This document shows positions 1 through 64,000 of a stretch of DNA of 64,000 bases, in pieces. Positions within the stretch are counted from its first letter, which is position 1, and every line of letters begins with the position of its first letter. A program made the translations under genes and the position numbers. Source of the stretch: Streptomyces reniochalinae (GTDB taxonomy: Bacteria; Actinomycetota; Actinomycetes; Streptomycetales; Streptomycetaceae). Where the stretch lies: contig NZ_QOIM01000033.1 of NCBI RefSeq assembly GCF_003323735.1, positions 1 through 64,000 of the forward strand. Direction: 5' to 3'. The notes beneath the pieces were generated by a model. That model searched no databases. It worked only from the letters and a program-made list of their open reading frames with translations, and was not told where the DNA came from.

Positions 1-180
1 AATGCTTCAAACCATCCACAGGAAGAGCGGAACCAGGAGAGGAATAATCCCCCGGCTCACAGCGTCCTCTGTTGTGTATTCCAAAGGAACCTCAACCCAC
101 CGGAACAACCCGGCAGGTCAGGGTATCAACATATCTGGCGTTGACTTTTGGCACGCTGTTGAGTTCTCAAAGAACGGACG
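1..180 (-). other. 16S rRNA leader (pre-rRNA 5' region) of an rrn operon beyond the left edge
   Basis: Read on the minus strand, this stretch matches the typical Streptomyces pre-16S leader as I remember it. It has a TTTGAGAACTCAAC box, then GTGCCAAAAGTCAACGCC, a TATGTTGATACC segment, GAGGTTCCTTT, and a GAGGACGCTGTGAGC hairpin, ending in a sequence that normally runs into the mature 16S 5' end. The 16S gene itself should begin at or within a few bases left of position 1 and be transcribed leftwards. No protein gene is supported here, although frames stay open because of base composition. The leader normally pairs with sequence downstream of 16S for RNase III processing, which cannot be seen in this window. 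Confidence 0.75.
151..174 (-). promoter_or_regulatory. boxA-like antitermination site of the rRNA leader
   Basis: The minus strand reads TTCTTTGAGAACTCAACAGC, the conserved actinobacterial rrn antitermination box that recruits Nus factors. It lies about 150 bases before the expected 16S start. Assignment rests on recognition of the motif; nusA itself is encoded at 41804-42826. Confidence 0.65.
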
Positions 181-398
181 CTTCCTTCAAAACCGTCTCA
201 CCGGTTTCTCCGGACGTTTGCCCTTTCGGTGTCTCCAACCTTACCAGAATCTTTCCGGCTCATTTTCCGGGCCGTTTTTCCGATTCCTGGGTACCGGTCC
301 CCTGGGGACCGTAAGCGGCCCCGGGTTCCCGGTGCGGTGGAGCCGTAAACGTACTGGAGCGGAGCGCCCGGAGGCAAATCGAGGGCGCCCCGCTCCCG
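181..398 (-). promoter_or_regulatory. Presumed rrn promoter region
   Basis: The space between the rnj terminator and the rRNA leader must hold the rrn promoters. On the minus strand there is a TAAGGT -10-like hexamer (238-243) followed by GAGACACCGAAAGGG, which resembles remembered Streptomyces rrn promoter surroundings but has no clear -35. A second candidate is TTGCCT (372-377), 18 bases, TACGTT (348-353). rrn operons of this genus usually have several promoters; which of these are used is inferred. Confidence 0.4.
356..396. terminator. Hairpin, 14-bp stem with one mismatch
   Basis: GGAGCGGAGCGCCC (356-369) pairs with GGGCGCCCCGCTCC (383-396) with one mismatch across a 13-base loop. It follows the rnj 3' hairpin at 399-421, making a tandem terminator between rnj and the rrn promoters. 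Note that it overlaps one of the candidate rrn promoters. Confidence 0.5.
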
Positions 399-421
399 TC
401 GGGGCTCTTGCGGAGCCCCGA
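399..421 (-). terminator. rnj 3' hairpin terminator
   Basis: TCGGGGCTC (399-407) and GAGCCCCGA (413-421) form a perfect 9-bp stem with a 5-base loop starting six bases past the rnj stop codon. There is no U-tract, as is common in Streptomyces. Confidence 0.65.
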
Positions 422-427
422 CGAAGG

Positions 428-2113
428 TCAGACCTCGACGACCACGGGCAGGATCATCGGGCGCCGGCGGTAGCTGTCCGAGACCCACTTGCCCACCGTG
501 CGGCGCACCAGCTGCTGGAGCTGGTGGGTCTCCGCGATGCCGTCCTGGGCGGACTTGGCGAGGGCCTCGTCGATCTTCGGCATGACGGCGGCGAAGTCGG
601 TGTCGTCGATCCCGGAGCCCCGGGACTGGATGTGGGGGCCGCCGACGATCTTCCCCGTGGTGCTGTCGACCACCACGAAGACGGAGATGATGCCTTCGTC
701 CCCGAGGATGCGGCGGTCCTTGAGGGAGGATTCGGTGACGTCACCGACGGAGAGGCCGTCGACGTACACGTAGCCGGCCTGGACCTTGCCGGTGATCTTG
801 GCCTTGCCGTCGACCAGGTCCACCACGACACCGTCCTCCGCGATCACGATGCGGTCCTGGGGGACGCCTGTGGCCGCGCCCAGTTCGGCGCTGGCGCGCA
901 GGTGCCGCCACTCGCCGTGGACGGGCATCAGGTTGCGGGGCCGGCAGATGTTGAAGAAGTACAGCAGTTCGCCCGCGGAGGCGTGGCCCGAGACGTGGAC
1001 CTTGGCGTTGCCCTTGTGGACGACGTTGGCGCCCCAGCGGGTGAGGCCGTTGATGACGCGGTAGACGGCGTTCTCGTTGCCCGGGATGAGGGACGAGGCG
1101 AGGATCACCGTGTCGCCCTGGACGATGCGGATCTGGTGATCGCGGTTGGCCATCCGGGAGAGGGCCGCCATGGGCTCGCCCTGGGAGCCGGTGCAGACCA
1201 GGACGACCTCGTCGTCGGGCAGGTCGTCGAGCGTCTTGACGTCCACGACGAGTCCGGCGGGGACGTTGAGATAGCCCAGGTCGCGTGCGATGCCCATGTT
1301 GCGGACCATGGAGCGGCCCACGAAGGCGACGCGGCGGCCGTGTTCGTGTGCGGCGTCCAGGATCTGCTGGATGCGGTGCACGTGGCTGGCGAAGCTCGCC
1401 ACGATGATGCGCTTCTGCGCGCTGGAGAAGACCTGGCGCAGCACCGAGGAGATCTCACGCTCGGGCGGGACGAAGCCGGGGACTTCGGCGTTGGTCGAGT
1501 CGCTGAGCAGCAGGTCGATGCCCTCTTCGCCGAGGCGGGCGAAGGCGCGCAGGTCGGTGAGGCGGCCGTCCAGCGGGAGCTGGTCCATCTTGAAGTCGCC
1601 GGTGTGCACGACCATGCCGGCCGGGGTGCGCACGGCGACGGCGAGGGCGTCGGGGATGGAGTGGTTGACGGGGAGGAACTCGCAGTCGAAGGGGCCGATG
1701 CGCTCCCGGTGGCCTTCCTCCACCTCCAGCGTGTAGGGCCGGATGCGGTGCTCCTGGAGCTTGGCCTCGATGAGGGCGAGGGTGAGCTTGGAGCCGATCA
1801 GGGGGATGTCCGGCTTCTCGCGGAGGAGGTAGGGGACACCGCCGATGTGGTCCTCGTGCCCGTGGGTGAGGACGATGCCGTCGATGTCGTCGAGGCGGTC
1901 CCTGATCGTGGTGAAGTCGGGCAGGATCAGGTCGATGCCGGGCTGCTCCTCCTCGGGGAAGAGGACGCCGCAGTCGACGATCAGGAGTCTGCCGCCGTAT
2001 TCGAAGACGGTCATGTTGCGGCCGATCTCGCCGAGACCCCCCAGGGGGGTGACGCGGAGGCCGCCCTTGGGGAGCTGCGGAGGCGGACCGAGCTCAGGAT
2101 GCGGATGACTCAA
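428..2113 (-). CDS. rnj: Ribonuclease J
   Basis: RNase J is a zinc-dependent endo/5'-exoribonuclease of the metallo-beta-lactamase/beta-CASP family, acting in mRNA decay and rRNA maturation in the cytoplasm. The 561-residue product has the HGHEDH metal-binding signature at residues 84-89, the NHSIPDA and HTGDFKMD segments, the beta-CASP part in the middle and the usual C-terminal domain; the length fits the Streptomyces family. I chose the TTG start at 2113 because AAGGAGAG lies just upstream and it gives the usual LSHPHPELG N-terminus; in-frame codons further upstream lack such a site. It lies 165 bases downstream of dapA on the same strand and ends in a clear hairpin. An 11-bp hairpin precedes its ribosome binding site. 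Confidence 0.96.
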   Translation of the reverse strand: MSHPHPELGPPPQLPKGGLRVTPLGGLGEIGRNMTVFEYGGRLLIVDCGVLFPEEEQPGIDLILPDFTTIRDRLDDIDGIVLTHGHEDHIGGVPYLLREKPDIPLIGSKLTLALIEAKLQEHRIRPYTLEVEEGHRERIGPFDCEFLPVNHSIPDALAVAVRTPAGMVVHTGDFKMDQLPLDGRLTDLRAFARLGEEGIDLLLSDSTNAEVPGFVPPEREISSVLRQVFSSAQKRIIVASFASHVHRIQQILDAAHEHGRRVAFVGRSMVRNMGIARDLGYLNVPAGLVVDVKTLDDLPDDEVVLVCTGSQGEPMAALSRMANRDHQIRIVQGDTVILASSLIPGNENAVYRVINGLTRWGANVVHKGNAKVHVSGHASAGELLYFFNICRPRNLMPVHGEWRHLRASAELGAATGVPQDRIVIAEDGVVVDLVDGKAKITGKVQAGYVYVDGLSVGDVTESSLKDRRILGDEGIISVFVVVDSTTGKIVGGPHIQSRGSGIDDTDFAAVMPKIDEALAKSAQDGIAETHQLQQLVRRTVGKWVSDSYRRRPMILPVVVEV

Positions 2114-2129
2114 AAGACTCTCCTTACCA

Positions 2130-2165
2130 CGCGCGCCACGCACCCGCCTGGGTACGTGGCGCGCG
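2130..2165 (-). promoter_or_regulatory. 11-bp hairpin directly upstream of the rnj ribosome binding site
   Basis: CGCGCGCCACG (2130-2140) and CGTGGCGCGCG (2155-2165) are perfect inverted arms with a 14-base loop. On the minus strand the hairpin sits after dapA and about five bases before the rnj AAGGAGAG. It could be the dapA terminator or a 5' UTR structure controlling rnj; the sequence does not decide. Confidence 0.5.
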
Positions 2166-2278
2166 GTATTCATGATGCGTACGGGCACGCGCGGGGCGTG
2201 CGTACGTGACGTGCGTGTTCCGTTGGGTCGTGCACTGTGCCGGTGTCCGGCGGTATGCAGTTGTGGGAAGTCTGAGGA

Positions 2279-3178
2279 CTACAGGTGTACCCCGCTGTGG
2301 GCGAGATCGTGCCTGAGCTGGTCCAGCTCCTCCGGGGCGAGTTCGACCAGCGGGAGGCGCAGCGGTCCTGCCGGATGGCCCAGCCGGGCGAGCGCGGCCT
2401 TGGTCGTGATGACGCCCTGGGTGCGGAACATGCCGGTGAAGGCGGGAAGCAGCTTCTGGTGGATCTCGGTGGCCTTGGCGACGTCTCCGCTCAGGTGCGC
2501 CTCGAGCAGTGCGCGCAGCTCCGGGGTGACGACGTGGCCGACGACGGAGACGAAGCCGATGGCGCCGACGGACAGCAGCGGGAGGTTGAGCATGTCGTCG
2601 CCGCTGTACCAGGCGAGGCCGCTGGTGGCGATGGCCCAGCTGGCGCGGCCGAGGTCGCCCTTGGCGTCCTTGTTGGCGACGATACGGGGGTGCTCGGCGA
2701 GCCGGACGAGCGTCTCGGTGTTGATCGGGACGCCGCTGCGGCCGGGGATGTCGTAGAGCATCACCGGCAGCTCCGTCGCGTCGGCGATGGCGGTGAAGTG
2801 CCGGTACAGCCCCTCCTGCGGAGGCTTGCTGTAGTAGGGCGTCACCGCGAGGAGCCCGTGGGCGCCGGCCTTCTCCGCGGCGGCTGCCAGCTCGATGCTG
2901 TGCGCCGTGTTGTTCGTGCCTGCTCCCGCGATCACGTGGGCGCGGTCGCCCACGGCCTCCACGACCGCCTTGACGAGCTGGGCTTTCTCCGCATCGGAGG
3001 TGGTCGGGGATTCTCCGGTGGTGCCGCTGACGACGAGCCCGTCGTTGCCGGCGTCCACCAGGTGAGCAGCGAGCTGCTGCGCGCCGTCGAGGTCGAGCGC
3101 ACCGTCCGCGGTGAACGGCGTGACCATCGCGGTCAGGACCCGCCCGAAGGGCGTCTGCGGTGTGGAGGTCGGAGCCAT
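2279..3178 (-). CDS. dapA: 4-hydroxy-tetrahydrodipicolinate synthase
   Basis: DapA condenses pyruvate with aspartate semialdehyde, the first committed step towards diaminopimelate and lysine. The 299-residue TIM-barrel protein carries the GTTGE pyruvate-binding motif at 52-56, the YDIPGR tyrosine near 142 and the Schiff-base lysine K170 in IVANKDAKGD. The ATG at 3178 gives the standard MAPTSTPQTPFGRVL start; the frame is open a further 26 codons but without a better site. dapB for the next step lies at 6041-6793. It is preceded by a mini-ORF and a strong hairpin (3249-3336) that may attenuate it. Confidence 0.96.
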   Translation of the reverse strand: MAPTSTPQTPFGRVLTAMVTPFTADGALDLDGAQQLAAHLVDAGNDGLVVSGTTGESPTTSDAEKAQLVKAVVEAVGDRAHVIAGAGTNNTAHSIELAAAAEKAGAHGLLAVTPYYSKPPQEGLYRHFTAIADATELPVMLYDIPGRSGVPINTETLVRLAEHPRIVANKDAKGDLGRASWAIATSGLAWYSGDDMLNLPLLSVGAIGFVSVVGHVVTPELRALLEAHLSGDVAKATEIHQKLLPAFTGMFRTQGVITTKAALARLGHPAGPLRLPLVELAPEELDQLRHDLAHSGVHL

Positions 3179-3248
3179 GGGCTCCACGCTACTCGCAGCG
3201 GACCCCGCCGCGCCGCCTCGGGGCGTCCGATCCGGTGGGGAAGAGGGC

Positions 3249-3286
3249 CCCGGCACTGCCTGCTCGGGGGTTCAGGCAGTGCCGGG
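3249..3286 (-). terminator. Perfect 14-bp hairpin in the dapA 5' leader
   Basis: CCCGGCACTGCCTG (3249-3262) and CAGGCAGTGCCGGG (3273-3286) form a perfect stem with a 10-base loop, 70 bases before the dapA ATG on the minus strand and 14 bases after a mini-ORF stop. It may terminate thyX-derived transcription or act as a dapA attenuator. No U-tract follows. Confidence 0.6.
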
Positions 3287-3300
3287 ACCGCACAATCACC

Positions 3301-3327
3301 CTAGATGAACATCTCGAACCGCCGCAA
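3301..3327 (-). CDS. Putative 8-codon leader peptide upstream of dapA
   Basis: A TTG at 3327 begins an 8-codon ORF (MRRFEMFI, TAG at 3301-3303). A GAGGAGG lies about eight bases upstream, the best ribosome binding site in this gap. A GTG at 3336 would add three codons but abuts the GAGGAG too closely. The ORF is followed by a perfect 14-bp hairpin and then dapA, a leader-peptide-like layout. There are no lysine codons, so classical lysine attenuation is not suggested. The peptide is too short for composition statistics, so translation is inference. Confidence 0.3.
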   Translation of the reverse strand: MRRFEMFI

Positions 3328-3336
3328 TACGGACAC

Positions 3337-3566
3337 CTCCTCGGGGGCTCCGACCGGAGGGCGGGGAGCGCAGCCGGGTGACCGTCCGGCGGGAGACGCG
3401 GACGGGTGGACGCCACGGGCGGGAGGGTGCCGTCGCCCCGGCCGGAGGGTGCCGTCGGGCGACCGCCCCGGCGGGCGGTGCCGCCAGGTGGCCGTCCGGC
3501 GGACGACGCGGCGGGGGGGGCCGCCGCCGGAAGGCCCGGCCGGTGTTCAGCGGCCCCGCGGCCCGC
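3337..3566. repeat. thyX-dapA gap with degenerate GC-rich direct repeats
   Basis: The gap downstream of thyX is very GC-rich and holds imperfect repeats. CCGTCCGGCGGGAGACGCGG near 3384 is echoed by CCGTCCGGCGGACGACGCGG near 3493, and GGAGGGTGCCGTCG occurs near 3421 and again about 20 bases later. I see no gene here. The overlapping minus-strand frame with several cysteines (3189-3416) has no ribosome binding site. Confidence 0.4.
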
Positions 3567-4304
3567 TCAGGGGGCGACGCGTCCGTTGGCGTTGAACGCG
3601 GCGTGGGTCAGCGGCATCAGCTTCGACCACTGCTCCTCCATCGCCTCCCCCACCATTTCGATCTCCCGCTGCGGGAAGCTGGGCACCTTCGCCTGTTCGT
3701 GCTGGGTGCGCAGCCCGAGGAAGTGCATCAGCGAGCGTGCGTTGCACGTGGCGTACATCGACGAGTAGAGGCCCACGGGCAGGACGGCGCGGGCGACCTC
3801 GCGGGCGACGCCTGCCTCCAGCATCTCCAGGTACGTCGCGTACGCCGTGCGGTACACGCCCTCCATGGCGCGGCCCGTCAGTGCGTGCTGCTCGGACGTG
3901 CCCTCGACGAACTCGTACTTTCCCGGGCGGCCCTGCTGGACGAGCTTGCGGGAGGCTCCGGGCACGTAGAAGACGGGCTGGAGCTGCCGGTAGCGACCCG
4001 ACTCCTCGTTGTAGGACCAGCCGACGCGGTGCCGGTGGAACTCGCGGAAGACGAAGAGGGGGGCGCTGATGAAGAAGGTCATCGAGTTGTGCTCGAAGGG
4101 GCTGCCGTGCCGGTCCCGCATCAGGAAGTTGATCAGGCCCTTGGAGCGCTCCGGGTCCTTGTTCAGCTCGTCCAGGGACTGCTCCCCCGCGGTGGAGACC
4201 CGGGCGGCCCACAGCACGTCCGTGTCGGCGGCGCTGTGCTTGACCAGCTCGACCGTCATGTCGCTGCGGAAACTCGGGGCGAGCGGGGCGGAGGTGTCGG
4301 TCAC
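3567..4304 (-). CDS. thyX: Flavin-dependent thymidylate synthase
   Basis: ThyX methylates dUMP to dTMP using FAD, NADPH and methylenetetrahydrofolate. The 245-residue protein has the ThyX signature at 91-102 (RHR, eight residues, Ser, then GRY), within HRHRVGWSYNEESGRY, and the conserved NARSLMHFLGLR nucleotide-binding segment near the C-terminus. The GTG start at 4304 follows GGAAGGAC eight bases upstream. It lies upstream of dapA on the same strand, 388 bases away. The next plus-strand gene starts at 4582, so the space between holds divergent promoters. Confidence 0.96.
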   Translation of the reverse strand: MTDTSAPLAPSFRSDMTVELVKHSAADTDVLWAARVSTAGEQSLDELNKDPERSKGLINFLMRDRHGSPFEHNSMTFFISAPLFVFREFHRHRVGWSYNEESGRYRQLQPVFYVPGASRKLVQQGRPGKYEFVEGTSEQHALTGRAMEGVYRTAYATYLEMLEAGVAREVARAVLPVGLYSSMYATCNARSLMHFLGLRTQHEQAKVPSFPQREIEMVGEAMEEQWSKLMPLTHAAFNANGRVAP

Positions 4305-4581
4305 CTGCGGGGTCCTTCCACGTACGTCTTCCAGGGCGGGAACAGCCTACGGGGAGGGGCTGACAGCCTCGGAAGGCCGGTGCGATAGGCCGTTATGGCG
4401 ACTCTTAACCGGACAAACGAGACTCGGGGCCAAGAAACGGCACCCCCGGTGACAATCCCTCGCCCCGCGATTGATATTTTTCACATGGGTCCGGCGGCAG
4501 CGGGCACTCGGAAGCCGCCCCGGACGTTATCCCTCTAGAAGCGACCGACCGCCCAGAACGATCATGCAGGAGCGCCCCGTC

Positions 4582-4818
4582 ATGTCCCGCCGCGGAGAGA
4601 CAGTCCCGTTCGCCTTCATAGCTCAGGCCGACCGGTTCCGCAGCAATGTCACCCCGCCGCCCCGTGCCCGCCGCAGCTTCCGCCAGGTCGCCGGCAGCGC
4701 CCTGGTCGGAGTGACGATCGTCGCCGGCCTCGTCGGCTCCGTCCTGCTCGGCTCACCCGCGCTCACCGACAACCAGGTCCCCGACCGGGACCACCCGGCG
4801 GCGGCCGAAGGCCGCTGA
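4582..4818 (+). CDS. Small single-pass membrane protein, unknown function
   Basis: This 78-residue product has a basic, proline-rich N-terminal 35 residues (TPPPRARRSFRQ), one hydrophobic segment at about 37-58 (AGSALVGVTIVAGLVGSVLL), and a short acidic outer tail (NQVPDRDHPAAAEGR). The ATG at 4582 is preferred because AGGAG lies nine bases upstream; an in-frame ATG six codons earlier overlaps that site. It is divergent from thyX. I do not recognise a named family, but small proteins like this are common in Streptomyces. Confidence 0.75.
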   Translation: MSRRGETVPFAFIAQADRFRSNVTPPPRARRSFRQVAGSALVGVTIVAGLVGSVLLGSPALTDNQVPDRDHPAAAEGR

Positions 4819-4974
4819 CCTCACGGCCGCCCCTGGGAACGGCACCCGGGGGTGGCCGCCCGCGCCTGCCCTCGCTAATGTCACCGCTCACACCGCCGCG
4901 CCCGCCCGCGGCGGCAGCCCAGCCGTGGGACGGCCCCGAGCCGCCCCCTGTCGTGAGCGAGCGAGGACCCTGCC

Positions 4975-5556
4975 GTGCCCCTGCCCTTTGTGACGGCCGA
5001 CCGTGAGGACCGCGTCCAGGCGGCGCAGTCGGTGACGCTCGCCGAGGCCGACCGCGACCTGTGGCGGCGGCCCTACCGCCCCGGCCCGTGGCGGGTGGGC
5101 GGCGGAGCGCTGCTCCTTCTGCTCGCTTCGTACGTGCTCTTCTCGGCCCTGGTCATCGCCCTCGCCGGTTCGCTGCCCAGCGCTGCGGTCTGCGCGGGCT
5201 GCGGCGTGCTGGTGATCGTGCTGGCCGTCCGGCTGCTCCGGGCGGGTGTGTGGGTCAGTTCCCACGGCCTGCGCCAGGCGGGGCTCTTGCGTACGACGAC
5301 GCTGCGCTGGGCCGAGGTCGGGGTGGTGCGCACGGTGCAGCGGCCCGTCAGATGGCTGGGGATGCCGCGCACGGTGCAGGGCCAGGCCCTGGTCCTGTAT
5401 CCCCGGACGCGGGCCGGCAACGGCGCAGCGGGATCGGACGCCGAGGAACGGCGGATACTGCTGACCGACCACAACGCCGACTTCCTCCCGCGCCGCCCCG
5501 GCTTCGAACGGGCCGCCGACGTCATAGAGAGCTGGGCGGCGGAGTCCCGCAGCTGA
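4975..5556 (+). CDS. PH-domain-like membrane protein
   Basis: A 193-residue protein with a 40-residue cytoplasmic N-terminus, two hydrophobic helices at about 44-64 and 70-88, then a beta-rich region (GVWVSSHGLRQAGLL, TLRWAEVGVVRTV) of the kind annotated as bacterial PH domain (DUF2581/YdbT-type). It ends with a helix (ADVIESWAAE). GTG start at 4975, AGGAC upstream. It is convergent with the TPR-like gene at 5577 with only 20 bases between. Function unknown; probably envelope-associated. Confidence 0.85.
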   Translation: MPLPFVTADREDRVQAAQSVTLAEADRDLWRRPYRPGPWRVGGGALLLLLASYVLFSALVIALAGSLPSAAVCAGCGVLVIVLAVRLLRAGVWVSSHGLRQAGLLRTTTLRWAEVGVVRTVQRPVRWLGMPRTVQGQALVLYPRTRAGNGAAGSDAEERRILLTDHNADFLPRRPGFERAADVIESWAAESRS

Positions 5557-5576
5557 GGGCGTCGACGGGCGGCCGG

Positions 5577-6026
5577 CTAGTCGCGGGGGGCGGACTCGTG
5601 CAGGGTGATGGCGTGCTGCATGGCCTTCCGGGCCCTGGGGGTGTCGCGGGCGTCGTGGTAGGCGACGGCAAGCCGGAACCACGAGCGCCAGTCCCCCGGG
5701 TGCTCTTCCGTCTCGGCCTGGCGGCGGGCGAAGACGGCGTCGGCCGAGGCCCGGTCGATGCGGCCTGACGGTGTCCGCTCCAGTTCGTCGAGGGGCAGTC
5801 CGCCCTCGGCCTCGAGCTCGCGGGCGAGCCGTCCGGCGCGGCGGGCGAAGCGCGTGGTGTGCCACAGGAACCACGCGCCGATGAACGGCAGCACCAGCAC
5901 CGCGACGCCGAAGGGCACGGTGACGGGGGTGCCCTGCTCGATCAGCAGGACACCCCGGCTGCCGACCAGGACGAAGTAGACGACCAGGACGGCGGCCAGC
6001 AGAAAGTAGGTGAGCTTCGCGCGCAC
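5577..6026 (-). CDS. Membrane protein with TPR-like C-terminus
   Basis: This 149-residue protein has two N-terminal transmembrane helices (about 5-27 and 37-55), a short linker, and a helical C-terminal half (DWRSWFRLAVAYHDARDTPRA) resembling one tetratricopeptide hairpin. GTG start at 6026, 14 bases downstream of the dapB stop on the same strand, so it is probably cotranscribed with dapB. No enzymatic motif is visible. A scaffold role is possible but unproven. Confidence 0.85.
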   Translation of the reverse strand: MRAKLTYFLLAAVLVVYFVLVGSRGVLLIEQGTPVTVPFGVAVLVLPFIGAWFLWHTTRFARRAGRLARELEAEGGLPLDELERTPSGRIDRASADAVFARRQAETEEHPGDWRSWFRLAVAYHDARDTPRARKAMQHAITLHESAPRD

Positions 6027-6040
6027 GGTGCCGTACCCCG

Positions 6041-6805
<765 letters not shown>

Positions 6806-6837
6806 TTACGTGGTGGGTGGGGCAGGTGGGGCGGACG

Positions 6838-8220
6838 TCAGGCGACGGTCTCGTGCAGGCGGTCGGCCTGGCGGTCGGTGAGCTGCCCGATGACCGACAG
6901 CGAGGGGCGGCGGCTCAGCACCTCGCGGGCGACCTCGCGCACGTCGTCGGGCGTGACGGCGTGGATCTTCGCGAGCATGCCGTCCACGGACATCTGTTCG
7001 CCCCAGCACAGCTCGCTCTTGCCCAGGCGGTGCATCAGCGCGCCGGTGTCCTCCAGGCCGAGCACCGTAGAGCCTGACAGCTGCCCGATGGCGCGCCGCA
7101 ACTCGTCGTCGGTGAGCCCGTCACGCGCCACCTGGTCGAGTTCGTCGCGGCAGATCTTCAGCACGTCGGACACCTGTCCAGGACGGCAGCCCGCGTAGAC
7201 CCCGAACAGGCCGCAGTCCGCGTAGCCGGATGTGTAGGCGTAGGTGCTGTAGGCCAGGCCGCGCTTCTCGCGGATCTCCTGGAAGAGCCGGGAGCTCATG
7301 CCTCCGCCCAGCGCGGTGCTCAGTACCGCGAGGGGCCAGCGGCGCTCGTCGTGCCGCGAGACCCCGGGCAGCCCCAGTACCACGTGGGCCTGCTCGGTGG
7401 CCCGGTCGACGAAGTCGACCCGTCCGCCGGTGCGCAGGGAGCGGCTGCCCGAGCGGGGCCCGACCGGCTGCTCGCCCCGCGTGCGGGCGAGCGCGCCCGC
7501 ACCCTCGAACGCGGCGCGCACCCGCTTGACGACCTGCGCGTGGTCGAGGTTGCCCGCTGCGGCGACGACCAGCCGCGTCGGGTCGTAGTGCTTCTTGTAG
7601 AAGCGCGCCACCTGGTCGCGGGTCAGCGCGTTGACGGTGTCCACGGTGCCCAGCACGGGGCGCCCCAGCGGGGTGTCGCCGAACATGGTGTGCGCGAACA
7701 GGTCGTGGACGCAGTCGCCGGCGTCGTCCTCCGTCATGGCGATCTCCTCGAGGATCACGCCACGCTCGGCCTCGACCTCGCCCCGCTCGATGACGGAGGA
7801 GGTCAGCATGTCGGAGAGGACGTCGACGGCCAGCGGCAGATCGGCGTCCAGGACCCGCGCGTAGTAGCAGGTGAACTCCTTCGTGGTGAAGGCGTTCATC
7901 TCGCCGCCCACCGCGTCGAGCGCGGCGGAGATCTCCAGCGCGCTGCGCCGCTCGGTGCCCTTGAAGAGCAGGTGCTCCAGGTAGTGCGTGGCGCCGCCCA
8001 GCGCCGGGGTCTCGTCGCGGGAGCCGACGTGCGCCCAGATGCCGAGCGTGACGGAGCGCACGGTCGGCACGGACTCGGTGATCACCCGGAGCCCGCCGGG
8101 CAGCACGGTCTTGCGGACGGTGCCCGCGCCGTTCTCGCCCTTGATCAGGGTGGTGGTACGGGCGACGGCCCGCCCTGCCTCAGAGGCGGGGCGGGCCGTC
8201 GTACGGGACGTACGGGTCAC
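6838..8220 (-). CDS. M16 family zinc peptidase
   Basis: A 460-residue pitrilysin/mitochondrial-processing-peptidase-type metallopeptidase. The inverted zinc motif HYLEH is at 79-83, with the further glutamate ligand in the [12 protein letters not shown] region around 150-159. The second, inactive M16 half ([32 protein letters not shown]) follows. The GTG start at 8220 overlaps the pnp stop codon (GTGA), implying translational coupling to PNPase. The pnp-M16 pair is a widespread actinobacterial arrangement. No signal peptide is seen, so it is probably cytoplasmic; substrate unknown. Confidence 0.94.
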
Positions 8221-10460
8221 TTCGCGGACTCGTCCTCGGACTTCTCCGCGTCCCCCTCGGCGGAGCCGCTGTCGGACTCGGCCTCGTCCATGACGGGGAT
8301 GAGGGAGAGCTTGCCGCGCTGGTCGATCTCGGCGATCTCGACCTGGACCTTCTGGCCGACACCGAGGACGTCCTCGACGTTCTCCACGCGCTTGCCGCCG
8401 GCCAGCTTGCGGATCTGCGAGATGTGCAGCAGACCGTCCTTGCCGGGCAGCAGCGAGACGAAGGCACCGAAGGTGGTCGTCTTGACGACCGTGCCCAGGT
8501 AGCGCTCGCCGACCTCGGGCATCGTCGGGTTGGCGATGCCGTTGATGGTGGAGCGCGCCGCCTCGGCGGCCGGGCCGTCGGCGGCACCGATGTAGATGGT
8601 GCCGTCGTCCTCGATGGTGATGTCGGCGCCGGTGTCCTCCTGGATCTGGTTGATCATCTTGCCCTTCGGGCCGATGACCTCGCCGATCTTGTCCACCGGG
8701 ATCTTGACGGTGATGATCCGCGGCGCGTTCGGGGACATCTCGTCCGGAACGTCGATGGCCTCGTTCATCACGTCGAGGATGTGCAGCCGCGCGTCGCGGG
8801 CCTGCTTGAGGGCCGCGGCCAGCACGGACGCCGGAATGCCGTCCAGCTTGGTGTCGAGCTGCAACGCCGTGACGAACTGCTTGGTGCCGGCGACCTTGAA
8901 GTCCATGTCGCCGAAGGCGTCCTCGGCACCGAGGATGTCGGTCAGCGTCACGTAGTGGGTCTCGCCCTCGATGTCCTGGGAGATCAGGCCCATGGCGATA
9001 CCGGCGACCGGGGCCTTGAGCGGCACACCGGCGTTCAGCAGCGACATAGTGGAGGCGCAGACCGAGCCCATGGACGTCGAACCGTTGGAGCCCAGCGCCT
9101 CGGACACCTGGCGGATCGCGTACGGGAACTCCTCGCGGGTCGGCAGCACCGGCACCAGCGCACGCTCGGCGAGCGCGCCATGGCCGATCTCGCGGCGCTT
9201 CGGCGAACCGACGCGGCCCGTCTCACCGGTGGAGTAGGGCGGGAAGTTGTAGTTGTGCATGTAGCGCTTGCGGGTCACCGGCGAGAGGGTGTCCAGCTGC
9301 TGCTCCATGCGCAGCATGTTCAGCGTGGTGACGCCCAGGATCTGCGTCTCGCCGCGCTCGAACAGCGCCGAGCCGTGCACCCGCGGGATGGCCTCGACCT
9401 CGGCGGCCAGGGTGCGGATGTCGGTGACACCGCGGCCGTCGATGCGCTTCTTCTCCTTGATGACGCGCTCGCGCACCAGGGTCTTGGTCAGCGCACGGTA
9501 GGCGGCCGAGATCTCCTTCTCGCGCCCCTCGAACTGCGGGAGCAGCTTCTCGGCGGCCACCGCCTTGACGCGGTCCAGCTCGCTCTCGCGCTCCTGCTTG
9601 CCGCCGATGGTCAGGGCCTGGGCGAGCTCGTCGCGCACGGCGGAGGTGAGCGCCTCGAGGACGTCGTCCTGGTAGTCCAGGAAGATCGGGAACTCGGCGA
9701 CCGGCTTGGCGGCCTTCGCGGCGAGGTCGGACTGGGCCCGGCACAGCACCTTGATGAAGGGCTTGGCGGCCTCGAGACCGGCGGCGACGACCTCCTCGGT
9801 CGGCGCCTCGGCACCGCCCTTGACCAGCTCGATGGTCTTCTCGGTGGCCTCGGCCTCGACCATCATCACCGCGACGTCGCCGTCGGGCAGCGTGCGGCCG
9901 GCGACGACCATGTCGAAGACGGCCTCCTCCAGCTCGCTGTGCGTCGGGAAGGCCACCCACTGGCCGCGGATGAGGGCGACGCGGGTGCCGCCGATCGGTC
10001 CTGAGAAGGGCAGGCCGGACAGCTGCGTGGAGCAGGAGGCGGCGTTGATGGCGACCACGTCGTAGGCGTGGTCGGGGTTGAGCGCCATGACCGTCTCGAC
10101 GATCTGGATCTCGTTGCGCAGGCCCTTCTTGAAGGAGGGGCGCAGCGGACGGTCGATCAGCCGGCAGGTGAGGATGGCGTCCTCGGAGGGGCGGCCCTCA
10201 CGCCGGAAGAAGGAGCCGGGGATCTTCCCGGCCGAGTACATCCGCTCCTCGACGTCGACCGTCAGGGGGAAGAAGTCCAGCTGGTCCTTGGGCTGCTTGG
10301 AGGCGGTGGTGGCCGACAGCACCATGGTGTCGTCGTCCAGGTACGCCACGGCGGAACCGGCGGCCTGCTTGGCCAGGCGGCCCGTCTCGAAGCGGATGGT
10401 GCGGGTGCCGAAGGCGCCGTTGTCGATGACGGCCTCGGCGTAGTGGGTCTCGTTCTCCAC
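8217..10460 (-). CDS. pnp: Polyribonucleotide nucleotidyltransferase (PNPase)
   Basis: PNPase degrades RNA 3' to 5' phosphorolytically and in Streptomyces also adds 3' tails. The 747-residue protein has two RNase PH domains flanking a helical linker, a KH domain with the GPKGK loop, and a C-terminal S1 domain ([18 protein letters not shown]). It ends in an acidic tail. I chose GTG at 10460 ([11 protein letters not shown]) because GAGGAG lies nearby and it matches the family start; the frame runs open 76 codons further through the rpsO-pnp spacer. It is cotranscribed with rpsO upstream and overlaps the M16 gene downstream. Confidence 0.97.
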
Positions 10461-10722
10461 CAGGAATATCTCCTCGTCGTCGTCCGCTGCACGTCTCGCA
10501 GCGGACCGTGTGCTCGACGGAGCGCTCCGGTGCGGGCCGGTCTTCGATCGAAGCTCCCGGAGCCGCCGTGGACCTCCACGGGTCCGGGGGCCACTACCGA
10601 GGACCGGCGTCGGGTTGCGCTTCCGTCTCGTCTCTGTTTCGTACTGTCGTTGTGCGATGTCTCGCGTGACAAGACTACAAAGCCTCACCGTCCCATGAGA
10701 GACGGCTGTGCTCTGATACGTC

Positions 10723-10758
10723 GAAGGGAGCGGCCCCCGAACGGGAACCGCTCCCTTC
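10723..10758 (-). terminator. rpsO-pnp intergenic hairpin
   Basis: GAAGGGAGCGG (10723-10733) and CCGCTCCCTTC (10748-10758) form a perfect 11-bp stem, and the loop can pair further (CCCG/CGGG). It lies nine bases after the rpsO stop. In Streptomyces the rpsO-pnp spacer is known to contain a hairpin processed by RNase III, so this may be an attenuator and processing site rather than a full stop. Confidence 0.75.
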
Positions 10759-10766
10759 CTCAGCTG

Positions 10767-11057
10767 CTAGCGGGCGCCCGCCGCGCCGCGGCGGATGCCG
10801 AGGCGCTCGACCAGCGCACGGAACCGCTGGATGTCCTTCTTGGCCAGGTACTGCAGCAGGCGGCGGCGCTGGCCGACCAGCAGCAGCAGACCGCGGCGCG
10901 AGTGGTGATCGTGCTTGTGGGTCTTCAGGTGCTCCGTCAGGTCGCTGATGCGACGGGAGAGCAGCGCCACCTGGACCTCGGGGGAGCCGGTGTCACCCTC
11001 CTTGGTGGCGAACTCGGAGATGATCTGCTTCTTCGTCGCGGCGTCGAGAGACGACAC
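10767..11057 (-). CDS. rpsO: 30S ribosomal protein S15
   Basis: A 96-residue S15 with the conserved [17 protein letters not shown] and [19 protein letters not shown] segments that bind 16S rRNA, ending in IRRGAAG. The GTG start at 11057 ([12 protein letters not shown]) is preceded by AGGAG five bases upstream; the extra upstream codons in frame are not part of the family. First gene of the rpsO-pnp-M16 operon. The 93 bases between eccD and this start should contain the promoter and leader. Confidence 0.97.
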
Positions 11058-11150
11058 TCGTACTCCTAGGGGTCGTGACCGCCGAGCGTCCCTGGTCTGT
11101 GTCACAGGGAATTCTTCGATACTCGACAGGCCGGTACAGGGTACCAGTGG

Positions 11151-12677
11151 CTAGCTGGTGAGACTCCGGGCGGCCGAGTAGACGTCCATCACCGCCAGGC
11201 ACAGCGGCACCAGCGTGAGCAGGACGAAGGTCTCCAGTATCTCCACGAACCGCCCCCAGAAGGGGGTCACGCCCTTGCTCGGCACGGTCAGCCCGATGGC
11301 GATCACCAGCACGGCGCCCACGGCCAGCGCGGCGCTCAGCCACACGGTACGCAGCGCGTCGCCGCCCGCGGGGAAGTCGCCCGCCAGGCCCACGCCCAGC
11401 AGCACCAGTGCGGCGAGACCCGCCACCAGCGAGCTGGCCACCTGCGAGGTGTAGCGGAAGAGCCGGGCCCGCAGCAGCATCGCGATGCCCGTCGCCAGGA
11501 CGAGCAGCTGTCCCCACCCCGAGTCGGAGAAGCCGAGCACCGCGCAGGAGACGGTGACGACGGCCGCGCAGCCGCCGCCCAGGCCGACCAGCAGCTCGTG
11601 GCCGCGCCGCGCCTGGGCCGCGATGCGCTCGGCGTCGATCGGGCCCTGGGTCTGCGGCGCCGCGTCCGGGTCGGCGTCGTAGTCGCTCATCCCGGTGCGG
11701 GTGGTCTCGTACCCGATGGGCAGGCGGGCGAAGCGGGTCGAGAGGCCCGGCAGGAACGCCAGCACGCCGACCGCCACCGGGGCACAGATGGCGGCGGTCT
11801 CCACCGGACGGATGTCGGTCACGATCGCGATGAAGGTGATCACGGTACCGATGGTCGCCGTGAAGGCGGCGGCGACGAACGGCCCGTCACCGTTGGGTGT
11901 CAGCGCGACCAGGACGGCGGCAGCCAGCAGGACGCTCACGCAGCCGAGCAGGAATTGCAGCCTGCCCACCCCGTGCCCCTCGTCCAGGGGCAGCAGACCG
12001 CTGCCTGCCACCATCAGGTGCGGCATCGCTCCGAGCCCCAGCGTGACGGCGGTGGGCCGGTCACCGTAGACCCGGGCCCGCACGGCGGACAGCGCCAGCA
12101 GCAGCACACCGGCGACGGCCGCGAGGATCCCCGCGAGGCCGTGCATGTCGTGGCCCACCGGGTCGGAGAACCACAGCACCACCGCTGTCAGCGCCAGCAG
12201 CACACCGCCGCCGATCAGCCCGGCGGCGCGCATCATGCCGTCGCCCCACAGCTTGCGGTCCTTGGTGACCGCGGAGGCGACGGCGTCGGAGACGTCGTCG
12301 AAGACGGCAGGCGGCAGCGACTCGGCGAACGGGCGCAGGCTGAGTACCTCGCCGTCGAGGATGCGCTGGGCCGTCAGCGAGCGGGAGCTGTCCAGCACGG
12401 TGCCGTCGCGGCGCACCAGGTGGTACCCGACGGGGGCGCCCTCGGCCGGGCTCTGCCCCGACAGCCTGAGGATCTCGGGGTAGAGATCGGCGACCGCGAT
12501 GTCCTCGGGGAGCGCGACGTCGATCCGGCTGTCGGGCGCGACGATGGTCACCCTGCAAAAACCGGTGTCCAGGCCTGCTCCGACCGCCCGCCCGTGCGGG
12601 CCTGCCGCTCCTCGAGCACCCCCGGCGCCCGGCTGCCCGCCGGGCCCGGTGGCGGCGGCGGAAGCCGTCGTACTCAC
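11151..12677 (-). CDS. eccD: Type VII secretion integral membrane protein EccD
   Basis: EccD is the core channel-forming subunit of the type VII (ESX) secretion machine in the plasma membrane. The 508-residue protein has a low-complexity start, a ubiquitin-like YukD-type domain (about 38-118, CRVTIVAPDSRIDVALPED), and about eleven hydrophobic helices from 145 to the C-terminus. The GTG start at 12677 is preceded by GAGGGGG. It is divergent from eccC (start 12946) across a 268-base shared promoter region and lies back-to-back with rpsO, whose promoter must sit in the 93-base gap. Confidence 0.93.
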   Translation of the reverse strand: MSTTASAAATGPGGQPGAGGARGAAGPHGRAVGAGLDTGFCRVTIVAPDSRIDVALPEDIAVADLYPEILRLSGQSPAEGAPVGYHLVRRDGTVLDSSRSLTAQRILDGEVLSLRPFAESLPPAVFDDVSDAVASAVTKDRKLWGDGMMRAAGLIGGGVLLALTAVVLWFSDPVGHDMHGLAGILAAVAGVLLLALSAVRARVYGDRPTAVTLGLGAMPHLMVAGSGLLPLDEGHGVGRLQFLLGCVSVLLAAAVLVALTPNGDGPFVAAAFTATIGTVITFIAIVTDIRPVETAAICAPVAVGVLAFLPGLSTRFARLPIGYETTRTGMSDYDADPDAAPQTQGPIDAERIAAQARRGHELLVGLGGGCAAVVTVSCAVLGFSDSGWGQLLVLATGIAMLLRARLFRYTSQVASSLVAGLAALVLLGVGLAGDFPAGGDALRTVWLSAALAVGAVLVIAIGLTVPSKGVTPFWGRFVEILETFVLLTLVPLCLAVMDVYSAARSLTS

Positions 12678-12945
12678 CTGTGTGTCCCCCTCGAAAGCCT
12701 GCCGGGCACCTGCCCGCGCTGCTGAGCACCTGCTGTGTGTGCGGGTGTGTCGGGCTGCGAACGCCTGTGTGAGCGACTGCTGCGGTCGCGGCGGCAGCGC
12801 GCGCCACCCTACCGGTCCCGGTCAACTCACTCTGCCATTAGGATCGCCAGGCGCGGAGGGGGGACCATCGCCATGGGGCGCCGCACCGGGAAAGTCCCTT
12901 CCGCCACAAGGGACACCAGGGAACGCAAGGGAAATTGGTGCGCGA
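12678..12945. promoter_or_regulatory. Divergent eccD/eccC promoter region
   Basis: The two core secretion genes are transcribed apart from this 268-base gap. On the plus strand a TAGGAT -10-like hexamer lies near 12838, without a convincing -35. The left half has several CACCTG/CTGTGTG runs. No operator is recognisable. Confidence 0.35.
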
Positions 12946-15900
12946 GTGACCCAGATCGTCGTCAAGCGTCCGCCTCGGGCACTGCCCCCGGAAGTACCGG
13001 GCGAGCAACTGGAGTTGCAGCCGCCGCCCGAACTGCCGCGCGGCCAGCATGAGGGCATGTGGCTGCAACTCCTGCCGATGCTCGGCATGGGCGGGTCCAG
13101 CGTCTACTTCCTCATGCCCGGCATGAACTCCCACCCCATGATGAAGATCATGGGCGTCCTGATGCTGTTCTCGACGCTCGCCATGGTCATCGCCATGGTC
13201 ATCAGGATGCGCCGCGGCACCCAGGGCGAGATGGCGCAGTCGCGCCGCGACTACCTCAAGTACCTGGCGCAGACGCGCCGCACCGTGCGCAAGACGGCCC
13301 TCAAGCAGCGCGACGCCCAGTTCTACCTGCACCCCGAGCCCGACCAGCTGTGGTCACTGGTGGCCGAGGGCAGCAGGGTGTGGGAGCGGCGCCCCTCCGA
13401 CGGCGACTTCGCCCAGGTGCGCGTCGGCCTCGGCGCCCAGCAGCTGGCCACCCCCCTGGCCGCACCCGAAACCGCGCCCGTGGACGAACTGGAGCCGCTG
13501 ACCGTCGGCGCCATGCACCAGTTCCTCAACACCCACGCCACCCTCGAGAACCTGCCCATGGCGGTCTCCCTGCGGGCCTTCTACCACGTGACGCTCAGCG
13601 GAGACCCCGACACCCTCTACGGGGCCGTGCGCGCCATGCTCTGCTCGCTGGCCGCCCTGCACTCCCCCGAGGAACTCGTGATCGCGGTCGCGGCCGGACG
13701 CGAGTCCTACGCCTCCTGGGACTGGGCCAAGTGGCTGCCGCACGCGCAGGCCAAGGACGCCGCCGACGGCGCCGGCGCCCGCCGGCTGATCGTCTCCGAC
13801 ACCCTCCAGATGGAGGAGCTGCTGGCCGCGCGCCTGGAGGGACGGCCCCGGTTCAACGGTGCCGCCGACCCCGTACTGGAGGCGCCCCACCTCGTCGTCG
13901 TACTGGACGGGACCGCCGTCCTGCCCAACTCGCTGCTGGCCGCGCCCGAAGGCCTCCAGGGCGTCACCATCGTCGAGATCGTCCCCGGCGACATCGACGT
14001 GGCGCGCGGCGGCCTCTCCGTCGTCGTGCAGCCACGCGCCCTGCGCCTGGAGTCCGGCCACGGACTCGTCTACGACGGCACCCCCGACACGCTCTCCTAC
14101 CCGGCCGCCGAGGCCGTGGCCCGGCAACTCGCCCCGCTGCGCGCAGGCTCCGGTGACGACGGCGACGAACCGCTGCTGGCCAAACTGGAGTTCACCGACC
14201 TTTTGAGCCTCGGCGACGCCGCCTCCGTCGACGTCTCGCGCACCTGGCGGCCCCGCTCCCAGGCCGAACGGCTCCGCGTCCCCATCGGCGTCGGCGAGGA
14301 CGGACAGCCGGTCATGCTCGACCTGAAGGAGGCCGCGCAGGACGGCATGGGCCCCCACGGGCTGTGCGTCGGCGCGACCGGCTCCGGCAAGTCGGAACTC
14401 CTGCGCACCCTCGTGCTCGGCCTCGCGGTCACCCACTCCTCCGAGACCCTGAACTTCGTCCTCGCGGACTTCAAGGGCGGCGCCACGTTCGCCGGCATGG
14501 CACACATGCCCCACGTCGCCGCCGTCATCACCAACCTCGCCGACGACCTCACCCTCGTCGACCGCATGGGCGACTCCATCCGCGGCGAGCTCAACCGGCG
14601 CCAGGAGATGCTCCGCGACGCCGGCAACTACGCCAACATCCACGACTACGAGAAGGCCCGCGCCGCGGGCGCGCCCCTCTCCCCCGTCCCCTCACTCGTC
14701 CTCGTCATCGACGAGTTCAGCGAGCTGCTCACCGCCAAACCCGACTTCATCGACATGTTCATCCAGATCGGCCGCATCGGCCGCTCCCTGGGTGTCCACC
14801 TGCTGCTCGCCTCCCAGCGCCTGGAAGAGGGCAGGCTGCGCGGCCTGGAGACCTACCTGTCCTACCGCGTCGGCCTGCGCACCTTCTCCGCCGCCGAGTC
14901 CCGCGCCGCACTCGGCGTCCCCGACGCCTACCACCTGCCGTCCGTACCCGGCTCCGGCTACCTGAAGTTCGGCACCGACGAGATGACCCGCTTCAAGGCC
15001 GCCTACGTCTCCGGCGTCTACCGCGCCGGCAGCGACGGCGAAGCCACCGCCAGGGGACCCGTCGGGGGGAACCGGCGCCCCGTGCTGTTCACCGCCGCCG
15101 AGGTGCCGGTACAGCGCCCCGACCCCGACACCGTCGCCCCCGTGCCCGCCCAGCCCGTCGGCGGCGCCGACGACGACGCGCTGGCCGACACCGTCCTCGA
15201 CGTCGTCGTACGGCGCCTCGAAGGCCAGGGCACACCCGCCCACCAGGTGTGGCTGCCCCCGCTCGACAACGCCTCCCCCCTCGACGAGCTCCTCCCCGGA
15301 CTCGCGCCCGTCGAAGGCCGCGGCCTGACCGTCCCCGACTACCCGCGGCTCGGCCAGCTCGTCGTCCCTGTCGGCCTCGTCGACAAGCCCTTCGAGCAGC
15401 GCCGCGACCCGCTGTACCTCGACTTCTCCGGCGCCGCGGGCCACATGCTCGTCGTCGGCGGACCCCAGTCCGGCAAATCCACCCTCGTACGGTCCCTCAT
15501 CTCGTCGTTCGCCCTCACCCACACACCCACCGAGGTCCAGTTCTACGGGCTCGACTTCGGTGGCGGCGGCATGTCCGCGGTCGCCGACCTGCCCCACGTC
15601 GGCGGCACCGCCTCCCGCCTCGACCCCGAACGGGTCCGCCGCACGATCGCCGAGGTCTACGGCATCCTCAACCGCCGCGAGGAGTACTTCCGCGCCCACA
15701 GCATCGACTCCATCGCCACCTACCGCAGGCGCCGCTCCCGCGGCCAGATCACCGACCAGGCCTGGGGCGACGTCTTCCTCGTCCTCGACGGCTGGGGCAA
15801 CTTCCGCAACGACTACGAAGGCCTCACCGACATCGTCGGTGACATCGCGGCCCGGGGCCTGGGCTACGGCATCCACCTGGTCATCACCGCCTCCCGCAAC

Positions 15901-16926
15901 ATGGAGGTACGGGCCGCGCTGAAGGACCTGCTGATGAACCGCCTCGAGCTGCGGCTCGGCGACACGATGGACTCCGAGTTCAACCGCAAGGTCGCCGCCA
16001 ACGTGCCCGCCGGCGTCCCAGGACGCGGCCAGACCATGGAAGCCCTGCACTTCATGACGGCCGTCCCCCGCATCGACGGCGTCAGCTCCGACGACGACCT
16101 CGCCGACGCCAGCGCCGAGATGTGCCGCACCGTGGGCGCGCACTGGCAGGGCGACCCGGCCCCCCGCGTCCGGCTCCTGCCCCGCGAACTCCCCGCGGCG
16201 CGGCTCCCCGGCGGCGGAGAGCACCCCGAACGCGGCGTCGCCTTCGCCATCGACGAGAACAACCTCGAACCCGTCTTCGTCGACTTCGAGACCGACCCGT
16301 TCTTCCTCGTCTTCGGCGAGAGCGAATCCGGCAAAACGGCGCTGCTGCGGCTCCTCGTCCAACAGATCACCCAGCGCTACTCCGGTGACGAGGCGAAGAT
16401 CGTCGTCGGCGACTACCGGCGCTCGCTCCTCGGCGCCATCCCCGACACGCACCTGCTCGAATACGCGCCCATGTCCAACACCATGGAGACGCACATGAAC
16501 GCGCTCCGCGACCTGATGGACCGGCGAGCGCCCTCCCCCGACGTCACACCACAGCAGCTCAGGGACCGCAGCTGGTGGAGCGGGCCGCAGATCTTCATCG
16601 TCGTCGACGACTACGAACTCGTCGCCACCTCCAGCGGCAACCCCCTCTCCGTCCTCACCGAGCACCTGCCCTTCTCCCGCGACGTCGGCGTACGCTTCCT
16701 CATCGCCCGCAGCTCGGCCGGCGCCTCACGCTCCATGTTCGAGTCCTTCATGACCCGCATCAAGGAACTGGGCGCCCAGGGCGTCCTCCTGTCCGGCGAC
16801 CCCAACGAGGGCGACCTCCTCGGCAACGTCCGCCCCCGCCCCATGCCCCCCGGCCGCGGCTTCTTCGTCTCCCGCAAGCGCGGAACCCCCCTGGTGCAGT
16901 TGGGGTGGCTGCCCGACGAGCAGTAG
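12946..16926 (+). CDS. eccC: Type VII secretion ATPase EccC
   Basis: EccC is the FtsK/SpoIIIE-type motor that recognises WXG100 substrates and drives export. The 1326-residue protein has two hydrophobic helices near residues 40-85, then three ATPase modules. Walker A motifs are GATGSGKS (about 475), GGPQSGKS (about 838) and GESESGKT (about 1123). The first Walker B is canonical (VLVIDEF); the second reads FLVLDGWG and the third FIVVDDYE. The second lacks the usual acidic second residue, as expected for the regulatory modules. I chose GTG at 12946 (VTQIVVKRPPR) as it gives the family N-terminus; the frame is open far upstream antisense to eccD. AAGGG lies rather far upstream (about 15 bases). 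Confidence 0.95.
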   Translation: MTQIVVKRPPRALPPEVPGEQLELQPPPELPRGQHEGMWLQLLPMLGMGGSSVYFLMPGMNSHPMMKIMGVLMLFSTLAMVIAMVIRMRRGTQGEMAQSRRDYLKYLAQTRRTVRKTALKQRDAQFYLHPEPDQLWSLVAEGSRVWERRPSDGDFAQVRVGLGAQQLATPLAAPETAPVDELEPLTVGAMHQFLNTHATLENLPMAVSLRAFYHVTLSGDPDTLYGAVRAMLCSLAALHSPEELVIAVAAGRESYASWDWAKWLPHAQAKDAADGAGARRLIVSDTLQMEELLAARLEGRPRFNGAADPVLEAPHLVVVLDGTAVLPNSLLAAPEGLQGVTIVEIVPGDIDVARGGLSVVVQPRALRLESGHGLVYDGTPDTLSYPAAEAVARQLAPLRAGSGDDGDEPLLAKLEFTDLLSLGDAASVDVSRTWRPRSQAERLRVPIGVGEDGQPVMLDLKEAAQDGMGPHGLCVGATGSGKSELLRTLVLGLAVTHSSETLNFVLADFKGGATFAGMAHMPHVAAVITNLADDLTLVDRMGDSIRGELNRRQEMLRDAGNYANIHDYEKARAAGAPLSPVPSLVLVIDEFSELLTAKPDFIDMFIQIGRIGRSLGVHLLLASQRLEEGRLRGLETYLSYRVGLRTFSAAESRAALGVPDAYHLPSVPGSGYLKFGTDEMTRFKAAYVSGVYRAGSDGEATARGPVGGNRRPVLFTAAEVPVQRPDPDTVAPVPAQPVGGADDDALADTVLDVVVRRLEGQGTPAHQVWLPPLDNASPLDELLPGLAPVEGRGLTVPDYPRLGQLVVPVGLVDKPFEQRRDPLYLDFSGAAGHMLVVGGPQSGKSTLVRSLISSFALTHTPTEVQFYGLDFGGGGMSAVADLPHVGGTASRLDPERVRRTIAEVYGILNRREEYFRAHSIDSIATYRRRRSRGQITDQAWGDVFLVLDGWGNFRNDYEGLTDIVGDIAARGLGYGIHLVITASRNMEVRAALKDLLMNRLELRLGDTMDSEFNRKVAANVPAGVPGRGQTMEALHFMTAVPRIDGVSSDDDLADASAEMCRTVGAHWQGDPAPRVRLLPRELPAARLPGGGEHPERGVAFAIDENNLEPVFVDFETDPFFLVFGESESGKTALLRLLVQQITQRYSGDEAKIVVGDYRRSLLGAIPDTHLLEYAPMSNTMETHMNALRDLMDRRAPSPDVTPQQLRDRSWWSGPQIFIVVDDYELVATSSGNPLSVLTEHLPFSRDVGVRFLIARSSAGASRSMFESFMTRIKELGAQGVLLSGDPNEGDLLGNVRPRPMPPGRGFFVSRKRGTPLVQLGWLPDEQ

Positions 16927-17119
16927 AGGTGAGGGAGTGGGGCGGGGTGGGGTGCGGGGGTGGCCTGACTCGTTGAGGGAGCACGGGTTCGGGCGGGCAT
17001 CCGCACCGGACAACGGGTGCGAGCACGGAAAGAGTGCTCTCTCGGGCGGACGGCCTGTGCGCCACCCACCACGCCCAGTAGTCTTGACCCGAACGAAGCG
17101 CGCGAAGGGAGAGCCACCG

Positions 17120-17380
17120 GTGGGTACTCAGCAAGAAAAAGAAGAGCTGTACGCGTTGGACATCTCCGACGCCGTCTGGGAAAGCGCCCCCGGCAGCCCC
17201 GAGGACGAACGCGTCGAGATCGCCCACATCGCCGGCGGCGCCGTCGCCATGCGCAACTCCAAGGAACCGGACGTCGTCCTGCGCTACACCGCCGCCGAAT
17301 GGCACGCCTTCGTCCTGGGCGCACGCGACGGCGAATTCGACCTGGAGCCGACGGTGCGCAATGGAGGCGTGGCGGAATGA
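17120..17380 (+). CDS. DUF397 domain protein
   Basis: An 86-residue protein of the DUF397 family, small regulators normally paired with a helix-turn-helix (XRE/BldB-linked) partner in Streptomyces. The signature is present: VWESAPGSPEDERVEIAHI, VAMRNSKEPDVVLRYTAAEWHAFVLGARDGEFD. The GTG start at 17120 has AGGGAG upstream. No XRE partner gene is adjacent. It sits inside the type VII locus between eccC and the WXG100 operon, so it may regulate secretion or merely be lodged there. It ends before a strong bidirectional hairpin. Confidence 0.88.
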   Translation: MGTQQEKEELYALDISDAVWESAPGSPEDERVEIAHIAGGAVAMRNSKEPDVVLRYTAAEWHAFVLGARDGEFDLEPTVRNGGVAE

Positions 17381-17453
17381 GGGGGCGGAGGCCATGAGCC
17401 CCGCGGACCCCGCACGGGCCGCCTCCAACTCGCCTTCCGGCCAGGGCAAAACA

Positions 17454-17489
17454 GCGGGCGGGGCCACGGTTTCCCGCAACCCCGCCCGC
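17454..17489. terminator. Bidirectional hairpin terminator
   Basis: GCGGGCGGGG (17454-17463) and CCCCGCCCGC (17480-17489) are perfect arms, extended by one A-T pair, with a 16-base loop. It separates the convergent DUF397 gene and the WXG100 operon. Confidence 0.7.
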
Positions 17490-17507
17490 TTACTACGGCC
17501 CTAAGGC

Positions 17508-17828
17508 TCACCAACCGCCGATCTGCTCGAAAAGGCGGCTGGCCTTGAGGTCGGTAGCGTGGTACTTACCACTGCCGTCTCGGACCAGGGCCTCGATGCG
17601 GCCGAGCTGCTCCTTGATGTCGTTGGCACGAGCCTGCCACTGCTTGTCGACAGCACGGAACATTTGTTTCGCTTCGCCCTCCCAGACTTCTTCGGTCTTC
17701 TGGACCTCACGCCAGAGCGCTTCCATCTGGTCGAGGACCATCTGCTTGCGAAGCTTGATCTGCTCGGCGATCTCGTCGAGGTGGGAATAGTTGACCTTGA
17801 GTGCGCTCAGCGGGTCTTCAGCGGACAT
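17508..17828 (-). CDS. WXG100 protein (ESX substrate), distal gene
   Basis: This 106-residue helical-hairpin protein has the WXG turn as W49-E50-G51 (VWEGEAK), long helices on both sides, and a C-terminal Y89-HAT-D93, matching the YxxxD/E type VII export signal, in a short tail ending EQIGGW. ATG at 17828 follows GGAGAAGG; an upstream in-frame ATG would remove that spacing. It probably dimerises with the WXG protein 68 bases upstream and is exported through EccC. Length and layout fit EsxA/EsxB-like proteins, but which one cannot be said. Confidence 0.92.
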   Translation of the reverse strand: MSAEDPLSALKVNYSHLDEIAEQIKLRKQMVLDQMEALWREVQKTEEVWEGEAKQMFRAVDKQWQARANDIKEQLGRIEALVRDGSGKYHATDLKASRLFEQIGGW

Positions 17829-17896
17829 GCCTTCTCCGATCACGTACAGGAAAGTGCGGTCATGGTGCGGGCGCGGTACGGAGCGTGCGGGGGCGG

Positions 17897-18352
17897 TCAG
17901 ACGCCGTTCAGTTTGCTGCCAGGCCCCGGAGTCCCGACCTCCCGGCCGTTGTAATCTGCTCCTCCGCCGCCGTCGAGGCCGGCATTGATTCCGTGCAGGC
18001 CGCTGTCAGCACTGATGTGACCGCCCGCTTCGGAGCCGTTGACATCGATCCCGCGGAACGCGTTGACGATCTCGTCCTCATTACCACCGGCCATCTTCGA
18101 CGTGCCGTGAGCCGCGTCGATGAGTCCGTTCAACATCTGGTTGATGGCGTGGTGATCGTTGTTGATGCTGTTCTGCGCCCGCTGGAAGGCGGAAGCGCCG
18201 GCACCTGTCCAGCCGGCGCTGACCATTCCGATGAGGGTCTGCAGGTGCCGGACGTTCGTGTGCAGTTGACCGCTGATCTCTGTCAGGTTGCTCTTGAACT
18301 TGGCGAACTCGCCAGGATCGAGCTTCTGGCCGTAACCTGCAACTTCCGCCAT
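17897..18352 (-). CDS. WXG100 protein with Gly-rich C-terminal extension
   Basis: A 151-residue WXG-type protein. The turn is W48-T-G50 (SAGWTGAGASAF), flanked by helices of about 12-45 and 52-92. Unlike a standard 100-residue member it continues about 55 residues into a glycine-rich tail that contains Y134-NGR-E138, another YxxxE export-type motif. ATG at 18352 follows GAAGGAAGG. It lies between a mycosin gene and the other WXG100 gene, as expected for a secreted heterodimer. Whether the tail is cut by the neighbouring mycosin is speculation. Confidence 0.9.
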   Translation of the reverse strand: MAEVAGYGQKLDPGEFAKFKSNLTEISGQLHTNVRHLQTLIGMVSAGWTGAGASAFQRAQNSINNDHHAINQMLNGLIDAAHGTSKMAGGNEDEIVNAFRGIDVNGSEAGGHISADSGLHGINAGLDGGGGADYNGREVGTPGPGSKLNGV

Positions 18353-18412
18353 GAGAATGCCTTCCTTCTCTTGGGTCTGTTCGTTCCGTCTACGACGCGG
18401 CGTACTGCCGCA

Positions 18413-19663
18413 CTAGTTCCGCCTCTGGCGTACGACGGCGAAGCCGCACCCCGCGAGGACGATGACCCCCGCCGCGATGCCGCCCGCGGGGAGTAGCCAA
18501 CCACTGTCCTCTTCCTGCGACTTCGAGTCTGCCACCTCGACCTTGTCAGGGGCATCGTCTTTCCCCGAGTTCTTCTCGTCGGACGACTTGGGCCCGGCGC
18601 TCGCGGTCGAAGGGCCCGTCTTTTCGTTGGTGAGAGGGCTGATGTCCGGATCACCCGGGTCGCCCTTTCCCTCCAGAAGATTGAGGCGGGGGCGGACAGC
18701 GCCGTAGCCGAGGTATTTGCTCTGAGTCTTCTCGTTGCCGGCGAGACCGGCCGTCTTCGTCAGGACGCGAAGAACCTGGTTGCCGGTCCAGTCCGGATGC
18801 TTGGACCAGATCAGGGCAGCGGAAGCAGAGGCGACCGCGCTGGCCATACTGGTGCCTTGTTGCTTACTACAATAATTCGCCCGCTTGGCGTCACACCAGC
18901 CAGGCAGGCCTTCACCTGGTGCAGCGAGGGTGACCTCGTCCCCGTAAGAGGAGAACTTGCTGACCTTACCGTCACTCCCAGTCCCGGCCACTCCGGCGAC
19001 GTCAGGATAACCCGCGGGGTATGATTGTAGATTTCCCTCATTCGCCTCGTTTCCGGCGGACGAGAACATGATCTTGCCTTTTTTGGCGGCGTATTCGACT
19101 GCTTTCCCCAGCTCAGGGCCAGGTGGCCCTCCGAACGACATGTTGATGATCTGCGCGTCGCTGTCGGCGGCGGCTCTGACGGCCTTGTCCGCATGAGAGA
19201 ACAGCGCACCCTTTTCGCGGCCTTTCACACCGTCGAGACCCACTCGATAAGGGATAATCTTCGCGTCAGGCGCGAGGCCCTTGAGGGAGCCGCCTTCCCC
19301 TGTTCCCGCGATCAATTCGGCCATAGTCGTGCCGTGACCGGTGTCGTCCTTGGTCTCGTCGCCAGACGCATTGGCGAAGTCGCGCCCCGGCAGGACCTGC
19401 CCCTTCAAGGCACGCGTCGACGAATCAACGCCAGTGTCCACGACTGCGACGGTGATGCCCTTACCGGTACTGACCTTCCACATCTTCTCGGCCTGCATCG
19501 CTTTCAGGTACCACTGCTGTGATCGCACGTCCTGAGCGGTGGCAGTCGAAGCCGCATTCCATTGCAGCGCGACGAAAACGCCGAGTGCCATCGCCCCGGA
19601 TACGGAACGCTGCCACACAGCCAGAGTGGGTCGATGCCCGCCAAGCGTCACGGAATCACTCAT
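18413..19663 (-). CDS. mycP: Type VII mycosin (subtilisin-like serine protease) 1
   Basis: A 416-residue membrane-anchored S8 protease. It has an N-terminal hydrophobic signal-like helix (about 19-37), the catalytic Asp in AVVDTGVD (D76), His in GHGTTMAELIAG (H110), the oxyanion region SSAGNEAN, and Ser in GTSMASA (S272). A Ser/Asp/Lys-rich stalk and a C-terminal helix (GGIAAGVIVLAGCGFAVV) follow. Mycosins cut secreted substrates and stabilise the ESX complex outside the membrane. ATG at 19663 lies four bases after the stop of the upstream gene. Base composition here is visibly lower in GC than in neighbouring genes. Confidence 0.92.
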   Translation of the reverse strand: MSDSVTLGGHRPTLAVWQRSVSGAMALGVFVALQWNAASTATAQDVRSQQWYLKAMQAEKMWKVSTGKGITVAVVDTGVDSSTRALKGQVLPGRDFANASGDETKDDTGHGTTMAELIAGTGEGGSLKGLAPDAKIIPYRVGLDGVKGREKGALFSHADKAVRAAADSDAQIINMSFGGPPGPELGKAVEYAAKKGKIMFSSAGNEANEGNLQSYPAGYPDVAGVAGTGSDGKVSKFSSYGDEVTLAAPGEGLPGWCDAKRANYCSKQQGTSMASAVASASAALIWSKHPDWTGNQVLRVLTKTAGLAGNEKTQSKYLGYGAVRPRLNLLEGKGDPGDPDISPLTNEKTGPSTASAGPKSSDEKNSGKDDAPDKVEVADSKSQEEDSGWLLPAGGIAAGVIVLAGCGFAVVRQRRN

Positions 19664-19667
19664 TCTG

Positions 19668-21431
19668 TTACTCGATCACCGGGGGCACGGAGTTGGGCCG
19701 ACGGACGGGCGGAGCCTCACGCGCTGCTGAGCCATCCGAACGCGTCGCATGGCTGTCCTCCTCCGGAGGGCTGGGTATGCCATCCGTCGACGACCCATCT
19801 CCTCCATCCTCCCGAACGAGTCCGGAGCCCCCCGAAGTGAACTCACGGCCGCCACGCCTCCGGTCTGACTCCTTTTTACGGGGCGTGCCGACGATGCCTC
19901 CGGGGGTGGAAGCCACCCTCCGGCCTTGGGAGTTCTTCTTCGAGTCCGTTTCAGACGCTCGGCTACCGATCGGCGGCACTCCCGTCGGAGCACGCCTGAC
20001 AGGGGTGCCGCCCTCGTTGCCGACGACCGTTCCGCGCGGGATGCCGGGAGAGTTCGGACGCGGAGTGGCACGGCTCGGCGTTCCTCCCACAATTCCGCCG
20101 GGCTGGGAGGCACGCGCGGTCCCCGAGGCGGGTCCACGGCCGGCATTCTTAGTTCCGTTGTTGGGATGCGTCATGCCCGGATGCATCATCCCGGGGCGCC
20201 CCATCGGCCCGGTGCGCCCCCCCGTGCCCTGCGGGTCCCTGGACGCAGCGTTCGTGGGCAGCCCGGTCACCGGCGAGCGCCCGGTCGGCCCTGTCGTCTG
20301 CCGTCCCGTCGGAGGCGGAGGTACTGGGCCCGGACGCATGGGAGGGGAAGACGGGCGTACCGGGCCAGGGGGCTTGGACATACCAGGACCAGTGATCCTG
20401 CCTGTCGTGGGCAGTGGTCCGGGGAGCGTCGGCGGTTGGCCAGGCCCGGTCGTAGGTCCTGGAGCGGTGGGGCCGGGAGGAGACGTAGGCGTCTGAACGG
20501 GGTCGATCGGCGTATGAGGCATCGTCGCCGTGTCGATAGCGGTGGAGACACCCGCGTCGGGGTGGAGCGGTGTTCGTACAGGGGCGTCGAGACCACTGTG
20601 CGGCTGCGTCGGATGCACAGGACTGCCGTCCGTGCCCCCGGGGTCCGTCGGGCCGCCCCACCCTCCGGGTGTGACGCTGGCGTTCCTGCTGACGGGAGTC
20701 GCCTCCTGACCAGAAGACGGAACGCCCCCTGGCCCTGACCCGCCGGGCAGGGGCTCGGCTTTCGGCACACCGATGTTCGGCATCTGCTCGAAGTGCGGAA
20801 TCATCCCCTCCGCCGCTGCCATGTTCCGGCTCGAGACGTCGTAGTACGACGCGATCCGGTTCATCTGGATCAGGGCGGCGTTGTGGTTCTTCTTGTACTG
20901 CTTGTACTTGGGGTTGTCCTCGTTCCGCTTGTCCTTCGGGATCTCCTCGACATCGCGGATCTCGACCTCTTCGTCCTTGGGCATCGAGCCCTGGGTCCCT
21001 GCCAGCCCAAGACTCATCACGGAAAGCTCGGTGCTGACGGTTTCCGCGTAGCCACCCATGTGCTGGGTATTCTTGCCCAGTTGGATGGCCCACTTCTTGC
21101 AGGCCCGCTCCGCCTCGCCCTCCCATTCGGCGCGCTCGGCCTCCGTCTGTAGCCACGAGCCGGCCGACTTGATCGCCTTGGACGCGTTGTAGAGAGCGTT
21201 GGCCACCGACTCCAGGTCGGACGGCTTCGCGGTCCTGACCATGTCGAGCAGCTCGCCGAGGGACTTCTTCTCGAAGTCGGTCGTCTCCCCGGGAAGGTAG
21301 AGCACCGCGAACGGGGACATGACCAGCCCGTACCGCGCCAGGTCGCGCATGGCGATGTTCGCACCGGCGCTGGGGTTTTCCAGGTCGGGCGCCCCGGGCT
21401 TGGGCGCGCCGCCACCGTCTGTTCCACCCAC
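19668..21431 (-). CDS. Large WXG-type, proline-rich putative type VII substrate
   Basis: A 587-residue protein. Residues about 25-235 are helical with a WXG-like turn W103-E-G105 (AERAEWEGEAERA) and further long helices (NPKYKQYKKNHNAALIQMNRI). The remaining 350 residues are Pro/Gly/Thr-rich and probably disordered (PGPTAPGPTTGPGQP, PVRRAPTGVPP). This layout resembles mycobacterial PPE or LXG-type type VII substrates without being either by sequence. GTG at 21431 follows GGAGG. It sits 36 bases after a small helical gene that may be its partner, and directly before mycosin 1. No toxin domain is recognised. Confidence 0.85.
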   Translation of the reverse strand: MGGTDGGGAPKPGAPDLENPSAGANIAMRDLARYGLVMSPFAVLYLPGETTDFEKKSLGELLDMVRTAKPSDLESVANALYNASKAIKSAGSWLQTEAERAEWEGEAERACKKWAIQLGKNTQHMGGYAETVSTELSVMSLGLAGTQGSMPKDEEVEIRDVEEIPKDKRNEDNPKYKQYKKNHNAALIQMNRIASYYDVSSRNMAAAEGMIPHFEQMPNIGVPKAEPLPGGSGPGGVPSSGQEATPVSRNASVTPGGWGGPTDPGGTDGSPVHPTQPHSGLDAPVRTPLHPDAGVSTAIDTATMPHTPIDPVQTPTSPPGPTAPGPTTGPGQPPTLPGPLPTTGRITGPGMSKPPGPVRPSSPPMRPGPVPPPPTGRQTTGPTGRSPVTGLPTNAASRDPQGTGGRTGPMGRPGMMHPGMTHPNNGTKNAGRGPASGTARASQPGGIVGGTPSRATPRPNSPGIPRGTVVGNEGGTPVRRAPTGVPPIGSRASETDSKKNSQGRRVASTPGGIVGTPRKKESDRRRGGREFTSGGSGLVREDGGDGSSTDGIPSPPEEDSHATRSDGSAAREAPPVRRPNSVPPVIE

Positions 21432-21467
21432 GGGTATGCCTCCGTCAATTTCGCCGACGTCTGATGC

Positions 21468-21944
21468 TCAGTACTGGGATTGGGACTGCTCGTTTCGAGG
21501 AGCGTCGGCTTTCTTCGTCTCATTCTTGTCGTGCTTGGCCGCTTCGGCCTTCCGCTTCTCTTCTTCCAACTCCGCCTGGATCGCCCAGAAGCGCCGTTTC
21601 TCGTCCTCGTCCATCTGGTCGAAGCCCTTGTCGGCGTCGGAGACGGCGATGCCGAACATGAAGATCTGGTCGTCGAGCTTTCTGGACAGCTCGCTCAGGT
21701 GGTTGTGGACCCTGTTGTACTGCGCGAGCACGCCTGTCGCCTCGGGGAAGGCGACTTCTCCGTGGACTGAGGCCGGGGTGAGCCGTTGGGCTTCCAGCGC
21801 GAGTCGGCCGCCCGCGGAGTCCTGTAGTTCCTTCAGGGCGTCGTCGATCTTCTTCTTGAACTTCTTGAGGACTTCCTCGCCCCGCAGAAGATCAGGCTTG
21901 TTGCCCTTCGGTTCACTTTTGGGCGTGCCCTTCGGCTCGCTCAT
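21468..21944 (-). CDS. Small helical protein, likely partner of the large WXG-type protein
   Basis: A 158-residue, lysine/glutamate-rich protein with predicted long helices (LLRGEEVLKKFKKKIDDALKEL; RVHNHLSELSRKLDDQIFMF) and a charged coiled-coil-like tail (EEEKRKAEAAKHDKNETKK). No WXG motif is seen. ATG at 21944 follows GGAGGG; a codon eight residues upstream lacks a site. It is the first gene of the minus-strand operon, after the promoter at 22022-22050. Its position suggests a chaperone or partner for the downstream WXG-type protein. Family not recognised. Confidence 0.8.
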   Translation of the reverse strand: MSEPKGTPKSEPKGNKPDLLRGEEVLKKFKKKIDDALKELQDSAGGRLALEAQRLTPASVHGEVAFPEATGVLAQYNRVHNHLSELSRKLDDQIFMFGIAVSDADKGFDQMDEDEKRRFWAIQAELEEEKRKAEAAKHDKNETKKADAPRNEQSQSQY

Positions 21945-22021
21945 CTCGCCCTCCCCGTGCGCGTCCACCCGTCGCGGGCTCTGCTGTGGCGGCTGCCGTT
22001 GCCCACTGTGCGCTGTGTGTC

Positions 22022-22050
22022 ACTGTAGCCACACCCTAGGTGGATCCCAA
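22022..22050 (-). promoter_or_regulatory. Predicted housekeeping-type promoter of the WXG operon
   Basis: On the minus strand TTGGGA (22045-22050) is separated by 17 bases from TACAGT (22022-22027), about 78 bases before the ATG at 21944. This is a fair match to the vegetative consensus. It would drive the genes from 21944 down to 17508 as one unit. Confidence 0.5.
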
Positions 22051-22170
22051 CTGCAAATCCGCAGCGGGGTAGTTGTCGTAGCAGGGCTGTTGCTTGTGCG
22101 TGACACATCTCTCTTGATACCAGCGGGCACCGACATCCGACATGGCGTCGGCCCACGTGTGAGGAGGTCC

Positions 22171-23445
22171 TCAGCGGGTGCCTGTGCGGTGCCTGCGGCG
22201 GCGCCAGTCGCGGTAGACCAGGGAGGAGCCCGCGACGATCGCGACGAGGGTACCGCCGCCGAGGAGGACGTAGGTGCCGAGGCGTTCGTTGCGTTCCTGC
22301 TCGGTTTCGCCCAGTTCGAGTGCGGCGGGAGCCGGCTTTTCGCCGGTTTCTACGCCTTCTTGGGCGACGGGGTGGTCGATGCGCTTGCTGTCCTCGGTGA
22401 GGGCGGCCACCGGGTCGACGACGCCCCAGCCGACGAGGCGGTCGTGGCCGGGGATGGAGCGCTCGGCGGTCTGCTCGATCTGGGCGACGATGTTCTCCTG
22501 GGTCCAGCGGTCGGCGCCCTTGTCGTGTTTGGCCCGCAGGAGTGCCGCCACACCCGCCACGTAGGGGGCGGAGAAGCTGGTGCCGTTGTCGGCGCAGTGA
22601 CCGCCCTTGGGGACGGTGGAGATGATGTCGACGCCGGGTGCCGCCACGTCCACGAACTCGCCCGACTGGGAGAAGGGGGCGCGCTCGTTGTTGCGGTCGG
22701 ACGAGGCGACCGCGAGGACGCCGGGGTAGGAGGCGGGGTAGGTCTTCTTGACCTGGCCGCCGAGGCCGTCGTTGCCGGCGGAGGCGACGACGACGACGTC
22801 GGCGGCCAGGGCGCGCTGGACGGATCTTTCGAGTGAGGAGTCCGACTGGAGGGCTTCGGCCGTGTCCTGCGAGATGTTGATGACGTCGGCGTCGGCTTCG
22901 ACGGCGTAGTCGATGGACCGGGCGAGACTTCCTGCTGTGCCGCTGCCGTTGGCGTCGTTCTGCTTGACGGGGATGATCGTCGCCTTGGGGGCCAGTCCGA
23001 CGAAGCCGGTGTCGTCGGAGGGGCGGGCGGCGATGATGCCGGCGACCTTCGTGCCGTGTCCGACCTCGTCGGTGGTGGGTTTTCCGCGCGGCGTGGTGCG
23101 GCCTGTTTCGTCCTTCTTGCGCTTCTTGGGGAGGAAGTTCTTGCCGGCTCCGCCATCGACGGCGTCTGTCAGCTGTTCGTTCTCGACGTCGACGCCCGTG
23201 TCGATGACGGCGACGCGGACACCCGCGCCCTGATCGGTCTCCTGCCACAGCTCGTTGAGGAGAACCCTCTGGAGCGACCAGGGGCGGCCCTTGTAGGGCT
23301 TGGCGGGGAAGCTGCACTGTGCGCTGGTGTCCGCGGCGGCGGGCGGTGCTGCCGCGAGGGTGAGGCCGGAGGCGGTGAGGGCGGTCGCCGCGGCTGCTGC
23401 CGCCAGGCGGCGGAGCGCCGCGAGAGCCGGGGTGGAGCTGCGCAT
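22171..23445 (-). CDS. mycP: Type VII mycosin (subtilisin-like serine protease) 2
   Basis: A 424-residue S8 protease with a clear Sec signal peptide (RRLAAAAAATALTAS to about AAADT, residue 40). The catalytic triad is D82 (AVIDTGVD), H130 (VGHGTKVAGI) and S290 (NGTSFSAPYVAG). A C-terminal membrane anchor (YVLLGGGTLVAIVAGSSLVY) ends in a basic tail. ATG at 23445 sits 13 bases after the eccB stop, with GAGGAGG between, so it is coupled to eccB. It is GC-rich like its neighbours, unlike mycosin 1, so the locus has two mycosins of different composition. Confidence 0.93.
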   Translation of the reverse strand: MRSSTPALAALRRLAAAAAATALTASGLTLAAAPPAAADTSAQCSFPAKPYKGRPWSLQRVLLNELWQETDQGAGVRVAVIDTGVDVENEQLTDAVDGGAGKNFLPKKRKKDETGRTTPRGKPTTDEVGHGTKVAGIIAARPSDDTGFVGLAPKATIIPVKQNDANGSGTAGSLARSIDYAVEADADVINISQDTAEALQSDSSLERSVQRALAADVVVVASAGNDGLGGQVKKTYPASYPGVLAVASSDRNNERAPFSQSGEFVDVAAPGVDIISTVPKGGHCADNGTSFSAPYVAGVAALLRAKHDKGADRWTQENIVAQIEQTAERSIPGHDRLVGWGVVDPVAALTEDSKRIDHPVAQEGVETGEKPAPAALELGETEQERNERLGTYVLLGGGTLVAIVAGSSLVYRDWRRRRHRTGTR

Positions 23446-23458
23446 CGTCCTACCCTCC

Positions 23459-24985
23459 TCAGGAACCCTGCGGCTGGAGCGCGTCGCCGGTCGACAGGCG
23501 CGGCCCGGTGGGCAGGAAGGAGGCCCACTCCGCCGGGACGAGGGCGGGCTTCACCTTCTCGTAGCCGAGCCTGCGCTGCGCGTTCTGGTCCTCTTGCTGT
23601 TGCTGTTCCTCCTTGGATTTCTTCTTCTTGTCCTCACCGATGCCGGAGTCGTCGTGCGCGCTGTCGGCGTTGGCCTGCATGGCGTACCGCAGTCCGGTGT
23701 CGGTGACCAGGAACATGCCGCCGCTCCGCGTGCTGCGCCCCTTGATCTGGCGGAAGAGCTGGCCGGTGCCGGGCGTGACGTAGGCGCTGGAGGTGCCCGC
23801 GGGCAGCTGGGCGGGGAACGCCGTGCCTGACCAGGTGCTCAGAGTGGTCTTGCCGGTCTTGCCGTCCACCTTGCGCAGGACGTTGCAGGCGACGTTGCGG
23901 CTGTCGGACTGCGTGTTGGCGGAGTTGACGGCGTGTGCCTTCTGGTCGGGCCACGTCAGCGACTTGCCGTAGTACTCCTTGGTCGGGGAGAAGGCGCTGG
24001 CGTTGGCCTTGAGGGCCTGGCTGTTCTGCTGGAGCGGCAGCAGCTGCTTGGAGGAGAGCAGGAGCTGGGCCATGAAGTCGGTGATCGGCATGACCCTGCC
24101 CCGCAGTACGACGTAGTGCTGCCAGTGGTTGCCCGAGGGGGCCTGGATGACCGTGCCGACGCGGTTGGTGCGGGAGCCGAGCCCCTGGACGCCTGCGTCC
24201 GCTCCGACGGTTCCGCTGATCTGCGGGAAGGCGATGTCGTCACCCGTGTGCAGGGTGGCCAGCCACTGGCGGGAGACCCGCTGGGGTTTGCGGTTGTCCG
24301 CCAGGACGCGCAGCAGCGTCTCGTCGTTGGGGACACGGTATTTGGTGCCCTGCCTGTCGACGACGTAGAGCCGATTGTCGGGACCCTGTACGTAGATGAG
24401 TTCCCCTGCGCGCAGACGGTTGCCGCCCTCGACCTTGCCGCTGTCGCGATCGGCCAGGACGAAGGCCGCCTTCTGTACGGCACGTCCGCCCTCGCCTGGG
24501 CGCTCACAGACCGCCCAGCGCTTCTTCTGGCCCGCCTCCCCGGCTTCCGGGAGCCGGTCGGGTGCGTAGGGGATGCCCAGGGTGGCGCCGTGCGGGATGT
24601 CGCCGTTGTCGAGCACCTTCTCGTCGACTTTGACGACCTCTCCCTTGCCGGGGTCGAGGAGCAGCTTGGCGGAGGCGAGGTTGAGCACCGGGTGGAGCTG
24701 TGCTTTGCCGTCGGTCTTCAGGACGACGTAACGGGTGGTCGACTCGGAGCCGATGATGACTTTCTCCTTGGGCTTGTCCCAGCCCTCGGGTGCCTTCGGC
24801 TTGAACATGCCCCACGCCCCGAATCCGGCGAGGATGAGGGCGCCGACGACCATGCCGGGCAGAATGCCGCGCAGGGGGCGGGGCGCGCCCTCCTCCGTGC
24901 CTGTCGGTGACGGCTGGAGGAACGCCGCCACCAGCCGCTTCTTCGCGAAGGTGTAGGCGTTGAGCTCGTCGCGCCGTGATGCCAT
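23459..24985 (-). CDS. eccB: Type VII secretion protein EccB
   Basis: EccB is a single-pass core component with a large extracytoplasmic domain made of repeated beta units. The 508-residue protein begins MASRRDELNAYTFAKKRLVAAFLQP, the typical EccB start, has one helix at about 40-60 (LPGMVVGALILAGFGAWGMF), then the periplasmic-type repeats. It ends in a Lys/Glu/Gln-rich stretch and a C-terminal ALVPAEWASFLPTGPRLST segment. I start at ATG 24985; the open frame upstream is arginine/glycine-rich intergenic DNA. It is divergent from eccE and coupled to mycosin 2. Confidence 0.94.
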   Translation of the reverse strand: MASRRDELNAYTFAKKRLVAAFLQPSPTGTEEGAPRPLRGILPGMVVGALILAGFGAWGMFKPKAPEGWDKPKEKVIIGSESTTRYVVLKTDGKAQLHPVLNLASAKLLLDPGKGEVVKVDEKVLDNGDIPHGATLGIPYAPDRLPEAGEAGQKKRWAVCERPGEGGRAVQKAAFVLADRDSGKVEGGNRLRAGELIYVQGPDNRLYVVDRQGTKYRVPNDETLLRVLADNRKPQRVSRQWLATLHTGDDIAFPQISGTVGADAGVQGLGSRTNRVGTVIQAPSGNHWQHYVVLRGRVMPITDFMAQLLLSSKQLLPLQQNSQALKANASAFSPTKEYYGKSLTWPDQKAHAVNSANTQSDSRNVACNVLRKVDGKTGKTTLSTWSGTAFPAQLPAGTSSAYVTPGTGQLFRQIKGRSTRSGGMFLVTDTGLRYAMQANADSAHDDSGIGEDKKKKSKEEQQQQEDQNAQRRLGYEKVKPALVPAEWASFLPTGPRLSTGDALQPQGS

Positions 24986-25436
24986 GAGTGAAAGACGCTC
25001 CCTGGAAGTCCCTGCTGTCCCCCGCACCGCCGAGGCCCTGACGGGCCCAGGACGGTCCGGAACCATCCCGCTCGCCGGACCGTATCCGGTCCACGCCGGT
25101 CCGCTCCCGGCCCGCTCTCGAACCCGTACGCGCCCACGCCCCGCCCCCGCGCGCGGAGCACGAAAAGCGAACCACGGACCACGATCGCGAACCGCGGATC
25201 GCGCCCGTCCGCTCGTGGGACACGTTCCCCGCACGGTCGCTCCACGCACAAGCGACCCCGCGCGCTCCGCACAGCGCTGGTGCCCGAGCCGGGAGCGCCC
25301 GGGAGCGCTGCCGATTGTCGGACCGGACCCCTACTATGCCCGTTGGGGATCGACTCGTGCCGCTCCGGTATCGTGATCGCCCGCCCAACGCCCCCGACGA
25401 GTGGGGTCGATTCGGACTTTTAGGGGGACTTCCGGG
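24986..25436. promoter_or_regulatory. 451-base divergent eccB/eccE control region
   Basis: No gene is supported here. The left part is rich in CCGGTCC/GGACCGG motifs (for example CGGTCCGG near 25052, CCGGACCG near 25076, TCCGGTCC near 25085, GACCGGAC near 25320), which form partial inverted repeats. The middle has CACGAAAAGCGAACCACGGACC and nearby CGATCGCGAACCGCGGATCGC, also palindromic. These could be operators for a secretion regulator; no consensus promoter stands out. Confidence 0.4.
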
Positions 25437-26816
25437 ATGGGATCTGCGACGCGGGCGCGGGGTGCGGCGAGCACCGCGGGGCGCCCTGGGCCGGGGGCTT
25501 CCCGGCGCCCGGGGGCCGACGCGTCCGCCACGCGGGCAGCCCAGCCCCGGCCCCGGGTCCCCGCCTCGACGACGCTGCGCACCGAGTCGCGGACGAGCCG
25601 TCTCGGCCCCCTCCATCTGCAACAGCTCGTGCTGCTGGAGCTCGCCGCCGCCGTCCTGCTGATCGCGGCCGCCGTCGACCGGCTGCTGCTCGTGCCGGCC
25701 GTCGTGGTCGCCGCCGCTCTCGTGGCGCTGGCGGTCATCCGCCGTCACCAGCGCTCGCTGCGCGACTGGGGAAGCACGGTGTTGGCGTTGCGGGCCCGAC
25801 GGCGCGCCGCCGCCTTGCCGTTGACGGCGGCGATGGTGCTGGACGAGGAGGGCGAGCGCGTCGACGCCGGCTTCCTGCCCCTGGTGGAGACGGCCCCGGG
25901 GCTGCGCACGTACGCGTATCTCGACAAGAAGCGGCGCACCATAGGCATGCTGGGGGACGGCACGTTCCTGACCGCGCTCGTGCGGATCGAGGCGGCACCC
26001 AGTGCGTTGCGTCCGGCGTTCGGCGCGCGTGTCCTCCCCCTGGGCCTGATGCACGACGCGCTCGACGTCGACGGGATCGCGCTGGAATCGGTGCAAATCG
26101 TCCAGCACGTCCAGCCGGCTCCCGCGCCCCACCTGCCGGACCAGTCGGTGGCGCGGCGCAGCTACGGGCCGCTACAGGAGCAGACCGGGTCGCCCGCCCT
26201 GCGGCTGACCTGGGTGGCGCTCAAATTCGACCCCGAGCTGTCACCGGAGGCGGTCGAGGCGCGCGGCGGCGGGCTGGAGGGGGCACAGCGCTGTCTGGTA
26301 CGCGCGGCCGACCACCTGGCGAGCCGCGTCACGGGCGCGGGTTTCGTGGCGACGGTGCTCAACGAGCAGGAGCTGATAGCCGCGCTGTCGACCTCGGCGT
26401 GCGTCAATCCGGTGGCGACGGCCCGCGCGAGCCGGCCCGACGCGGCACCGGCGCGGCGCACGGCCGAGACGGCCCGCGCCTGGCGGTGCGACGACCGCTG
26501 GCACACCTCCTACGCGGTGGGCCGCTGGCCCGAGTTGGGGCGAGCTGCCACACCGCTGCCGCGCCTGGTGGCGCTGCTGACGTCCGTGCCGACCCTGACG
26601 ACGACGTTCAGCCTGACGCTGGGCCGCTCGGCACGGCGCAGCGCCGTCACCGTCAGCGGGTACGTGCGTCTGACGGGACGTTCGGACAACGAGCTGGCCG
26701 CGGCGCGCCGCCAGCTGGAGCGGTCGGCGCGTTCGGCCCGCCTGAGCCTGCTGCGGCTCGACCGTGAGCAGCTTCCCGGCGCGCTCGCGACGCTGCCGCT
26801 GGGAGGGGTGCGCTGA
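25437..26816 (+). CDS. eccE: Type VII secretion protein EccE
   Basis: EccE is a peripheral-membrane subunit of the ESX complex. The 459-residue protein has a disordered, Arg/Pro/Ala-rich N-terminus, two hydrophobic helices at about 65-105 (QQLVLLELAAAVLLIAAAV; LLLVPAVVVAAALVALAV), then a soluble mixed alpha/beta domain typical of EccE. ATG at 25437 has AGGGGG upstream at good distance; an earlier ATG in frame at 25401 lacks a site. The stop overlaps the next start (TGATG). Confidence 0.88.
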   Translation: MGSATRARGAASTAGRPGPGASRRPGADASATRAAQPRPRVPASTTLRTESRTSRLGPLHLQQLVLLELAAAVLLIAAAVDRLLLVPAVVVAAALVALAVIRRHQRSLRDWGSTVLALRARRRAAALPLTAAMVLDEEGERVDAGFLPLVETAPGLRTYAYLDKKRRTIGMLGDGTFLTALVRIEAAPSALRPAFGARVLPLGLMHDALDVDGIALESVQIVQHVQPAPAPHLPDQSVARRSYGPLQEQTGSPALRLTWVALKFDPELSPEAVEARGGGLEGAQRCLVRAADHLASRVTGAGFVATVLNEQELIAALSTSACVNPVATARASRPDAAPARRTAETARAWRCDDRWHTSYAVGRWPELGRAATPLPRLVALLTSVPTLTTTFSLTLGRSARRSAVTVSGYVRLTGRSDNELAAARRQLERSARSARLSLLRLDREQLPGALATLPLGGVR

Positions 26817-27520
26817 TGGCGAGCCGTTACGGCCAGGGCCTGCTCGGCCCGCGCCGCACCGAACACGCGGTTCCCGCGGACCATCTGGCCGCCCTGTCGC
26901 TGCCGATCGGGGACGACGGCGTGGTCGTCGGCAACGACGCGGAGGGCCGCCCCCAAGTGGTCGGCTTCCATCACCCGAGGCCGTACGACGTGGTGCTCGT
27001 CGGCGGACTGTGGACGGCACAGGTGCTGGCGCTGCGGCTCGCCGGCACGGGCGCCCGGGTCGCGGTGGAGACCGGCCGCGCCCACGTGTGGACGAACCTG
27101 GTGCAGGCGGCGGGCGCCGGGCAGGAGTGCATCACGCTCTACGACGTCGGACGCGTGCCGCCGATGGGGCCCACGGTGAGCAGTCCGGTGCTGGTCGTCC
27201 GCGACTGCGGGATGCGGCCACCGCGCGGCCGGGTCGCCTCCATGCCGTGGCAGTCGGTGCTGACCCTGCTGCCGTATCTGAGCCCGGTGGCCCCTCGCCT
27301 GCTCCGGGGCGCGGGGCTGGCCGGAATCCAGCGAGTGTCGCCCGACGAGGCCCAGCAGATCGGCCGCATCATGCAGCTTCCGCAGCAGGACGTGGACGCG
27401 CTGTCCACGCTGGGCGACGGCGTCACCCTGTGGTGCACGCGCCGCGAGCGGAGTTACGCGCTGACGCAGCCGACGGACGCCGAGTCGGGGCTCCTGGGGA
27501 CGGCGCGGCGGCTCGACTGA
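26816..27520 (+). CDS. Type VII locus-associated protein, unknown function
   Basis: A 234-residue soluble protein coupled to eccE (TGATG overlap). It begins MASRYGQGLLGPRRTEHAV and contains YDVVLVGGLWTAQVLALRLAGTGARVAVET, a Rossmann-like betaalphabeta stretch, and a later helical part (SPDEAQQIGRIMQLPQQDVDALSTL). In EccE-containing loci of Streptomyces a protein of this size usually follows eccE; I know of no function. No signal peptide or membrane segment. Confidence 0.8.
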   Translation: MASRYGQGLLGPRRTEHAVPADHLAALSLPIGDDGVVVGNDAEGRPQVVGFHHPRPYDVVLVGGLWTAQVLALRLAGTGARVAVETGRAHVWTNLVQAAGAGQECITLYDVGRVPPMGPTVSSPVLVVRDCGMRPPRGRVASMPWQSVLTLLPYLSPVAPRLLRGAGLAGIQRVSPDEAQQIGRIMQLPQQDVDALSTLGDGVTLWCTRRERSYALTQPTDAESGLLGTARRLD

Positions 27521-27634
27521 GCGTCCGACCGCGGACCGCACTCCCGTAGCGGTAGTTGTGATGATTAGGCTGGATGGACGCGCGTGGGCGGGCGCGCGGC
27601 AAAACCGGGGTGAATGACCACAGCAGGAGGCATT

Positions 27635-30600
27635 GTGAGCAGCGACCGGGACGAGATCCGCGTCCGCGGGACCATGCCCGGCTCGGATCAGCTCGACGCG
27701 GAAGCGGATGCCGAGAGCGAGGTGGAGTCGACGGGCCAGTTCACCATCGACTACACACCGCCCGCCTGGTACACGCAGGACGCGAGTGGCGGCCGACCGG
27801 AGCCCGAGGCGCCCTCGGGGAGCGCGGCCGGGACGGACAGCGCGGAGTCCTCAGCAGGCGGGGCGGAGGGCGCCGATGCGCGTGCCCAACAGGGCGACTG
27901 GTGGGCGAGTTCGCCCACACCGCCGCCCCCGCCCACCGCGCCACCCGCCCCCGACACGGCCCCTGGCGTCGGCGCAACAGGCAGTGCGGGCCCCGAATCC
28001 GAACTGCCCGCTTTTCCCCCGCTCCAGCCGTTCGGCGAGCAGAACGCCCCGGAGGGGGACAGTGACGCTCCAGTGCGGGAAAGCGACGCTTCGGCGCGGG
28101 ATTCCGACGCTTCCGTGCGGGACTCCGACGCTTCGGTGCTGGACAGCGGAGACGAGGCGGCAGGGACGAGTGACAACGAGGCGGACGTACTGAACTCCGC
28201 CCCCGCTCCCTCCGCCGAGTTCGCCGATGTGCCCGCCGAGGAGGGCGGTGCCCTCGCACCGCAGGCGGCTCGGGCGGGCGAGCAGACGGACGAGGCGGAC
28301 GACGGGCTGGGGCCCGACTCCTTCGGCGCGGACTCGCCCGGCATCTCCGAGCAGTCGACGCCCGGGCCCGTGCCGGGAACAGGCGAGCGCGACAACGACG
28401 CGGACCCCGCTGTCCGGGACGACGTCGCACCGCCGTCCGGCTCCGGCGACGCGGAGGACTACGAGACGCAGCAAGAGGAGCGGGAGGGCGAGGCGACCGG
28501 CACCGCTGAAGCGGACGACGTCACGCCGAGTTGGCGCCACTCGTCGGGCGCGGATTCCGAGGAGCCTCAGGAGACGCCGGAAGAGCGCCCGGAGACGCCG
28601 GCACGGGCACAGAGCGAGGACGGCGCGACCATGCGCTTCTCCGCGTCCGAGCTGCGCCGGGAGATCGCCGCCTACGCGGAGCAGGAAGAGCGCAGGCAGG
28701 ACGAGGCCACCGCAGCAGCCGACGACTCCCAGGACGTGGCCGTCCCTGACGGCGAGGAGCGTACGGACAGCGGGCGGGAGCCGCAGGACGCGATTCCCGC
28801 CTCCTACGATTTCGACCTGGAGGCCCCCTCTTCGGAGCGCCGCTACGACGCTTCGCACGCGCCTGCACCCGCCGAGCCGCGGGACGCGGAACCGCAGGAC
28901 GAGGTGCCGCCTCACCCCCTCACTCCCGCCCCGCCGCAAGGGGCGGCCCCCTGGTCCGCCTCCCCCGCCGCCGACAGCTCGCCGGCTGCCGGCCCGAGCG
29001 GTACGGCGGGCGGTGCGGCTGGTGCACAGTCACTTCCGCCGCTGCCGCCGGACTTCCAGCCCGCGGCACCCGCGCCGCCCGCGCCGGCCGCCGACCCGGC
29101 GCGCACCGACGCCCCTGCCTCCCCTCCCGCGCCGCAGCAGCCTCAACAGCCGCCGCAGCCCGGTCTCCAGGGGCAGCAGCAGGGGCCTCAGTACGGACAG
29201 GAGAGCCGCTACGGCTACCCGCAGGCCCCGGCGGCACAGCAGCAGCCCCACGGTGGTGCCGCGGTACCGCCCGCACAGTCGGCGGGGCAACCGCAGGGAC
29301 AGCCGGGCTACCCGTCGCCGCAGCAGCAGGCGCAGCCGGGTCAGCCGGAGTACGGGCAGCAGCAACTGCCCGTGCCTCCGCAGGGCCGGCCCGGACAGTA
29401 TCCGGCCCCGGGAGAGAGCCACCTCCCCGGACAGCCCGTTCCGCCGCAGCAGCAACAACCGCAGCAACAGCTGCCGCAGCACCAGCAACCGCCGCAGCCC
29501 CAACTGCCGGCCCAAGGGCAGGCCCAAGGCCAGGGGCAGGCCCAGCCGCCTGCCTCCCCGGCACATCCGGTGCCGAATCCCCAAGCACAGCCCCAGGCGC
29601 AGCACCCGGCACAACCCCCGGCGCAGCACCCCGCTCACCCCCAGGGCCAGCTACCGGCTCAGCCGCAGGCTCCGGTCCAGCCGCACCCGGGCCCTGTGGA
29701 CCCGCGGCGGATGGACCAGTCGGGCTCGCCGCTGGGGTACACGGCAGCGGTCGAGCTGTCCTCTGACCGGCTGATCAACAGCAAGAAGAAGCCGCGTCCT
29801 CAGTCGGGCAACAAGGGCGGACGCTTCCGGTTCGGTGCCAAGAAGGAGGAGGCGGAGCGGCAGCGGAAGCTGGATTTGATCCGCACTCCGGTGCTGTCGT
29901 GCTACCGGATCGCCGTCATCAGCCTCAAGGGCGGCGTCGGCAAGACGACGACGACAACGGCTCTGGGGTCCACGCTCGCCACCGAGCGCCAGGACAAGGT
30001 CATCGCCATCGACGCGAACCCGGACGCGGGCACGCTGGGCCGCCGGGTTCGCCGTGAGACGGGCGCGACGATCCGCGACCTGGTGACGGCGATCCCGTAC
30101 ATCAACAGCTACATGGACATCCGCAGGTTCACCTCGCAGGCTCCGTCCGGCCTGGAGATCCTGGCGAACGACGTCGACCCGGCGATCTCGACGACGTTCA
30201 ACGACGACGACTACCGGCGCGTCATCGACATCCTGGGCAAGCAGTACCCGATCATCCTGACGGACTCGGGCACGGGCCTGCTGTACTCGGCCATGCGGGG
30301 AGTGCTCGACCTGGCCGACCAGTTGATCATCATCTCCACCCCGTCCGTGGACGGGGCGAGCAGCGCGAGCACCACGCTGGACTGGCTGGCCGCACACGGC
30401 TATTCGGACCTCGTGCAGCGGAGCATCACCGTGATCTCCGGGGTGCGGGAGACCGGAAAGATGATCAGGGTCGAGGACATCGTCTCCCACTTCGAGACGC
30501 GCTGCCGCGGCGTGGTGACCGTCCCGTTCGACGAGCACCTGTCGGCCGGTGCCGAGCTCGATCTGAACATGATGCGGCCGCGCACGAGGGAGGCGTACTT

Positions 30601-30889
30601 CAACCTGTCCGCGATGATCGCCGAGGACTTCGTGCGTGCTCAGCGCGAGCAGGGGCTGTGGACGGCGGACGGCAATCCCCCGCCGCAACTCGCCCCGCCG
30701 ATGCCCGGTCAAGGCGGTGTGCCAGGCCAGGCCCCGATGGGGCAGCCCGGCGCTCCCGCACCCGGCGCCCAGCCGCCCGCTCAGCAACAGCCCCCCTACG
30801 GTGGGGGCCCCGGCTACGGATACCCCGGCCCGCCCGGCGGCGCGGGCCGGCCCGGGCAGCCCCAACCCGGCAGCGGCTGGCAGCAGTAG
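27635..30889 (+). CDS. EspI-like MinD/ParA ATPase with long disordered N-terminus
   Basis: A 1084-residue protein. About 700 N-terminal residues are acidic, then Pro/Gln-rich low complexity, including a four-copy SDASVRD heptad repeat near residue 143. The C-terminal 330 residues are a deviant-Walker (MinD/ParA) ATPase, with KGGVGKTT near 765, [12 protein letters not shown] and ILTDSGTG. A basic linker ([18 protein letters not shown]) joins them. This matches mycobacterial ESX-1 EspI in plan, thought to respond to cellular ATP. I chose GTG at 27635 with AGGAGG close upstream over the ATG at 27614. It is the last gene of the secretion locus, before a strong terminator. Confidence 0.87.
28061..28144 (+). 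repeat. 21-bp tandem repeat inside the EspI-like gene (4 copies)
   Basis: Four imperfect copies of a 21-base unit, roughly TCCGACGCTTCGGTGCGGGAC, encode [21 protein letters not shown] and SDASVLD. The period is a multiple of three, so copy changes only alter linker length. Confidence 0.8.
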
Positions 30890-30944
30890 CCACCGGCCCG
30901 GCCCGGAACGCGGCTGAGCCTGGGCCGGGTGCCATCTCACACCA

Positions 30945-30974
30945 AGGGGCCTGCGGAGACATCCGCAGGCCCCT
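30945..30974. terminator. Strong bidirectional hairpin terminator
   Basis: AGGGGCCTGCGGA (30945-30957) and TCCGCAGGCCCCT (30962-30974) form a perfect 13-bp stem with a 4-base loop. It separates the convergent EspI-like gene and ribF. Confidence 0.85.
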
Positions 30975-30988
30975 CGGTGCGGGAGAGT

Positions 30989-31936
30989 TCAGCTCCCGTC
31001 AGCCGCCGCGACCTTCGCCCGGGCCTCGTCCACGTCCTGCGCCATCCGTGCCGTGAGCGCGCCGAGCGTGTCGAACCTCTCCTGGCCCCGGATGTAGTCG
31101 AGGAAGTCGACCCCTACGTGCATGCCGTACAGGTCGAGGTCGACGCGGTCGATCGCATACGCCTCGACGGTGCGCTCGGTGCCCTCGAACTGCGGGTTCG
31201 TCCCGACGGAGATCGCCGCGGGCATGGCCTCGCCCTCGACCGTGAGCCAGCCGGCGTACACGCCGTCGGCGGGGACGGCGGTGTGCGCGAGCGTGTCGAG
31301 GTTCGCCGTGGGGTAGCCCAGGTCGCGGCCGCGCTGCGCTCCTCGCACCACGATCCCCTCGACCCGGTGCGGACGGCCCAGCACTTCGGCGGCGCCGCGC
31401 ACATCGCCCTCTCCGACCAGCCGCCGCGCCATGGTGGAGGAGAACGCCTCACCACTGCGGTCACGCTCGAAGAGGTCGACGACGATCACCTCGTAGTCGT
31501 AGGTCTCCCCCAGTTCGGCGAGGAACTCCACGGTGCCTGCCGCCTTGTGGCCGAAACGGAAGTTGGGCCCCTCTACGACGCTGCGCGCGTGGAGCTTGTC
31601 CACGAGGACCTTCACCACGAAGTCGGCGGGCGAGAGCTGGGAGAACTCGGCGGTGAAGGGCAGCACGAGGACGGCGTCCACGCCCAGTTCGCCCATGAGT
31701 TCCGCACGCCTGTGGTGCGGCGCCAGCAGCGGAGGGTGGCTTCCCGCCCGCACCACCTCGCTGGGATGCGGGTCGAAGGTGACAGCGACCGCGGGCACCC
31801 CCAGCTCCCTGGCGCGCTGCACCGCCTTCCCGATGATGAGCTGGTGCCCCCGGTGCACCCCGTCGTACGAGCCGATGGTGACGACGCTGCGCCCCCAGCC
31901 CTCGGGGATGTCCTCCAAGCCACGCCAGCGCTGCAC
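30989..31936 (-). CDS. ribF: Bifunctional riboflavin kinase/FAD synthetase
   Basis: RibF phosphorylates riboflavin to FMN and adenylates it to FAD. The 315-residue protein has the N-terminal adenylyltransferase Rossmann domain with GSYDGVHRGH (residues about 22-31) and the conserved FDPHP, and a C-terminal kinase domain with RGRDLGYPTANL and the GVYAGWL strand. GTG at 31936 has GAGGAG upstream. It is the last gene of the rimP-to-truB direction, separated from truB by the STAND-like gene. FAD made here would also serve ThyX. Confidence 0.96.
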   Translation of the reverse strand: MQRWRGLEDIPEGWGRSVVTIGSYDGVHRGHQLIIGKAVQRARELGVPAVAVTFDPHPSEVVRAGSHPPLLAPHHRRAELMGELGVDAVLVLPFTAEFSQLSPADFVVKVLVDKLHARSVVEGPNFRFGHKAAGTVEFLAELGETYDYEVIVVDLFERDRSGEAFSSTMARRLVGEGDVRGAAEVLGRPHRVEGIVVRGAQRGRDLGYPTANLDTLAHTAVPADGVYAGWLTVEGEAMPAAISVGTNPQFEGTERTVEAYAIDRVDLDLYGMHVGVDFLDYIRGQERFDTLGALTARMAQDVDEARAKVAAADGS

Positions 31937-32133
31937 GTCTGCTCCTCGTCGCTACCTGGTTCGCCAGTGTCTTCAGCCGATGGTGATGACGATCGGTCTC
32001 GCCGGTCCAAGGGTGCCATGCCGTGCGCCTGAGCCCCGCACGGACCCACCTCCAGGGCCGGTCGGGGGACCCCCGAGGGGCAGGCGGCAGCGGCCCGCAG
32101 AGCCGCTCCTCGGGCGGTCGTTCCGCCGCCGGG

Positions 32134-35100
32134 TCACCCGGACCGTTCAGGGGCGAGCCGGGCAAGCGTCCGGTCGAAGGCGGCGGCACCCCGCGCGGTG
32201 GTGCCCATGCGGAGCCCGATCCGCCGTACCAGCTGATCCTCCGGGTTCTCACCCCCCTGTCGAGGGGCCGGCACCGTCGTGCCCCGCATCACCGCCTCCA
32301 GCGCGGCCTCCAGGACGGAGGTTTCGGACTCGCCGGCCACCAGCAGGTCGAGCAGTTCGTCGCGGAGGCGGCCTCGTCCGGCACCGAGCGTACGAGCCAG
32401 CCGCGTACGGAACGCGGTCCCCTGGTCGCGCAGCAGCTCCCCCACCAAGGGGCGCAGCACCGCGCGGGCGGCGGGACCATGGCGGAGCCTGATCGCCACA
32501 TAGGCGGCCACATCCTCGCAGGCCGGCCAGGGGCTCACCGCGGCGTGCTGCCGTACCAGCGTCGCCGCCCGCCGGGCGAGAGCGGGGGTACGCAGGCAGG
32601 CGAGGGACCGTACCGCCTGGGAGCGCGCCGCGGCGGAGGCGGGATCGGTCAAGAGCGTGTGGAAGGCGGCGAACACCTGCTCCGGGTGGGTCGTACACGC
32701 GTTGCCGAGCGCGGCGGCCAGTTCGCTGCCGCCTGTCTCGGCGAAACGCCGCAGCGCGGCCTCCAGGTGGCGCGGACGGCTGCGCGGATCACGGACGAGG
32801 ACGGTGAGCGCGACCTCGTGGGAGTCGTGGATCCGCGCGCGACTCAGCGGCGCGCGGGCGGCCCGGCGCAGCGACTCGCGGTCGCTCTCCGTGCCGTTCC
32901 GGCGGGCGAGCCGTAGCGCGTAGGTGGCGGACGTCACCGCCCGCTGGTCGCGCGGGTCCCGTGCCCACCGGTGCACCGCTGTGCACAGCGCGGAGGGTTC
33001 GTCGTCGGCCAGCTCGGCGAGCAGGTCGTCGGCGCGGGGATGCGCGGCCGCCGCGAGCGCGTCACACAGCTCGTCCACGGCGCGCCCGCGGTGGGTGTGC
33101 AGGAGCGCCTGCGCGGCCCCTGCGACGGTGGGCGGGGGCTCGATCCGCATGTCGGCCCGTCTGCGCAGCGGCCGCAGGTCGCTGAACCACTCGCACAGCA
33201 GTGGCTGGAGAGTGCGGGGCTCGGCTGCCAGCAGTTCGCCCAGTACGTCCACGTACCGGTCCCGGCGGCGGCCCTGGCCCCGCCCCAGAGCGTCCGCGGG
33301 CGGGTCGGCGGGCAGCAGCAGGCGCAGCAGCTCCGCCTTGGGGGCGGCCCTCAACGGCAGCGCACGCCAGAAGCCGGGCCCGAGCCCTTCCTCCGTCGCG
33401 GCGTCGGACTCCCCGCCGGGCTCGCGGCCGGCCACGTGCTCGGCCAGGCTCCTGAGCACCCGCGCATACGGACGCGCGTCCGGCATCCGCCGCAGTGTCT
33501 CTGACAGCAGGCGCGCGGCCCACCACGCCGCGTCGGTGTCCGTGCGGCCTGCTCCGAGGGCGCCCACCAGCCGCCGCAGGCGTGGCGCGAGGGCTTCCGG
33601 ACCCTCCCTGCGGTCGCACAGCAGGAGCGCCTGGACAACGGGCCCGATCCGGTGTCGCGGCACGGGCGCCGCGACAGCACCGCTCCTGCGGTGCACGAGC
33701 CTCTCCAACGCCGCGTCGAGCAGCAGATGGCCGCCCTGGAGCCAGTCGGCGAGTTCCTCGTCCACGAAGCGGTATCCGTCGCCCGCCGGGGCGAGGGCGC
33801 CCTCCGCGAGCACGGCGGAGGCCCATCCGCCGCCCCAGGGGAAGAGCTCGTCGAAGAGCGCACGGCTCAACTCGCCGCCTCCGTCTTCCAGGCAGCGCCG
33901 CGCGGCGTCGTGCAGCCGGCCCGACACCCGCGCGGCCAGCCTGCGGACGGTCGCGGGGCGTGGTGCCGCGGGGAGCGGCGCCGCCCGGCGTGGCGTCGCT
34001 GGGTCCCCTTCCGCAGTGCGGCTTCCGCCGGCGTCGGCCGCCGTCGCGTCGCTTCCCGCCCCCCGAGAGGCGAGACGGTGTGCGACGCGCAGACAGAGCA
34101 GGTCGAAGAACGCGGAGAGGATCTCGTGCCGGGCCGGCCGCGGCACCGTCCCCGTTCCCCGCGACGGGCGCGCGCTCCCGGCGTACAACGACTCGGAGGC
34201 GCCTCCCCCGGACAGCGACTCGGGCGCACCTTCCGCGGACAGGGACTCGCTTCCCTCCCGCTGCCGCTCGGCGCTCTCGCCGCCACGGAGGCCCTGTGCG
34301 GCACGTACCTGGGCGAGCATCCGAATGGCCAGAGGGTGCCCCGCGTCGCGGGGCCCCAGGGCATCGTCGGGCAAGCCGTACGCGGCACGGACGCGGGCGG
34401 CCTGGTGCGGCGACAGCGCGCCCAGCCGGACACTTCCGGCAGCCCCCGGCGCGGTGAACAGCATGTCCGGAGGGAACAGCGGTCCCGTCTGCTCCCAGTA
34501 AGCGGGACGGCAGGCCACGGCGATCCGCACGCCGGTCGTGCGCAGCCAGCCGGCGGTGCGCTGAACCCACTGGCGCAGCCGCGAGGCGAGGAAAGGCGGC
34601 ATCTCTTCCGGCGCGTCCAGGAGGACCAGCAACGGACGACCCGCCGCACGTGCCAGACGGGCCGCCACGTCGGGATCCGTGTCACGGGGGTCACCTGTGC
34701 CGGATGTGCCGTCCGGGGCCCCCGCGCGGGCGTCGGGTGAACAAGCGGCGAGGTCCCGGCCTGCCGCTGCGAGGGCGCGGCCGACGGCGTCCCGCAGACC
34801 GCCGTCGTCCGGCCGCAGATCGGCGCCGCGCAGCCAGACGCTGGGAGCGGGGACGGTGCCGCGCGCACGGCGGGCGGCGAGGGCGGCCAGCTCGGTGGTG
34901 CGCCCCGCGCCGGGGTCGCCGGTCAGGGCGATGACGGTGGCCGGGCTGCACGCGAACCGGTCGAGCGTGTCGGCCACCAGGGGCCGGGCGACCGCGTGCG
35001 CGCAGCGCTCCGTCGCGCGGCTCACCGAGGCCGCGGCCAGCCGCAGTACCCCGGCCAGGTTCAGGTCGGGTCCGAATCCGGGCGCACAGGCTGCGTTGCG

Positions 35101-35700
35101 CCGCAGCAGCAGGCCGAGCGGCCCGTCGGGCGTGAGCTCGGCGGCGGCGTGCAGCGGCACCGCGAGGGCGGGGGAGGCCCCTTGGGGGGTGTGCAGGGCG
35201 GTGCCCAGGACACCGAGGACGGCGCTGGTGGCCGAGTCCACGACGGGGGCGCCTGTCGCCCTGCTGGACAGCCGCAGACGGGTGCGGTCCGCCTCGGGCA
35301 GGTCGAGCCTGAGCAGGCGCTCCAGCCGGTGGTGGCGGACGGTGGAGGTGTAGACGGCGCCCGAGGGCCCGCTCAGGGTGGCGGAGACGGTGCCGTCAGG
35401 GGTGAGCAGGCCGACCGGGCCGCCCGCGTGCGGGCGCTCGCGTCCGATCACCAGCGGCGCGAGATCAAGTCCCTGGGTGCGGACGAGCGCCAGGTCCCAC
35501 TCGGGCAGCTGGGTGATGTCGCCGTCCGCTGCCAGGCAGGTGCCGGTGCCCGCGTGGAGGACGACCTCGGCCAGGCCGTCCACGGCTTCGTGGCTGGTGA
35601 CGACGGTGCCCAACTCGTCGGCGAGGAAGCCGACCCCGCGCTCCCGGCCCGCCAGGTCGCACACGCGCACCAGCGTCAGTCTGCCGCACACCGCCGACAT
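32134..35700 (-). CDS. Trypsin-like/P-loop NTPase (STAND-like) large protein
   Basis: A 1188-residue protein. Residues 1-200 resemble a trypsin-like protease: H37 in VVTSHEAV and D69 in WDLALVR are present, but the nucleophile position reads RATGAPVVD, with Thr149 where Ser is expected. Residues about 250-500 are a P-loop NTPase: GDPGAGRTT (261-269) has Arg267 where Lys is invariant, and LLVLLDAPEE is the Walker B. Residues 530-1188 are mostly alpha-helical, with HEAT-like repeats (DDEPSALCTAVHRWARDPRDQRAVTSA). ATG at 35700 follows GGAGG; the longer frame upstream is repetitive intergenic DNA. Plan fits a STAND signal-transduction or defence protein, possibly with inactive sites. It lies between truB and ribF. 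Confidence 0.83.
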   Translation of the reverse strand: MSAVCGRLTLVRVCDLAGRERGVGFLADELGTVVTSHEAVDGLAEVVLHAGTGTCLAADGDITQLPEWDLALVRTQGLDLAPLVIGRERPHAGGPVGLLTPDGTVSATLSGPSGAVYTSTVRHHRLERLLRLDLPEADRTRLRLSSRATGAPVVDSATSAVLGVLGTALHTPQGASPALAVPLHAAAELTPDGPLGLLLRRNAACAPGFGPDLNLAGVLRLAAASVSRATERCAHAVARPLVADTLDRFACSPATVIALTGDPGAGRTTELAALAARRARGTVPAPSVWLRGADLRPDDGGLRDAVGRALAAAGRDLAACSPDARAGAPDGTSGTGDPRDTDPDVAARLARAAGRPLLVLLDAPEEMPPFLASRLRQWVQRTAGWLRTTGVRIAVACRPAYWEQTGPLFPPDMLFTAPGAAGSVRLGALSPHQAARVRAAYGLPDDALGPRDAGHPLAIRMLAQVRAAQGLRGGESAERQREGSESLSAEGAPESLSGGGASESLYAGSARPSRGTGTVPRPARHEILSAFFDLLCLRVAHRLASRGAGSDATAADAGGSRTAEGDPATPRRAAPLPAAPRPATVRRLAARVSGRLHDAARRCLEDGGGELSRALFDELFPWGGGWASAVLAEGALAPAGDGYRFVDEELADWLQGGHLLLDAALERLVHRRSGAVAAPVPRHRIGPVVQALLLCDRREGPEALAPRLRRLVGALGAGRTDTDAAWWAARLLSETLRRMPDARPYARVLRSLAEHVAGREPGGESDAATEEGLGPGFWRALPLRAAPKAELLRLLLPADPPADALGRGQGRRRDRYVDVLGELLAAEPRTLQPLLCEWFSDLRPLRRRADMRIEPPPTVAGAAQALLHTHRGRAVDELCDALAAAAHPRADDLLAELADDEPSALCTAVHRWARDPRDQRAVTSATYALRLARRNGTESDRESLRRAARAPLSRARIHDSHEVALTVLVRDPRSRPRHLEAALRRFAETGGSELAAALGNACTTHPEQVFAAFHTLLTDPASAAARSQAVRSLACLRTPALARRAATLVRQHAAVSPWPACEDVAAYVAIRLRHGPAARAVLRPLVGELLRDQGTAFRTRLARTLGAGRGRLRDELLDLLVAGESETSVLEAALEAVMRGTTVPAPRQGGENPEDQLVRRIGLRMGTTARGAAAFDRTLARLAPERSG

Positions 35701-36069
35701 CCGTGCACCTCCGCGCCGACCCCGCCCACCTCGCAGACTCGACCGTAGAGCGGTGCTGGTCAGCGGCGACAGGTCCGGCACGAAAAGCGCCCCCGTCCGC
35801 GCCCGCGCTGCACACCGAGCGCCCGCCCGACCGGGTGAAGCGATGTCCCCCACACGAAGACGAAGGCACATCCGTCTCCCGCGGAACCGTCACCCCACGG
35901 AGACTCGCGAGAAGGCACGGCCGGCTCAGGCAGCGCCGTCACCCACACGAAGACGGAAGCGAAGACGAAGGTACGGCCGGCCCAGGCAGCGCCCTCACCC
36001 ACACGAAGACGGGGAGGTCGCCGACGCGGTGGCCGGCGCAGCGCGGGGCGACGGCGGCCACAAGCGTCC
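35701..36069 (-). repeat. truB downstream gap with repeated truB 3'-end copies
   Basis: This 369-base gap has no supported gene. CACACGAAGACG, which at 36071-36082 is the truB tail (the Val-Phe-Val-stop end), recurs at 36000-36011, 35944-35955 and 35851-35862. Two of these lie in a near-perfect 40-base direct repeat (35917-35956 and 35973-36012, 38/40 identical, 56-base period). The minus-strand frame at 35760-36002 only reads these repeats and has no ribosome binding site. Confidence 0.75.
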
Positions 36070-36996
36070 TCACACGAAGACGGCCAGGCTCCTGGCCCTG
36101 CCGTCCCGCTGCTCCACCAGAGCGACGAACCGCTCCCCGGGAGCGAATACCGCGACAGGGCCGGGGCCGAACTGCGCCGCCGGCATGCGCAGTTGCACGC
36201 CGTTCCCGATACGGCGCGCCTGGTCCTCGTCGACGTCCCAGCGGGGGAACGCCGCCGCCGCGGCCTGCCCCAGCGGGACGACGGGCAGCGGCTCTTCCGC
36301 GTCCACCCGCTCCTGGAGCTGTGCCAGCGTGTGCGCGCCGTCCAGCCCGTAAGGGCCGACGCGCGTGCGCCGCAGTGCTGTCAGATGGCCGCCCGTACCG
36401 AGTGCCGCTCCCAGGTCTCGGGCGAGCGCCCGCACATACGTGCCGGACGAGCAGACCACCGAGACCAGCAGGTCGGTGACCGGGGTACCGTCCTCGGCCT
36501 CCTCCTCGCGCACGTCGTGCACCAGGAACGAGGAGACGGTGACCGGCCGCGCCGCCAGTTCCACCTCCTCGCCCTCACGCACCCGCGCGTAAGCACGCTT
36601 GCCGTCGACCTTGACGGCGCTGACCGCTGAGGGGACCTGCTCGATCCGGCCCGTCAGCGCGGCCACGGCGGCGTCCACACGCGCCCGCTCCAGTCCCTTG
36701 GCACCCCTGGCGCCGGTGATCTCGCCCTCCGCGTCCTCGGTCACCGTCTCCTGGCCGAGCCGGACGGTGGCCACGTACTCCTTCTCGGTGAGGGCGAGGT
36801 GCCCGAGCAGCCGGGTCGCCCGCTCGGTGCCGAGGACGAGTACGCCCGTCGCCATCGGGTCGAGCGTGCCGGCGTGCCCGACGCGCCGAGTGCGCGCCAT
36901 ACCGCGCAGCTTGGCCACGACGTCGTGCGAGGTGAACCCGGCGGGCTTGTCGACGATGATCAGTCCGCCGGGGCCGTTGTCTCTCTTGCGTGCCAC
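36070..36996 (-). CDS. truB: tRNA pseudouridine(55) synthase
   Basis: TruB makes pseudouridine 55 in tRNA T-loops. The 308-residue protein has the catalytic motif HAGTLDPMATG with D46, the KPAGFTSHD start, and the C-terminal RNA-binding region (SSGTYVRALARDLG, TALRRTRVGPY). GTG at 36996 lies four bases after the rbfA stop, so the two are coupled. Its last codons and stop are echoed three times in the gap downstream (35851-36011). Confidence 0.96.
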   Translation of the reverse strand: MARKRDNGPGGLIIVDKPAGFTSHDVVAKLRGMARTRRVGHAGTLDPMATGVLVLGTERATRLLGHLALTEKEYVATVRLGQETVTEDAEGEITGARGAKGLERARVDAAVAALTGRIEQVPSAVSAVKVDGKRAYARVREGEEVELAARPVTVSSFLVHDVREEEAEDGTPVTDLLVSVVCSSGTYVRALARDLGAALGTGGHLTALRRTRVGPYGLDGAHTLAQLQERVDAEEPLPVVPLGQAAAAAFPRWDVDEDQARRIGNGVQLRMPAAQFGPGPVAVFAPGERFVALVEQRDGRARSLAVFV

Positions 36997-36999
36997 GGT

Positions 37000-37476
37000 T
37001 CAGGCGCTCTCGTCCTCGCCGTCGGCACCGTCCTGGGAACCGTCGGCCTCGGACTCGCCCGGCTTGCGGTACGGGTCCGCCTCCCCGGCGTACGAGGCGC
37101 CCGAGGAAGCCTTGCGCACCTCCTCGTCGGCGGCGCGGGCGCGGGCGAGCGCGTCGTCGATCGTCTTGGCGTTCTCCGGCAGCGCGTCCGCCACGAACGC
37201 CAGGCTCGGCGTGTGCTTGATGCCCGCCGCCCGGCCCACCGCCGTGCGGAGCACGCCCTTGGCGCTCTCCAGCCCGGCCGCGGCCGCCTTGCGGTCCTCG
37301 TCGTCACCGTAAACGGTGTAGAAGACCGTCGCTTCCCTCAGGTCACCGGTGACCCGGGTGTCCGTGACGGTCACATGTGTGCCGAGCCGCGGGTCCTTGA
37401 TCCCCCGGTGCAGCTTCTCCGCGACCACCTCACGGATGAGGTCCGCCAGCCTCTGGGCCCGTGCGTTGTCGGCCAC
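37000..37476 (-). CDS. rbfA: 30S ribosome-binding factor A
   Basis: RbfA assists late 30S maturation. The 158-residue protein has the KH-like fold signature VADNARAQRLADLIREVV, DPRLGTHVTVTDTRVTGDL and a conserved VGRAAGIKHTPSLAFVAD stretch. Its acidic disordered C-terminal tail is longer than in Gram-negatives but usual in actinobacteria. GTG at 37476 follows AGGAG; the extra upstream frame is not family sequence. 209 bases separate it from the DUF503 gene upstream. Confidence 0.95.
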   Translation of the reverse strand: MADNARAQRLADLIREVVAEKLHRGIKDPRLGTHVTVTDTRVTGDLREATVFYTVYGDDEDRKAAAAGLESAKGVLRTAVGRAAGIKHTPSLAFVADALPENAKTIDDALARARAADEEVRKASSGASYAGEADPYRKPGESEADGSQDGADGEDESA

Positions 37477-37685
37477 TGGTCCGTCTCCTTGCTCCGCGCC
37501 GCCCGCTCGCACGCGAGGCGGCTTCCTGCGTCTGTTCGCGTTCCCGCGTATGTTTCCCACTCCGTGGGCCCAGGGCCCCGTACGGGCACGGGCCCCGGAT
37601 GTCCGTCCGTATCCAGGTTCGGGCCCGGTGCCGGTAGAGGCCCCGAGGCCGGTTCCGGAAGTCCGGGTGTCTCGCTTCCGGCTGC

Positions 37686-37982
37686 CTACTCGTCGTCTTC
37701 GCCGTGGAACCGCCGCCGGACGGACAGCAACTCCACTTCGGGGCGTGCCGCGACCAGCCGCTCGCAGCGGTCGAGCACGTCGGTCAGGTGCCCCGCGTCC
37801 CCGGAGACCGCCGCCAGACCGATGCGGGCCCTGCGGTAGAGGTTTTGCTCACCCGTCTCCGCCACGCTCACCGCGTACTTGCGCTGCAACTCGGCGAGGA
37901 CGGGGCGGACGACGGAGCGCTTCTCCTTGAGCGAGTGCACGTCGCCGAGAAGCAGATCGAAGGACAGCGTCCCTACGTACAT
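37686..37982 (-). CDS. DUF503 protein (YlxP-like)
   Basis: A 98-residue DUF503 protein, recognised from MYVGTLSFDLLLGDVHSLKEKRSVVRP at its start and CERLVAARPEVELL near its end. The family is found between infB and rbfA in many Gram-positives and is thought to act in ribosome assembly, without a firm biochemical role. ATG at 37982 gives the family start, but no clear ribosome binding site precedes it. Confidence 0.93.
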   Translation of the reverse strand: MYVGTLSFDLLLGDVHSLKEKRSVVRPVLAELQRKYAVSVAETGEQNLYRRARIGLAAVSGDAGHLTDVLDRCERLVAARPEVELLSVRRRFHGEDDE

Positions 37983-38072
37983 ACAGTGCGGGTCATGCCA
38001 CCCGTGGGGCACTTGGGGCGCCGCCGGCGGCAGCCGGTGGCGTACGCGTCCCCCGCACCGTACACGCAACGG

Positions 38073-38115
38073 CCGGGGCCGATCGACGGAAATTACTTCC
38101 GCCGGTCGGCCCCGG
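38073..38115 (-). terminator. Strong hairpin between infB and DUF503
   Basis: CCGGGGCCGA (38073-38082) pairs with TCGGCCCCGG (38106-38115), and the inner TCGACGGAA/TTCCGCCGG can extend the stem with one or two mismatches around a short AT-rich loop. It follows the infB tail copy at 38130-38157. Confidence 0.65.
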
Positions 38116-38129
38116 ACCACGAGAGAGCG

Positions 38130-38157
38130 TCAGCCGCGAGGCTTCTCCCTCATCTCG
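38130..38157 (-). repeat. Duplicate of the infB 3' end
   Basis: This 28-base segment matches the last bases of infB including the stop (38215-38242) at 27 of 28 positions and would encode the same EMREKPRG-stop. It lies 85 bases downstream of the true infB end, between two hairpins. No gene frame leads into it. Confidence 0.85.
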
Positions 38158-38173
38158 CCCGCCCGTCGCCCGA

Positions 38174-38195
38174 CCACCACCCCTCCGGGTGGTGG
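38174..38195 (-). terminator. infB 3' hairpin
   Basis: CCACCACCC (38174-38182) and GGGTGGTGG (38187-38195) form a 9-bp stem with a 4-base loop, 19 bases past the infB stop. Confidence 0.65.
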
Positions 38196-38214
38196 CCCAG
38201 GCGGAAGGGAACCA

Positions 38215-41200
38215 TCAGCCGCGCGGCTTCTCCCTCATCTCGTAGGTGGCGATCACGTCGTCGACCTTGATGTCGTTGAAGTTGCCGAGGTTGATACCGC
38301 CCTCGAACCCTTCGCGGATCTCGGTGACGTCGTCCTTGAAGCGGCGCAGACCCTCGATGTTGAGGTTCTCCGCCACGACCTTGCCGTCGCGCACGACGCG
38401 GGCCTTGGTGTTGCGCCGCACCTCGCCGGAGCGGATGAGGACACCGGCGATGTTGCCCAGCTTGGACGAGCGGAAGATCTCGCGGATCTCCGCCGTACCC
38501 AGCTCGACCTCTTCGTACTCCGGCTTGAGCATGCCCTTGAGGGCCGCCTCGATCTCCTCGATCACCTGGTAGATGACCGAGTAGTAGCGGACGTCCACGC
38601 CCTCGCGCTCGGCCATCTGCGTCGCACGCCCCTCGGCGCGGACGTTGAAGCCGATGACGATGGCGTCGGAGCCCGTCGCCAGGTCGATGTCGGTCTCGGT
38701 GACCGCACCCACACCGCGGTGCAGGATGCGCAGGTCGACCTCTTCGCCGACGTCGAGCTGGAGCAGGGAGGACTCCAGGGCTTCCACCGAACCGGACGCG
38801 TCGCCCTTGATGATGAGGTTGAGCTGCTGCACCTCGCCCGCCTTGAGCACCTTGTCCAGGTCCTCCAGGGAGACGCGGCGGGTCCGCTTGGCGAAGGCGG
38901 CGTTGCGCTCGCGCGCCGCGCGCTTCTCGGCGATCTGCCGTGCCGTGCGGTCCTCGTCCACCACCAGGAAGTTGTCGCCGGCGCCCGGGACGTTGGTCAG
39001 ACCCAGCACCAGGACGGGGGTCGAGGGACCCGCTTCCTTGATGTTCTCGCCCTTGTCGTCGAGCATCGCGCGGACGCGGCCGTAGGCGTCGCCCACCACC
39101 ATCGTCTCGCCGACCTTGAGCGTGCCGCGCTGGACCAGCACGGTGGCCACGGCGCCGCGGCCGCGGTCGAGGTGGGCCTCGATCGCGAGGCCCTGTGCGT
39201 CCTGGTCGGGGTTGGCCCGCAGGTCGAGCGAGGCGTCCGCCGTGAGGACGACCGCCTCCAGCAGGTCCTCGATGTTCAGACCCTCGCGCGCGGAGATGTC
39301 GACGAACATCGTGTCGCCGCCGTACTCCTCGGCCACCAGCCCGTACTCGGTCAGCTGGCCGCGGACCTTGGTCGGGTCGGCACCCTCGACGTCGATCTTG
39401 TTGACCGCGACGACGATCGGGACCTCGGCCGCCTTGGCGTGGTTGAGCGCCTCGACGGTCTGCGGCATCACGCCGTCGTTCGCCGCGACCACGAGGATCG
39501 CGATGTCCGTCGACTTGGCACCACGGGCGCGCATGGCGGTGAACGCCTCGTGACCCGGGGTGTCGATGAAGGTGATCCGGCGCTCCTCGCCGTTCACCTC
39601 CGTCGCCGCCTGGTACGCACCGATGTGCTGGGTGATGCCGCCGGCCTCGCCCGCGATGACGTTGGTCTTGCGGATCGCGTCCAGCAGACGCGTCTTGCCG
39701 TGGTCGACGTGGCCCATGACGGTCACCACCGGCGGACGCGGCATGAGCGCCGTCTCGCCGCCCTCGTCCTCGCCGAACTCGATGTCGAAGGACTCGAGCA
39801 GCTCGCGGTCCTCCTCCTCCGGGCTGACGATCTGGACGACGTAGTTCATCTCGTCGCCGAGCAGCTGCAGCGTCTCGTCGGAGACGGACTGGGTCGCGGT
39901 GACCATCTCGCCCAGGTTGAACATCACCTGGACCAGCGACGCCGGGTTGGCGTTGATCTTCTCCGCGAAGTCCGTGAGCGAGGCACCACGCGACAGCCGG
40001 ACGGTCTCGCCCTTGCCGCGCGGCAGCATCACACCGCCGACGGACGGCGCCTGCATCTGCTCGTACTCCTGGCGCCTCTGCCGCTTCGACTTGCGGCCGC
40101 GACGCGCCGGGCCGCCGGGACGGCCGAAGGCACCCTGCGTGCCACCACGGCCACCGGGACCACCCGGACGACCGCCGAAGCCGGGACGACCGCCGCCACC
40201 CGGACGACCGGCGAAACCGCCGCCGCCACCAGGACGGCCACCGCCGCCGCCACCACCGGGGCGACCGCCGAAGCCGGGACGGCCACCGCCGCCGCCACCC
40301 GGACGGCCACCGCCGCCCGGACCGCCACGTCCCGGGCCCGGACGCGGACCCGCGGCCGGACGCTGCGGCATCATGCCGGGGTTCGGACGGTTACCGCCGG
40401 GGCGCGGACCGCCGCCCTGCGGGGCCTGCGGCCGCGGCATGTTGCCCGGCGAAGGACGCTGACCACCCGGGGCCTGCGGACGCGGGCCACCCTGGGCGCC
40501 GCCGCCACCGGGGCCCGGCTTGGGGGCACCCGGCTTCGGGGGCTGGCCCGGCTTGGGCGCGCCACCCGGACGGGGCGCCTGCGGACGCGCCATGCCGGTG
40601 GAGCCACCGGAGGTGAAGGGGTTGTTGCCCGGGCGCGGACCGGCCGGACGACCGCCCGGCTTGGGGGCCTGGCCCGGCTTGGCGCCCTGGCCGCCGCCCT
40701 GCGGACGGCCCTGGCCGCCCGGCCTCGGCGCCTGACCCGGCTTGGGGCCCTGGCTGCCGGGGCGCGGACCGCCCGGCTTCGGCCCGCTCGGGGCCGGCGG
40801 CGCCTGGAAGTCCGGCTTGGCCGGTGCGGCAGGCTGCGGACCCGGCTTGGGCCCGGGCTTGGGGCCCTGGCCCGGCTTCGGGGTCTCGGCGGGGGCCGCC
40901 TCACCCTGGGCGGGGCCCGGCGCGGGGGTGACCGGCTCCTCGGGCGCCGGCTGGGCCGGCTTGGGGCCTGGCTTGGGTGCGCCCGGCTTGGGTGCGCTCG
41001 CGCCCGGCTTGGGCGCCGCCGACCCGGGGGCGGCCTTCTTGGGCGCCGCGGGCTTCGCGGCGGACTTCTTCGCGCCACCGCTCGCGTCGAACGCGTCAGT
41101 CAGTTTTCGGACAACCGGCGCCTCGATCGTCGAGGACGCCGAACGGACGAATTCGCCGAGTTCCTGGAGCTTGGCCATGACGACCTTGCTCTCGACTCCA

Positions 41201-41238
41201 AGTTCCTTGGCGAGTTCGTATACCCGGACCTTAGCCAC
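38215..41238 (-). CDS. infB: Translation initiation factor IF-2
   Basis: IF-2 is the GTPase that places fMet-tRNA on the 30S subunit. The 1007-residue protein has an IF2N segment ([14 protein letters not shown]), a very long Pro/Gly/Arg-rich disordered stretch (about 60-400), a second IF2N-like part near 410-440, then the G domain with GHVDHGKT near 505, DTPGHEAF and NKID, and domains II-IV. GTG at 41238 is just after AAGGAG. It follows ylxR in the nusA operon. A copy of its 3' end lies downstream at 38130. Confidence 0.97.
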
Positions 41239-41339
41239 TTCGCTCCTTACGGCCCGGGGGAGATCGTCCGCCGGACCTTCGCTACTGATGCATGGGCGTA
41301 CTCATCGCGTACTCATCGAGTGCTCATCGCAATCTCGAC

Positions 41340-41678
41340 CTACTTCCCACTCGCGAGGTACCTCTCCCGGTACGGACGCTCCGTACGGGCTTCTTTCGGT
41401 GCTTGTGCGCTGCGCTCCACCTGCTCGCGCAGCTGTGCGACGTCGAACGGTCCCGGACCCCGGAAGGCCCGGTTGAACGCCCGGCGCCGGACGGCCTGCT
41501 CAAGACAGGAGGGAACGGGGTGCAGATACGCACCCCGACCGGGCAGCCTACCGCGAAGATCGGGGATCACGCTGCCCCCGGTCAGCACCACTCGCAGCAG
41601 AGCGCCCTTGTCGGTGCACTCCCGGCAGCCCACGCAGGTCCGCTGAGGGCGCGACCGAGCGCGCGTCCGGCCAGACAC
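41340..41678 (-). CDS. YlxR (DUF448) RNA-binding protein
   Basis: A 112-residue basic protein with the family motif RTCVGCRE (about 13-20), then LLRVVLTGGSVIPDLRGRLPGRGAYLHP and CLEQAVRRRAFNRAF. YlxR-type proteins accompany nusA and infB and are thought to bind RNA; they have been linked to RNase P. GTG at 41678 is preceded, somewhat far, by GGGGAGG. It is the only small gene between nusA and infB; no L7Ae-like ylxQ gene is seen. Confidence 0.92.
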   Translation of the reverse strand: MSGRTRARSRPQRTCVGCRECTDKGALLRVVLTGGSVIPDLRGRLPGRGAYLHPVPSCLEQAVRRRAFNRAFRGPGPFDVAQLREQVERSAQAPKEARTERPYRERYLASGK

Positions 41679-41803
41679 TGATGAAGTCTACCTCCCCGAA
41701 GCCCCGTAACCCCGTGGGGGGTGAGGACGTCGTTACTCATTCGCAGCCGGAACGCAAGCACCCGACCACACACCGTGGCCGGATCCCGCGCAGGCGGCCG
41801 ATC

Positions 41804-42826
41804 TCAGTCCTGGTCAGCCACCTGGCTGGCGCCGTCACCCGCGCCGGCGGCGTCCGCCGTGTCCGGACGGATGTCGATGCGCCACCCGGTGAGCCGGGCG
41901 GCGAGCCGGGCGTTCTGCCCCTCCTTGCCGATGGCCAGGGACAGCTGGTAGTCGGGCACGGTGACGCGCGCCGACCTGGCGGCCAGGTCGATGATCTCCA
42001 CCTTGCTGACCCGTGCGGGCGAGAGCGCGTTGGCCACCAGATCCGCGGGCTCCTCCGACCAGTCCACGATGTCGATCTTCTCGCCGTGCAGCTCCGCCAT
42101 GACGTTGCGCACCCGGCCGCCCATCGGGCCGATGCAGGCCCCCTTGGCGTTGAGCCCCGAGCGCGTCGACCACACGGCGATCTTGGTGCGGTGACCGGCC
42201 TCGCGGGCGATGGCGGCGATCTCCACCGAACCGTCCGCGATCTCCGGGACCTCCAGCTCGAAGAGCTTCTTCACGAGGTTGGGGTGGGTGCGCGAAAGCG
42301 TCACGGAGGGACCGCGCACGCCCTTCGCCACCCGCACCACGTAGGTGCGCAGCCGGGTGCCGTGCGCGTAGTCCTCACCGGGCACCTGCTCCTGCGGGGG
42401 CAGGATCGCCTCCAGCTTGCCGATGTCCACCAGCACGCTCTTGGGGTCCTTGCCCTGCTGCACGACGCCCGCCACGACGTCGCCCTCGCGGCCCGCGTAC
42501 TCGCCGAAGGTGACCTCCTCCTCGGCGTCCCGCAGCCGCTGCAGGATGACCTGCTTGGCCGTCGTCGCGGCGATGCGGCCGAAACCGGTGGGGGTGTCGT
42601 CGAACTCCCGCGGCCGGGCGCCCTCTTCGAGCTCCTCGGCGCTCTCCTTCGCCCAGACCGTCACGTGCCCGGTCTTCTGGTTCAGCTCCACGCGGGCGTC
42701 GCGCCTGCTGCCCTCGGTGCGGTGGTACGCGATGAGGAGGGCCGACTCGATCGCCTCGACCAGCAGATCGAGGGAGATCTCCTTCTCCCTGACCAGCCCA
42801 CGCAGGGCACTCATGTCGATGTCCAC
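41804..42826 (-). CDS. nusA: Transcription termination/antitermination factor NusA
   Basis: NusA modulates RNA polymerase pausing, termination and rRNA antitermination (see the boxA site at 151-174). The 340-residue protein has the N-terminal RNAP-binding domain, an S1 domain ([11 protein letters not shown]), and two KH domains ([41 protein letters not shown]), without C-terminal acidic repeats, as usual in actinobacteria. GTG at 42826 begins two bases after the rimP stop, with the GAGGAGGAGG site lying inside the rimP tail. Confidence 0.97.
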
Positions 42827-42828
42827 GG

Positions 42829-43401
42829 CTACGCCTCCTCCTCTTTCTCGTCGTCCTCGGCGGCTTCGGCGCCGTCAGCCGCGGACGTGGGCCGCGCTGC
42901 GCCGGCGGCGTCCGCGGCCTTGCGGTTGAACTCGATCTCGACCCGCGCCTTGGCGATCTCCTCGAACGCCAGGCGGCGGGATGTCGGCTTGCGCCCCTTG
43001 ACCCCCGGTACCTGGAGGTCGACACCCTCCTCGTCGACACCGACGATCCGGGCGGTCACCTCGCCGCCACCGGCCTCGGGGGTGAGCTGCGCCTTGACGA
43101 GCCGCCCGGTGGCGCGGCGGTAGTGCCGCTGCTCGGTCAGCGGGCGGTCGGCCCCGGGCGAGGTGACCTCCAGCACGTACGGGGCGCCGCCCATCGCGTC
43201 GCTCTCGTCGAGCAGTTCGGAGAAGGCACGGCTCAGCTCGGCGCAGGTGTCCAGCTGGACCCCGTCGTCAGCGTCCACGACGACGCGCAGCACGCGCCGC
43301 TTCCCGGCCGGGGTCACTGCGATCTCTTCGAGATCCAACCCCCTCTTGCTGACGAGCGGTTCCAGCAGTCCGCGCAGCCTCTCGCTCTGGGTGGTGCTCA
43401 T
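42829..43401 (-). CDS. rimP: Ribosome maturation factor RimP
   Basis: RimP assists 30S assembly. The 190-residue protein has [39 protein letters not shown] and [23 protein letters not shown], all family hallmarks, and an acidic C-terminal extension ending in Glu codons that serve as the nusA ribosome binding site. ATG at 43401 follows GAGGAG at a good distance. It is the first gene of the rimP-nusA-ylxR-infB operon; a TAGGCT -10-like hexamer lies upstream near 43468 on the minus strand. Confidence 0.95.
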
Positions 43402-43790
43402 CCGGGTGACTCCTCGGCCGCGTGTGCTGTTGTAGGGGGCCTCGTGACAGGGGCGTGTCGCCGCCCAAGCCTATCGTCTGTGGCGGGCTGCGCGGACCCG
43501 GTTGCCGAACGCGCGGCCGCGGGGACCGAGCCCTCGCGGTGAGCCGCCCGGCCGACAGCGTCACGTGTGCCGCCTCAGGTGTCCGGTGTGCGGCGTCCGG
43601 GTGCGCGCGCGTCTGCCGCGGGGTGGCCCGCGGCAGCACGGAGGAGGGGCCCGGGTACTCTCGCGGGGCGGTGAGCGGCGTGCCGCCACGGCGCCCCGGG
43701 TCCGGCCCCCGTCCCGCGCGTACCCGCCCACCGGGCCGTCCGCCCGTCCCCGCCCGAGCCGAGCCCGCCGTCCACCTCCAGGGAGTGCCC
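43402..43790. promoter_or_regulatory. Divergent rimP/lipoprotein intergenic region
   Basis: This 389-base gap holds the rimP-operon promoter on one side and that of the Tat-lipoprotein gene on the other. A TAGGCT hexamer (43468-43473, minus strand) is a possible -10 without a good -35. The rest is very GC-rich, and I see no gene or hairpin of note. Confidence 0.35.
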
Positions 43791-44477
43791 ATGTCGCTCA
43801 CGCCGCCACCGGCAGCGGCCCGGCCGCGCCGCAGGTCGCTGCTGACCGGCGCGCTCGGTGCCGGTGGCGCGGCTCTCGCGCTGCCGCTCACCGCGGGCTG
43901 TACGGACGGGAGGGCCGGCACGGACGACGCGGCTTACCGGGAAGGGGCCGCACGCCTGCGCGACCGCGCGGCCCGCGACAGCGAGCATCTGCTGGCCCGC
44001 TACGACGGCACCGTCACGGTGCACCCCGCCACGGCCGAGCGGCTGCGCCCGCTGCGCGCGGAGGTCGCCCGGCACGCCAGGGTGCTGCGCGGCAGCGAGT
44101 CCGGCACCGGCTCCCCCTCCCCCGCACCGTCCGCGTCAGACGGCTCCTCCTCCCCCTCGGGCCCGCCCCGGCGGGAGGGGGAGCCGGACAGCGGCGCCGG
44201 CCCCAAGCCGTCGGGGAAGCCGCCCAGCCCGGACACCTCCTCGGTCCCCGAGGACGAGAAGAAGGCCCTCGCCGCGCTCGCCGAAGCCGAGCGCCGGCTC
44301 TCCTCCGCGCGGATGAAGGCGCTGGCCGGGGCGGAGCCCCAGGTCGCCAGGGTGCTCGCCTCGATAGCCGCCTGCGGTGCGGCGCACAGCCTCCTGCTCG
44401 ACGAGCACGGCAAGGCCCCGGGCGACGGAGAAGGCGGCCAGGACGGCGGAAAGGGCGAGGAGGCGACGGACGGATGA
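43791..44477 (+). CDS. Tat-type lipoprotein
   Basis: A 228-residue exported protein. The start RPRRRSLLTGALGAGGAAL followed by LPLTAGC (lipobox, Cys37) is a twin-arginine signal with a lipidation site. The mature part has a helical region (AERLRPLRAEVARHARVL), a Ser/Pro-rich linker, and a helical C-terminal part (ALAALAEAERRLSSARMKAL; VARVLASIAACGAAHSLLL), suggesting a ferritin-like four-helix fold split by the linker. ATG at 43791 follows AGGGAG. The stop overlaps the start of the DUF4439 gene (ATGA). Confidence 0.85.
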   Translation: MSLTPPPAAARPRRRSLLTGALGAGGAALALPLTAGCTDGRAGTDDAAYREGAARLRDRAARDSEHLLARYDGTVTVHPATAERLRPLRAEVARHARVLRGSESGTGSPSPAPSASDGSSSPSGPPRREGEPDSGAGPKPSGKPPSPDTSSVPEDEKKALAALAEAERRLSSARMKALAGAEPQVARVLASIAACGAAHSLLLDEHGKAPGDGEGGQDGGKGEEATDG

Positions 44478-44953
44478 CGGAACTGAGCGCCGTACAGGCC
44501 GCGTTGCGCGCCGAACACGCCGCCGTCTACGGCTACGGAGTCGTCGGCGGACGCATAGACCCCGACCGCAAGAGCCAGGTGCGCGAGTGCTACGACGCCC
44601 ACCGCTCCCGCCGGGACGCGCTGCGCCGCACGGTCCGCTCGCTGGGCGGCGACCCGGAGCCGGCCGCCGCCGCGTACGCGCTGCCCTTCGCCGTGCCCGA
44701 CAGCGACGCCGCCGTGCGCCTCGCGGCCCAGTTGGAGGACCGCCTCGCGGGGGTGTACGCCGACCTGGTGCGGGCAAGCGAGGGGAGGCGGCGGCGTGCG
44801 GCCGCCGACGCGCTGCGCGAGGCCGCGGTCCGCTCGGTGCGCTGGAAGGGCAGCGGCGTCGCCTTCCCCGGCCTCACCGAACTGGGAGCCGGAGAAGCGC
44901 CCGCCTCGCCCTCCGGCGGGCCGGACGGCTCGGGCACCCCCGACGCCCTGTGA
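44474..44953 (+). CDS. DUF4439 ferritin-like protein
   Basis: A 159-residue protein with TELSAVQAALRAEHAAVYGYGVVGGR and further helices (YDAHRSRRDALRRTVRSLG; LAAQLEDRLAGVYADLVRAS), the DUF4439 ferritin-like pattern with Glu/His residues able to bind metal. ATG at 44474 overlaps the upstream lipoprotein stop, so the two are made together and probably interact; the partner is exported while this one has no signal. Function unknown. Confidence 0.85.
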   Translation: MTELSAVQAALRAEHAAVYGYGVVGGRIDPDRKSQVRECYDAHRSRRDALRRTVRSLGGDPEPAAAAYALPFAVPDSDAAVRLAAQLEDRLAGVYADLVRASEGRRRRAAADALREAAVRSVRWKGSGVAFPGLTELGAGEAPASPSGGPDGSGTPDAL

Positions 44954-45039
44954 CCGTCGTGACCGTCCCCGGCCGCCCGCAGAACCCGCTGCCCCCAGAC
45001 CCCACTGTCGTGTCGCGCTGACGAAAGGTCCGCCCCGGA

Positions 45040-45993
45040 ATGGCTTCCGTGCTGCCCCTCGACCCCCCGCAGCGGCTCGTACGCGCCCTGGAGGCGCAAC
45101 CGGACCCGGAGGTGGCCGACGCCGCACGGACCTGGCTGCGGGGGCTGCCCCCGCTGCTACGGCGATGGCTGGAGCAGTGGGATCTGGAAGCGGAACGGGT
45201 GGTGACACCGGGCGGACGCAGCAGCCTCGTCGTGCTGGTCAGGCAGGCGGACGGCACACCAGGCGCGCTGAAACTGTTCGCCCCGCAGGAGGCGCCGGCG
45301 CCCGTGCGGGCGGCCCGCGAGCACGAGACCCTGACCGCCTGGCACGGGCTGGGCGCCGTGCAGGTGCTGCGCGCTGCCGAGGAGGAGGGCGTACTGCTGC
45401 TGGAGCGGCTGCGGTGCGAGGTGTCGCTGCGGTCGCTGCCGGAGGCCAAGGCCACTTTGGAGGCCGTCTCCGTCGTCCGGCGCCTGTGGGTACCGCCGCC
45501 TGCCGGGCACCGTCTGGAGACGGTGGCGGCGCACACGGCGGACGAGGCGGCGGCGATGCGTACCGCCGTGCCCCCGGACGCGGAACCGCTGGTGGCCGCG
45601 GCACTGGAGGCCCGCGAGGCGATGCTGGCCGAGCCGGCGCCCGGGCCCGACGTGCTGCTGCACGGCGACTTCCGGCAGGGCGCCGTGCTGGCCGCCGCCC
45701 TGCCCGAACAGCGGGCCCGCTGGCTGACCGTGGGCCCCGACCCCCTCGTCGGCGAACCCGCCTACGACCTGGCGCGGCTGGTGCGCGACCGGCTGCACGA
45801 CCTGATGGCGTCCACCGGCTCGGCGGCCGCCACCCGCAGACGCGTCAACAAACTCGCCGACTCCCTCGACGTACCGCGCGAGCGCGTGCGCCAGTGGGCC
45901 CTCTACCGCGCGGTCGAGTCCGCCTGCCGCCACCACGCGTCGGGCAACGGGCCGGACGCCGAGATGCTTTTGGAGTTCGCCGCCTGGCTGTGA
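45040..45993 (+). CDS. Kinase-fold (APH-like) protein lacking catalytic residues
   Basis: A 317-residue protein of the aminoglycoside/hydroxyurea phosphotransferase fold. The ATP-lysine strand (GALKLF, K79), the helix glutamate and the GPDPLVGEPAYDLARLVRD tail resemble APH(6)-type enzymes. However, the catalytic loop reads HGDFRQGAV (Asn replaced by Ala215) and the DPKP aspartate is Gly232. It is therefore probably a pseudokinase or unusual enzyme, and streptomycin resistance should not be assumed. ATG at 45040, weak site upstream. Convergent with proS across a strong hairpin. Confidence 0.82.
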   Translation: MASVLPLDPPQRLVRALEAQPDPEVADAARTWLRGLPPLLRRWLEQWDLEAERVVTPGGRSSLVVLVRQADGTPGALKLFAPQEAPAPVRAAREHETLTAWHGLGAVQVLRAAEEEGVLLLERLRCEVSLRSLPEAKATLEAVSVVRRLWVPPPAGHRLETVAAHTADEAAAMRTAVPPDAEPLVAAALEAREAMLAEPAPGPDVLLHGDFRQGAVLAAALPEQRARWLTVGPDPLVGEPAYDLARLVRDRLHDLMASTGSAAATRRRVNKLADSLDVPRERVRQWALYRAVESACRHHASGNGPDAEMLLEFAAWL

Positions 45994-45994
45994 C

Positions 45995-46020
45995 CGGGGC
46001 CCCGGCACGGCGGGGCCCCG
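45995..46020. terminator. Bidirectional hairpin terminator
   Basis: CGGGGCCCCG (45995-46004) and CGGGGCCCCG (46011-46020) are self-complementary arms of a 10-bp stem with a 6-base loop, between the convergent APH-like gene and proS. Confidence 0.75.
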
Positions 46021-46030
46021 CACGGGTGGG

Positions 46031-47740
46031 TCAGTCCCGGGTGAGGCGGGCGACCGCCTCGTCGACGGGCAGCTCCTCGCGCTCGCCGGTACGCCGGTCC
46101 TTCAGCTCCACGAGGCCGTCCTTGATGCCGCGCCCGGCGATCAGGATGGTCGGGACGCCGATCAGCTCTGCGTCGGTGAACTTCACGCCGGGAGAGACGC
46201 CTGCGCGGTCGTCGACCAGTACGCGGACGCCCGCCGCGCCGAGCCGCTCGGCGATCTCGAGCGCCGCCTCGGTCTGCTGCGCCTTGCCCGCCGCCACGAC
46301 GTGCACGTCGGCGGGGGCGATCTCGCGGGGCCAGCACAGCCCCTGCTCGTCGGCGTTCTGCTCGGCGAGCACGGCGACCGCGCGGGAGACGCCGATGCCG
46401 TAGGAGCCCATCGTGACGCGGACCGGCTTGCCGTTCTGGCCGAGCACGTCCAGCTCGAACGCGTCGGCGTACTTGCGGCCGAGCTGGAAGATGTGGCCGA
46501 TCTCGATGGCGCGGTCGAGCTCGATGCCCGCGCCGCAGTTCGGGCAGGGGTCGCCGGGCTCGACGACGACCACGTCGAGGTACTGGTCGACCTCGAAGTC
46601 GCGGCCGCAGACCACGTTGCGGGCGTGCTTGCCCTCCTCGTTGGCGCCGGTGACCCACGCGGTGCCCGGGGCGACGCGCGGGTCGGCCAGGTAGCGGAAG
46701 GCCTTGCCCGCCATGCCGCCCTGGGGGCCGATGTAGCCGCGGACCAGATCGTCACGGCCCTCGAAGTCCTCGGCCGTGACGACCTCGACCTCGGCGGGCG
46801 CCAGGTGCTCGGCGAGCTTGCCCAGGTCGACCTCGCGGTCACCGGGGACGCCGACCGCGGTGATCTCGCCGTCGACTTTCACCAGCAGGTTCTTCAGCGT
46901 GGCGGACGCGGGCACGCCCAGGTGCGCGGCGAGGGTCTCAATGGTGGGGGTGTCCGGCGTGTCCAGCTTCTCCACCGGTCCGTGGCCCTCCGTGGAGGCG
47001 GGCCGCACGGTGACCGAGACGGCCTCGGTGTTGGCCGCGTAACCGCACTGCGGGCACTGCACGAAGGTGTCCTCACCGGCCGCCGCGGGCGCGAGGAACT
47101 CCTCGGAGGCCGAGCCCCCCATGGCACCGGAGACCGCCGAGACGATCCGGTAGTCCAGACCGAGACGGTCGAAGATGCGCTGGTAGGCGACGCGGTGGGC
47201 CGCGTAGGACTCGGCCAGCGCCTCGTCCGACACGTCGAAGGAGTAGGAGTCCTTCATGGTGAACTCGCGGCCCCGCAGGATGCCGGAGCGGGGGCGGGCC
47301 TCGTCGCGGTACTTCGTCTGGATCTGGTAGATCGTGACCGGCAGGTCCTTGTACGAGGTGCACTGGTCCTTGACGACCTGCGTGAAGATCTCCTCGTGGG
47401 TGGGGCCCAGCAGGTAGTCGCCACCCTTGCGGTCCTTGAGCCGGAAGAGCAGGTCGCCGTACTCCTCGTAGCGGCCCGAGACCTCGTAGGGCTCCTTGGG
47501 CAGCAGCGCCGGGAGCAGCACCTCCTGGCCGCCGATCGCGTCCATCTCCTCGCGGACGACGCGGGTGACGTTCTCCAGCACCTGCTTGCCCAGCGGCAGC
47601 CACGTCCAGATACCGGCGGCGGTACGGCGGACGTACCCGGCGCGGACCAGCAGCTTGTGGCTGAGCGTCTCGGCGTCGGCCGGGTCGTCGCGCAGCGTCT
47701 TCAGCATCGACCGGGACAAACGCTGGACACGGGCTGCCAT
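46031..47740 (-). CDS. proS: Prolyl-tRNA synthetase
   Basis: ProRS charges tRNA-Pro. The 569-residue protein is the bacterial type, with class II motifs ([42 protein letters not shown]-type motif 2 as [18 protein letters not shown]), an editing INS domain between motifs 2 and 3 (about 225-390), and a C-terminal anticodon domain. ATG at 47740 has AGGAG upstream; the longer frame lacks a site. A tandem GACGGAACTC pair and a TAGGCT hexamer upstream (minus strand, 47805-47810) mark the likely promoter region. Confidence 0.96.
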
Positions 47741-47842
47741 GGGGACTCCTGCTCGGGGCGGTACTGGCGACATCGACGGAACTCGACGGAACTCGTCGAG
47801 GCGGAGCCTATCCGCCCGGACCGACCGCACGGAAACCGAATG

Positions 47843-48412
47843 TCACCGCCCGAGCAGCGGCAGAGGCGCCCCCATCACCGCGTACGGCTGCGGCGCGCTC
47901 GGGAACTGCACCCGCCGTGCCAGATCGCGGTAGCCGAGGCCGTGGTAGAGGGCGCGGGCCGGGCTGTCGATGTCGAGGGCCGAGAGCAGGGAACGGGGCT
48001 CGGCCGCGCCGTCGGTGAGGCGAGTGATCAGTCCCCGCCCGATCCCCCGGTGCTGGAAGGCCGGGTGGACGTGCAACTCCGTGATGACGAAGGCGTCCTC
48101 CAGCCAGCCCTCGTTCCCCTCCTGGCGCAGGTACGGCTCGACCACCGTGGACCACCAGTGCGAGCGGTCGTTCGGCATGCCGTAGACGAAGCCGACGAGA
48201 CGGTCACCCTCGGTGGTGGCGCCCAGCGCCCGCGCGCCCGGCGAGGTCATGTGGCGCTGCACGATGTACTTGCGCACGCCCACCTCGTCGTCGGTCAGGC
48301 CGAAGGCGACGGCCTGCACGGCGAGCGCCTCGTCGACGCGGGCGGTGAGGTCGAGCGGGCCGGTGACCACTTCCCGGGGGTCCGGGAGCTGCGCCCCGGC
48401 TGTGTGCGGCAT
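47843..48412 (-). CDS. GNAT acetyltransferase
   Basis: A 189-residue GNAT protein. ELHVHPAFQHRGIGRGLITRL is the acetyl-CoA loop (motif A, Q/RxxGxG/A), followed by LLSALDIDSPARALYHGLGYRDL (motif B). The substrate is unknown. ATG at 48412 is the only good start; GGAGG lies upstream at longer than usual spacing. It precedes proS on the same strand. Confidence 0.9.
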   Translation of the reverse strand: MPHTAGAQLPDPREVVTGPLDLTARVDEALAVQAVAFGLTDDEVGVRKYIVQRHMTSPGARALGATTEGDRLVGFVYGMPNDRSHWWSTVVEPYLRQEGNEGWLEDAFVITELHVHPAFQHRGIGRGLITRLTDGAAEPRSLLSALDIDSPARALYHGLGYRDLARRVQFPSAPQPYAVMGAPLPLLGR

Positions 48413-48555
48413 GGCGGGGAGGTTACTTCCTCCACCGTGTCCGCGCGAAGAGGCCGCACAACGGCAGCCGGGGCGGGACCGCGAGGCGGAGCGCGAACGC
48501 GCGCCGGGGCCGGGCGACGGGCCGCGCTCGGCGCAGCGGACGCGTGTCAGAGCGG

Positions 48556-49401
48556 TCAGAACAGGACGCTCGTGAAGGTGCCGACCTCGCGGAAGCCGAC
48601 GCGGCGGTAGGTGGCGCGCGCCGGGGCGTTGTAGTCGTTGACGTACAGGCTCACCAGCGGCGAGACGTCGCGCAGCGCGTAGGCGAGGACGGCGGCCATC
48701 CCCGTCTCGGACAGCCCCTCGCCGCGCCGGTCGGGTGCCACCCACACGCCCTGGATCTGGCAGGCCTCGGGGGTGGCGGCGCCGATCTCGGCCTTGAAGA
48801 CCACGCGGCCGTCCTCGATGCGGGCGAACGAACGTCCGGTACCGACGAGTTCGGCGACCCTCGCCTGGTAGACGAGCCCGCCGTCCCCGGCCAGCGGGGA
48901 GACGCCGACCTCCTCGGTGAACATGGCCACACAGGCCGGCAGCACCAGGTCCATCTCGGTCTTGTCGACGCGGCGCACCAGCGGGTCGGGCGCCACCCGG
49001 TCCGGCGTCCGGTCGGCGACCATCAGCGGCTGGATGGCCCGCACCTCGCGGGCCGGGCCCCAGTACGGCTCCAGTGCGGCCCACAGCGCCCTCGTCGGGC
49101 CCGCAGGGCCGACGAGGGACGAGCAGCGGCGGCCCTGGCGGCGCGCCCGCTCGGCGAACGCGCGGACCGCCTCGGGGCCCGCGCACAGCGGAACGAGGTT
49201 GGCGCCGTTGTAGCAGAGGGCCTCCAGGCGGCCGTCCCGGTACCAGCCCCACATCTCGCCACCGAGGCGCCACGGGTCCAGCCCTGAGGCCAGGACGCGG
49301 GCGGTGACGAAGGCGTTGTTCACCGGCTCCCGGCGGAGCACGCGGAGCGCCTCCGGCAGCTCGGCGGGTCCGACGACCCTGAGGGAGGTGGTGGTCAGCA
49401 A
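48556..49401 (-). CDS. DUF4081-type GNAT acetyltransferase
   Basis: A 281-residue, two-domain protein: an N-terminal DUF4081-like half (VNNAFVTARVLASGLDPWRLGGEMWGWY) and a C-terminal GNAT half with GVWVAPDRRGEGLSETGMAAVLAYAL and SLYVNDYNAPARATYRRVGF. The family often sits beside ispG in actinobacteria. GNAT substrate unknown. ATG at 49401; ispG lies upstream on the same strand after a hairpin at 49504-49541. Confidence 0.92.
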   Translation of the reverse strand: MLTTTSLRVVGPAELPEALRVLRREPVNNAFVTARVLASGLDPWRLGGEMWGWYRDGRLEALCYNGANLVPLCAGPEAVRAFAERARRQGRRCSSLVGPAGPTRALWAALEPYWGPAREVRAIQPLMVADRTPDRVAPDPLVRRVDKTEMDLVLPACVAMFTEEVGVSPLAGDGGLVYQARVAELVGTGRSFARIEDGRVVFKAEIGAATPEACQIQGVWVAPDRRGEGLSETGMAAVLAYALRDVSPLVSLYVNDYNAPARATYRRVGFREVGTFTSVLF

Positions 49402-49503
49402 CGTCTCGGCGCCTCACCGTACGGCCCGTGGGCGTGGGGAACGATCTGCTCGCACTGTACCCGGGGCCAGAGCATCACGCCGCCGCGGCCGGAGACGGCA
49501 CCG

Positions 49504-49541
49504 CCGTACGGCCCTGGTCGGCCGCACGGCGGGCCGTACGG
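49504..49541 (-). terminator. ispG 3' hairpin
   Basis: CCGTACGGCCC (49504-49514) and GGGCCGTACGG (49531-49541) form a perfect 11-bp stem with a 16-base loop, 20 bases beyond the ispG stop. Confidence 0.6.
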
Positions 49542-49560
49542 GAAGCAGCGGGCGGGCGCG

Positions 49561-50718
49561 TCAGCCCGCTGTCGTCACCACGGGCTCGCCGGAGGCGACG
49601 CCGTCCTTCTCCATCTGCTCGGCGATCTTCATGGCCTCGTCGATGAGCGTCTCGACGATCTTCGCCTCGGGGACGGTCTTGATGACCTCGCCCTTGACGA
49701 AGATCTGCCCCTTGCCGTTGCCGGAGGCCACGCCGAGGTCGGCCTCGCGGGCCTCGCCGGGACCGTTGACGACACAGCCCATGACGGCGACCCGCAGCGG
49801 GACGTCCATGCCCTCCAGCCCGGCGGTGACCTCGTCGGCGAGCTTGTAGACGTCCACCTGGGCGCGCCCGCAGGAGGGGCAGGAGACGATCTCCAGACCG
49901 CGCTGGCGCAGCCCCAGGGACTCCAGGATCTGGATGCCGACCTTGACCTCCTCGGCCGGCGGTGCCGAGAGGGAGACACGGATCGTGTCGCCGATCCCCT
50001 CGGACAGCAGCGCGCCGAAGGCGACGGCCGACTTGATGGTGCCCTGGAAGGCCGGGCCCGCTTCGGTGACGCCCAGGTGCAGCGGGTAGTCGCAGCGCTG
50101 GGCGAGCAGCCGGTAAGCGTTGACCATGACGACGGGGTCGTTGTGCTTGACCGAGATCTTGATGTCCCGGAAGCCGTGCTCCTCGAACAGCGAGCACTCC
50201 CACAGCGCGGACTCGACCAGCGCCTCCGGGGTGGCCTTGCCATACCTCTCGAGGAGCCGCTTGTCCAGGGAACCCGCGTTGACGCCGATCCTGATGGGCG
50301 TGGAGGACGCGGACGCGGCGTGGGCGATCTCCTTGACCTTGTCGTCGAACTGCTTGATGTTGCCGGGGTTGACGCGGACGGCGGCGCAGCCGGCGTCGAT
50401 CGCCTGGAAGACGTACTTGGGCTGGAAGTGGATGTCGGCGATCACGGGGATCTGCGACTTGCGGGCGATCGTGGCGAGCGCGTCGGCGTCGTCCTGAGTG
50501 GGACACGCCACCCGGACGATCTGGCAGCCGGAGGCGGTCAGCTCAGCGATCTGCTGCAACGTCGAACCGATGTCCGAAGTGCGGGTCGTGGTCATGGACT
50601 GCACGGACACGGGCGCGTCTCCACCGACGGCGACCGTCCCTACCTGGATCTTCCGGCTGGCCCTGCGGTCGGCGAGCTTGGCCGGAACGTCCGGCATTCC
50701 GAGCGAAATCGCTGTCAT
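49561..50718 (-). CDS. ispG: 4-hydroxy-3-methylbut-2-enyl diphosphate synthase
   Basis: IspG (GcpE) is the 4Fe-4S enzyme of the MEP isoprenoid pathway that makes HMBPP from ME-cPP. The 385-residue protein has the cluster cysteines in SCPSCGRAQ and [11 protein letters not shown], and the TIM-barrel N-terminal half with [11 protein letters not shown] and [12 protein letters not shown]. The start at 50718 ([15 protein letters not shown]) is family-like, though only weak purine sites precede it. The pathway enzyme Dxr is encoded at 52190-53455, separated by the site-2 protease gene. Confidence 0.96.
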
Positions 50719-50888
50719 CAGCGTGCAACCCCAACGGTGTCGTTCAAGTCCCGGGTTCGGCGGGCTCCAGGCCCCCGAGATTACGGCACCGGCCACCCGC
50801 CGGGCACATCACTCCCCGGAAAAAGCCGCATAAGATGACGCCCGCGCAGGAATCGCACGGGCGCCACGGTGAGCGAACGCACGTCCTG

Positions 50889-52193
50889 CTACCCGGTGAG
50901 TCTGACCGGATTCACCACGTCGGCCACCAGCACCAGAAGAGTGAAGCAGAGGAAGACCCCGGCCACCACGTACGCGATCGGCATCAGCTTGGCGACGTCG
51001 AAAGGCCCCGGGTCGGGGCGCCGGAAGACCTTGGCGACATTCCTGCGCAGCGACTCCCACAGCGCCCCCGCGATGTGCCCGCCGTCCAACGGCAGCAGCG
51101 GCAGCATGTTGAACAGGAACAGGCTCAGGTTGAACCCGGCCACCAGCAGCAACATCGTCGCCACCCGCTGGCTCGACGGGATGTCGAGCGAGAAGACCTC
51201 ACCGCCCACCCGCGCGGCACCGACCACGCCCATCGGCGAGTCCTGCTTGCGCTCACCGCCGTCGAACGCGGCGTTCCACAGGTCAGGCACCTTGCCCGGC
51301 AGGTCGACCAGCGCGTGGACGCCGTTGACCATCATGTCGCCCATCCGGTCCACGGCCTGCGGGAACGACTGCTGCACCACGCCGCTGGCCGGGGTGAAGC
51401 CGAGGAAGCCCGCCGTGACGTACTCGTCGGGCACATAGCCGCCGTTGCCGTCGGTCTTGGCGACCTTGTTCTCGATCAGGTCGGCGTGCAGCGTACGCCG
51501 GTCGCCGTCCCGTTCGACGGTGAGCGTGGCGGGCCCCGTGGTGTCCCGGATCCGCTGCTGGAGAGCGTCCCAGTCCTCCACGGGCCTGCCGTCGAAGGAG
51601 ACGATCGTGTCGCCCGGCCGCAGCCCGGCCGCCTTGGCCGGGGAGTCCTTCGCCGAACCGGTGCACTTGTCGGTCTGCGCCGAGGCGGGGATCACACAGT
51701 CGGACACCGTGGAGACGGTGGTCGTCTGGGTGTTGATCCCGAAGGTCATCAGCACCGTAAGGAAGATCACCACGGCCAGGACGAGGTTCTGGAACGGGCC
51801 GGCGAACATCACCACGACGCGCTTCCACGGCTTGCGCGTGTAGAGCATCCGGTGCTCGTCGCCGGGCTGGAGCTCCTCGTACGCCGCCGCGCGCGCGTCC
51901 TCGATCATCCCGCGGAACGGCGAGGTGGAGCGCTGGCGCACCGCCCCGTCGTCACCCGGCGGGAACATGCCGATCATGCGGATGTAGCCGCCGAGGGGCA
52001 CCGCCTTGACGCCGTACTCCGTCTCGCCCTTGCGCTTGGACCAGATCGTGGGCCCGAAGCCCACCATGAACTGCGGAACCCGGACGCCGAACATCTTGGC
52101 CGTCGAGAAGTGCCCCAGCTCGTGCCAGGCAATGGAGAAGAGCAGGCCGACGACGAAGACGACTATGCCGAGGATGGTCATGAACGCCGTCAT
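50889..52193 (-). CDS. Site-2 intramembrane metalloprotease (M50, RseP-like)
   Basis: A 434-residue membrane zinc protease cutting transmembrane anchors such as anti-sigma factors. H24-E25-L-G-H28 lies in the first helix, the second-site LPLDGGH near the C-terminus, and a PDZ domain (about 180-270, [21 protein letters not shown]) between. Four hydrophobic helices are visible. ATG at 52193 overlaps the dxr stop (ATGA), so translation is coupled. The dxr-protease-ispG order is the usual one in actinobacteria. Confidence 0.94.
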
Positions 52194-53455
52194 GCGCGAG
52201 CCTCCGCTGGTGCTGTGGCGGGCCGTGCCGCCAGTTCACGGGCGCGGGCGCGCGCCCAGGTCTCTGCGGCGAGGACATCGGGAAGGGTCAGACCGGTTCC
52301 GTCCGGGGTGCCGTGCTCCTCCACCACAGCCGCAACCGTATCCACGATGCCTGTGAACGGCAGCCTTCCCGCAAGAAACGCCTCGACGCACTCCTCGTTC
52401 GCCGCGTTGAAGACGGCCGGGGCCGTGCCGCCCGTCGCGCCCACGTGGCACGCCAGCGGGACAGCGGGGAACGCCTGCGTGTCCAGCGGGTAGAAGTCCC
52501 AGGACACCGCCTCGGTCCAGGAGAAGACAGGTCCCGCCTCGGGAACCCTCTCCGGCCAGCCCAGGCCCAGCGCGATCGGCAGCCGCATGTCCGGCGGGCC
52601 GCACTGCGCGAGGGTCGAACCGTCGGTGAACTCCACCATCGAGTGGACGGCCGACTGGGGGTGCACCACCACCTGGATACGTTCGAACGGAATGTCGTAG
52701 AGCAGGTGCGCCTCGATGACCTCGAGACCCTTGTTGACCAGGGTGGCCGAGTTGACGGTGATGACCGGGCCCATGTCCCACGTGGGATGGGCCATCGCCT
52801 CCTCGGGCGTCACGTCCGCCAGCTGCGCTCTGCTCCGCCCCCTGAACGGCCCGCCCGACGCGGTGACCAGCAGCTTGCGCACCTCCGCACGGGTGCCGCC
52901 CAGCAGCGCCTGGAACAGCGCCGAGTGCTCCGAGTCGACCGGCACGATCTGTCCCGGCCTGGCGACCGCCCGCACCAGTGGGCCCCCGACGATGAGGGAC
53001 TCCTTGTTGGCCAGGGCCAGCACCCGCCCGGCCTCCAGCGCCGCCAGCGTCGGCGCCAGACCGATGGAGCCTGTGATGCCGTTGAGCACCGTGTGACAGT
53101 CCGAAGCGGCCAACTCGGTCGCGGCGTCCGGGCCCGCCAGCACCTCAGGCAACGGCTCCCCCGCCCCGTAGGCCGCACGGAGCGCCTCCCGCAGCACGGG
53201 CAGCGCCTCCTCACGGGCCACCGCGACGGTACGGACGCCGAGTTGGCGCGCCTGCCGGGCCAGCAACTCCGCCCGGCCGCCTGACGCGGCCAGCGCGGTG
53301 ACCCGGAACCGGCCGGGATTCTTCAGCACCACGTCGACCGCCTGGGTGCCGATCGAACCCGTCGAGCCGAGGATCACGATGTCGCGCGGTGCGGTGCCCG
53401 CTCCCGGCGCGGCGCCGGGATAACGCAGATGCGGGTCAGCGAGGGAGTCGGTCAT
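52190..53455 (-). CDS. dxr: 1-deoxy-D-xylulose 5-phosphate reductoisomerase
   Basis: Dxr is the second step of the MEP pathway. The 421-residue protein has the NADPH motif [35 protein letters not shown] and the HPTWDMG metal/substrate region, all family hallmarks. ATG at 53455 lies just upstream of the repeat-bearing gap; only a GGGG precedes it closely. The stop overlaps the protease gene. Confidence 0.96.
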
Positions 53456-53702
53456 GCCCCTATTGTGTCCGCTCCGTGAGCCGGCCAGGACAGCGCACCG
53501 GGGTACGCCGTCCCCGGCGTACCCGACGACAGGCGCACCCGGGGGCGCGCGACGTGCCGCCCGCCCCCTCCGGGGCCCGCCCTGAGGACGCCGCACGCCC
53601 CAGTACGATCACGGCCATGCCGTCGAGCGAACACCCGGGCACGCCGTCCGACCGGGAAAACGGCGTACATGAGCGCTGGGGAAAGCTAGAATGGACAGTT
53701 TG
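53456..53702. other. Intergenic region between dxr and the repeat-preceded gene
   Basis: A gap with no firm gene. It must hold the divergent dxr promoter. Two candidate start codons for the plus-strand gene lie here: ATG 53617, without a clear site, and ATG 53691, with GGGGA at 53678-53682. Both run into the 8-bp array in the wrong frame at the present copy number. Confidence 0.5.
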
Positions 53703-53811
53703 CCGGGAAGCCGGGAAGCCGGGAAGCCGGGAAGCCGGGAAGCCGGGAAGCCGGGAAGCCGGGAAGCCGGGAAGCCGGGAAGCCGGGAAGCCGGGAAGCC
53801 GGGAAGCCGGG
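53703..53811 (+). repeat. Octanucleotide tandem array, 13 perfect copies of CCGGGAAG
   Basis: Thirteen exact copies of the 8-base unit run from 53703 to 53806, with a further CCGGG to 53811. Eight is not a multiple of three, so each gain or loss of a unit changes the frame downstream. The array has no stop codon in any forward frame, and a GTG-started coding region begins 14 bases after it (53825). The minus strand is open too but has no support. Confidence 0.97.
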
Positions 53812-53824
53812 GCGTGGCGCGGAT

Positions 53825-55585
53825 GTGCTCTTCGTGGTGCGGACAGCCACGACACTGCACCGGTTGCTGGACGCCGCTCCGGCGCTGGCGGGCGACCGCC
53901 GCATACGCCCGTACGTGACGCTCGTCCCCGGGTCGGAGTTCGACGCGGACGCACTGGCCGCACTGGAGGGGCTGCGGGCGCTGCAACTGCCGTGGGACGA
54001 GGCGCGCCGACGGCCCTTCGCACTCGTACTGGCGGCTTCGGCGCGGGGCGCCCTGCACCTGTTGCGCGGGCCGCTGGCCCTGCTGCCGCACGGGGCGGGT
54101 TTCGGCAAACGGATGCCTGCCCGATCCGGCGGCGGCCCGCCCCGGGAGGACGGGAGGGACCCGGCGAACGGCCTGCACCCCGAGCAGCTGCTGCGCCCTG
54201 ACGGACGGGCCCTCGCGGCCCTGCACGCGCTCGCCCACCCCAGCCAGCTCGACCGGCTCGCCGCGCATTCGCCGCGCGCCGCCGCCCCCGCCGCCGTCGT
54301 GGGCGATCCGACGCTCGACAGGATGCTGGAGTCCCTGCCGCGCCGGGAGCGGTACCGACAGACGCTGGGTACGGGGCGCCGGCGGCTGGTGGTGGCCGTC
54401 TCCACCTGGGGCGAGGAGTCGTTGCTCGAGCAGCGCCCGCAGCTGCCGCTGCGGCTTGCCACGGAGCTGCCCCACGACGCGTACCAGACGGCTCTGGTCC
54501 TCCATCCGAACGAGCACGCGCGCAAGGAGCGGTTCGGCATCCGCCAGGACTTCACCCCGGAACGGAGGGCGGGCATGCTGCTGCCCCGCCCGTACGAGGA
54601 GTGGGCCGCGCTGCTGGTCGCGGCGGACTGTGTGATCTCCGACCACGGGTCGACAGCGCTGTACGCGGCGGCGCTCGGTCTGCCGGTGGTGAGTGCCTGC
54701 GAGGGCGGGAGTGAACTGCTCGGTGGCACCCCCATGGCGGAGCTGATGGAGGGCGCGCCCAGGCTGGACGAACGGACGCCCTACGAGGAGCAGATGGAGC
54801 GGGTGCTGGCCGGGCACCGGACGGCGACCGTACGGCAGGCGGCGGCGGGTGCCTTCGCCCGGCCAGGGGACGCCCTGCCCCGACTACGGGAACATCTGTA
54901 CGGCCTGCTGGGGCTGGCGCCGCCGCGGGTGCCGGCCGAGCCGGAACCCCTGCCGCTCCCCCACGACGTGGCCCGGCGTTCGCCCGCCCCCTGGGCCTTC
55001 GCCGTGGACGTGGCCCTCGCCGACGCCCCGGCTCACACGGTTCCCCAGGAGCGGGCCGGGGCCCTTCCCACCGTTCGGGTGGTGCGCCGCCCCGTCTCCG
55101 GCCGGCCAGGGGACCACCTGGCGGCCGAGGCCGACTGGGCGGGCCTGCGCCACGTGCAGAGCGCCGGGCTGCTCTACCGGCACATGCGGCAAGAGTCACC
55201 GGCGGGCGAGACCGCGGCAGGAGGGGCACCGACAGGACGGGCTTCGGCGGAAGAGGCTTCGGCGGCGGAGTGGAGCGCCGACGTACTCGCGCGGTATCCG
55301 GGCTGCCGTACGGCCGCGGCGCTCCTCGGTCGGTACCGCTGTGTGGTGCGGGTACGCGGCTGCGGCCTGTTGCACGTCCGGATCGAGCCGGAGGGAGCGC
55401 CGCCCGATCCGGTGGCCGTGGTGTGCGGAGTGCACGCCTGGCTGGCCAAGTGGCGCGGTCCCGTCCGGTCCGGACAGCGGGTCTTGTGCGGGGTGGGCGG
55501 GCAGCGGGCCGTCGCGGTGCTCTCCCCCGTGGAGAACCTCACCCCCGCGGGGGACGCGGTGGACGTGTCCTCACAGTGGTCGTAG
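53825..55585 (+). CDS. Predicted GT-B-like transferase (often misnamed IF-2), start uncertain
   Basis: A 586-residue protein, with a GT-B-like pattern in its middle: VVVAVSTWGEESL, DAYQTALVLHPNEH, then SDHGSTALYAAALGLPVV near residue 272, resembling UDP-sugar epimerase or CDP-glycerol phosphotransferase folds. Close Streptomyces relatives are often labelled translation initiation factor 2, wrongly. The only in-frame start at the current array length is GTG 53825, 14 bases beyond the octanucleotide repeat, with no convincing ribosome binding site; a TAG closes this frame at 53687. Loss of one repeat unit (or gain of two) fuses ATG 53691 in frame; gain of one fuses ATG 53617. It could therefore be phase-variable. 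Its 3' end is partly repeated at 55604-55616. Confidence 0.78.
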   Translation: MLFVVRTATTLHRLLDAAPALAGDRRIRPYVTLVPGSEFDADALAALEGLRALQLPWDEARRRPFALVLAASARGALHLLRGPLALLPHGAGFGKRMPARSGGGPPREDGRDPANGLHPEQLLRPDGRALAALHALAHPSQLDRLAAHSPRAAAPAAVVGDPTLDRMLESLPRRERYRQTLGTGRRRLVVAVSTWGEESLLEQRPQLPLRLATELPHDAYQTALVLHPNEHARKERFGIRQDFTPERRAGMLLPRPYEEWAALLVAADCVISDHGSTALYAAALGLPVVSACEGGSELLGGTPMAELMEGAPRLDERTPYEEQMERVLAGHRTATVRQAAAGAFARPGDALPRLREHLYGLLGLAPPRVPAEPEPLPLPHDVARRSPAPWAFAVDVALADAPAHTVPQERAGALPTVRVVRRPVSGRPGDHLAAEADWAGLRHVQSAGLLYRHMRQESPAGETAAGGAPTGRASAEEASAAEWSADVLARYPGCRTAAALLGRYRCVVRVRGCGLLHVRIEPEGAPPDPVAVVCGVHAWLAKWRGPVRSGQRVLCGVGGQRAVAVLSPVENLTPAGDAVDVSSQWS

Positions 55586-55616
55586 CGGTGGTCCTCACAG
55601 ACGCCCTCACAGTGGT
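55569..55616 (+). repeat. Direct repeat of CCTCACAGTGGTC at the end of the GT-B gene
   Basis: CCTCACAGTGGTC at 55569-55581, just before the stop, recurs at 55604-55616 after it, with a related GGTCCTCACAG between. This is a small 3'-end duplication like those after infB and truB. Confidence 0.6.
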
Positions 55617-55658
55617 CCTCGGTGGCACGGACGGGCTTCGGGCGCTGTCCCGTACGGG

Positions 55659-57872
55659 TCAGCTCCGCAGCACCCGAGCTCCCGCGCGGGTCTCTATGGC
55701 ACGGGCCGCGGCGCGGCGGTCCGCGGCCGTCTCCGGCTGATGCGTCTCCTCGGCGAGATCGGCCAGCGCGTGCAGCGCCTTGGCTTCGTCGTGGTCGGCG
55801 CCACGGGTGCGGGCGCTCGCGAGTGCACGCTCGTAGAGCGACCTGATGCTGTCCCCGCCACTCCCTCCTGCGAGGTCCGTGAGGTCCGTCGGATCCGTGA
55901 GGTCCCCTCCGCTCGCTCCGGCGGCCTGTTGCAGGGCGCGGGCGAGCTCGTAGGCGGTCAGCCCCGTCATGCGCTCGCGGTCTTGCGCGAGCGCCTCTCG
56001 GTGGGCGGTTTCGAGGAGTTCCGCGGCGCGCTGCGGTGCGCCGTGGTCGGTGAGGGTCTTCCCGAGAAGGTAGCCGAGCAGGAGCACGCCGTAGGCGTTG
56101 CCGATCTGTTCGTGGATGCGGCGGGAGGCGGTGAACTCTTCAACGGCGGCAGCCGTGTCGCCCTCCTCGCGGTGCAGCAGTCCGCGGAACTCGAGCGTGG
56201 AGGCGCGCAGTTTCGGTTCTGCTCGCAGTCCGGCGGCGGCCCTGACGGCGTGGTCGATCTCGACGCGTGCCTGTGCGAGCTGCCCGGACTCCCACAGGGC
56301 GCGGGCCAGTTGGCAGCGCATCCGCGCCTGTGCCGCCAGGTTCTCCGTGCGCTGCGCCGAGGCGAGTCCGGCGCCGAAGGCGTCGATGGCCTCGGCGTGG
56401 TGACGGTGGTCCATGTAGTGGGTCCACAGAGGCTCGCACAGGCCCCAGGCGTCGGCGTCGGCTTCCGGGTCGCCCACCTCGTGTGCCAGGTGGACGCAGG
56501 CGTGCAGCGCGGGGTGTTCGGCGGCCATCCAGCGGGCAGCCTCCGCCTTGTCCCCGAGGGGCACGTCGGGGGCGTACGGCAGGGGCGGAACCGGGTCGGC
56601 GAAGCGCATCCGGCCCCCCGCGACCAGCGCGTCGGCGCGTTCGGCCTGCCTGCGGTACCAGCGCACCACCCGCCGGTGCGCCGCCGCCACCTCTCCCGGT
56701 CGGCCGTCGCGCCGGGCACAGCGCTGCGCGTGGGCCCGCAGCAGGTCGTGCATGCGGAGGCGTTCGGCCGCATGCGGGACCGCGCCGTCCCGCTCGTCGC
56801 CGCCCTCCCAGAGTGCGACGAGCCGGGCGTCCTCCAGCTCCCCCAGTGCGTCGTAGCCGGTGTCGATGTCCTCGGCGCCGAGGAGGGCGACGGCGGAGGC
56901 GGCCGTGAAGGACGGCCCCGGGTGGGCGGCCAGGAGCCGGTAGAGGCGGGCCGCCGGTGCGGTCAGTTCGCGGTAGGCGGCGTCCCAGACTGCTTCGACC
57001 ACGGGCAGGCCCTCCTCGTCGAGTTCGGTGCGCAGCGCGGCGACGAGCCGCTCGGGGGGCCTGCGCCGGTGCGTGCGCAGGTAGCGCCCCGCGACGTGCA
57101 GTGCGGCGGGCAGCCCACCGCACATGCGGGCGATCTCGGCGACCACCTCGGGGCGGCCTCCCGCGGGACCCGCGCCGTCGACGAGGGTGTGCAGCAGCCC
57201 CTCGGCCGCCGAGCCCGGCAGCGGCCCCAGCGGGACCTCCAAGGCGCCCGTCAGTCCTTCCAGCCGCTTGCGGCTGATGACGACGGCGACCGCGGACGCG
57301 GAGACGGGCAGCAGCGGTTCGGCCTCGCTGGCGTAGGCCACGTTGTCCAGGACGACGACGAGTTCGCGTCCCCAGGTGCGCTGCGCGTACTGGCGGTGCC
57401 GCCCTGCGAGGTCCTTGGCCAGCCAGGGCTCGTGGACGCCCAGGCCGCGCAGCAGGACGGCCAGCACGTCCGACGGGGACACCCCGCCCTCCCGACGGTA
57501 GTCGTCCAGGTCGACGTAGAGGGCGCCGCAGCCGCGTTCGCGGTGGGCCTCGTGTGCCAGCCGCAGCCCCAGCGCGGTCTTGCCGGCCCCGCCGATGCCG
57601 CTGACGGCGACGACCAGCGGGCGCACCACCTCGGACGTCGCGCCCTCCGCCGCGGCGGCTGCCCGCCGCCGTCCGAGTGCCCGCGCCACACCGGCCCGCT
57701 CGTCATCCCGGTCCGCGAAGTGCGCGGACTCGACGGGGAGCTGCACCGGTGGGGCCGCGGGCTCCTCCGGTGCGGCATAGGTGTGGTGGTGCACCGCGCC
57801 GATACTGGCGGCCTGCACCACCGCACCGGCACTGACCTGCCCGTCCACGGTGTTGTGCGTCTGCTCGCTCAC
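55659..57872 (-). CDS. NB-ARC/TPR signalling protein
   Basis: A 737-residue STAND-class NTPase. Residues 7-32 (NTVDGQVSAGAVVQAASIGAVHHH) are a short N-terminal module seen on many actinobacterial STAND proteins. The NB-ARC has Walker A GIGGAGKT (92-99), Walker B LVVVLD (171-176), GGLPAALHVAG and RMHDLLRAHA. Residues about 480-737 are TPR-like helices. It resembles an AfsR-type regulator without the DNA-binding domain. Function could be regulatory or defensive. GTG at 57872 lies 44 bases after the acyl-CoA dehydrogenase stop, so they may be cotranscribed. A short TDPTDLTDL sequence repeat occurs near the C-terminus. Confidence 0.88.
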   Translation of the reverse strand: MSEQTHNTVDGQVSAGAVVQAASIGAVHHHTYAAPEEPAAPPVQLPVESAHFADRDDERAGVARALGRRRAAAAAEGATSEVVRPLVVAVSGIGGAGKTALGLRLAHEAHRERGCGALYVDLDDYRREGGVSPSDVLAVLLRGLGVHEPWLAKDLAGRHRQYAQRTWGRELVVVLDNVAYASEAEPLLPVSASAVAVVISRKRLEGLTGALEVPLGPLPGSAAEGLLHTLVDGAGPAGGRPEVVAEIARMCGGLPAALHVAGRYLRTHRRRPPERLVAALRTELDEEGLPVVEAVWDAAYRELTAPAARLYRLLAAHPGPSFTAASAVALLGAEDIDTGYDALGELEDARLVALWEGGDERDGAVPHAAERLRMHDLLRAHAQRCARRDGRPGEVAAAHRRVVRWYRRQAERADALVAGGRMRFADPVPPLPYAPDVPLGDKAEAARWMAAEHPALHACVHLAHEVGDPEADADAWGLCEPLWTHYMDHRHHAEAIDAFGAGLASAQRTENLAAQARMRCQLARALWESGQLAQARVEIDHAVRAAAGLRAEPKLRASTLEFRGLLHREEGDTAAAVEEFTASRRIHEQIGNAYGVLLLGYLLGKTLTDHGAPQRAAELLETAHREALAQDRERMTGLTAYELARALQQAAGASGGDLTDPTDLTDLAGGSGGDSIRSLYERALASARTRGADHDEAKALHALADLAEETHQPETAADRRAAARAIETRAGARVLRS

Positions 57873-57916
57873 ACCCCGACTCTAGGGCGCCCGGGGCGTG
57901 CTGGGCAGCGTGCGCA

Positions 57917-59887
57917 TCAACGGATACGTCGGTGGACGTTCTCCTTCGTAGACGGACCGGGGGCCACCTCCGCGATCCACGGCCCGTCGGTCGAGGGGTC
58001 GATGACGCCTTCCTCAAGCCAGGTGTAGGAGCCGTCGAGGACTTCGCGGACGACCTTGCGGTCGAGGTCGTCGGTGTTGCTCCACAGACGGTCGAACAGT
58101 TCGTCGACGCGGAGGCGGGACTGGCGGCAGAACGCGTCCGCGAGCTGGTACGCGGCCCGCCCTTCGGCACCGTCGGTGCCGTCGCGCCGCAGCTTCTCCG
58201 CGCGGACGCAGGCGGCGCTCATCGCGAACAGTTCGGCACCGATGTCCACGATGCGCCCGAGGAAGCCCTGTTTGGTCTCCATCCGGCCCTGCCAGCGCGA
58301 CATGGCGTAGAAGGTGGAGCGGGCGAGCTTGCGTGCGGTGCGCTCGACGTGGCGCAGGTGGGGGGCGAGTGTGCCGAACTCGGCGTAGGCGCCGGGCAAC
58401 TGGCCCGAGCCCGCGACGAGCCGGGGCAGCCACTTGGCGTAGAAGGTACCCGCCGTGACGGCTGCCTTGCGCTTGTCGGCCAGGGTCTTGTCCGGGTCGA
58501 TGAGGTCGCCGGCGACCGACAGGTGCGCGTCCACGGCCTCGCGGGCGATCAGCAGGTGCATGATCTCCGTCGAGCCCTCGAAGATGCGGTTGATACGCAG
58601 GTCGCGCAGGAGCTGTTCGGCGGGGACACCGCGTTCGCCGCGGGCGGCGAGGGACGCGGCGGTCTCGAACCCGCGTCCGCCGCGGATCTGGACCAGTTCG
58701 TCGGCCATCTTCCAGGCCATCTCACTGCCGTAGAGCTTGGCGAGCGCCGCCTCGATGCGGATGTCGTTGCGCTCCTCGTCGGCCATCTGCGAGGACAGGT
58801 CGAGCACGGCCTCCAGCGCGAACGTCGTCGCGGCGATGAAGGAGATCTTGCCGCCGACGGCCTCGTGCTCGGCGACCGGCCTGCCCCACTGGACCCGTTC
58901 GCGGGACCACTGGCGGGCGATGCGCAGGCACCATTTGCCCGCGCCGACGCAGGTGGCGGGCAGGGAGAGGCGGCCGGTGTTGAGCGTGGTGAGCGCGATC
59001 TTGAGCCCCGCGCCCTCGGGGCCGATGCGGTTGGCCGCGGGGACGCGCACCCGGTGGAAGCGCGTGACACCGTTCTCGATGCCGCGCAGCCCCATGAAGG
59101 CGTTCCGGTTCTCCACGGTGATGCCCTCGGAGCCGGCCTCGACGACGAACGCGGTGATGCCGCCCTTGTGCCCTGCGGCGCGGCGCGGGTCGTCGGCGGC
59201 GGGCTCGGGCACGCGTGCCATGACGACGAGGAGGTCGGCGATCACCCCGTTGGTGGTCCACAGCTTCACCCCGTCGAGCAGGTAGTCTCCCTCGCCCCCT
59301 GCCTCGTGCGGACCGGAGGCGCCAGCGCTGTCGGGCACGGCGGTGGTCGCCAGCCGTGCGGGGTCGGAGCCCACGTCGGGTTCGGTCAGCAGGAACGCGG
59401 AGATGTCGCTGCGGGCGCAGCGCGGCAGGAAGGCGTCCTTCTGCTCCTGGCTGCCGAACATCTTCACGGGCTGCGGTACACCGATGGACTGGTGCGCGGA
59501 CAGCAGCGCGCCCACAGCCGGGCTGGCGGAGCTGACCAGGGCGAGTGCCTTGTTGTAGTACACCTGGGTCAGCCCGAGCCCGCCGTACTCGGTGCCGGCC
59601 TTCATGCCGAGCGCCCCCAGCTCCTTCAGGCCGGTGATCACCTCGTCCGGGATCCTGGACTCACGTTCGATCAGTGGTCCGTCGACCGTGGTCTCGACGA
59701 AGTCGCGCAGCCTGGCCAGGAACTCCTCGCCCCGCGCGATGTCCTCGGCCGCCGGTTCCGGGTGCGGGTGGAGGAGATCGAGGCGGAAGCGGCCGAGGAA
59801 CAGTTCCTTGGCGAAGCTGGGCTTGCGCCAGTCCTTCTCCCGGGCCGCCTCGGCGACTTCGCGGGCTTCGCGTTCGGAGACGGTCAT
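57917..59887 (-). CDS. Long acyl-CoA dehydrogenase (VLCAD/ACAD9-like length)
   Basis: A 656-residue flavin enzyme of fatty acid or acyl-CoA oxidation. It has LTEPDVGSDPA (FAD-binding), KLWTTNGVIADLLVVMARV, GLRGIENGVTRFHRVRVP and RIFEGSTEIMHLLIAREAVD, which holds the catalytic Glu. The C-terminal 190 residues are an extra helical domain, as in VLCAD-type enzymes, making it longer than the usual 380-400. ATG at 59887 follows GAGGTGAG. It is followed closely by the NB-ARC gene. The substrate cannot be told from sequence. Confidence 0.94.
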   Translation of the reverse strand: MTVSEREAREVAEAAREKDWRKPSFAKELFLGRFRLDLLHPHPEPAAEDIARGEEFLARLRDFVETTVDGPLIERESRIPDEVITGLKELGALGMKAGTEYGGLGLTQVYYNKALALVSSASPAVGALLSAHQSIGVPQPVKMFGSQEQKDAFLPRCARSDISAFLLTEPDVGSDPARLATTAVPDSAGASGPHEAGGEGDYLLDGVKLWTTNGVIADLLVVMARVPEPAADDPRRAAGHKGGITAFVVEAGSEGITVENRNAFMGLRGIENGVTRFHRVRVPAANRIGPEGAGLKIALTTLNTGRLSLPATCVGAGKWCLRIARQWSRERVQWGRPVAEHEAVGGKISFIAATTFALEAVLDLSSQMADEERNDIRIEAALAKLYGSEMAWKMADELVQIRGGRGFETAASLAARGERGVPAEQLLRDLRINRIFEGSTEIMHLLIAREAVDAHLSVAGDLIDPDKTLADKRKAAVTAGTFYAKWLPRLVAGSGQLPGAYAEFGTLAPHLRHVERTARKLARSTFYAMSRWQGRMETKQGFLGRIVDIGAELFAMSAACVRAEKLRRDGTDGAEGRAAYQLADAFCRQSRLRVDELFDRLWSNTDDLDRKVVREVLDGSYTWLEEGVIDPSTDGPWIAEVAPGPSTKENVHRRIR

Positions 59888-60193
59888 CTCGCTCACCTCG
59901 GAGGGGTGTGGGAGGCGGTTCGCGGTACGTGACGGTGGTGGTGTCCGGCAGGCGCCCCCTGGGGGCGCTGTCGGGTCCTGCTCGGTCGTGTGTACCCCAT
60001 TCCCTCCGCCCCTACCATTCACCGCGCGCGCAGAGGCCGGTCACCGCGCGCACGATGCCGGCAGAACGGGCCCACCGTCCTGTCGGCTCGCCACGCTCTC
60101 GGCATGCGGGTCATCTGGTGCCGCCCTCGCTCTCGGGTCGCGCCGCGCACACCTCGCCGTGAGCCGCTTTCAGCCCCGCTCCGGCCGGATGGT
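59888..60193. other. Intergenic region upstream of the acyl-CoA dehydrogenase gene
   Basis: A 306-base gap between the acyl-CoA dehydrogenase start and the response regulator stop, both on the minus strand. It holds the dehydrogenase promoter and the two-component operon's terminator. A near-palindrome (GCGCCCCC/GGGGGCGC) lies near 59952-59968. No gene is supported. Confidence 0.4.
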
Positions 60194-60871
60194 TCACCCC
60201 GCGTGGCCGCCGCCAGGGGTGACCAGACCGGACTCGTACGCCAGGACGACGGCCTGGGCGCGGCTGCCCAGGCCGAGCTTGGCCATGGTGCGGTTGAGGT
60301 GCGTCTTGACCGTGGACTCGCTGATGACCAGGGTTTCGGCGATCTCGGGGTTGGAGAGACCGCCCGCGACCAGACGGAGCACGTCCACCTCCCTGCCGGT
60401 GAGCACCTCGAGGGTCTCGGGAGGCGGCGCGGCCTGGCCCGGGGCCGGCGCGTACGCCTCGATCAGCCGGCGCGTGACACTCGGGGAGAAGAGGGTGTCC
60501 CCCTCCGCGACCGCGGCGACGGCGGCCAGCAGTCGCTGCGGCCCCGTGTCCTTCAGCAGGAAACCGCACGCCCCTGCGCGCAGCGCCGCGTAGACGTACT
60601 CGTCCAGATCGAAGGTGGTCAGCACCAGGATGCGGGGGCGGGGCTCGCCGCTCGCCTCCAGGATGCGTTCGGTGGCTGTGATGCCGCTGGTGCCCGGCAT
60701 CCGGATGTCCATGAGGATGACGTCCGGACGGTGTTCGGCGGCCAGCACGACCGCCTCGTCACCGTCGGACGCCTCACCGACCACCTCCATGCCGGGCGCC
60801 GCCCGCAGCAGAGCGGCGACACCCGCCCGGATGAGCACCTGGTCGTCGACGACGAGAACCCTGATCGTCAC
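60194..60871 (-). CDS. NarL/LuxR-family response regulator
   Basis: A 225-residue regulator with a receiver domain (phosphoacceptor D55 in VILMDIRMPG, acidic pair D9/D10, conserved Thr and Lys in LTTFD and LLKD) and a C-terminal LuxR helix-turn-helix (LTGREVDVLRLVAGGLSNPEIAETLVIS, about 156-206). GTG at 60871 lies 34 bases after the kinase stop. It is the output half of the two-component system with the kinase at 60906-62174; target genes unknown. Confidence 0.94.
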   Translation of the reverse strand: MTIRVLVVDDQVLIRAGVAALLRAAPGMEVVGEASDGDEAVVLAAEHRPDVILMDIRMPGTSGITATERILEASGEPRPRILVLTTFDLDEYVYAALRAGACGFLLKDTGPQRLLAAVAAVAEGDTLFSPSVTRRLIEAYAPAPGQAAPPPETLEVLTGREVDVLRLVAGGLSNPEIAETLVISESTVKTHLNRTMAKLGLGSRAQAVVLAYESGLVTPGGGHAG

Positions 60872-60905
60872 CGTATTCGTCCCCCCCCCTGCGCGCTCAG
60901 GGCTC

Positions 60906-62174
60906 TCAGGCGGGGAGGAGCAGTCGCACCTCGAAACCGCCGCTCGCCCGGGGCCCGGCCTCCAACCGGCCCCCGTAGATCCTTGCGCGCTCCCGCATCC
61001 CCATCAAGCCGTGCCCGCTGGGAGGGGGCGAACCCAGGCCGGGCGGCACGGGCGTCCGGCGGCCGTCGTTCGTGACGGTCACGGCCAGCCGGCGGGGCTC
61101 GTAGCCGACGGCGACGTACGCCTGGGCGGGGTAGGCGTGTTTGAGGACGTTGGTGAGCGCTTCCTGGACGACGCGGTAGGCGCACTGGCCGAGACCGGGC
61201 GCCAGGTCGCGGGGCTCCCCGGTGACCGTGACCGCCACGGCTATGCCCGCTGCCCGGACGCGCTCCGCCAGCTCGGGCAGCTGGTCGAGCCCGGGCGCGG
61301 GGCCGAACGCCGTGCCCGTGTCACCACGGTCGACGAGCCGCGCGTCACCGCCGTCGAGACGGTCGCCCTCCTCGATGCGCAACACCGCCAGGAGCCGCCG
61401 CAGTTCGGCCAGGGCCTCCCCCGAGGTGCCGGAGATGGTGCCGAGGGCGCCTCGCGCGGTCTGCGGATCGGAGTCGAAGACGTATCCGGCCAGGCCCGCC
61501 TGGACGGAGATCACCGACATGTGGTGCGCCACCACGTCGTGCAGCTCCCGGGCGATGCGGACCCGCTCCTCCGCCACGGCGCGGCGCTCGGCCCCGGCCC
61601 GCTCACGGCGCAGCTGTCCGGTGAGATCCGCCAGTTCGACGTTGCGCTGTGCCGACTTGCGCGCCAGGTGCCCGAACCCACACAGGACGCTGGTGTACAG
61701 CACGCTCTGTCCGAACACGGTGGCCCACGCACTCTCGTGGCCCGTCGTCCCCGCGAAGTTCCACACCCCGGCCAGCAGCAGTGCGCAGGGGAGCGCAGAG
61801 CGCAGCGGCCGGGACGAGGCGACGGTGTACAGCGCGAGGAGCGGTCCCAGGGTGTTGACGACGGGCCAGTAGTCGAGGGCGACGTACACGGTCCACACCG
61901 CGAGGACGCCGAGACACAGAATGACCGGTTTCCGCCGCCGGAAGGCGAGCGGCAGGTTCACCGCACAGGTCAGCAGGGTGCCTGGCGTATCCAGACCTGA
62001 CCAGCCCACGGGGGTGCGGTCGTGGCCCAGCAGAAGGCTGACGGCCGTGATGGCGAGCGCGATGGCACCGTCGTAGGCCCACGCCGGTACGCGCTCGGCC
62101 GCGCGGCGCAGCTGGGTCCAGGCCGTCGTGCTCAGCATCGTCGCAGCGTAGCCACCCATGCGGACGGTCGACAT
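60906..62174 (-). CDS. Sensor histidine kinase (HisKA_3 type)
   Basis: A membrane kinase of up to 422 residues. It has several N-terminal hydrophobic helices (about 38-165), the HisKA_3 dimerisation box RIARELHDVVAHHM with H212, and a HATPase_c domain (NVLKHAYPAQAYVAV; GLMGMRERARIYGGRLEAGP). It lies upstream of and in operon with the response regulator. The start is uncertain: ATG at 62174, 62159 or 62138 (giving MLSTTAW) are all in frame without a good ribosome binding site. Confidence 0.9.
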   Translation of the reverse strand: MSTVRMGGYAATMLSTTAWTQLRRAAERVPAWAYDGAIALAITAVSLLLGHDRTPVGWSGLDTPGTLLTCAVNLPLAFRRRKPVILCLGVLAVWTVYVALDYWPVVNTLGPLLALYTVASSRPLRSALPCALLLAGVWNFAGTTGHESAWATVFGQSVLYTSVLCGFGHLARKSAQRNVELADLTGQLRRERAGAERRAVAEERVRIARELHDVVAHHMSVISVQAGLAGYVFDSDPQTARGALGTISGTSGEALAELRRLLAVLRIEEGDRLDGGDARLVDRGDTGTAFGPAPGLDQLPELAERVRAAGIAVAVTVTGEPRDLAPGLGQCAYRVVQEALTNVLKHAYPAQAYVAVGYEPRRLAVTVTNDGRRTPVPPGLGSPPPSGHGLMGMRERARIYGGRLEAGPRASGGFEVRLLLPA

Positions 62175-62525
62175 CCACCGGGCGCGCTGTGTGGGCGCGT
62201 TGCTCCCTACAGCGCTGGTACGACGTCTGAGCGCCGGCTACCGCAGAAGGACAGGTTCCACTTACCGCCGTACGGTGACGCCCGGACGGGCACCACCCGC
62301 GTACCTTCTGGTCCCAGGAAGAGCGCCACGTCCCGGGACCCGGGGGGAGACAGGCCGCGGTCAGGGGGAGGCCGCGCCGGCTGAGAGGCTCAGGACGTGG
62401 CGCTGTTCGGTGTGCGGATGTGCCGCTCCTCGCCACACGGACGTGGCGCCCCTCGCCGTGCGGACGTGGCACTGTTCGCCCTGCGGACGTGTCGCTCCTC
62501 GCCGCGCCTGCGGGAACGTGCCGCT
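62175..62525. other. Intergenic region between mini-gene stop and kinase start
   Basis: A 351-base gap. Its right part is the tandem repeat at 62393-62535. The left part should carry the kinase promoter. I see no gene; a plus-strand frame through it only reads repeats. Confidence 0.5.
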
Positions 62526-62535
62526 TCACGGTGTC
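62393..62535 (-). repeat. 23-bp degenerate tandem repeat downstream of a mini membrane gene
   Basis: Five units with a 23-base period begin with GGACGTG (62393, 62416, 62439, 62462, 62485), roughly GGACGTGGCGCTCCTCGCC. A sixth, shifted by five bases, overlaps the stop codon of the small gene at 62526. It looks like repeated copies of that gene's 3' end. Confidence 0.65.
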
Positions 62536-62672
62536 GCGTCGTCCGGCGGCGCGTAGTGACCGGTCATCATCAGGACGAGGATCACGAGCAACAGCAGCAG
62601 GGCGATGCCCGCCACGGCGGTCGTCAGGGTGCGGCCGACGCGCCGTCGCTGCCACTGTTCACGCAAGGACAT
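62526..62672 (-). CDS. Small single-pass membrane protein (48 residues)
   Basis: A 48-residue protein: MSLREQWQRRRVGRTLTTAVAGI, then a hydrophobic helix (GIALLLLLVILVLMM, about 22-38) and a short outer tail. ATG at 62672 follows GGGGAGG nine bases upstream, a strong site; the longer frame upstream lacks one. Function unknown. Repeats resembling its 3' end lie downstream. Confidence 0.65.
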   Translation of the reverse strand: MSLREQWQRRRVGRTLTTAVAGIALLLLLVILVLMMTGHYAPPDDATP

Positions 62673-62816
62673 CGATCCCCACCTCCCCTGTGGATGCGGC
62701 CACCCTCGCACGCGAGTGCTGCGGAACTGCGTTCCCCGTGCACTGTCGAGCACTGTAACCGGGCGGCGGGGAGGGAAGGCCGGTTCTGGGCCCTTACGGG
62801 ACGCGACAGGGGCAGG

Positions 62817-63584
62817 TCAGGGGACGGCCCGGAAGTGGGTGGTGAGCCTTCCCTCGTCGTCGTGCACGTGGAAGGCGATCAGCGGCGGCAGTTCGTAGTC
62901 GAGGGGACCGTCGTCCTCGCCCTCCCAGGGCATCCTGAGCGTCGAGACCACCCCCGGCGCCGCCACCAGCGGCAGCCCGGCGAAAGTGGTGACCGCGGGA
63001 GTGTGGCTGTGCCCGCACAGCAGACCGGCGACGTTGCCATGCCTGCCGACGACTTCGGCAAGACGCTCCTGGCCGAACTGCCGGATGGCATCGACGTACT
63101 GGCCGTGCAGCGGGACGGGCGGGTGGTGGAAGCAGACGAAGGCCGGCCTGCCGTCCGGCGCCGCGTCCAGCTCCGCGTCGAGCCAGGTGAGCGTCGTGTC
63201 GTCGAGGTAGCCGTGCCCCTTGCCGGGCACGCTGGAGTCGCACATCAGGAGCGTCGCACCAGGCAGGTGGTGTGCCTGGTTGACGGGCGAGGCGTCGACC
63301 GCGTCCCCGCCCAGCAGCACGGAGCGGTACGGGCCGCGTACGTCGTGGTTGCCGGGACAGGTGAGCGGCAGGACCCCGTGCGCGGCGAACAGTTCGGCCG
63401 CCAGCCGGTACTCGCCCTCCGTCCCGTGGTCGGCGATGTCCCCGGTGAGCAGCACGGCGTCCAACTCGCCAGGGAGACCCGCGAGACATGCCAGCACCCG
63501 TTCCGCACGAGCCCGCGCCCGCGCTCCCCCGTCCCCCCGGTCCTGGCCGAGATGGACGTCACTGATCTGCGCAAAGACGAACAT
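62817..63584 (-). CDS. Metallophosphoesterase (CpdA-like)
   Basis: A 255-residue calcineurin-like phosphoesterase. Metal-binding motifs are in order: QISDVHLG (about 5-12), LTGDIADHG, CPGNHDVRG, CFHHPP and GHSHTPA. This pattern fits the 3',5'-cyclic nucleotide phosphodiesterase (CpdA/Icc) group, but the substrate is not proven. ATG at 63584 has GAGGAG upstream; the longer frame has no site. Confidence 0.92.
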   Translation of the reverse strand: MFVFAQISDVHLGQDRGDGGARARARAERVLACLAGLPGELDAVLLTGDIADHGTEGEYRLAAELFAAHGVLPLTCPGNHDVRGPYRSVLLGGDAVDASPVNQAHHLPGATLLMCDSSVPGKGHGYLDDTTLTWLDAELDAAPDGRPAFVCFHHPPVPLHGQYVDAIRQFGQERLAEVVGRHGNVAGLLCGHSHTPAVTTFAGLPLVAAPGVVSTLRMPWEGEDDGPLDYELPPLIAFHVHDDEGRLTTHFRAVP

Positions 63585-63802
63585 GAGGGGTCTCCTCGCT
63601 GGTCGGATCGTGTCTGTTCGGTGCGGGTCCGTATGCCTGCCTGAGGTCTGACGGGCCGTGCGGCGGCCGGGTGAGCCGCCGGAGGCCGTCCGGCTTCCAC
63701 CGGCGGCGTTCCAGCGGCATCCCACCGGCCTGGCGTCCCTCGGCTGACGACTGACGGGGTGTCGTCGGCTGTCGGTCTCCGGTGTCGGCCGGCGGGTGGA
63801 GC

Positions 63803-64000
63803 TCAGCTCTTCCAGTGGACGGCGAAAGCCTGCGCGGGGTTGTCGACGAAGATGCGCCGGGCGAGGGCTTCGCCCAACTCGCGTGCCACACGCGGCCGCA
63901 GCACGCGACTCACCTGCGCCACCCCGATCTCGGCCCGCGCCTGCGCGGTGACCGTGTCGCCTCCCAGCAGCAGGCGGTCGCCGTACCCGCGCTCCGCGAG
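63803..64000 (-). CDS. Phosphotriesterase-related hydrolase, C-terminal part (truncated by window edge)
   Basis: A minus-strand frame enters at the right edge and ends with TGA at 63803-63805. The 65 visible residues include RLLLGGDTVTAQ, ISRVLRP-like VSRVLRPRVARELG and FVDNPAQAFAVHW, the C-terminal end of phosphotriesterase-family (amidohydrolase) proteins, whose metal-binding aspartate lies in the LGGD motif. The start lies beyond the window. It continues rightward; most of the enzyme cannot be seen. Confidence 0.75.
   Translation of the reverse strand, partial: LAERGYGDRLLLGGDTVTAQARAEIGVAQVSRVLRPRVARELGEALARRIFVDNPAQAFAVHWKS

Follow-up and report, generated by a model that had tools for sequence, protein, structure and literature searches.

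Switching of gene expression through multi-base repeats is known mainly from animal pathogens. By analogy of mechanism, the nearest known system is neuO of Escherichia coli K1, a phase-variable capsule O-acetyltransferase that, according to the accessible part of the report, is OFF in 42 of 64 genomes, yields a full-length product only if its heptanucleotide copy number is divisible by 3, and has been linked to protection against lytic phage (PMC13001214). The actinobacterial family described below resembles neuO in having a heptanucleotide array in the 5' coding part and, probably, in encoding a surface polysaccharide enzyme. In contrast, neuO, as far as that part of the report goes, is a different enzyme, a single prophage gene with one unit (AAGACTC) (PMC13001214), whereas the actinobacterial family displays 43 unit kinds on its tree and a second, in-domain array site. 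In Haemophilus influenzae, penta-, hepta- and octanucleotide arrays that lie within genes or 5' of them, a likeness to the arrays reported here, are proposed as mediators of phase variation in the available portion of PMC2651432; tetranucleotides, however, dominate there, whereas the present arrays belong to one protein family of soil bacteria and have mostly 7-bp units. Phase variation in Streptomyces, within the open-access literature searched and to the extent of the text it offered, appears only as the G-tract of pgl, the phage growth limitation system of Streptomyces coelicolor (PMC6625227). Although phase variation is linked to phage in that system too, pgl is a defence system with a G-tract and no multi-base array, and the same literature, to the same extent, yielded no report of the TagF-like family or its arrays.

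Here we analysed a window of 64,000 nucleotides from Streptomyces reniochalinae (contig NZ_QOIM01000033.1, positions 1 to 64,000), in which an array of the octanucleotide CCGGGAAG precedes a gene for a TagF-like protein. We propose that this array is very probably the switch of a candidate phase-variable gene in an actinobacterial contingency family. By slipped-strand mispairing, the stretch that separates the start codon from the conserved domain would reversibly gain or lose units of 8 bp, and this would decide whether the domain is fused to the start in frame. Across the family, arrays whose units are not multiples of three, mostly heptanucleotides, would arise at one of two sites, the leader or a loop close to the probable active site, and switching would probably let part of the mycelium alter its surface, for example against phages. 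Copy-number frame switching, the central claim of the initial annotation, is strongly supported in the family and by a same-species pair of strains, but the start model attached to it, with ATG 53691 and three states, fares less well.

The octanucleotide array and its candidate start codons

As first described, 13 exact tandem copies of CCGGGAAG form a leader array at 53703-53806 of the forward strand, a direct count with which TRF agrees (53702-53811, 13.8 copies). An open reading frame of 586 aa, the candidate phase-variable gene, opens at GTG 53825 and extends to 55585 on the same strand, and the reported TAG at 53687 is present upstream in its frame. The gap of 14 bases between array and GTG holds from the TRF end at 53811, but measures 18 from the last full unit. 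The window contains no other exact array with a unit of 4-12 (at least 22 bp and at least 2.9 copies), the others called by TRF being imperfect, and every (CCGGGAAG)3 match in the whole 7.69-Mb genome, a draft assembly of 70 contigs, falls inside the window array. Under the same criteria, a further 740 kb of this genome gave nine arrays with a maximum of 6.0 copies; five had at least 4 copies, and two of these five had a unit that was not a multiple of three. As the sole such exact array in the window, and in view of this genome comparison, the CCGGGAAG array is not a product of chance. Two 6.0-copy arrays, of CACCCCGT (L250, 9319) and CGGCGTC (L256, 9926), lie on contig 22 of the same genome and adjoin the 3' ends of response-regulator-like and uvrA-like genes, names assigned by eye. 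The nearest named loci to the window are those of S. spirodelae and S. oryzae, the neighbouring dxr protein being 87-89% identical.

Two ATG codons precede the array, at 53617 and 53691, respectively 208 and 134 nt 5' of GTG 53825, as had been stated. When frames were computed for 11 to 15 copies of CCGGGAAG the predicted product changed with copy number: 11 or 14 copies place ATG 53617 in frame (650/658 aa), 12 or 15 place ATG 53691 in frame (628/636 aa), and at 13 copies neither is in frame, ATG 53617 opening a 194-aa other frame. These frames agree with the arithmetic of the initial annotation, in which ATG 53691 is brought into frame by losing one unit or gaining two, and ATG 53617 by gaining one or losing two.

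To which start the domain is joined was addressed through relatives. A search for TAnnnT-N5-8-RTG 75-100 nt 5' of the array listed 27 leader-array genes, from which L063 and L188 were dropped (another subtype, with the pattern through GTG only), leaving 25 genes with a credible upstream start. Exact TACGAT is present in 18 of the 25 and ATGCC in 20. At the window, a TACGAT box (53604-53609, forward strand), a putative promoter element, lies 7 nt 5' of ATG 53617 (53617-53619, forward strand), and a -10 box 6-7 nt 5' of an ATG is the mark of a leaderless transcript. A second -10-like box, TAGAAT at 53687-53692 on the forward strand, lies directly 5' of the array and overlaps ATG 53691; a TAnnnT box in this place, possibly with a promoter function, is found in all 25 related genes, but an ATG overlaps it in only nine. 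This pattern suggests two states rather than the three initially claimed, with ATG 53691 probably not the conserved start but a codon overlapping a conserved -10-like box. Among array-less relatives, those with the start pattern (L087, L104, L109, L110 and L116) have the equivalent ATG in frame in five of five cases; the pattern was not found in L106-L108 and L119. Because of the TACGAT-N7 pattern and the in-frame equivalents in these five, ATG 53617 is probably a leaderless start, and likelier than ATG 53691. If ATG 53617 is the start, the 13-copy allele of the assembly is predicted to be OFF, with the domain out of frame, and alleles of 11 or 14 copies, in which the TagF-like GT-B domain would be fused to it in frame, are predicted to be ON.

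It should be emphasized, however, that the starts of some relatives differ from this scheme: the ATG beside the second box is in frame in L083, and so is one at the second box of L038, L090 and L115, where no first start was recognised. Moreover, the first start is in +1 in all three dxr-linked loci (the window, L083 and L084), two of which, L083 and L084, have further starts upstream that are in frame; thus the true start of this clade may differ. Across the 25 genes with a credible start, 13 are in frame and open and 12 are not (8 in +1, 3 in +2, and L197, retained but scored as not open owing to a stop 5' of the array). When the start was left unchosen, the domain frame was open back into the array in 46 of 62 leader-array genes, the window included; an ATG or GTG in that frame precedes the array in 29 of these and in none of the other 17, which again include the window, a few of the leader-array loci being cut by a contig end. 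In the other 16 of the 62 a stop in the domain frame separates array and domain, so frame fusion cannot work in these genes, which may use another mode, namely initiation or coupling. They comprise L166, L169, L063, L195, L202 and 11 others.

Arrays at two sites of an actinobacterial family

A protein search of 61 genomes identified homologues in 30, and 22 of the 30 loci had a tandem array, although in L046, L060 and L061 it amounted to only 3.7-4.6 copies. A profile built from 21 members then placed members in 56 of 121 Streptomyces genomes, with at most 12 candidates scored per genome, and a scan of named genome contigs provided a named set, the best 80 of 428 loci, whose genera include Streptomyces, Kitasatospora, Nonomuraea, Actinomadura, Streptoalloteichus, Allokutzneria, Frankia, Nocardia and others. 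The named set was selected by unbroken matches, is thus biased to intact genes, and was kept out of pooled ON/OFF counts. The profile was split at the loop into N and C parts, both of which were mapped on 198 loci representing 174 unique members. Arrays were sought as exact units of 4-14, imperfect arrays being scored as none, and were classed as leader arrays within 300 nt 5' of the domain or as loop arrays between the LPHGxGxxK and GLxPxxLL stretches.

As we show here, the arrays occupy two places: a leader array is present in 62 of the 174 unique members, a loop array in 56 and neither in 56; none has both, so that 118 carry an array at one of the two sites. The units of the 129 arrays are of 7 bp in 117, 8 bp in 5, 5 bp in 3, 10 bp in 3 and 9 bp in 1, and 128 of them are not multiples of 3. 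Arrays of at least 4 copies lie almost entirely (115 of 121) in the 112 kb that reach from position -300 to where the loop ends, which make up 9.4% of the DNA examined, with six in the other 1.08 Mb (binomial p ~2e-109). Units turn over: the tree, which covers 172 of the 174 rows (L247 omitted, L240 too short), requires no fewer than 56 changes to accommodate the 43 kinds. Members with a C part of at least 380 aa carry an array in 115 of 144 cases, those with a shorter one in 3 of 30. The initial annotation took octanucleotide phase variation to be rare in Streptomyces, but in this family such arrays are not: in the 121 Streptomyces genomes, 61 of the 95 family members carry one. The S. reniochalinae genome itself has four family members, three with arrays and every unit different, among them a paralogue on contig 14 (L065) with 10.1 copies of GTGCCGG in the loop and its N and C parts in different frames. 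Judged from these sequences, the family is a two-site, mostly heptanucleotide contingency system in actinobacteria.

The idea of a single conserved locus was rejected, since among the 198 loci, many with short flanks, dxr linkage was found only at the window, L083 and L084. Nor is a shared mobile CCGGGAAG element accepted, because family members carry different units. Several arrays are unusual in their own right. L246 (G002:C235) has 109 copies of ACCGCGA upstream, with an array-free loop and N and C parts in different frames; L191 has 31.5 copies of the 8-bp unit AACGCGGG and a first start that is out of frame; and in L114 five GGCAGCG-type arrays follow one another in one leader with short spacers between them. 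At L200 an extra 9.9-copy array of the heptanucleotide TGCCCAT, perhaps another contingency locus, lies about 985 nt 5' of the domain, outside the family gene.

Natural ON and OFF alleles and their explanation

In the genome-drawn set of 95 members, loop-array genes are broken in 15 of 31 cases, compared with 1 of 34 genes that lack an array (Fisher p 2e-5). The breakage places the N and C parts in different frames in 14 of the 15; L054 is broken by a stop. The named set, the best 80 of 428 loci and picked through unbroken matches, has only 2 broken genes among its 25 loop genes, a count that weighs against switching. Sixteen frame-broken loop genes, L054 being left out, were entered in a script that adds or removes one or two units, of which L247, a contig-end fragment, was uninformative. 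The change of one or two units opened both parts in 14 of the 15 informative genes, the exception being L057, which has a double array. Copy number and state differ between closely related genes: L186 has 4.3 copies and is ON while L221 has 5.3 and is OFF (89.5% DNA identity), L200 with 11.6 copies is ON while L238 with 16.0 is OFF (91%), and other close relatives have 13.3, 4.4 and 6.4 copies at 93-95% DNA identity. On the tree, the 16 OFF genes among 55 loop rows need 14 changes; thus the OFF states look recent and scattered.

The most direct comparison is provided by plasmids, six records of which contain a homologue. Those of Streptomyces anthocyanicus NBC_01372 and NBC 01668 are 98.7% identical over 8.7 kb, and across 2,166 columns covering the gene and about 330 nt 5' of its annotated start the only differences are a single substitution and a 56-nt indel of exactly eight GCCGGGA units (9.6 versus 17.6 copies). 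The N and C parts share a frame in NBC_01372 and lie in two frames in NBC 01668, where the annotation gives a shorter hypothetical protein. A comparison of the array between related strains had been suggested at the outset; copy number indeed differs in this S. anthocyanicus family member, but in a loop array, whereas the window locus has a leader array. Of related plasmids, those of S. coelicoflavus NBC_00357 and NBC_00099 are frame-broken and that of Streptomyces sp. SYP-A7193 is intact. Frame-setting arrays account for the shorter gene annotations in three of the five annotated plasmid copies, where the listed gene starts near the array.

It could be argued that the window array is a side product of mutation in non-coding leader sequence, with translation always from GTG 53825 and copy number without effect. 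GTG 53825 is located at the start of the conserved domain and could be used regardless of the array, a point against frame switching, and transcription from the second -10-like box would start roughly at the array. The clustering of arrays at two sites of the family argues otherwise, as does the in-frame upstream ATG in all five array-less relatives with the pattern, and loop arrays, being intragenic, cannot be neutral leaders; this explanation thus appears distinctly unlikely. A leader array that tunes the initiation of transcription or translation through spacing, RNA structure or coupling, and not the frame, has slightly better prospects, albeit still poor ones, and is compatible with a frame switch for some members. 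The intervening stop in 16 of 62 leader-array genes, which together with the 56 array-free members among 174 also speaks against frame switching, is consistent with such tuning, as are the -10-like box directly 5' of the array and the heptanucleotide promoter arrays reported for hmw1a and hmw2a in the available part of PMC2651432. Against tuning, the domain frame is open into the array in the remaining 46 genes, the window included, and all but one of the 129 units are not multiples of three. The alternatives and the frame switch can overlap.

Decay offers another account of the broken genes, which would then be pseudogenes whose deterioration began at the arrays. Further defects do occur in L054 (a 1,032-nt gap in addition to the stop) and in L246 (split elsewhere), and in the L200/L238 pair non-synonymous codon changes nearly equal synonymous ones (44 and 45), the excess at third positions being the weakest there (28, 20 and 57 differences at codon positions 1, 2 and 3). 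By contrast, of the 15 frame-broken loop genes that were informative, 14 are free of any other defect between the N and C parts, and L138/L219 (8, 9 and 54), L175/L219 and L186/L221 (18, 18 and 63), each pair including an OFF gene, differ mostly at third positions. As the OFF states also require 14 tree changes for 16 rows, general decay is very improbable. Least probable of all is that the array reflects faulty assembly, or a mobile repeat that is dispersed and has nothing to do with the gene. The genome assembly is a draft, and (CCGGGAAG)3 also occurs in seven others of 392 Streptomyces genomes, six of the seven without a family member in the 3-kb locus; against this, the 50 place-unit kinds among members keep to fixed places, and the same arrays are found in plasmid records labelled complete. 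The CCGGGAAG arrays without a family member in the 3-kb locus are L249 (8156-8242, G045:C3), where the array adjoins a run of N, L009, L010, L011, L014 and L015. A copy-number frame switch is the reading that we retain, and the natural ON and OFF alleles are ready for its test.

The enzyme and its STAND neighbour

The structure model of the 586-aa protein (pLDDT 90.9, pTM 0.92) indicates a GT-B fold close to that of the teichoic-acid polymerase TagF. The GT-B part, residues 1-366 (53825-54922, forward strand), matches TagF with a Z of 21.7 (3.8 A, 323 aligned residues, 10% identity), UDP-GlcNAc 2-epimerases being nearly tied at up to 20.7 and TarL following at 20.4. The likeness to TagF and TarL is thus one of fold; the window protein differs in its low identity, in the lack of a Pfam match above cut-off and in its extra C-terminal domain. 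H89 in the LPHGxGxxK motif is invariant across the family and lies at most one residue from the histidine named in the titles TagF H444N and TarL H300N, a placement obtained by arithmetic on the aligned ranges only. No match above cut-off was obtained with Pfam for the window protein, L091, L122 and L123, or with NCBIfam for these and two short members. The CDP-glycerol:poly(glycerophosphate) glycerophosphotransferase profile PF04464 was not listed for the window protein, L091 or L122 and scored 11.3 bits for L123, below the gathering score of 22.1, and the UDP-GlcNAc 2-epimerase profile PF02350 gave 20.4 bits for the window protein against a gathering score of 30.6. A profile search of PDB sequences returned only E 0.11 and 0.94. 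The C-terminal domain, residues 384-586 (54974-55582, forward strand; pLDDT 86.6), matched no PDB fold at E 0.001, a result that does not prove a new fold. Phages yielded no homologue at E 1e-5, and PADLOC (one library of 2023) no match up to E 1 for four family proteins. To our knowledge the pgl protein is unrelated to the TagF-like window protein.

In loop-array members the arrays sit in a less confident stretch after the invariant H89 motif, corresponding in the window protein to an array-free loop of lower pLDDT at residues 96-116 (54110-54172, forward strand). Insertions of up to 91 codons (L055) stay in frame, which makes it probable that the loop arrays form a flexible loop at the protein surface, close to the active site. 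A role in the synthesis or modification of a cell-envelope polymer is probable for the enzyme. A family without a Pfam or NCBIfam match above cut-off in the tested members shows the marks of phase variation across Streptomyces and relatives. If the switch operates as proposed, heritable surface variation in mycelial bacteria and its links to phage and to a STAND partner become directly testable.

That partner is a convergent gene of 737 aa at 55659-57872 on the reverse strand, a frequent neighbour of the family, whose product is STAND/NB-ARC-TPR-like, with Pfam and NCBIfam matches below cut-off and AfsR as the nearest. In the named set, the best 80 of 428 loci, 74 of 80 loci have a STAND relative, and 70 of 83 such relatives lie on the opposite strand about 2 kb 3' of the domain start. 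With the window's STAND protein as query, a match was found in 132 of 198 loci, a count that includes duplicates and many short flanks. At three plasmid loci the two annotated genes, family and STAND, overlap by about 38 nt. The PADLOC library of 2023 gave only PDC-S41 (E 0.0062) for the STAND protein, and regulation, sensing or immunity are guesses as to its role. It is possible, although on balance doubtful, that these genes constitute a widespread actinobacterial phase-variable cassette, in which a TagF-like surface-polymer enzyme is repeatedly re-armed with heptanucleotide arrays and usually placed tail to tail with an NLR-like STAND ATPase. If so, each mycelium would be a mosaic hedging its bets between surface or immune states, and bacteria would have a multicellular equivalent of antigen variation in pathogens, coupled to an immune-type sensor.

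The N-terminus of the window's STAND protein resembles what we take to be a RHIM/BASS 3-like motif of the kind described in studies of bacterial amyloid signalling. The name BASS 3 appears in PMC12261475. A simple RHIM-like pattern occurs in 25 of 69 STAND neighbours, and many loop-type partners have a hydrophobic, Gly-rich N-terminus in place of the RHIM-like motif.
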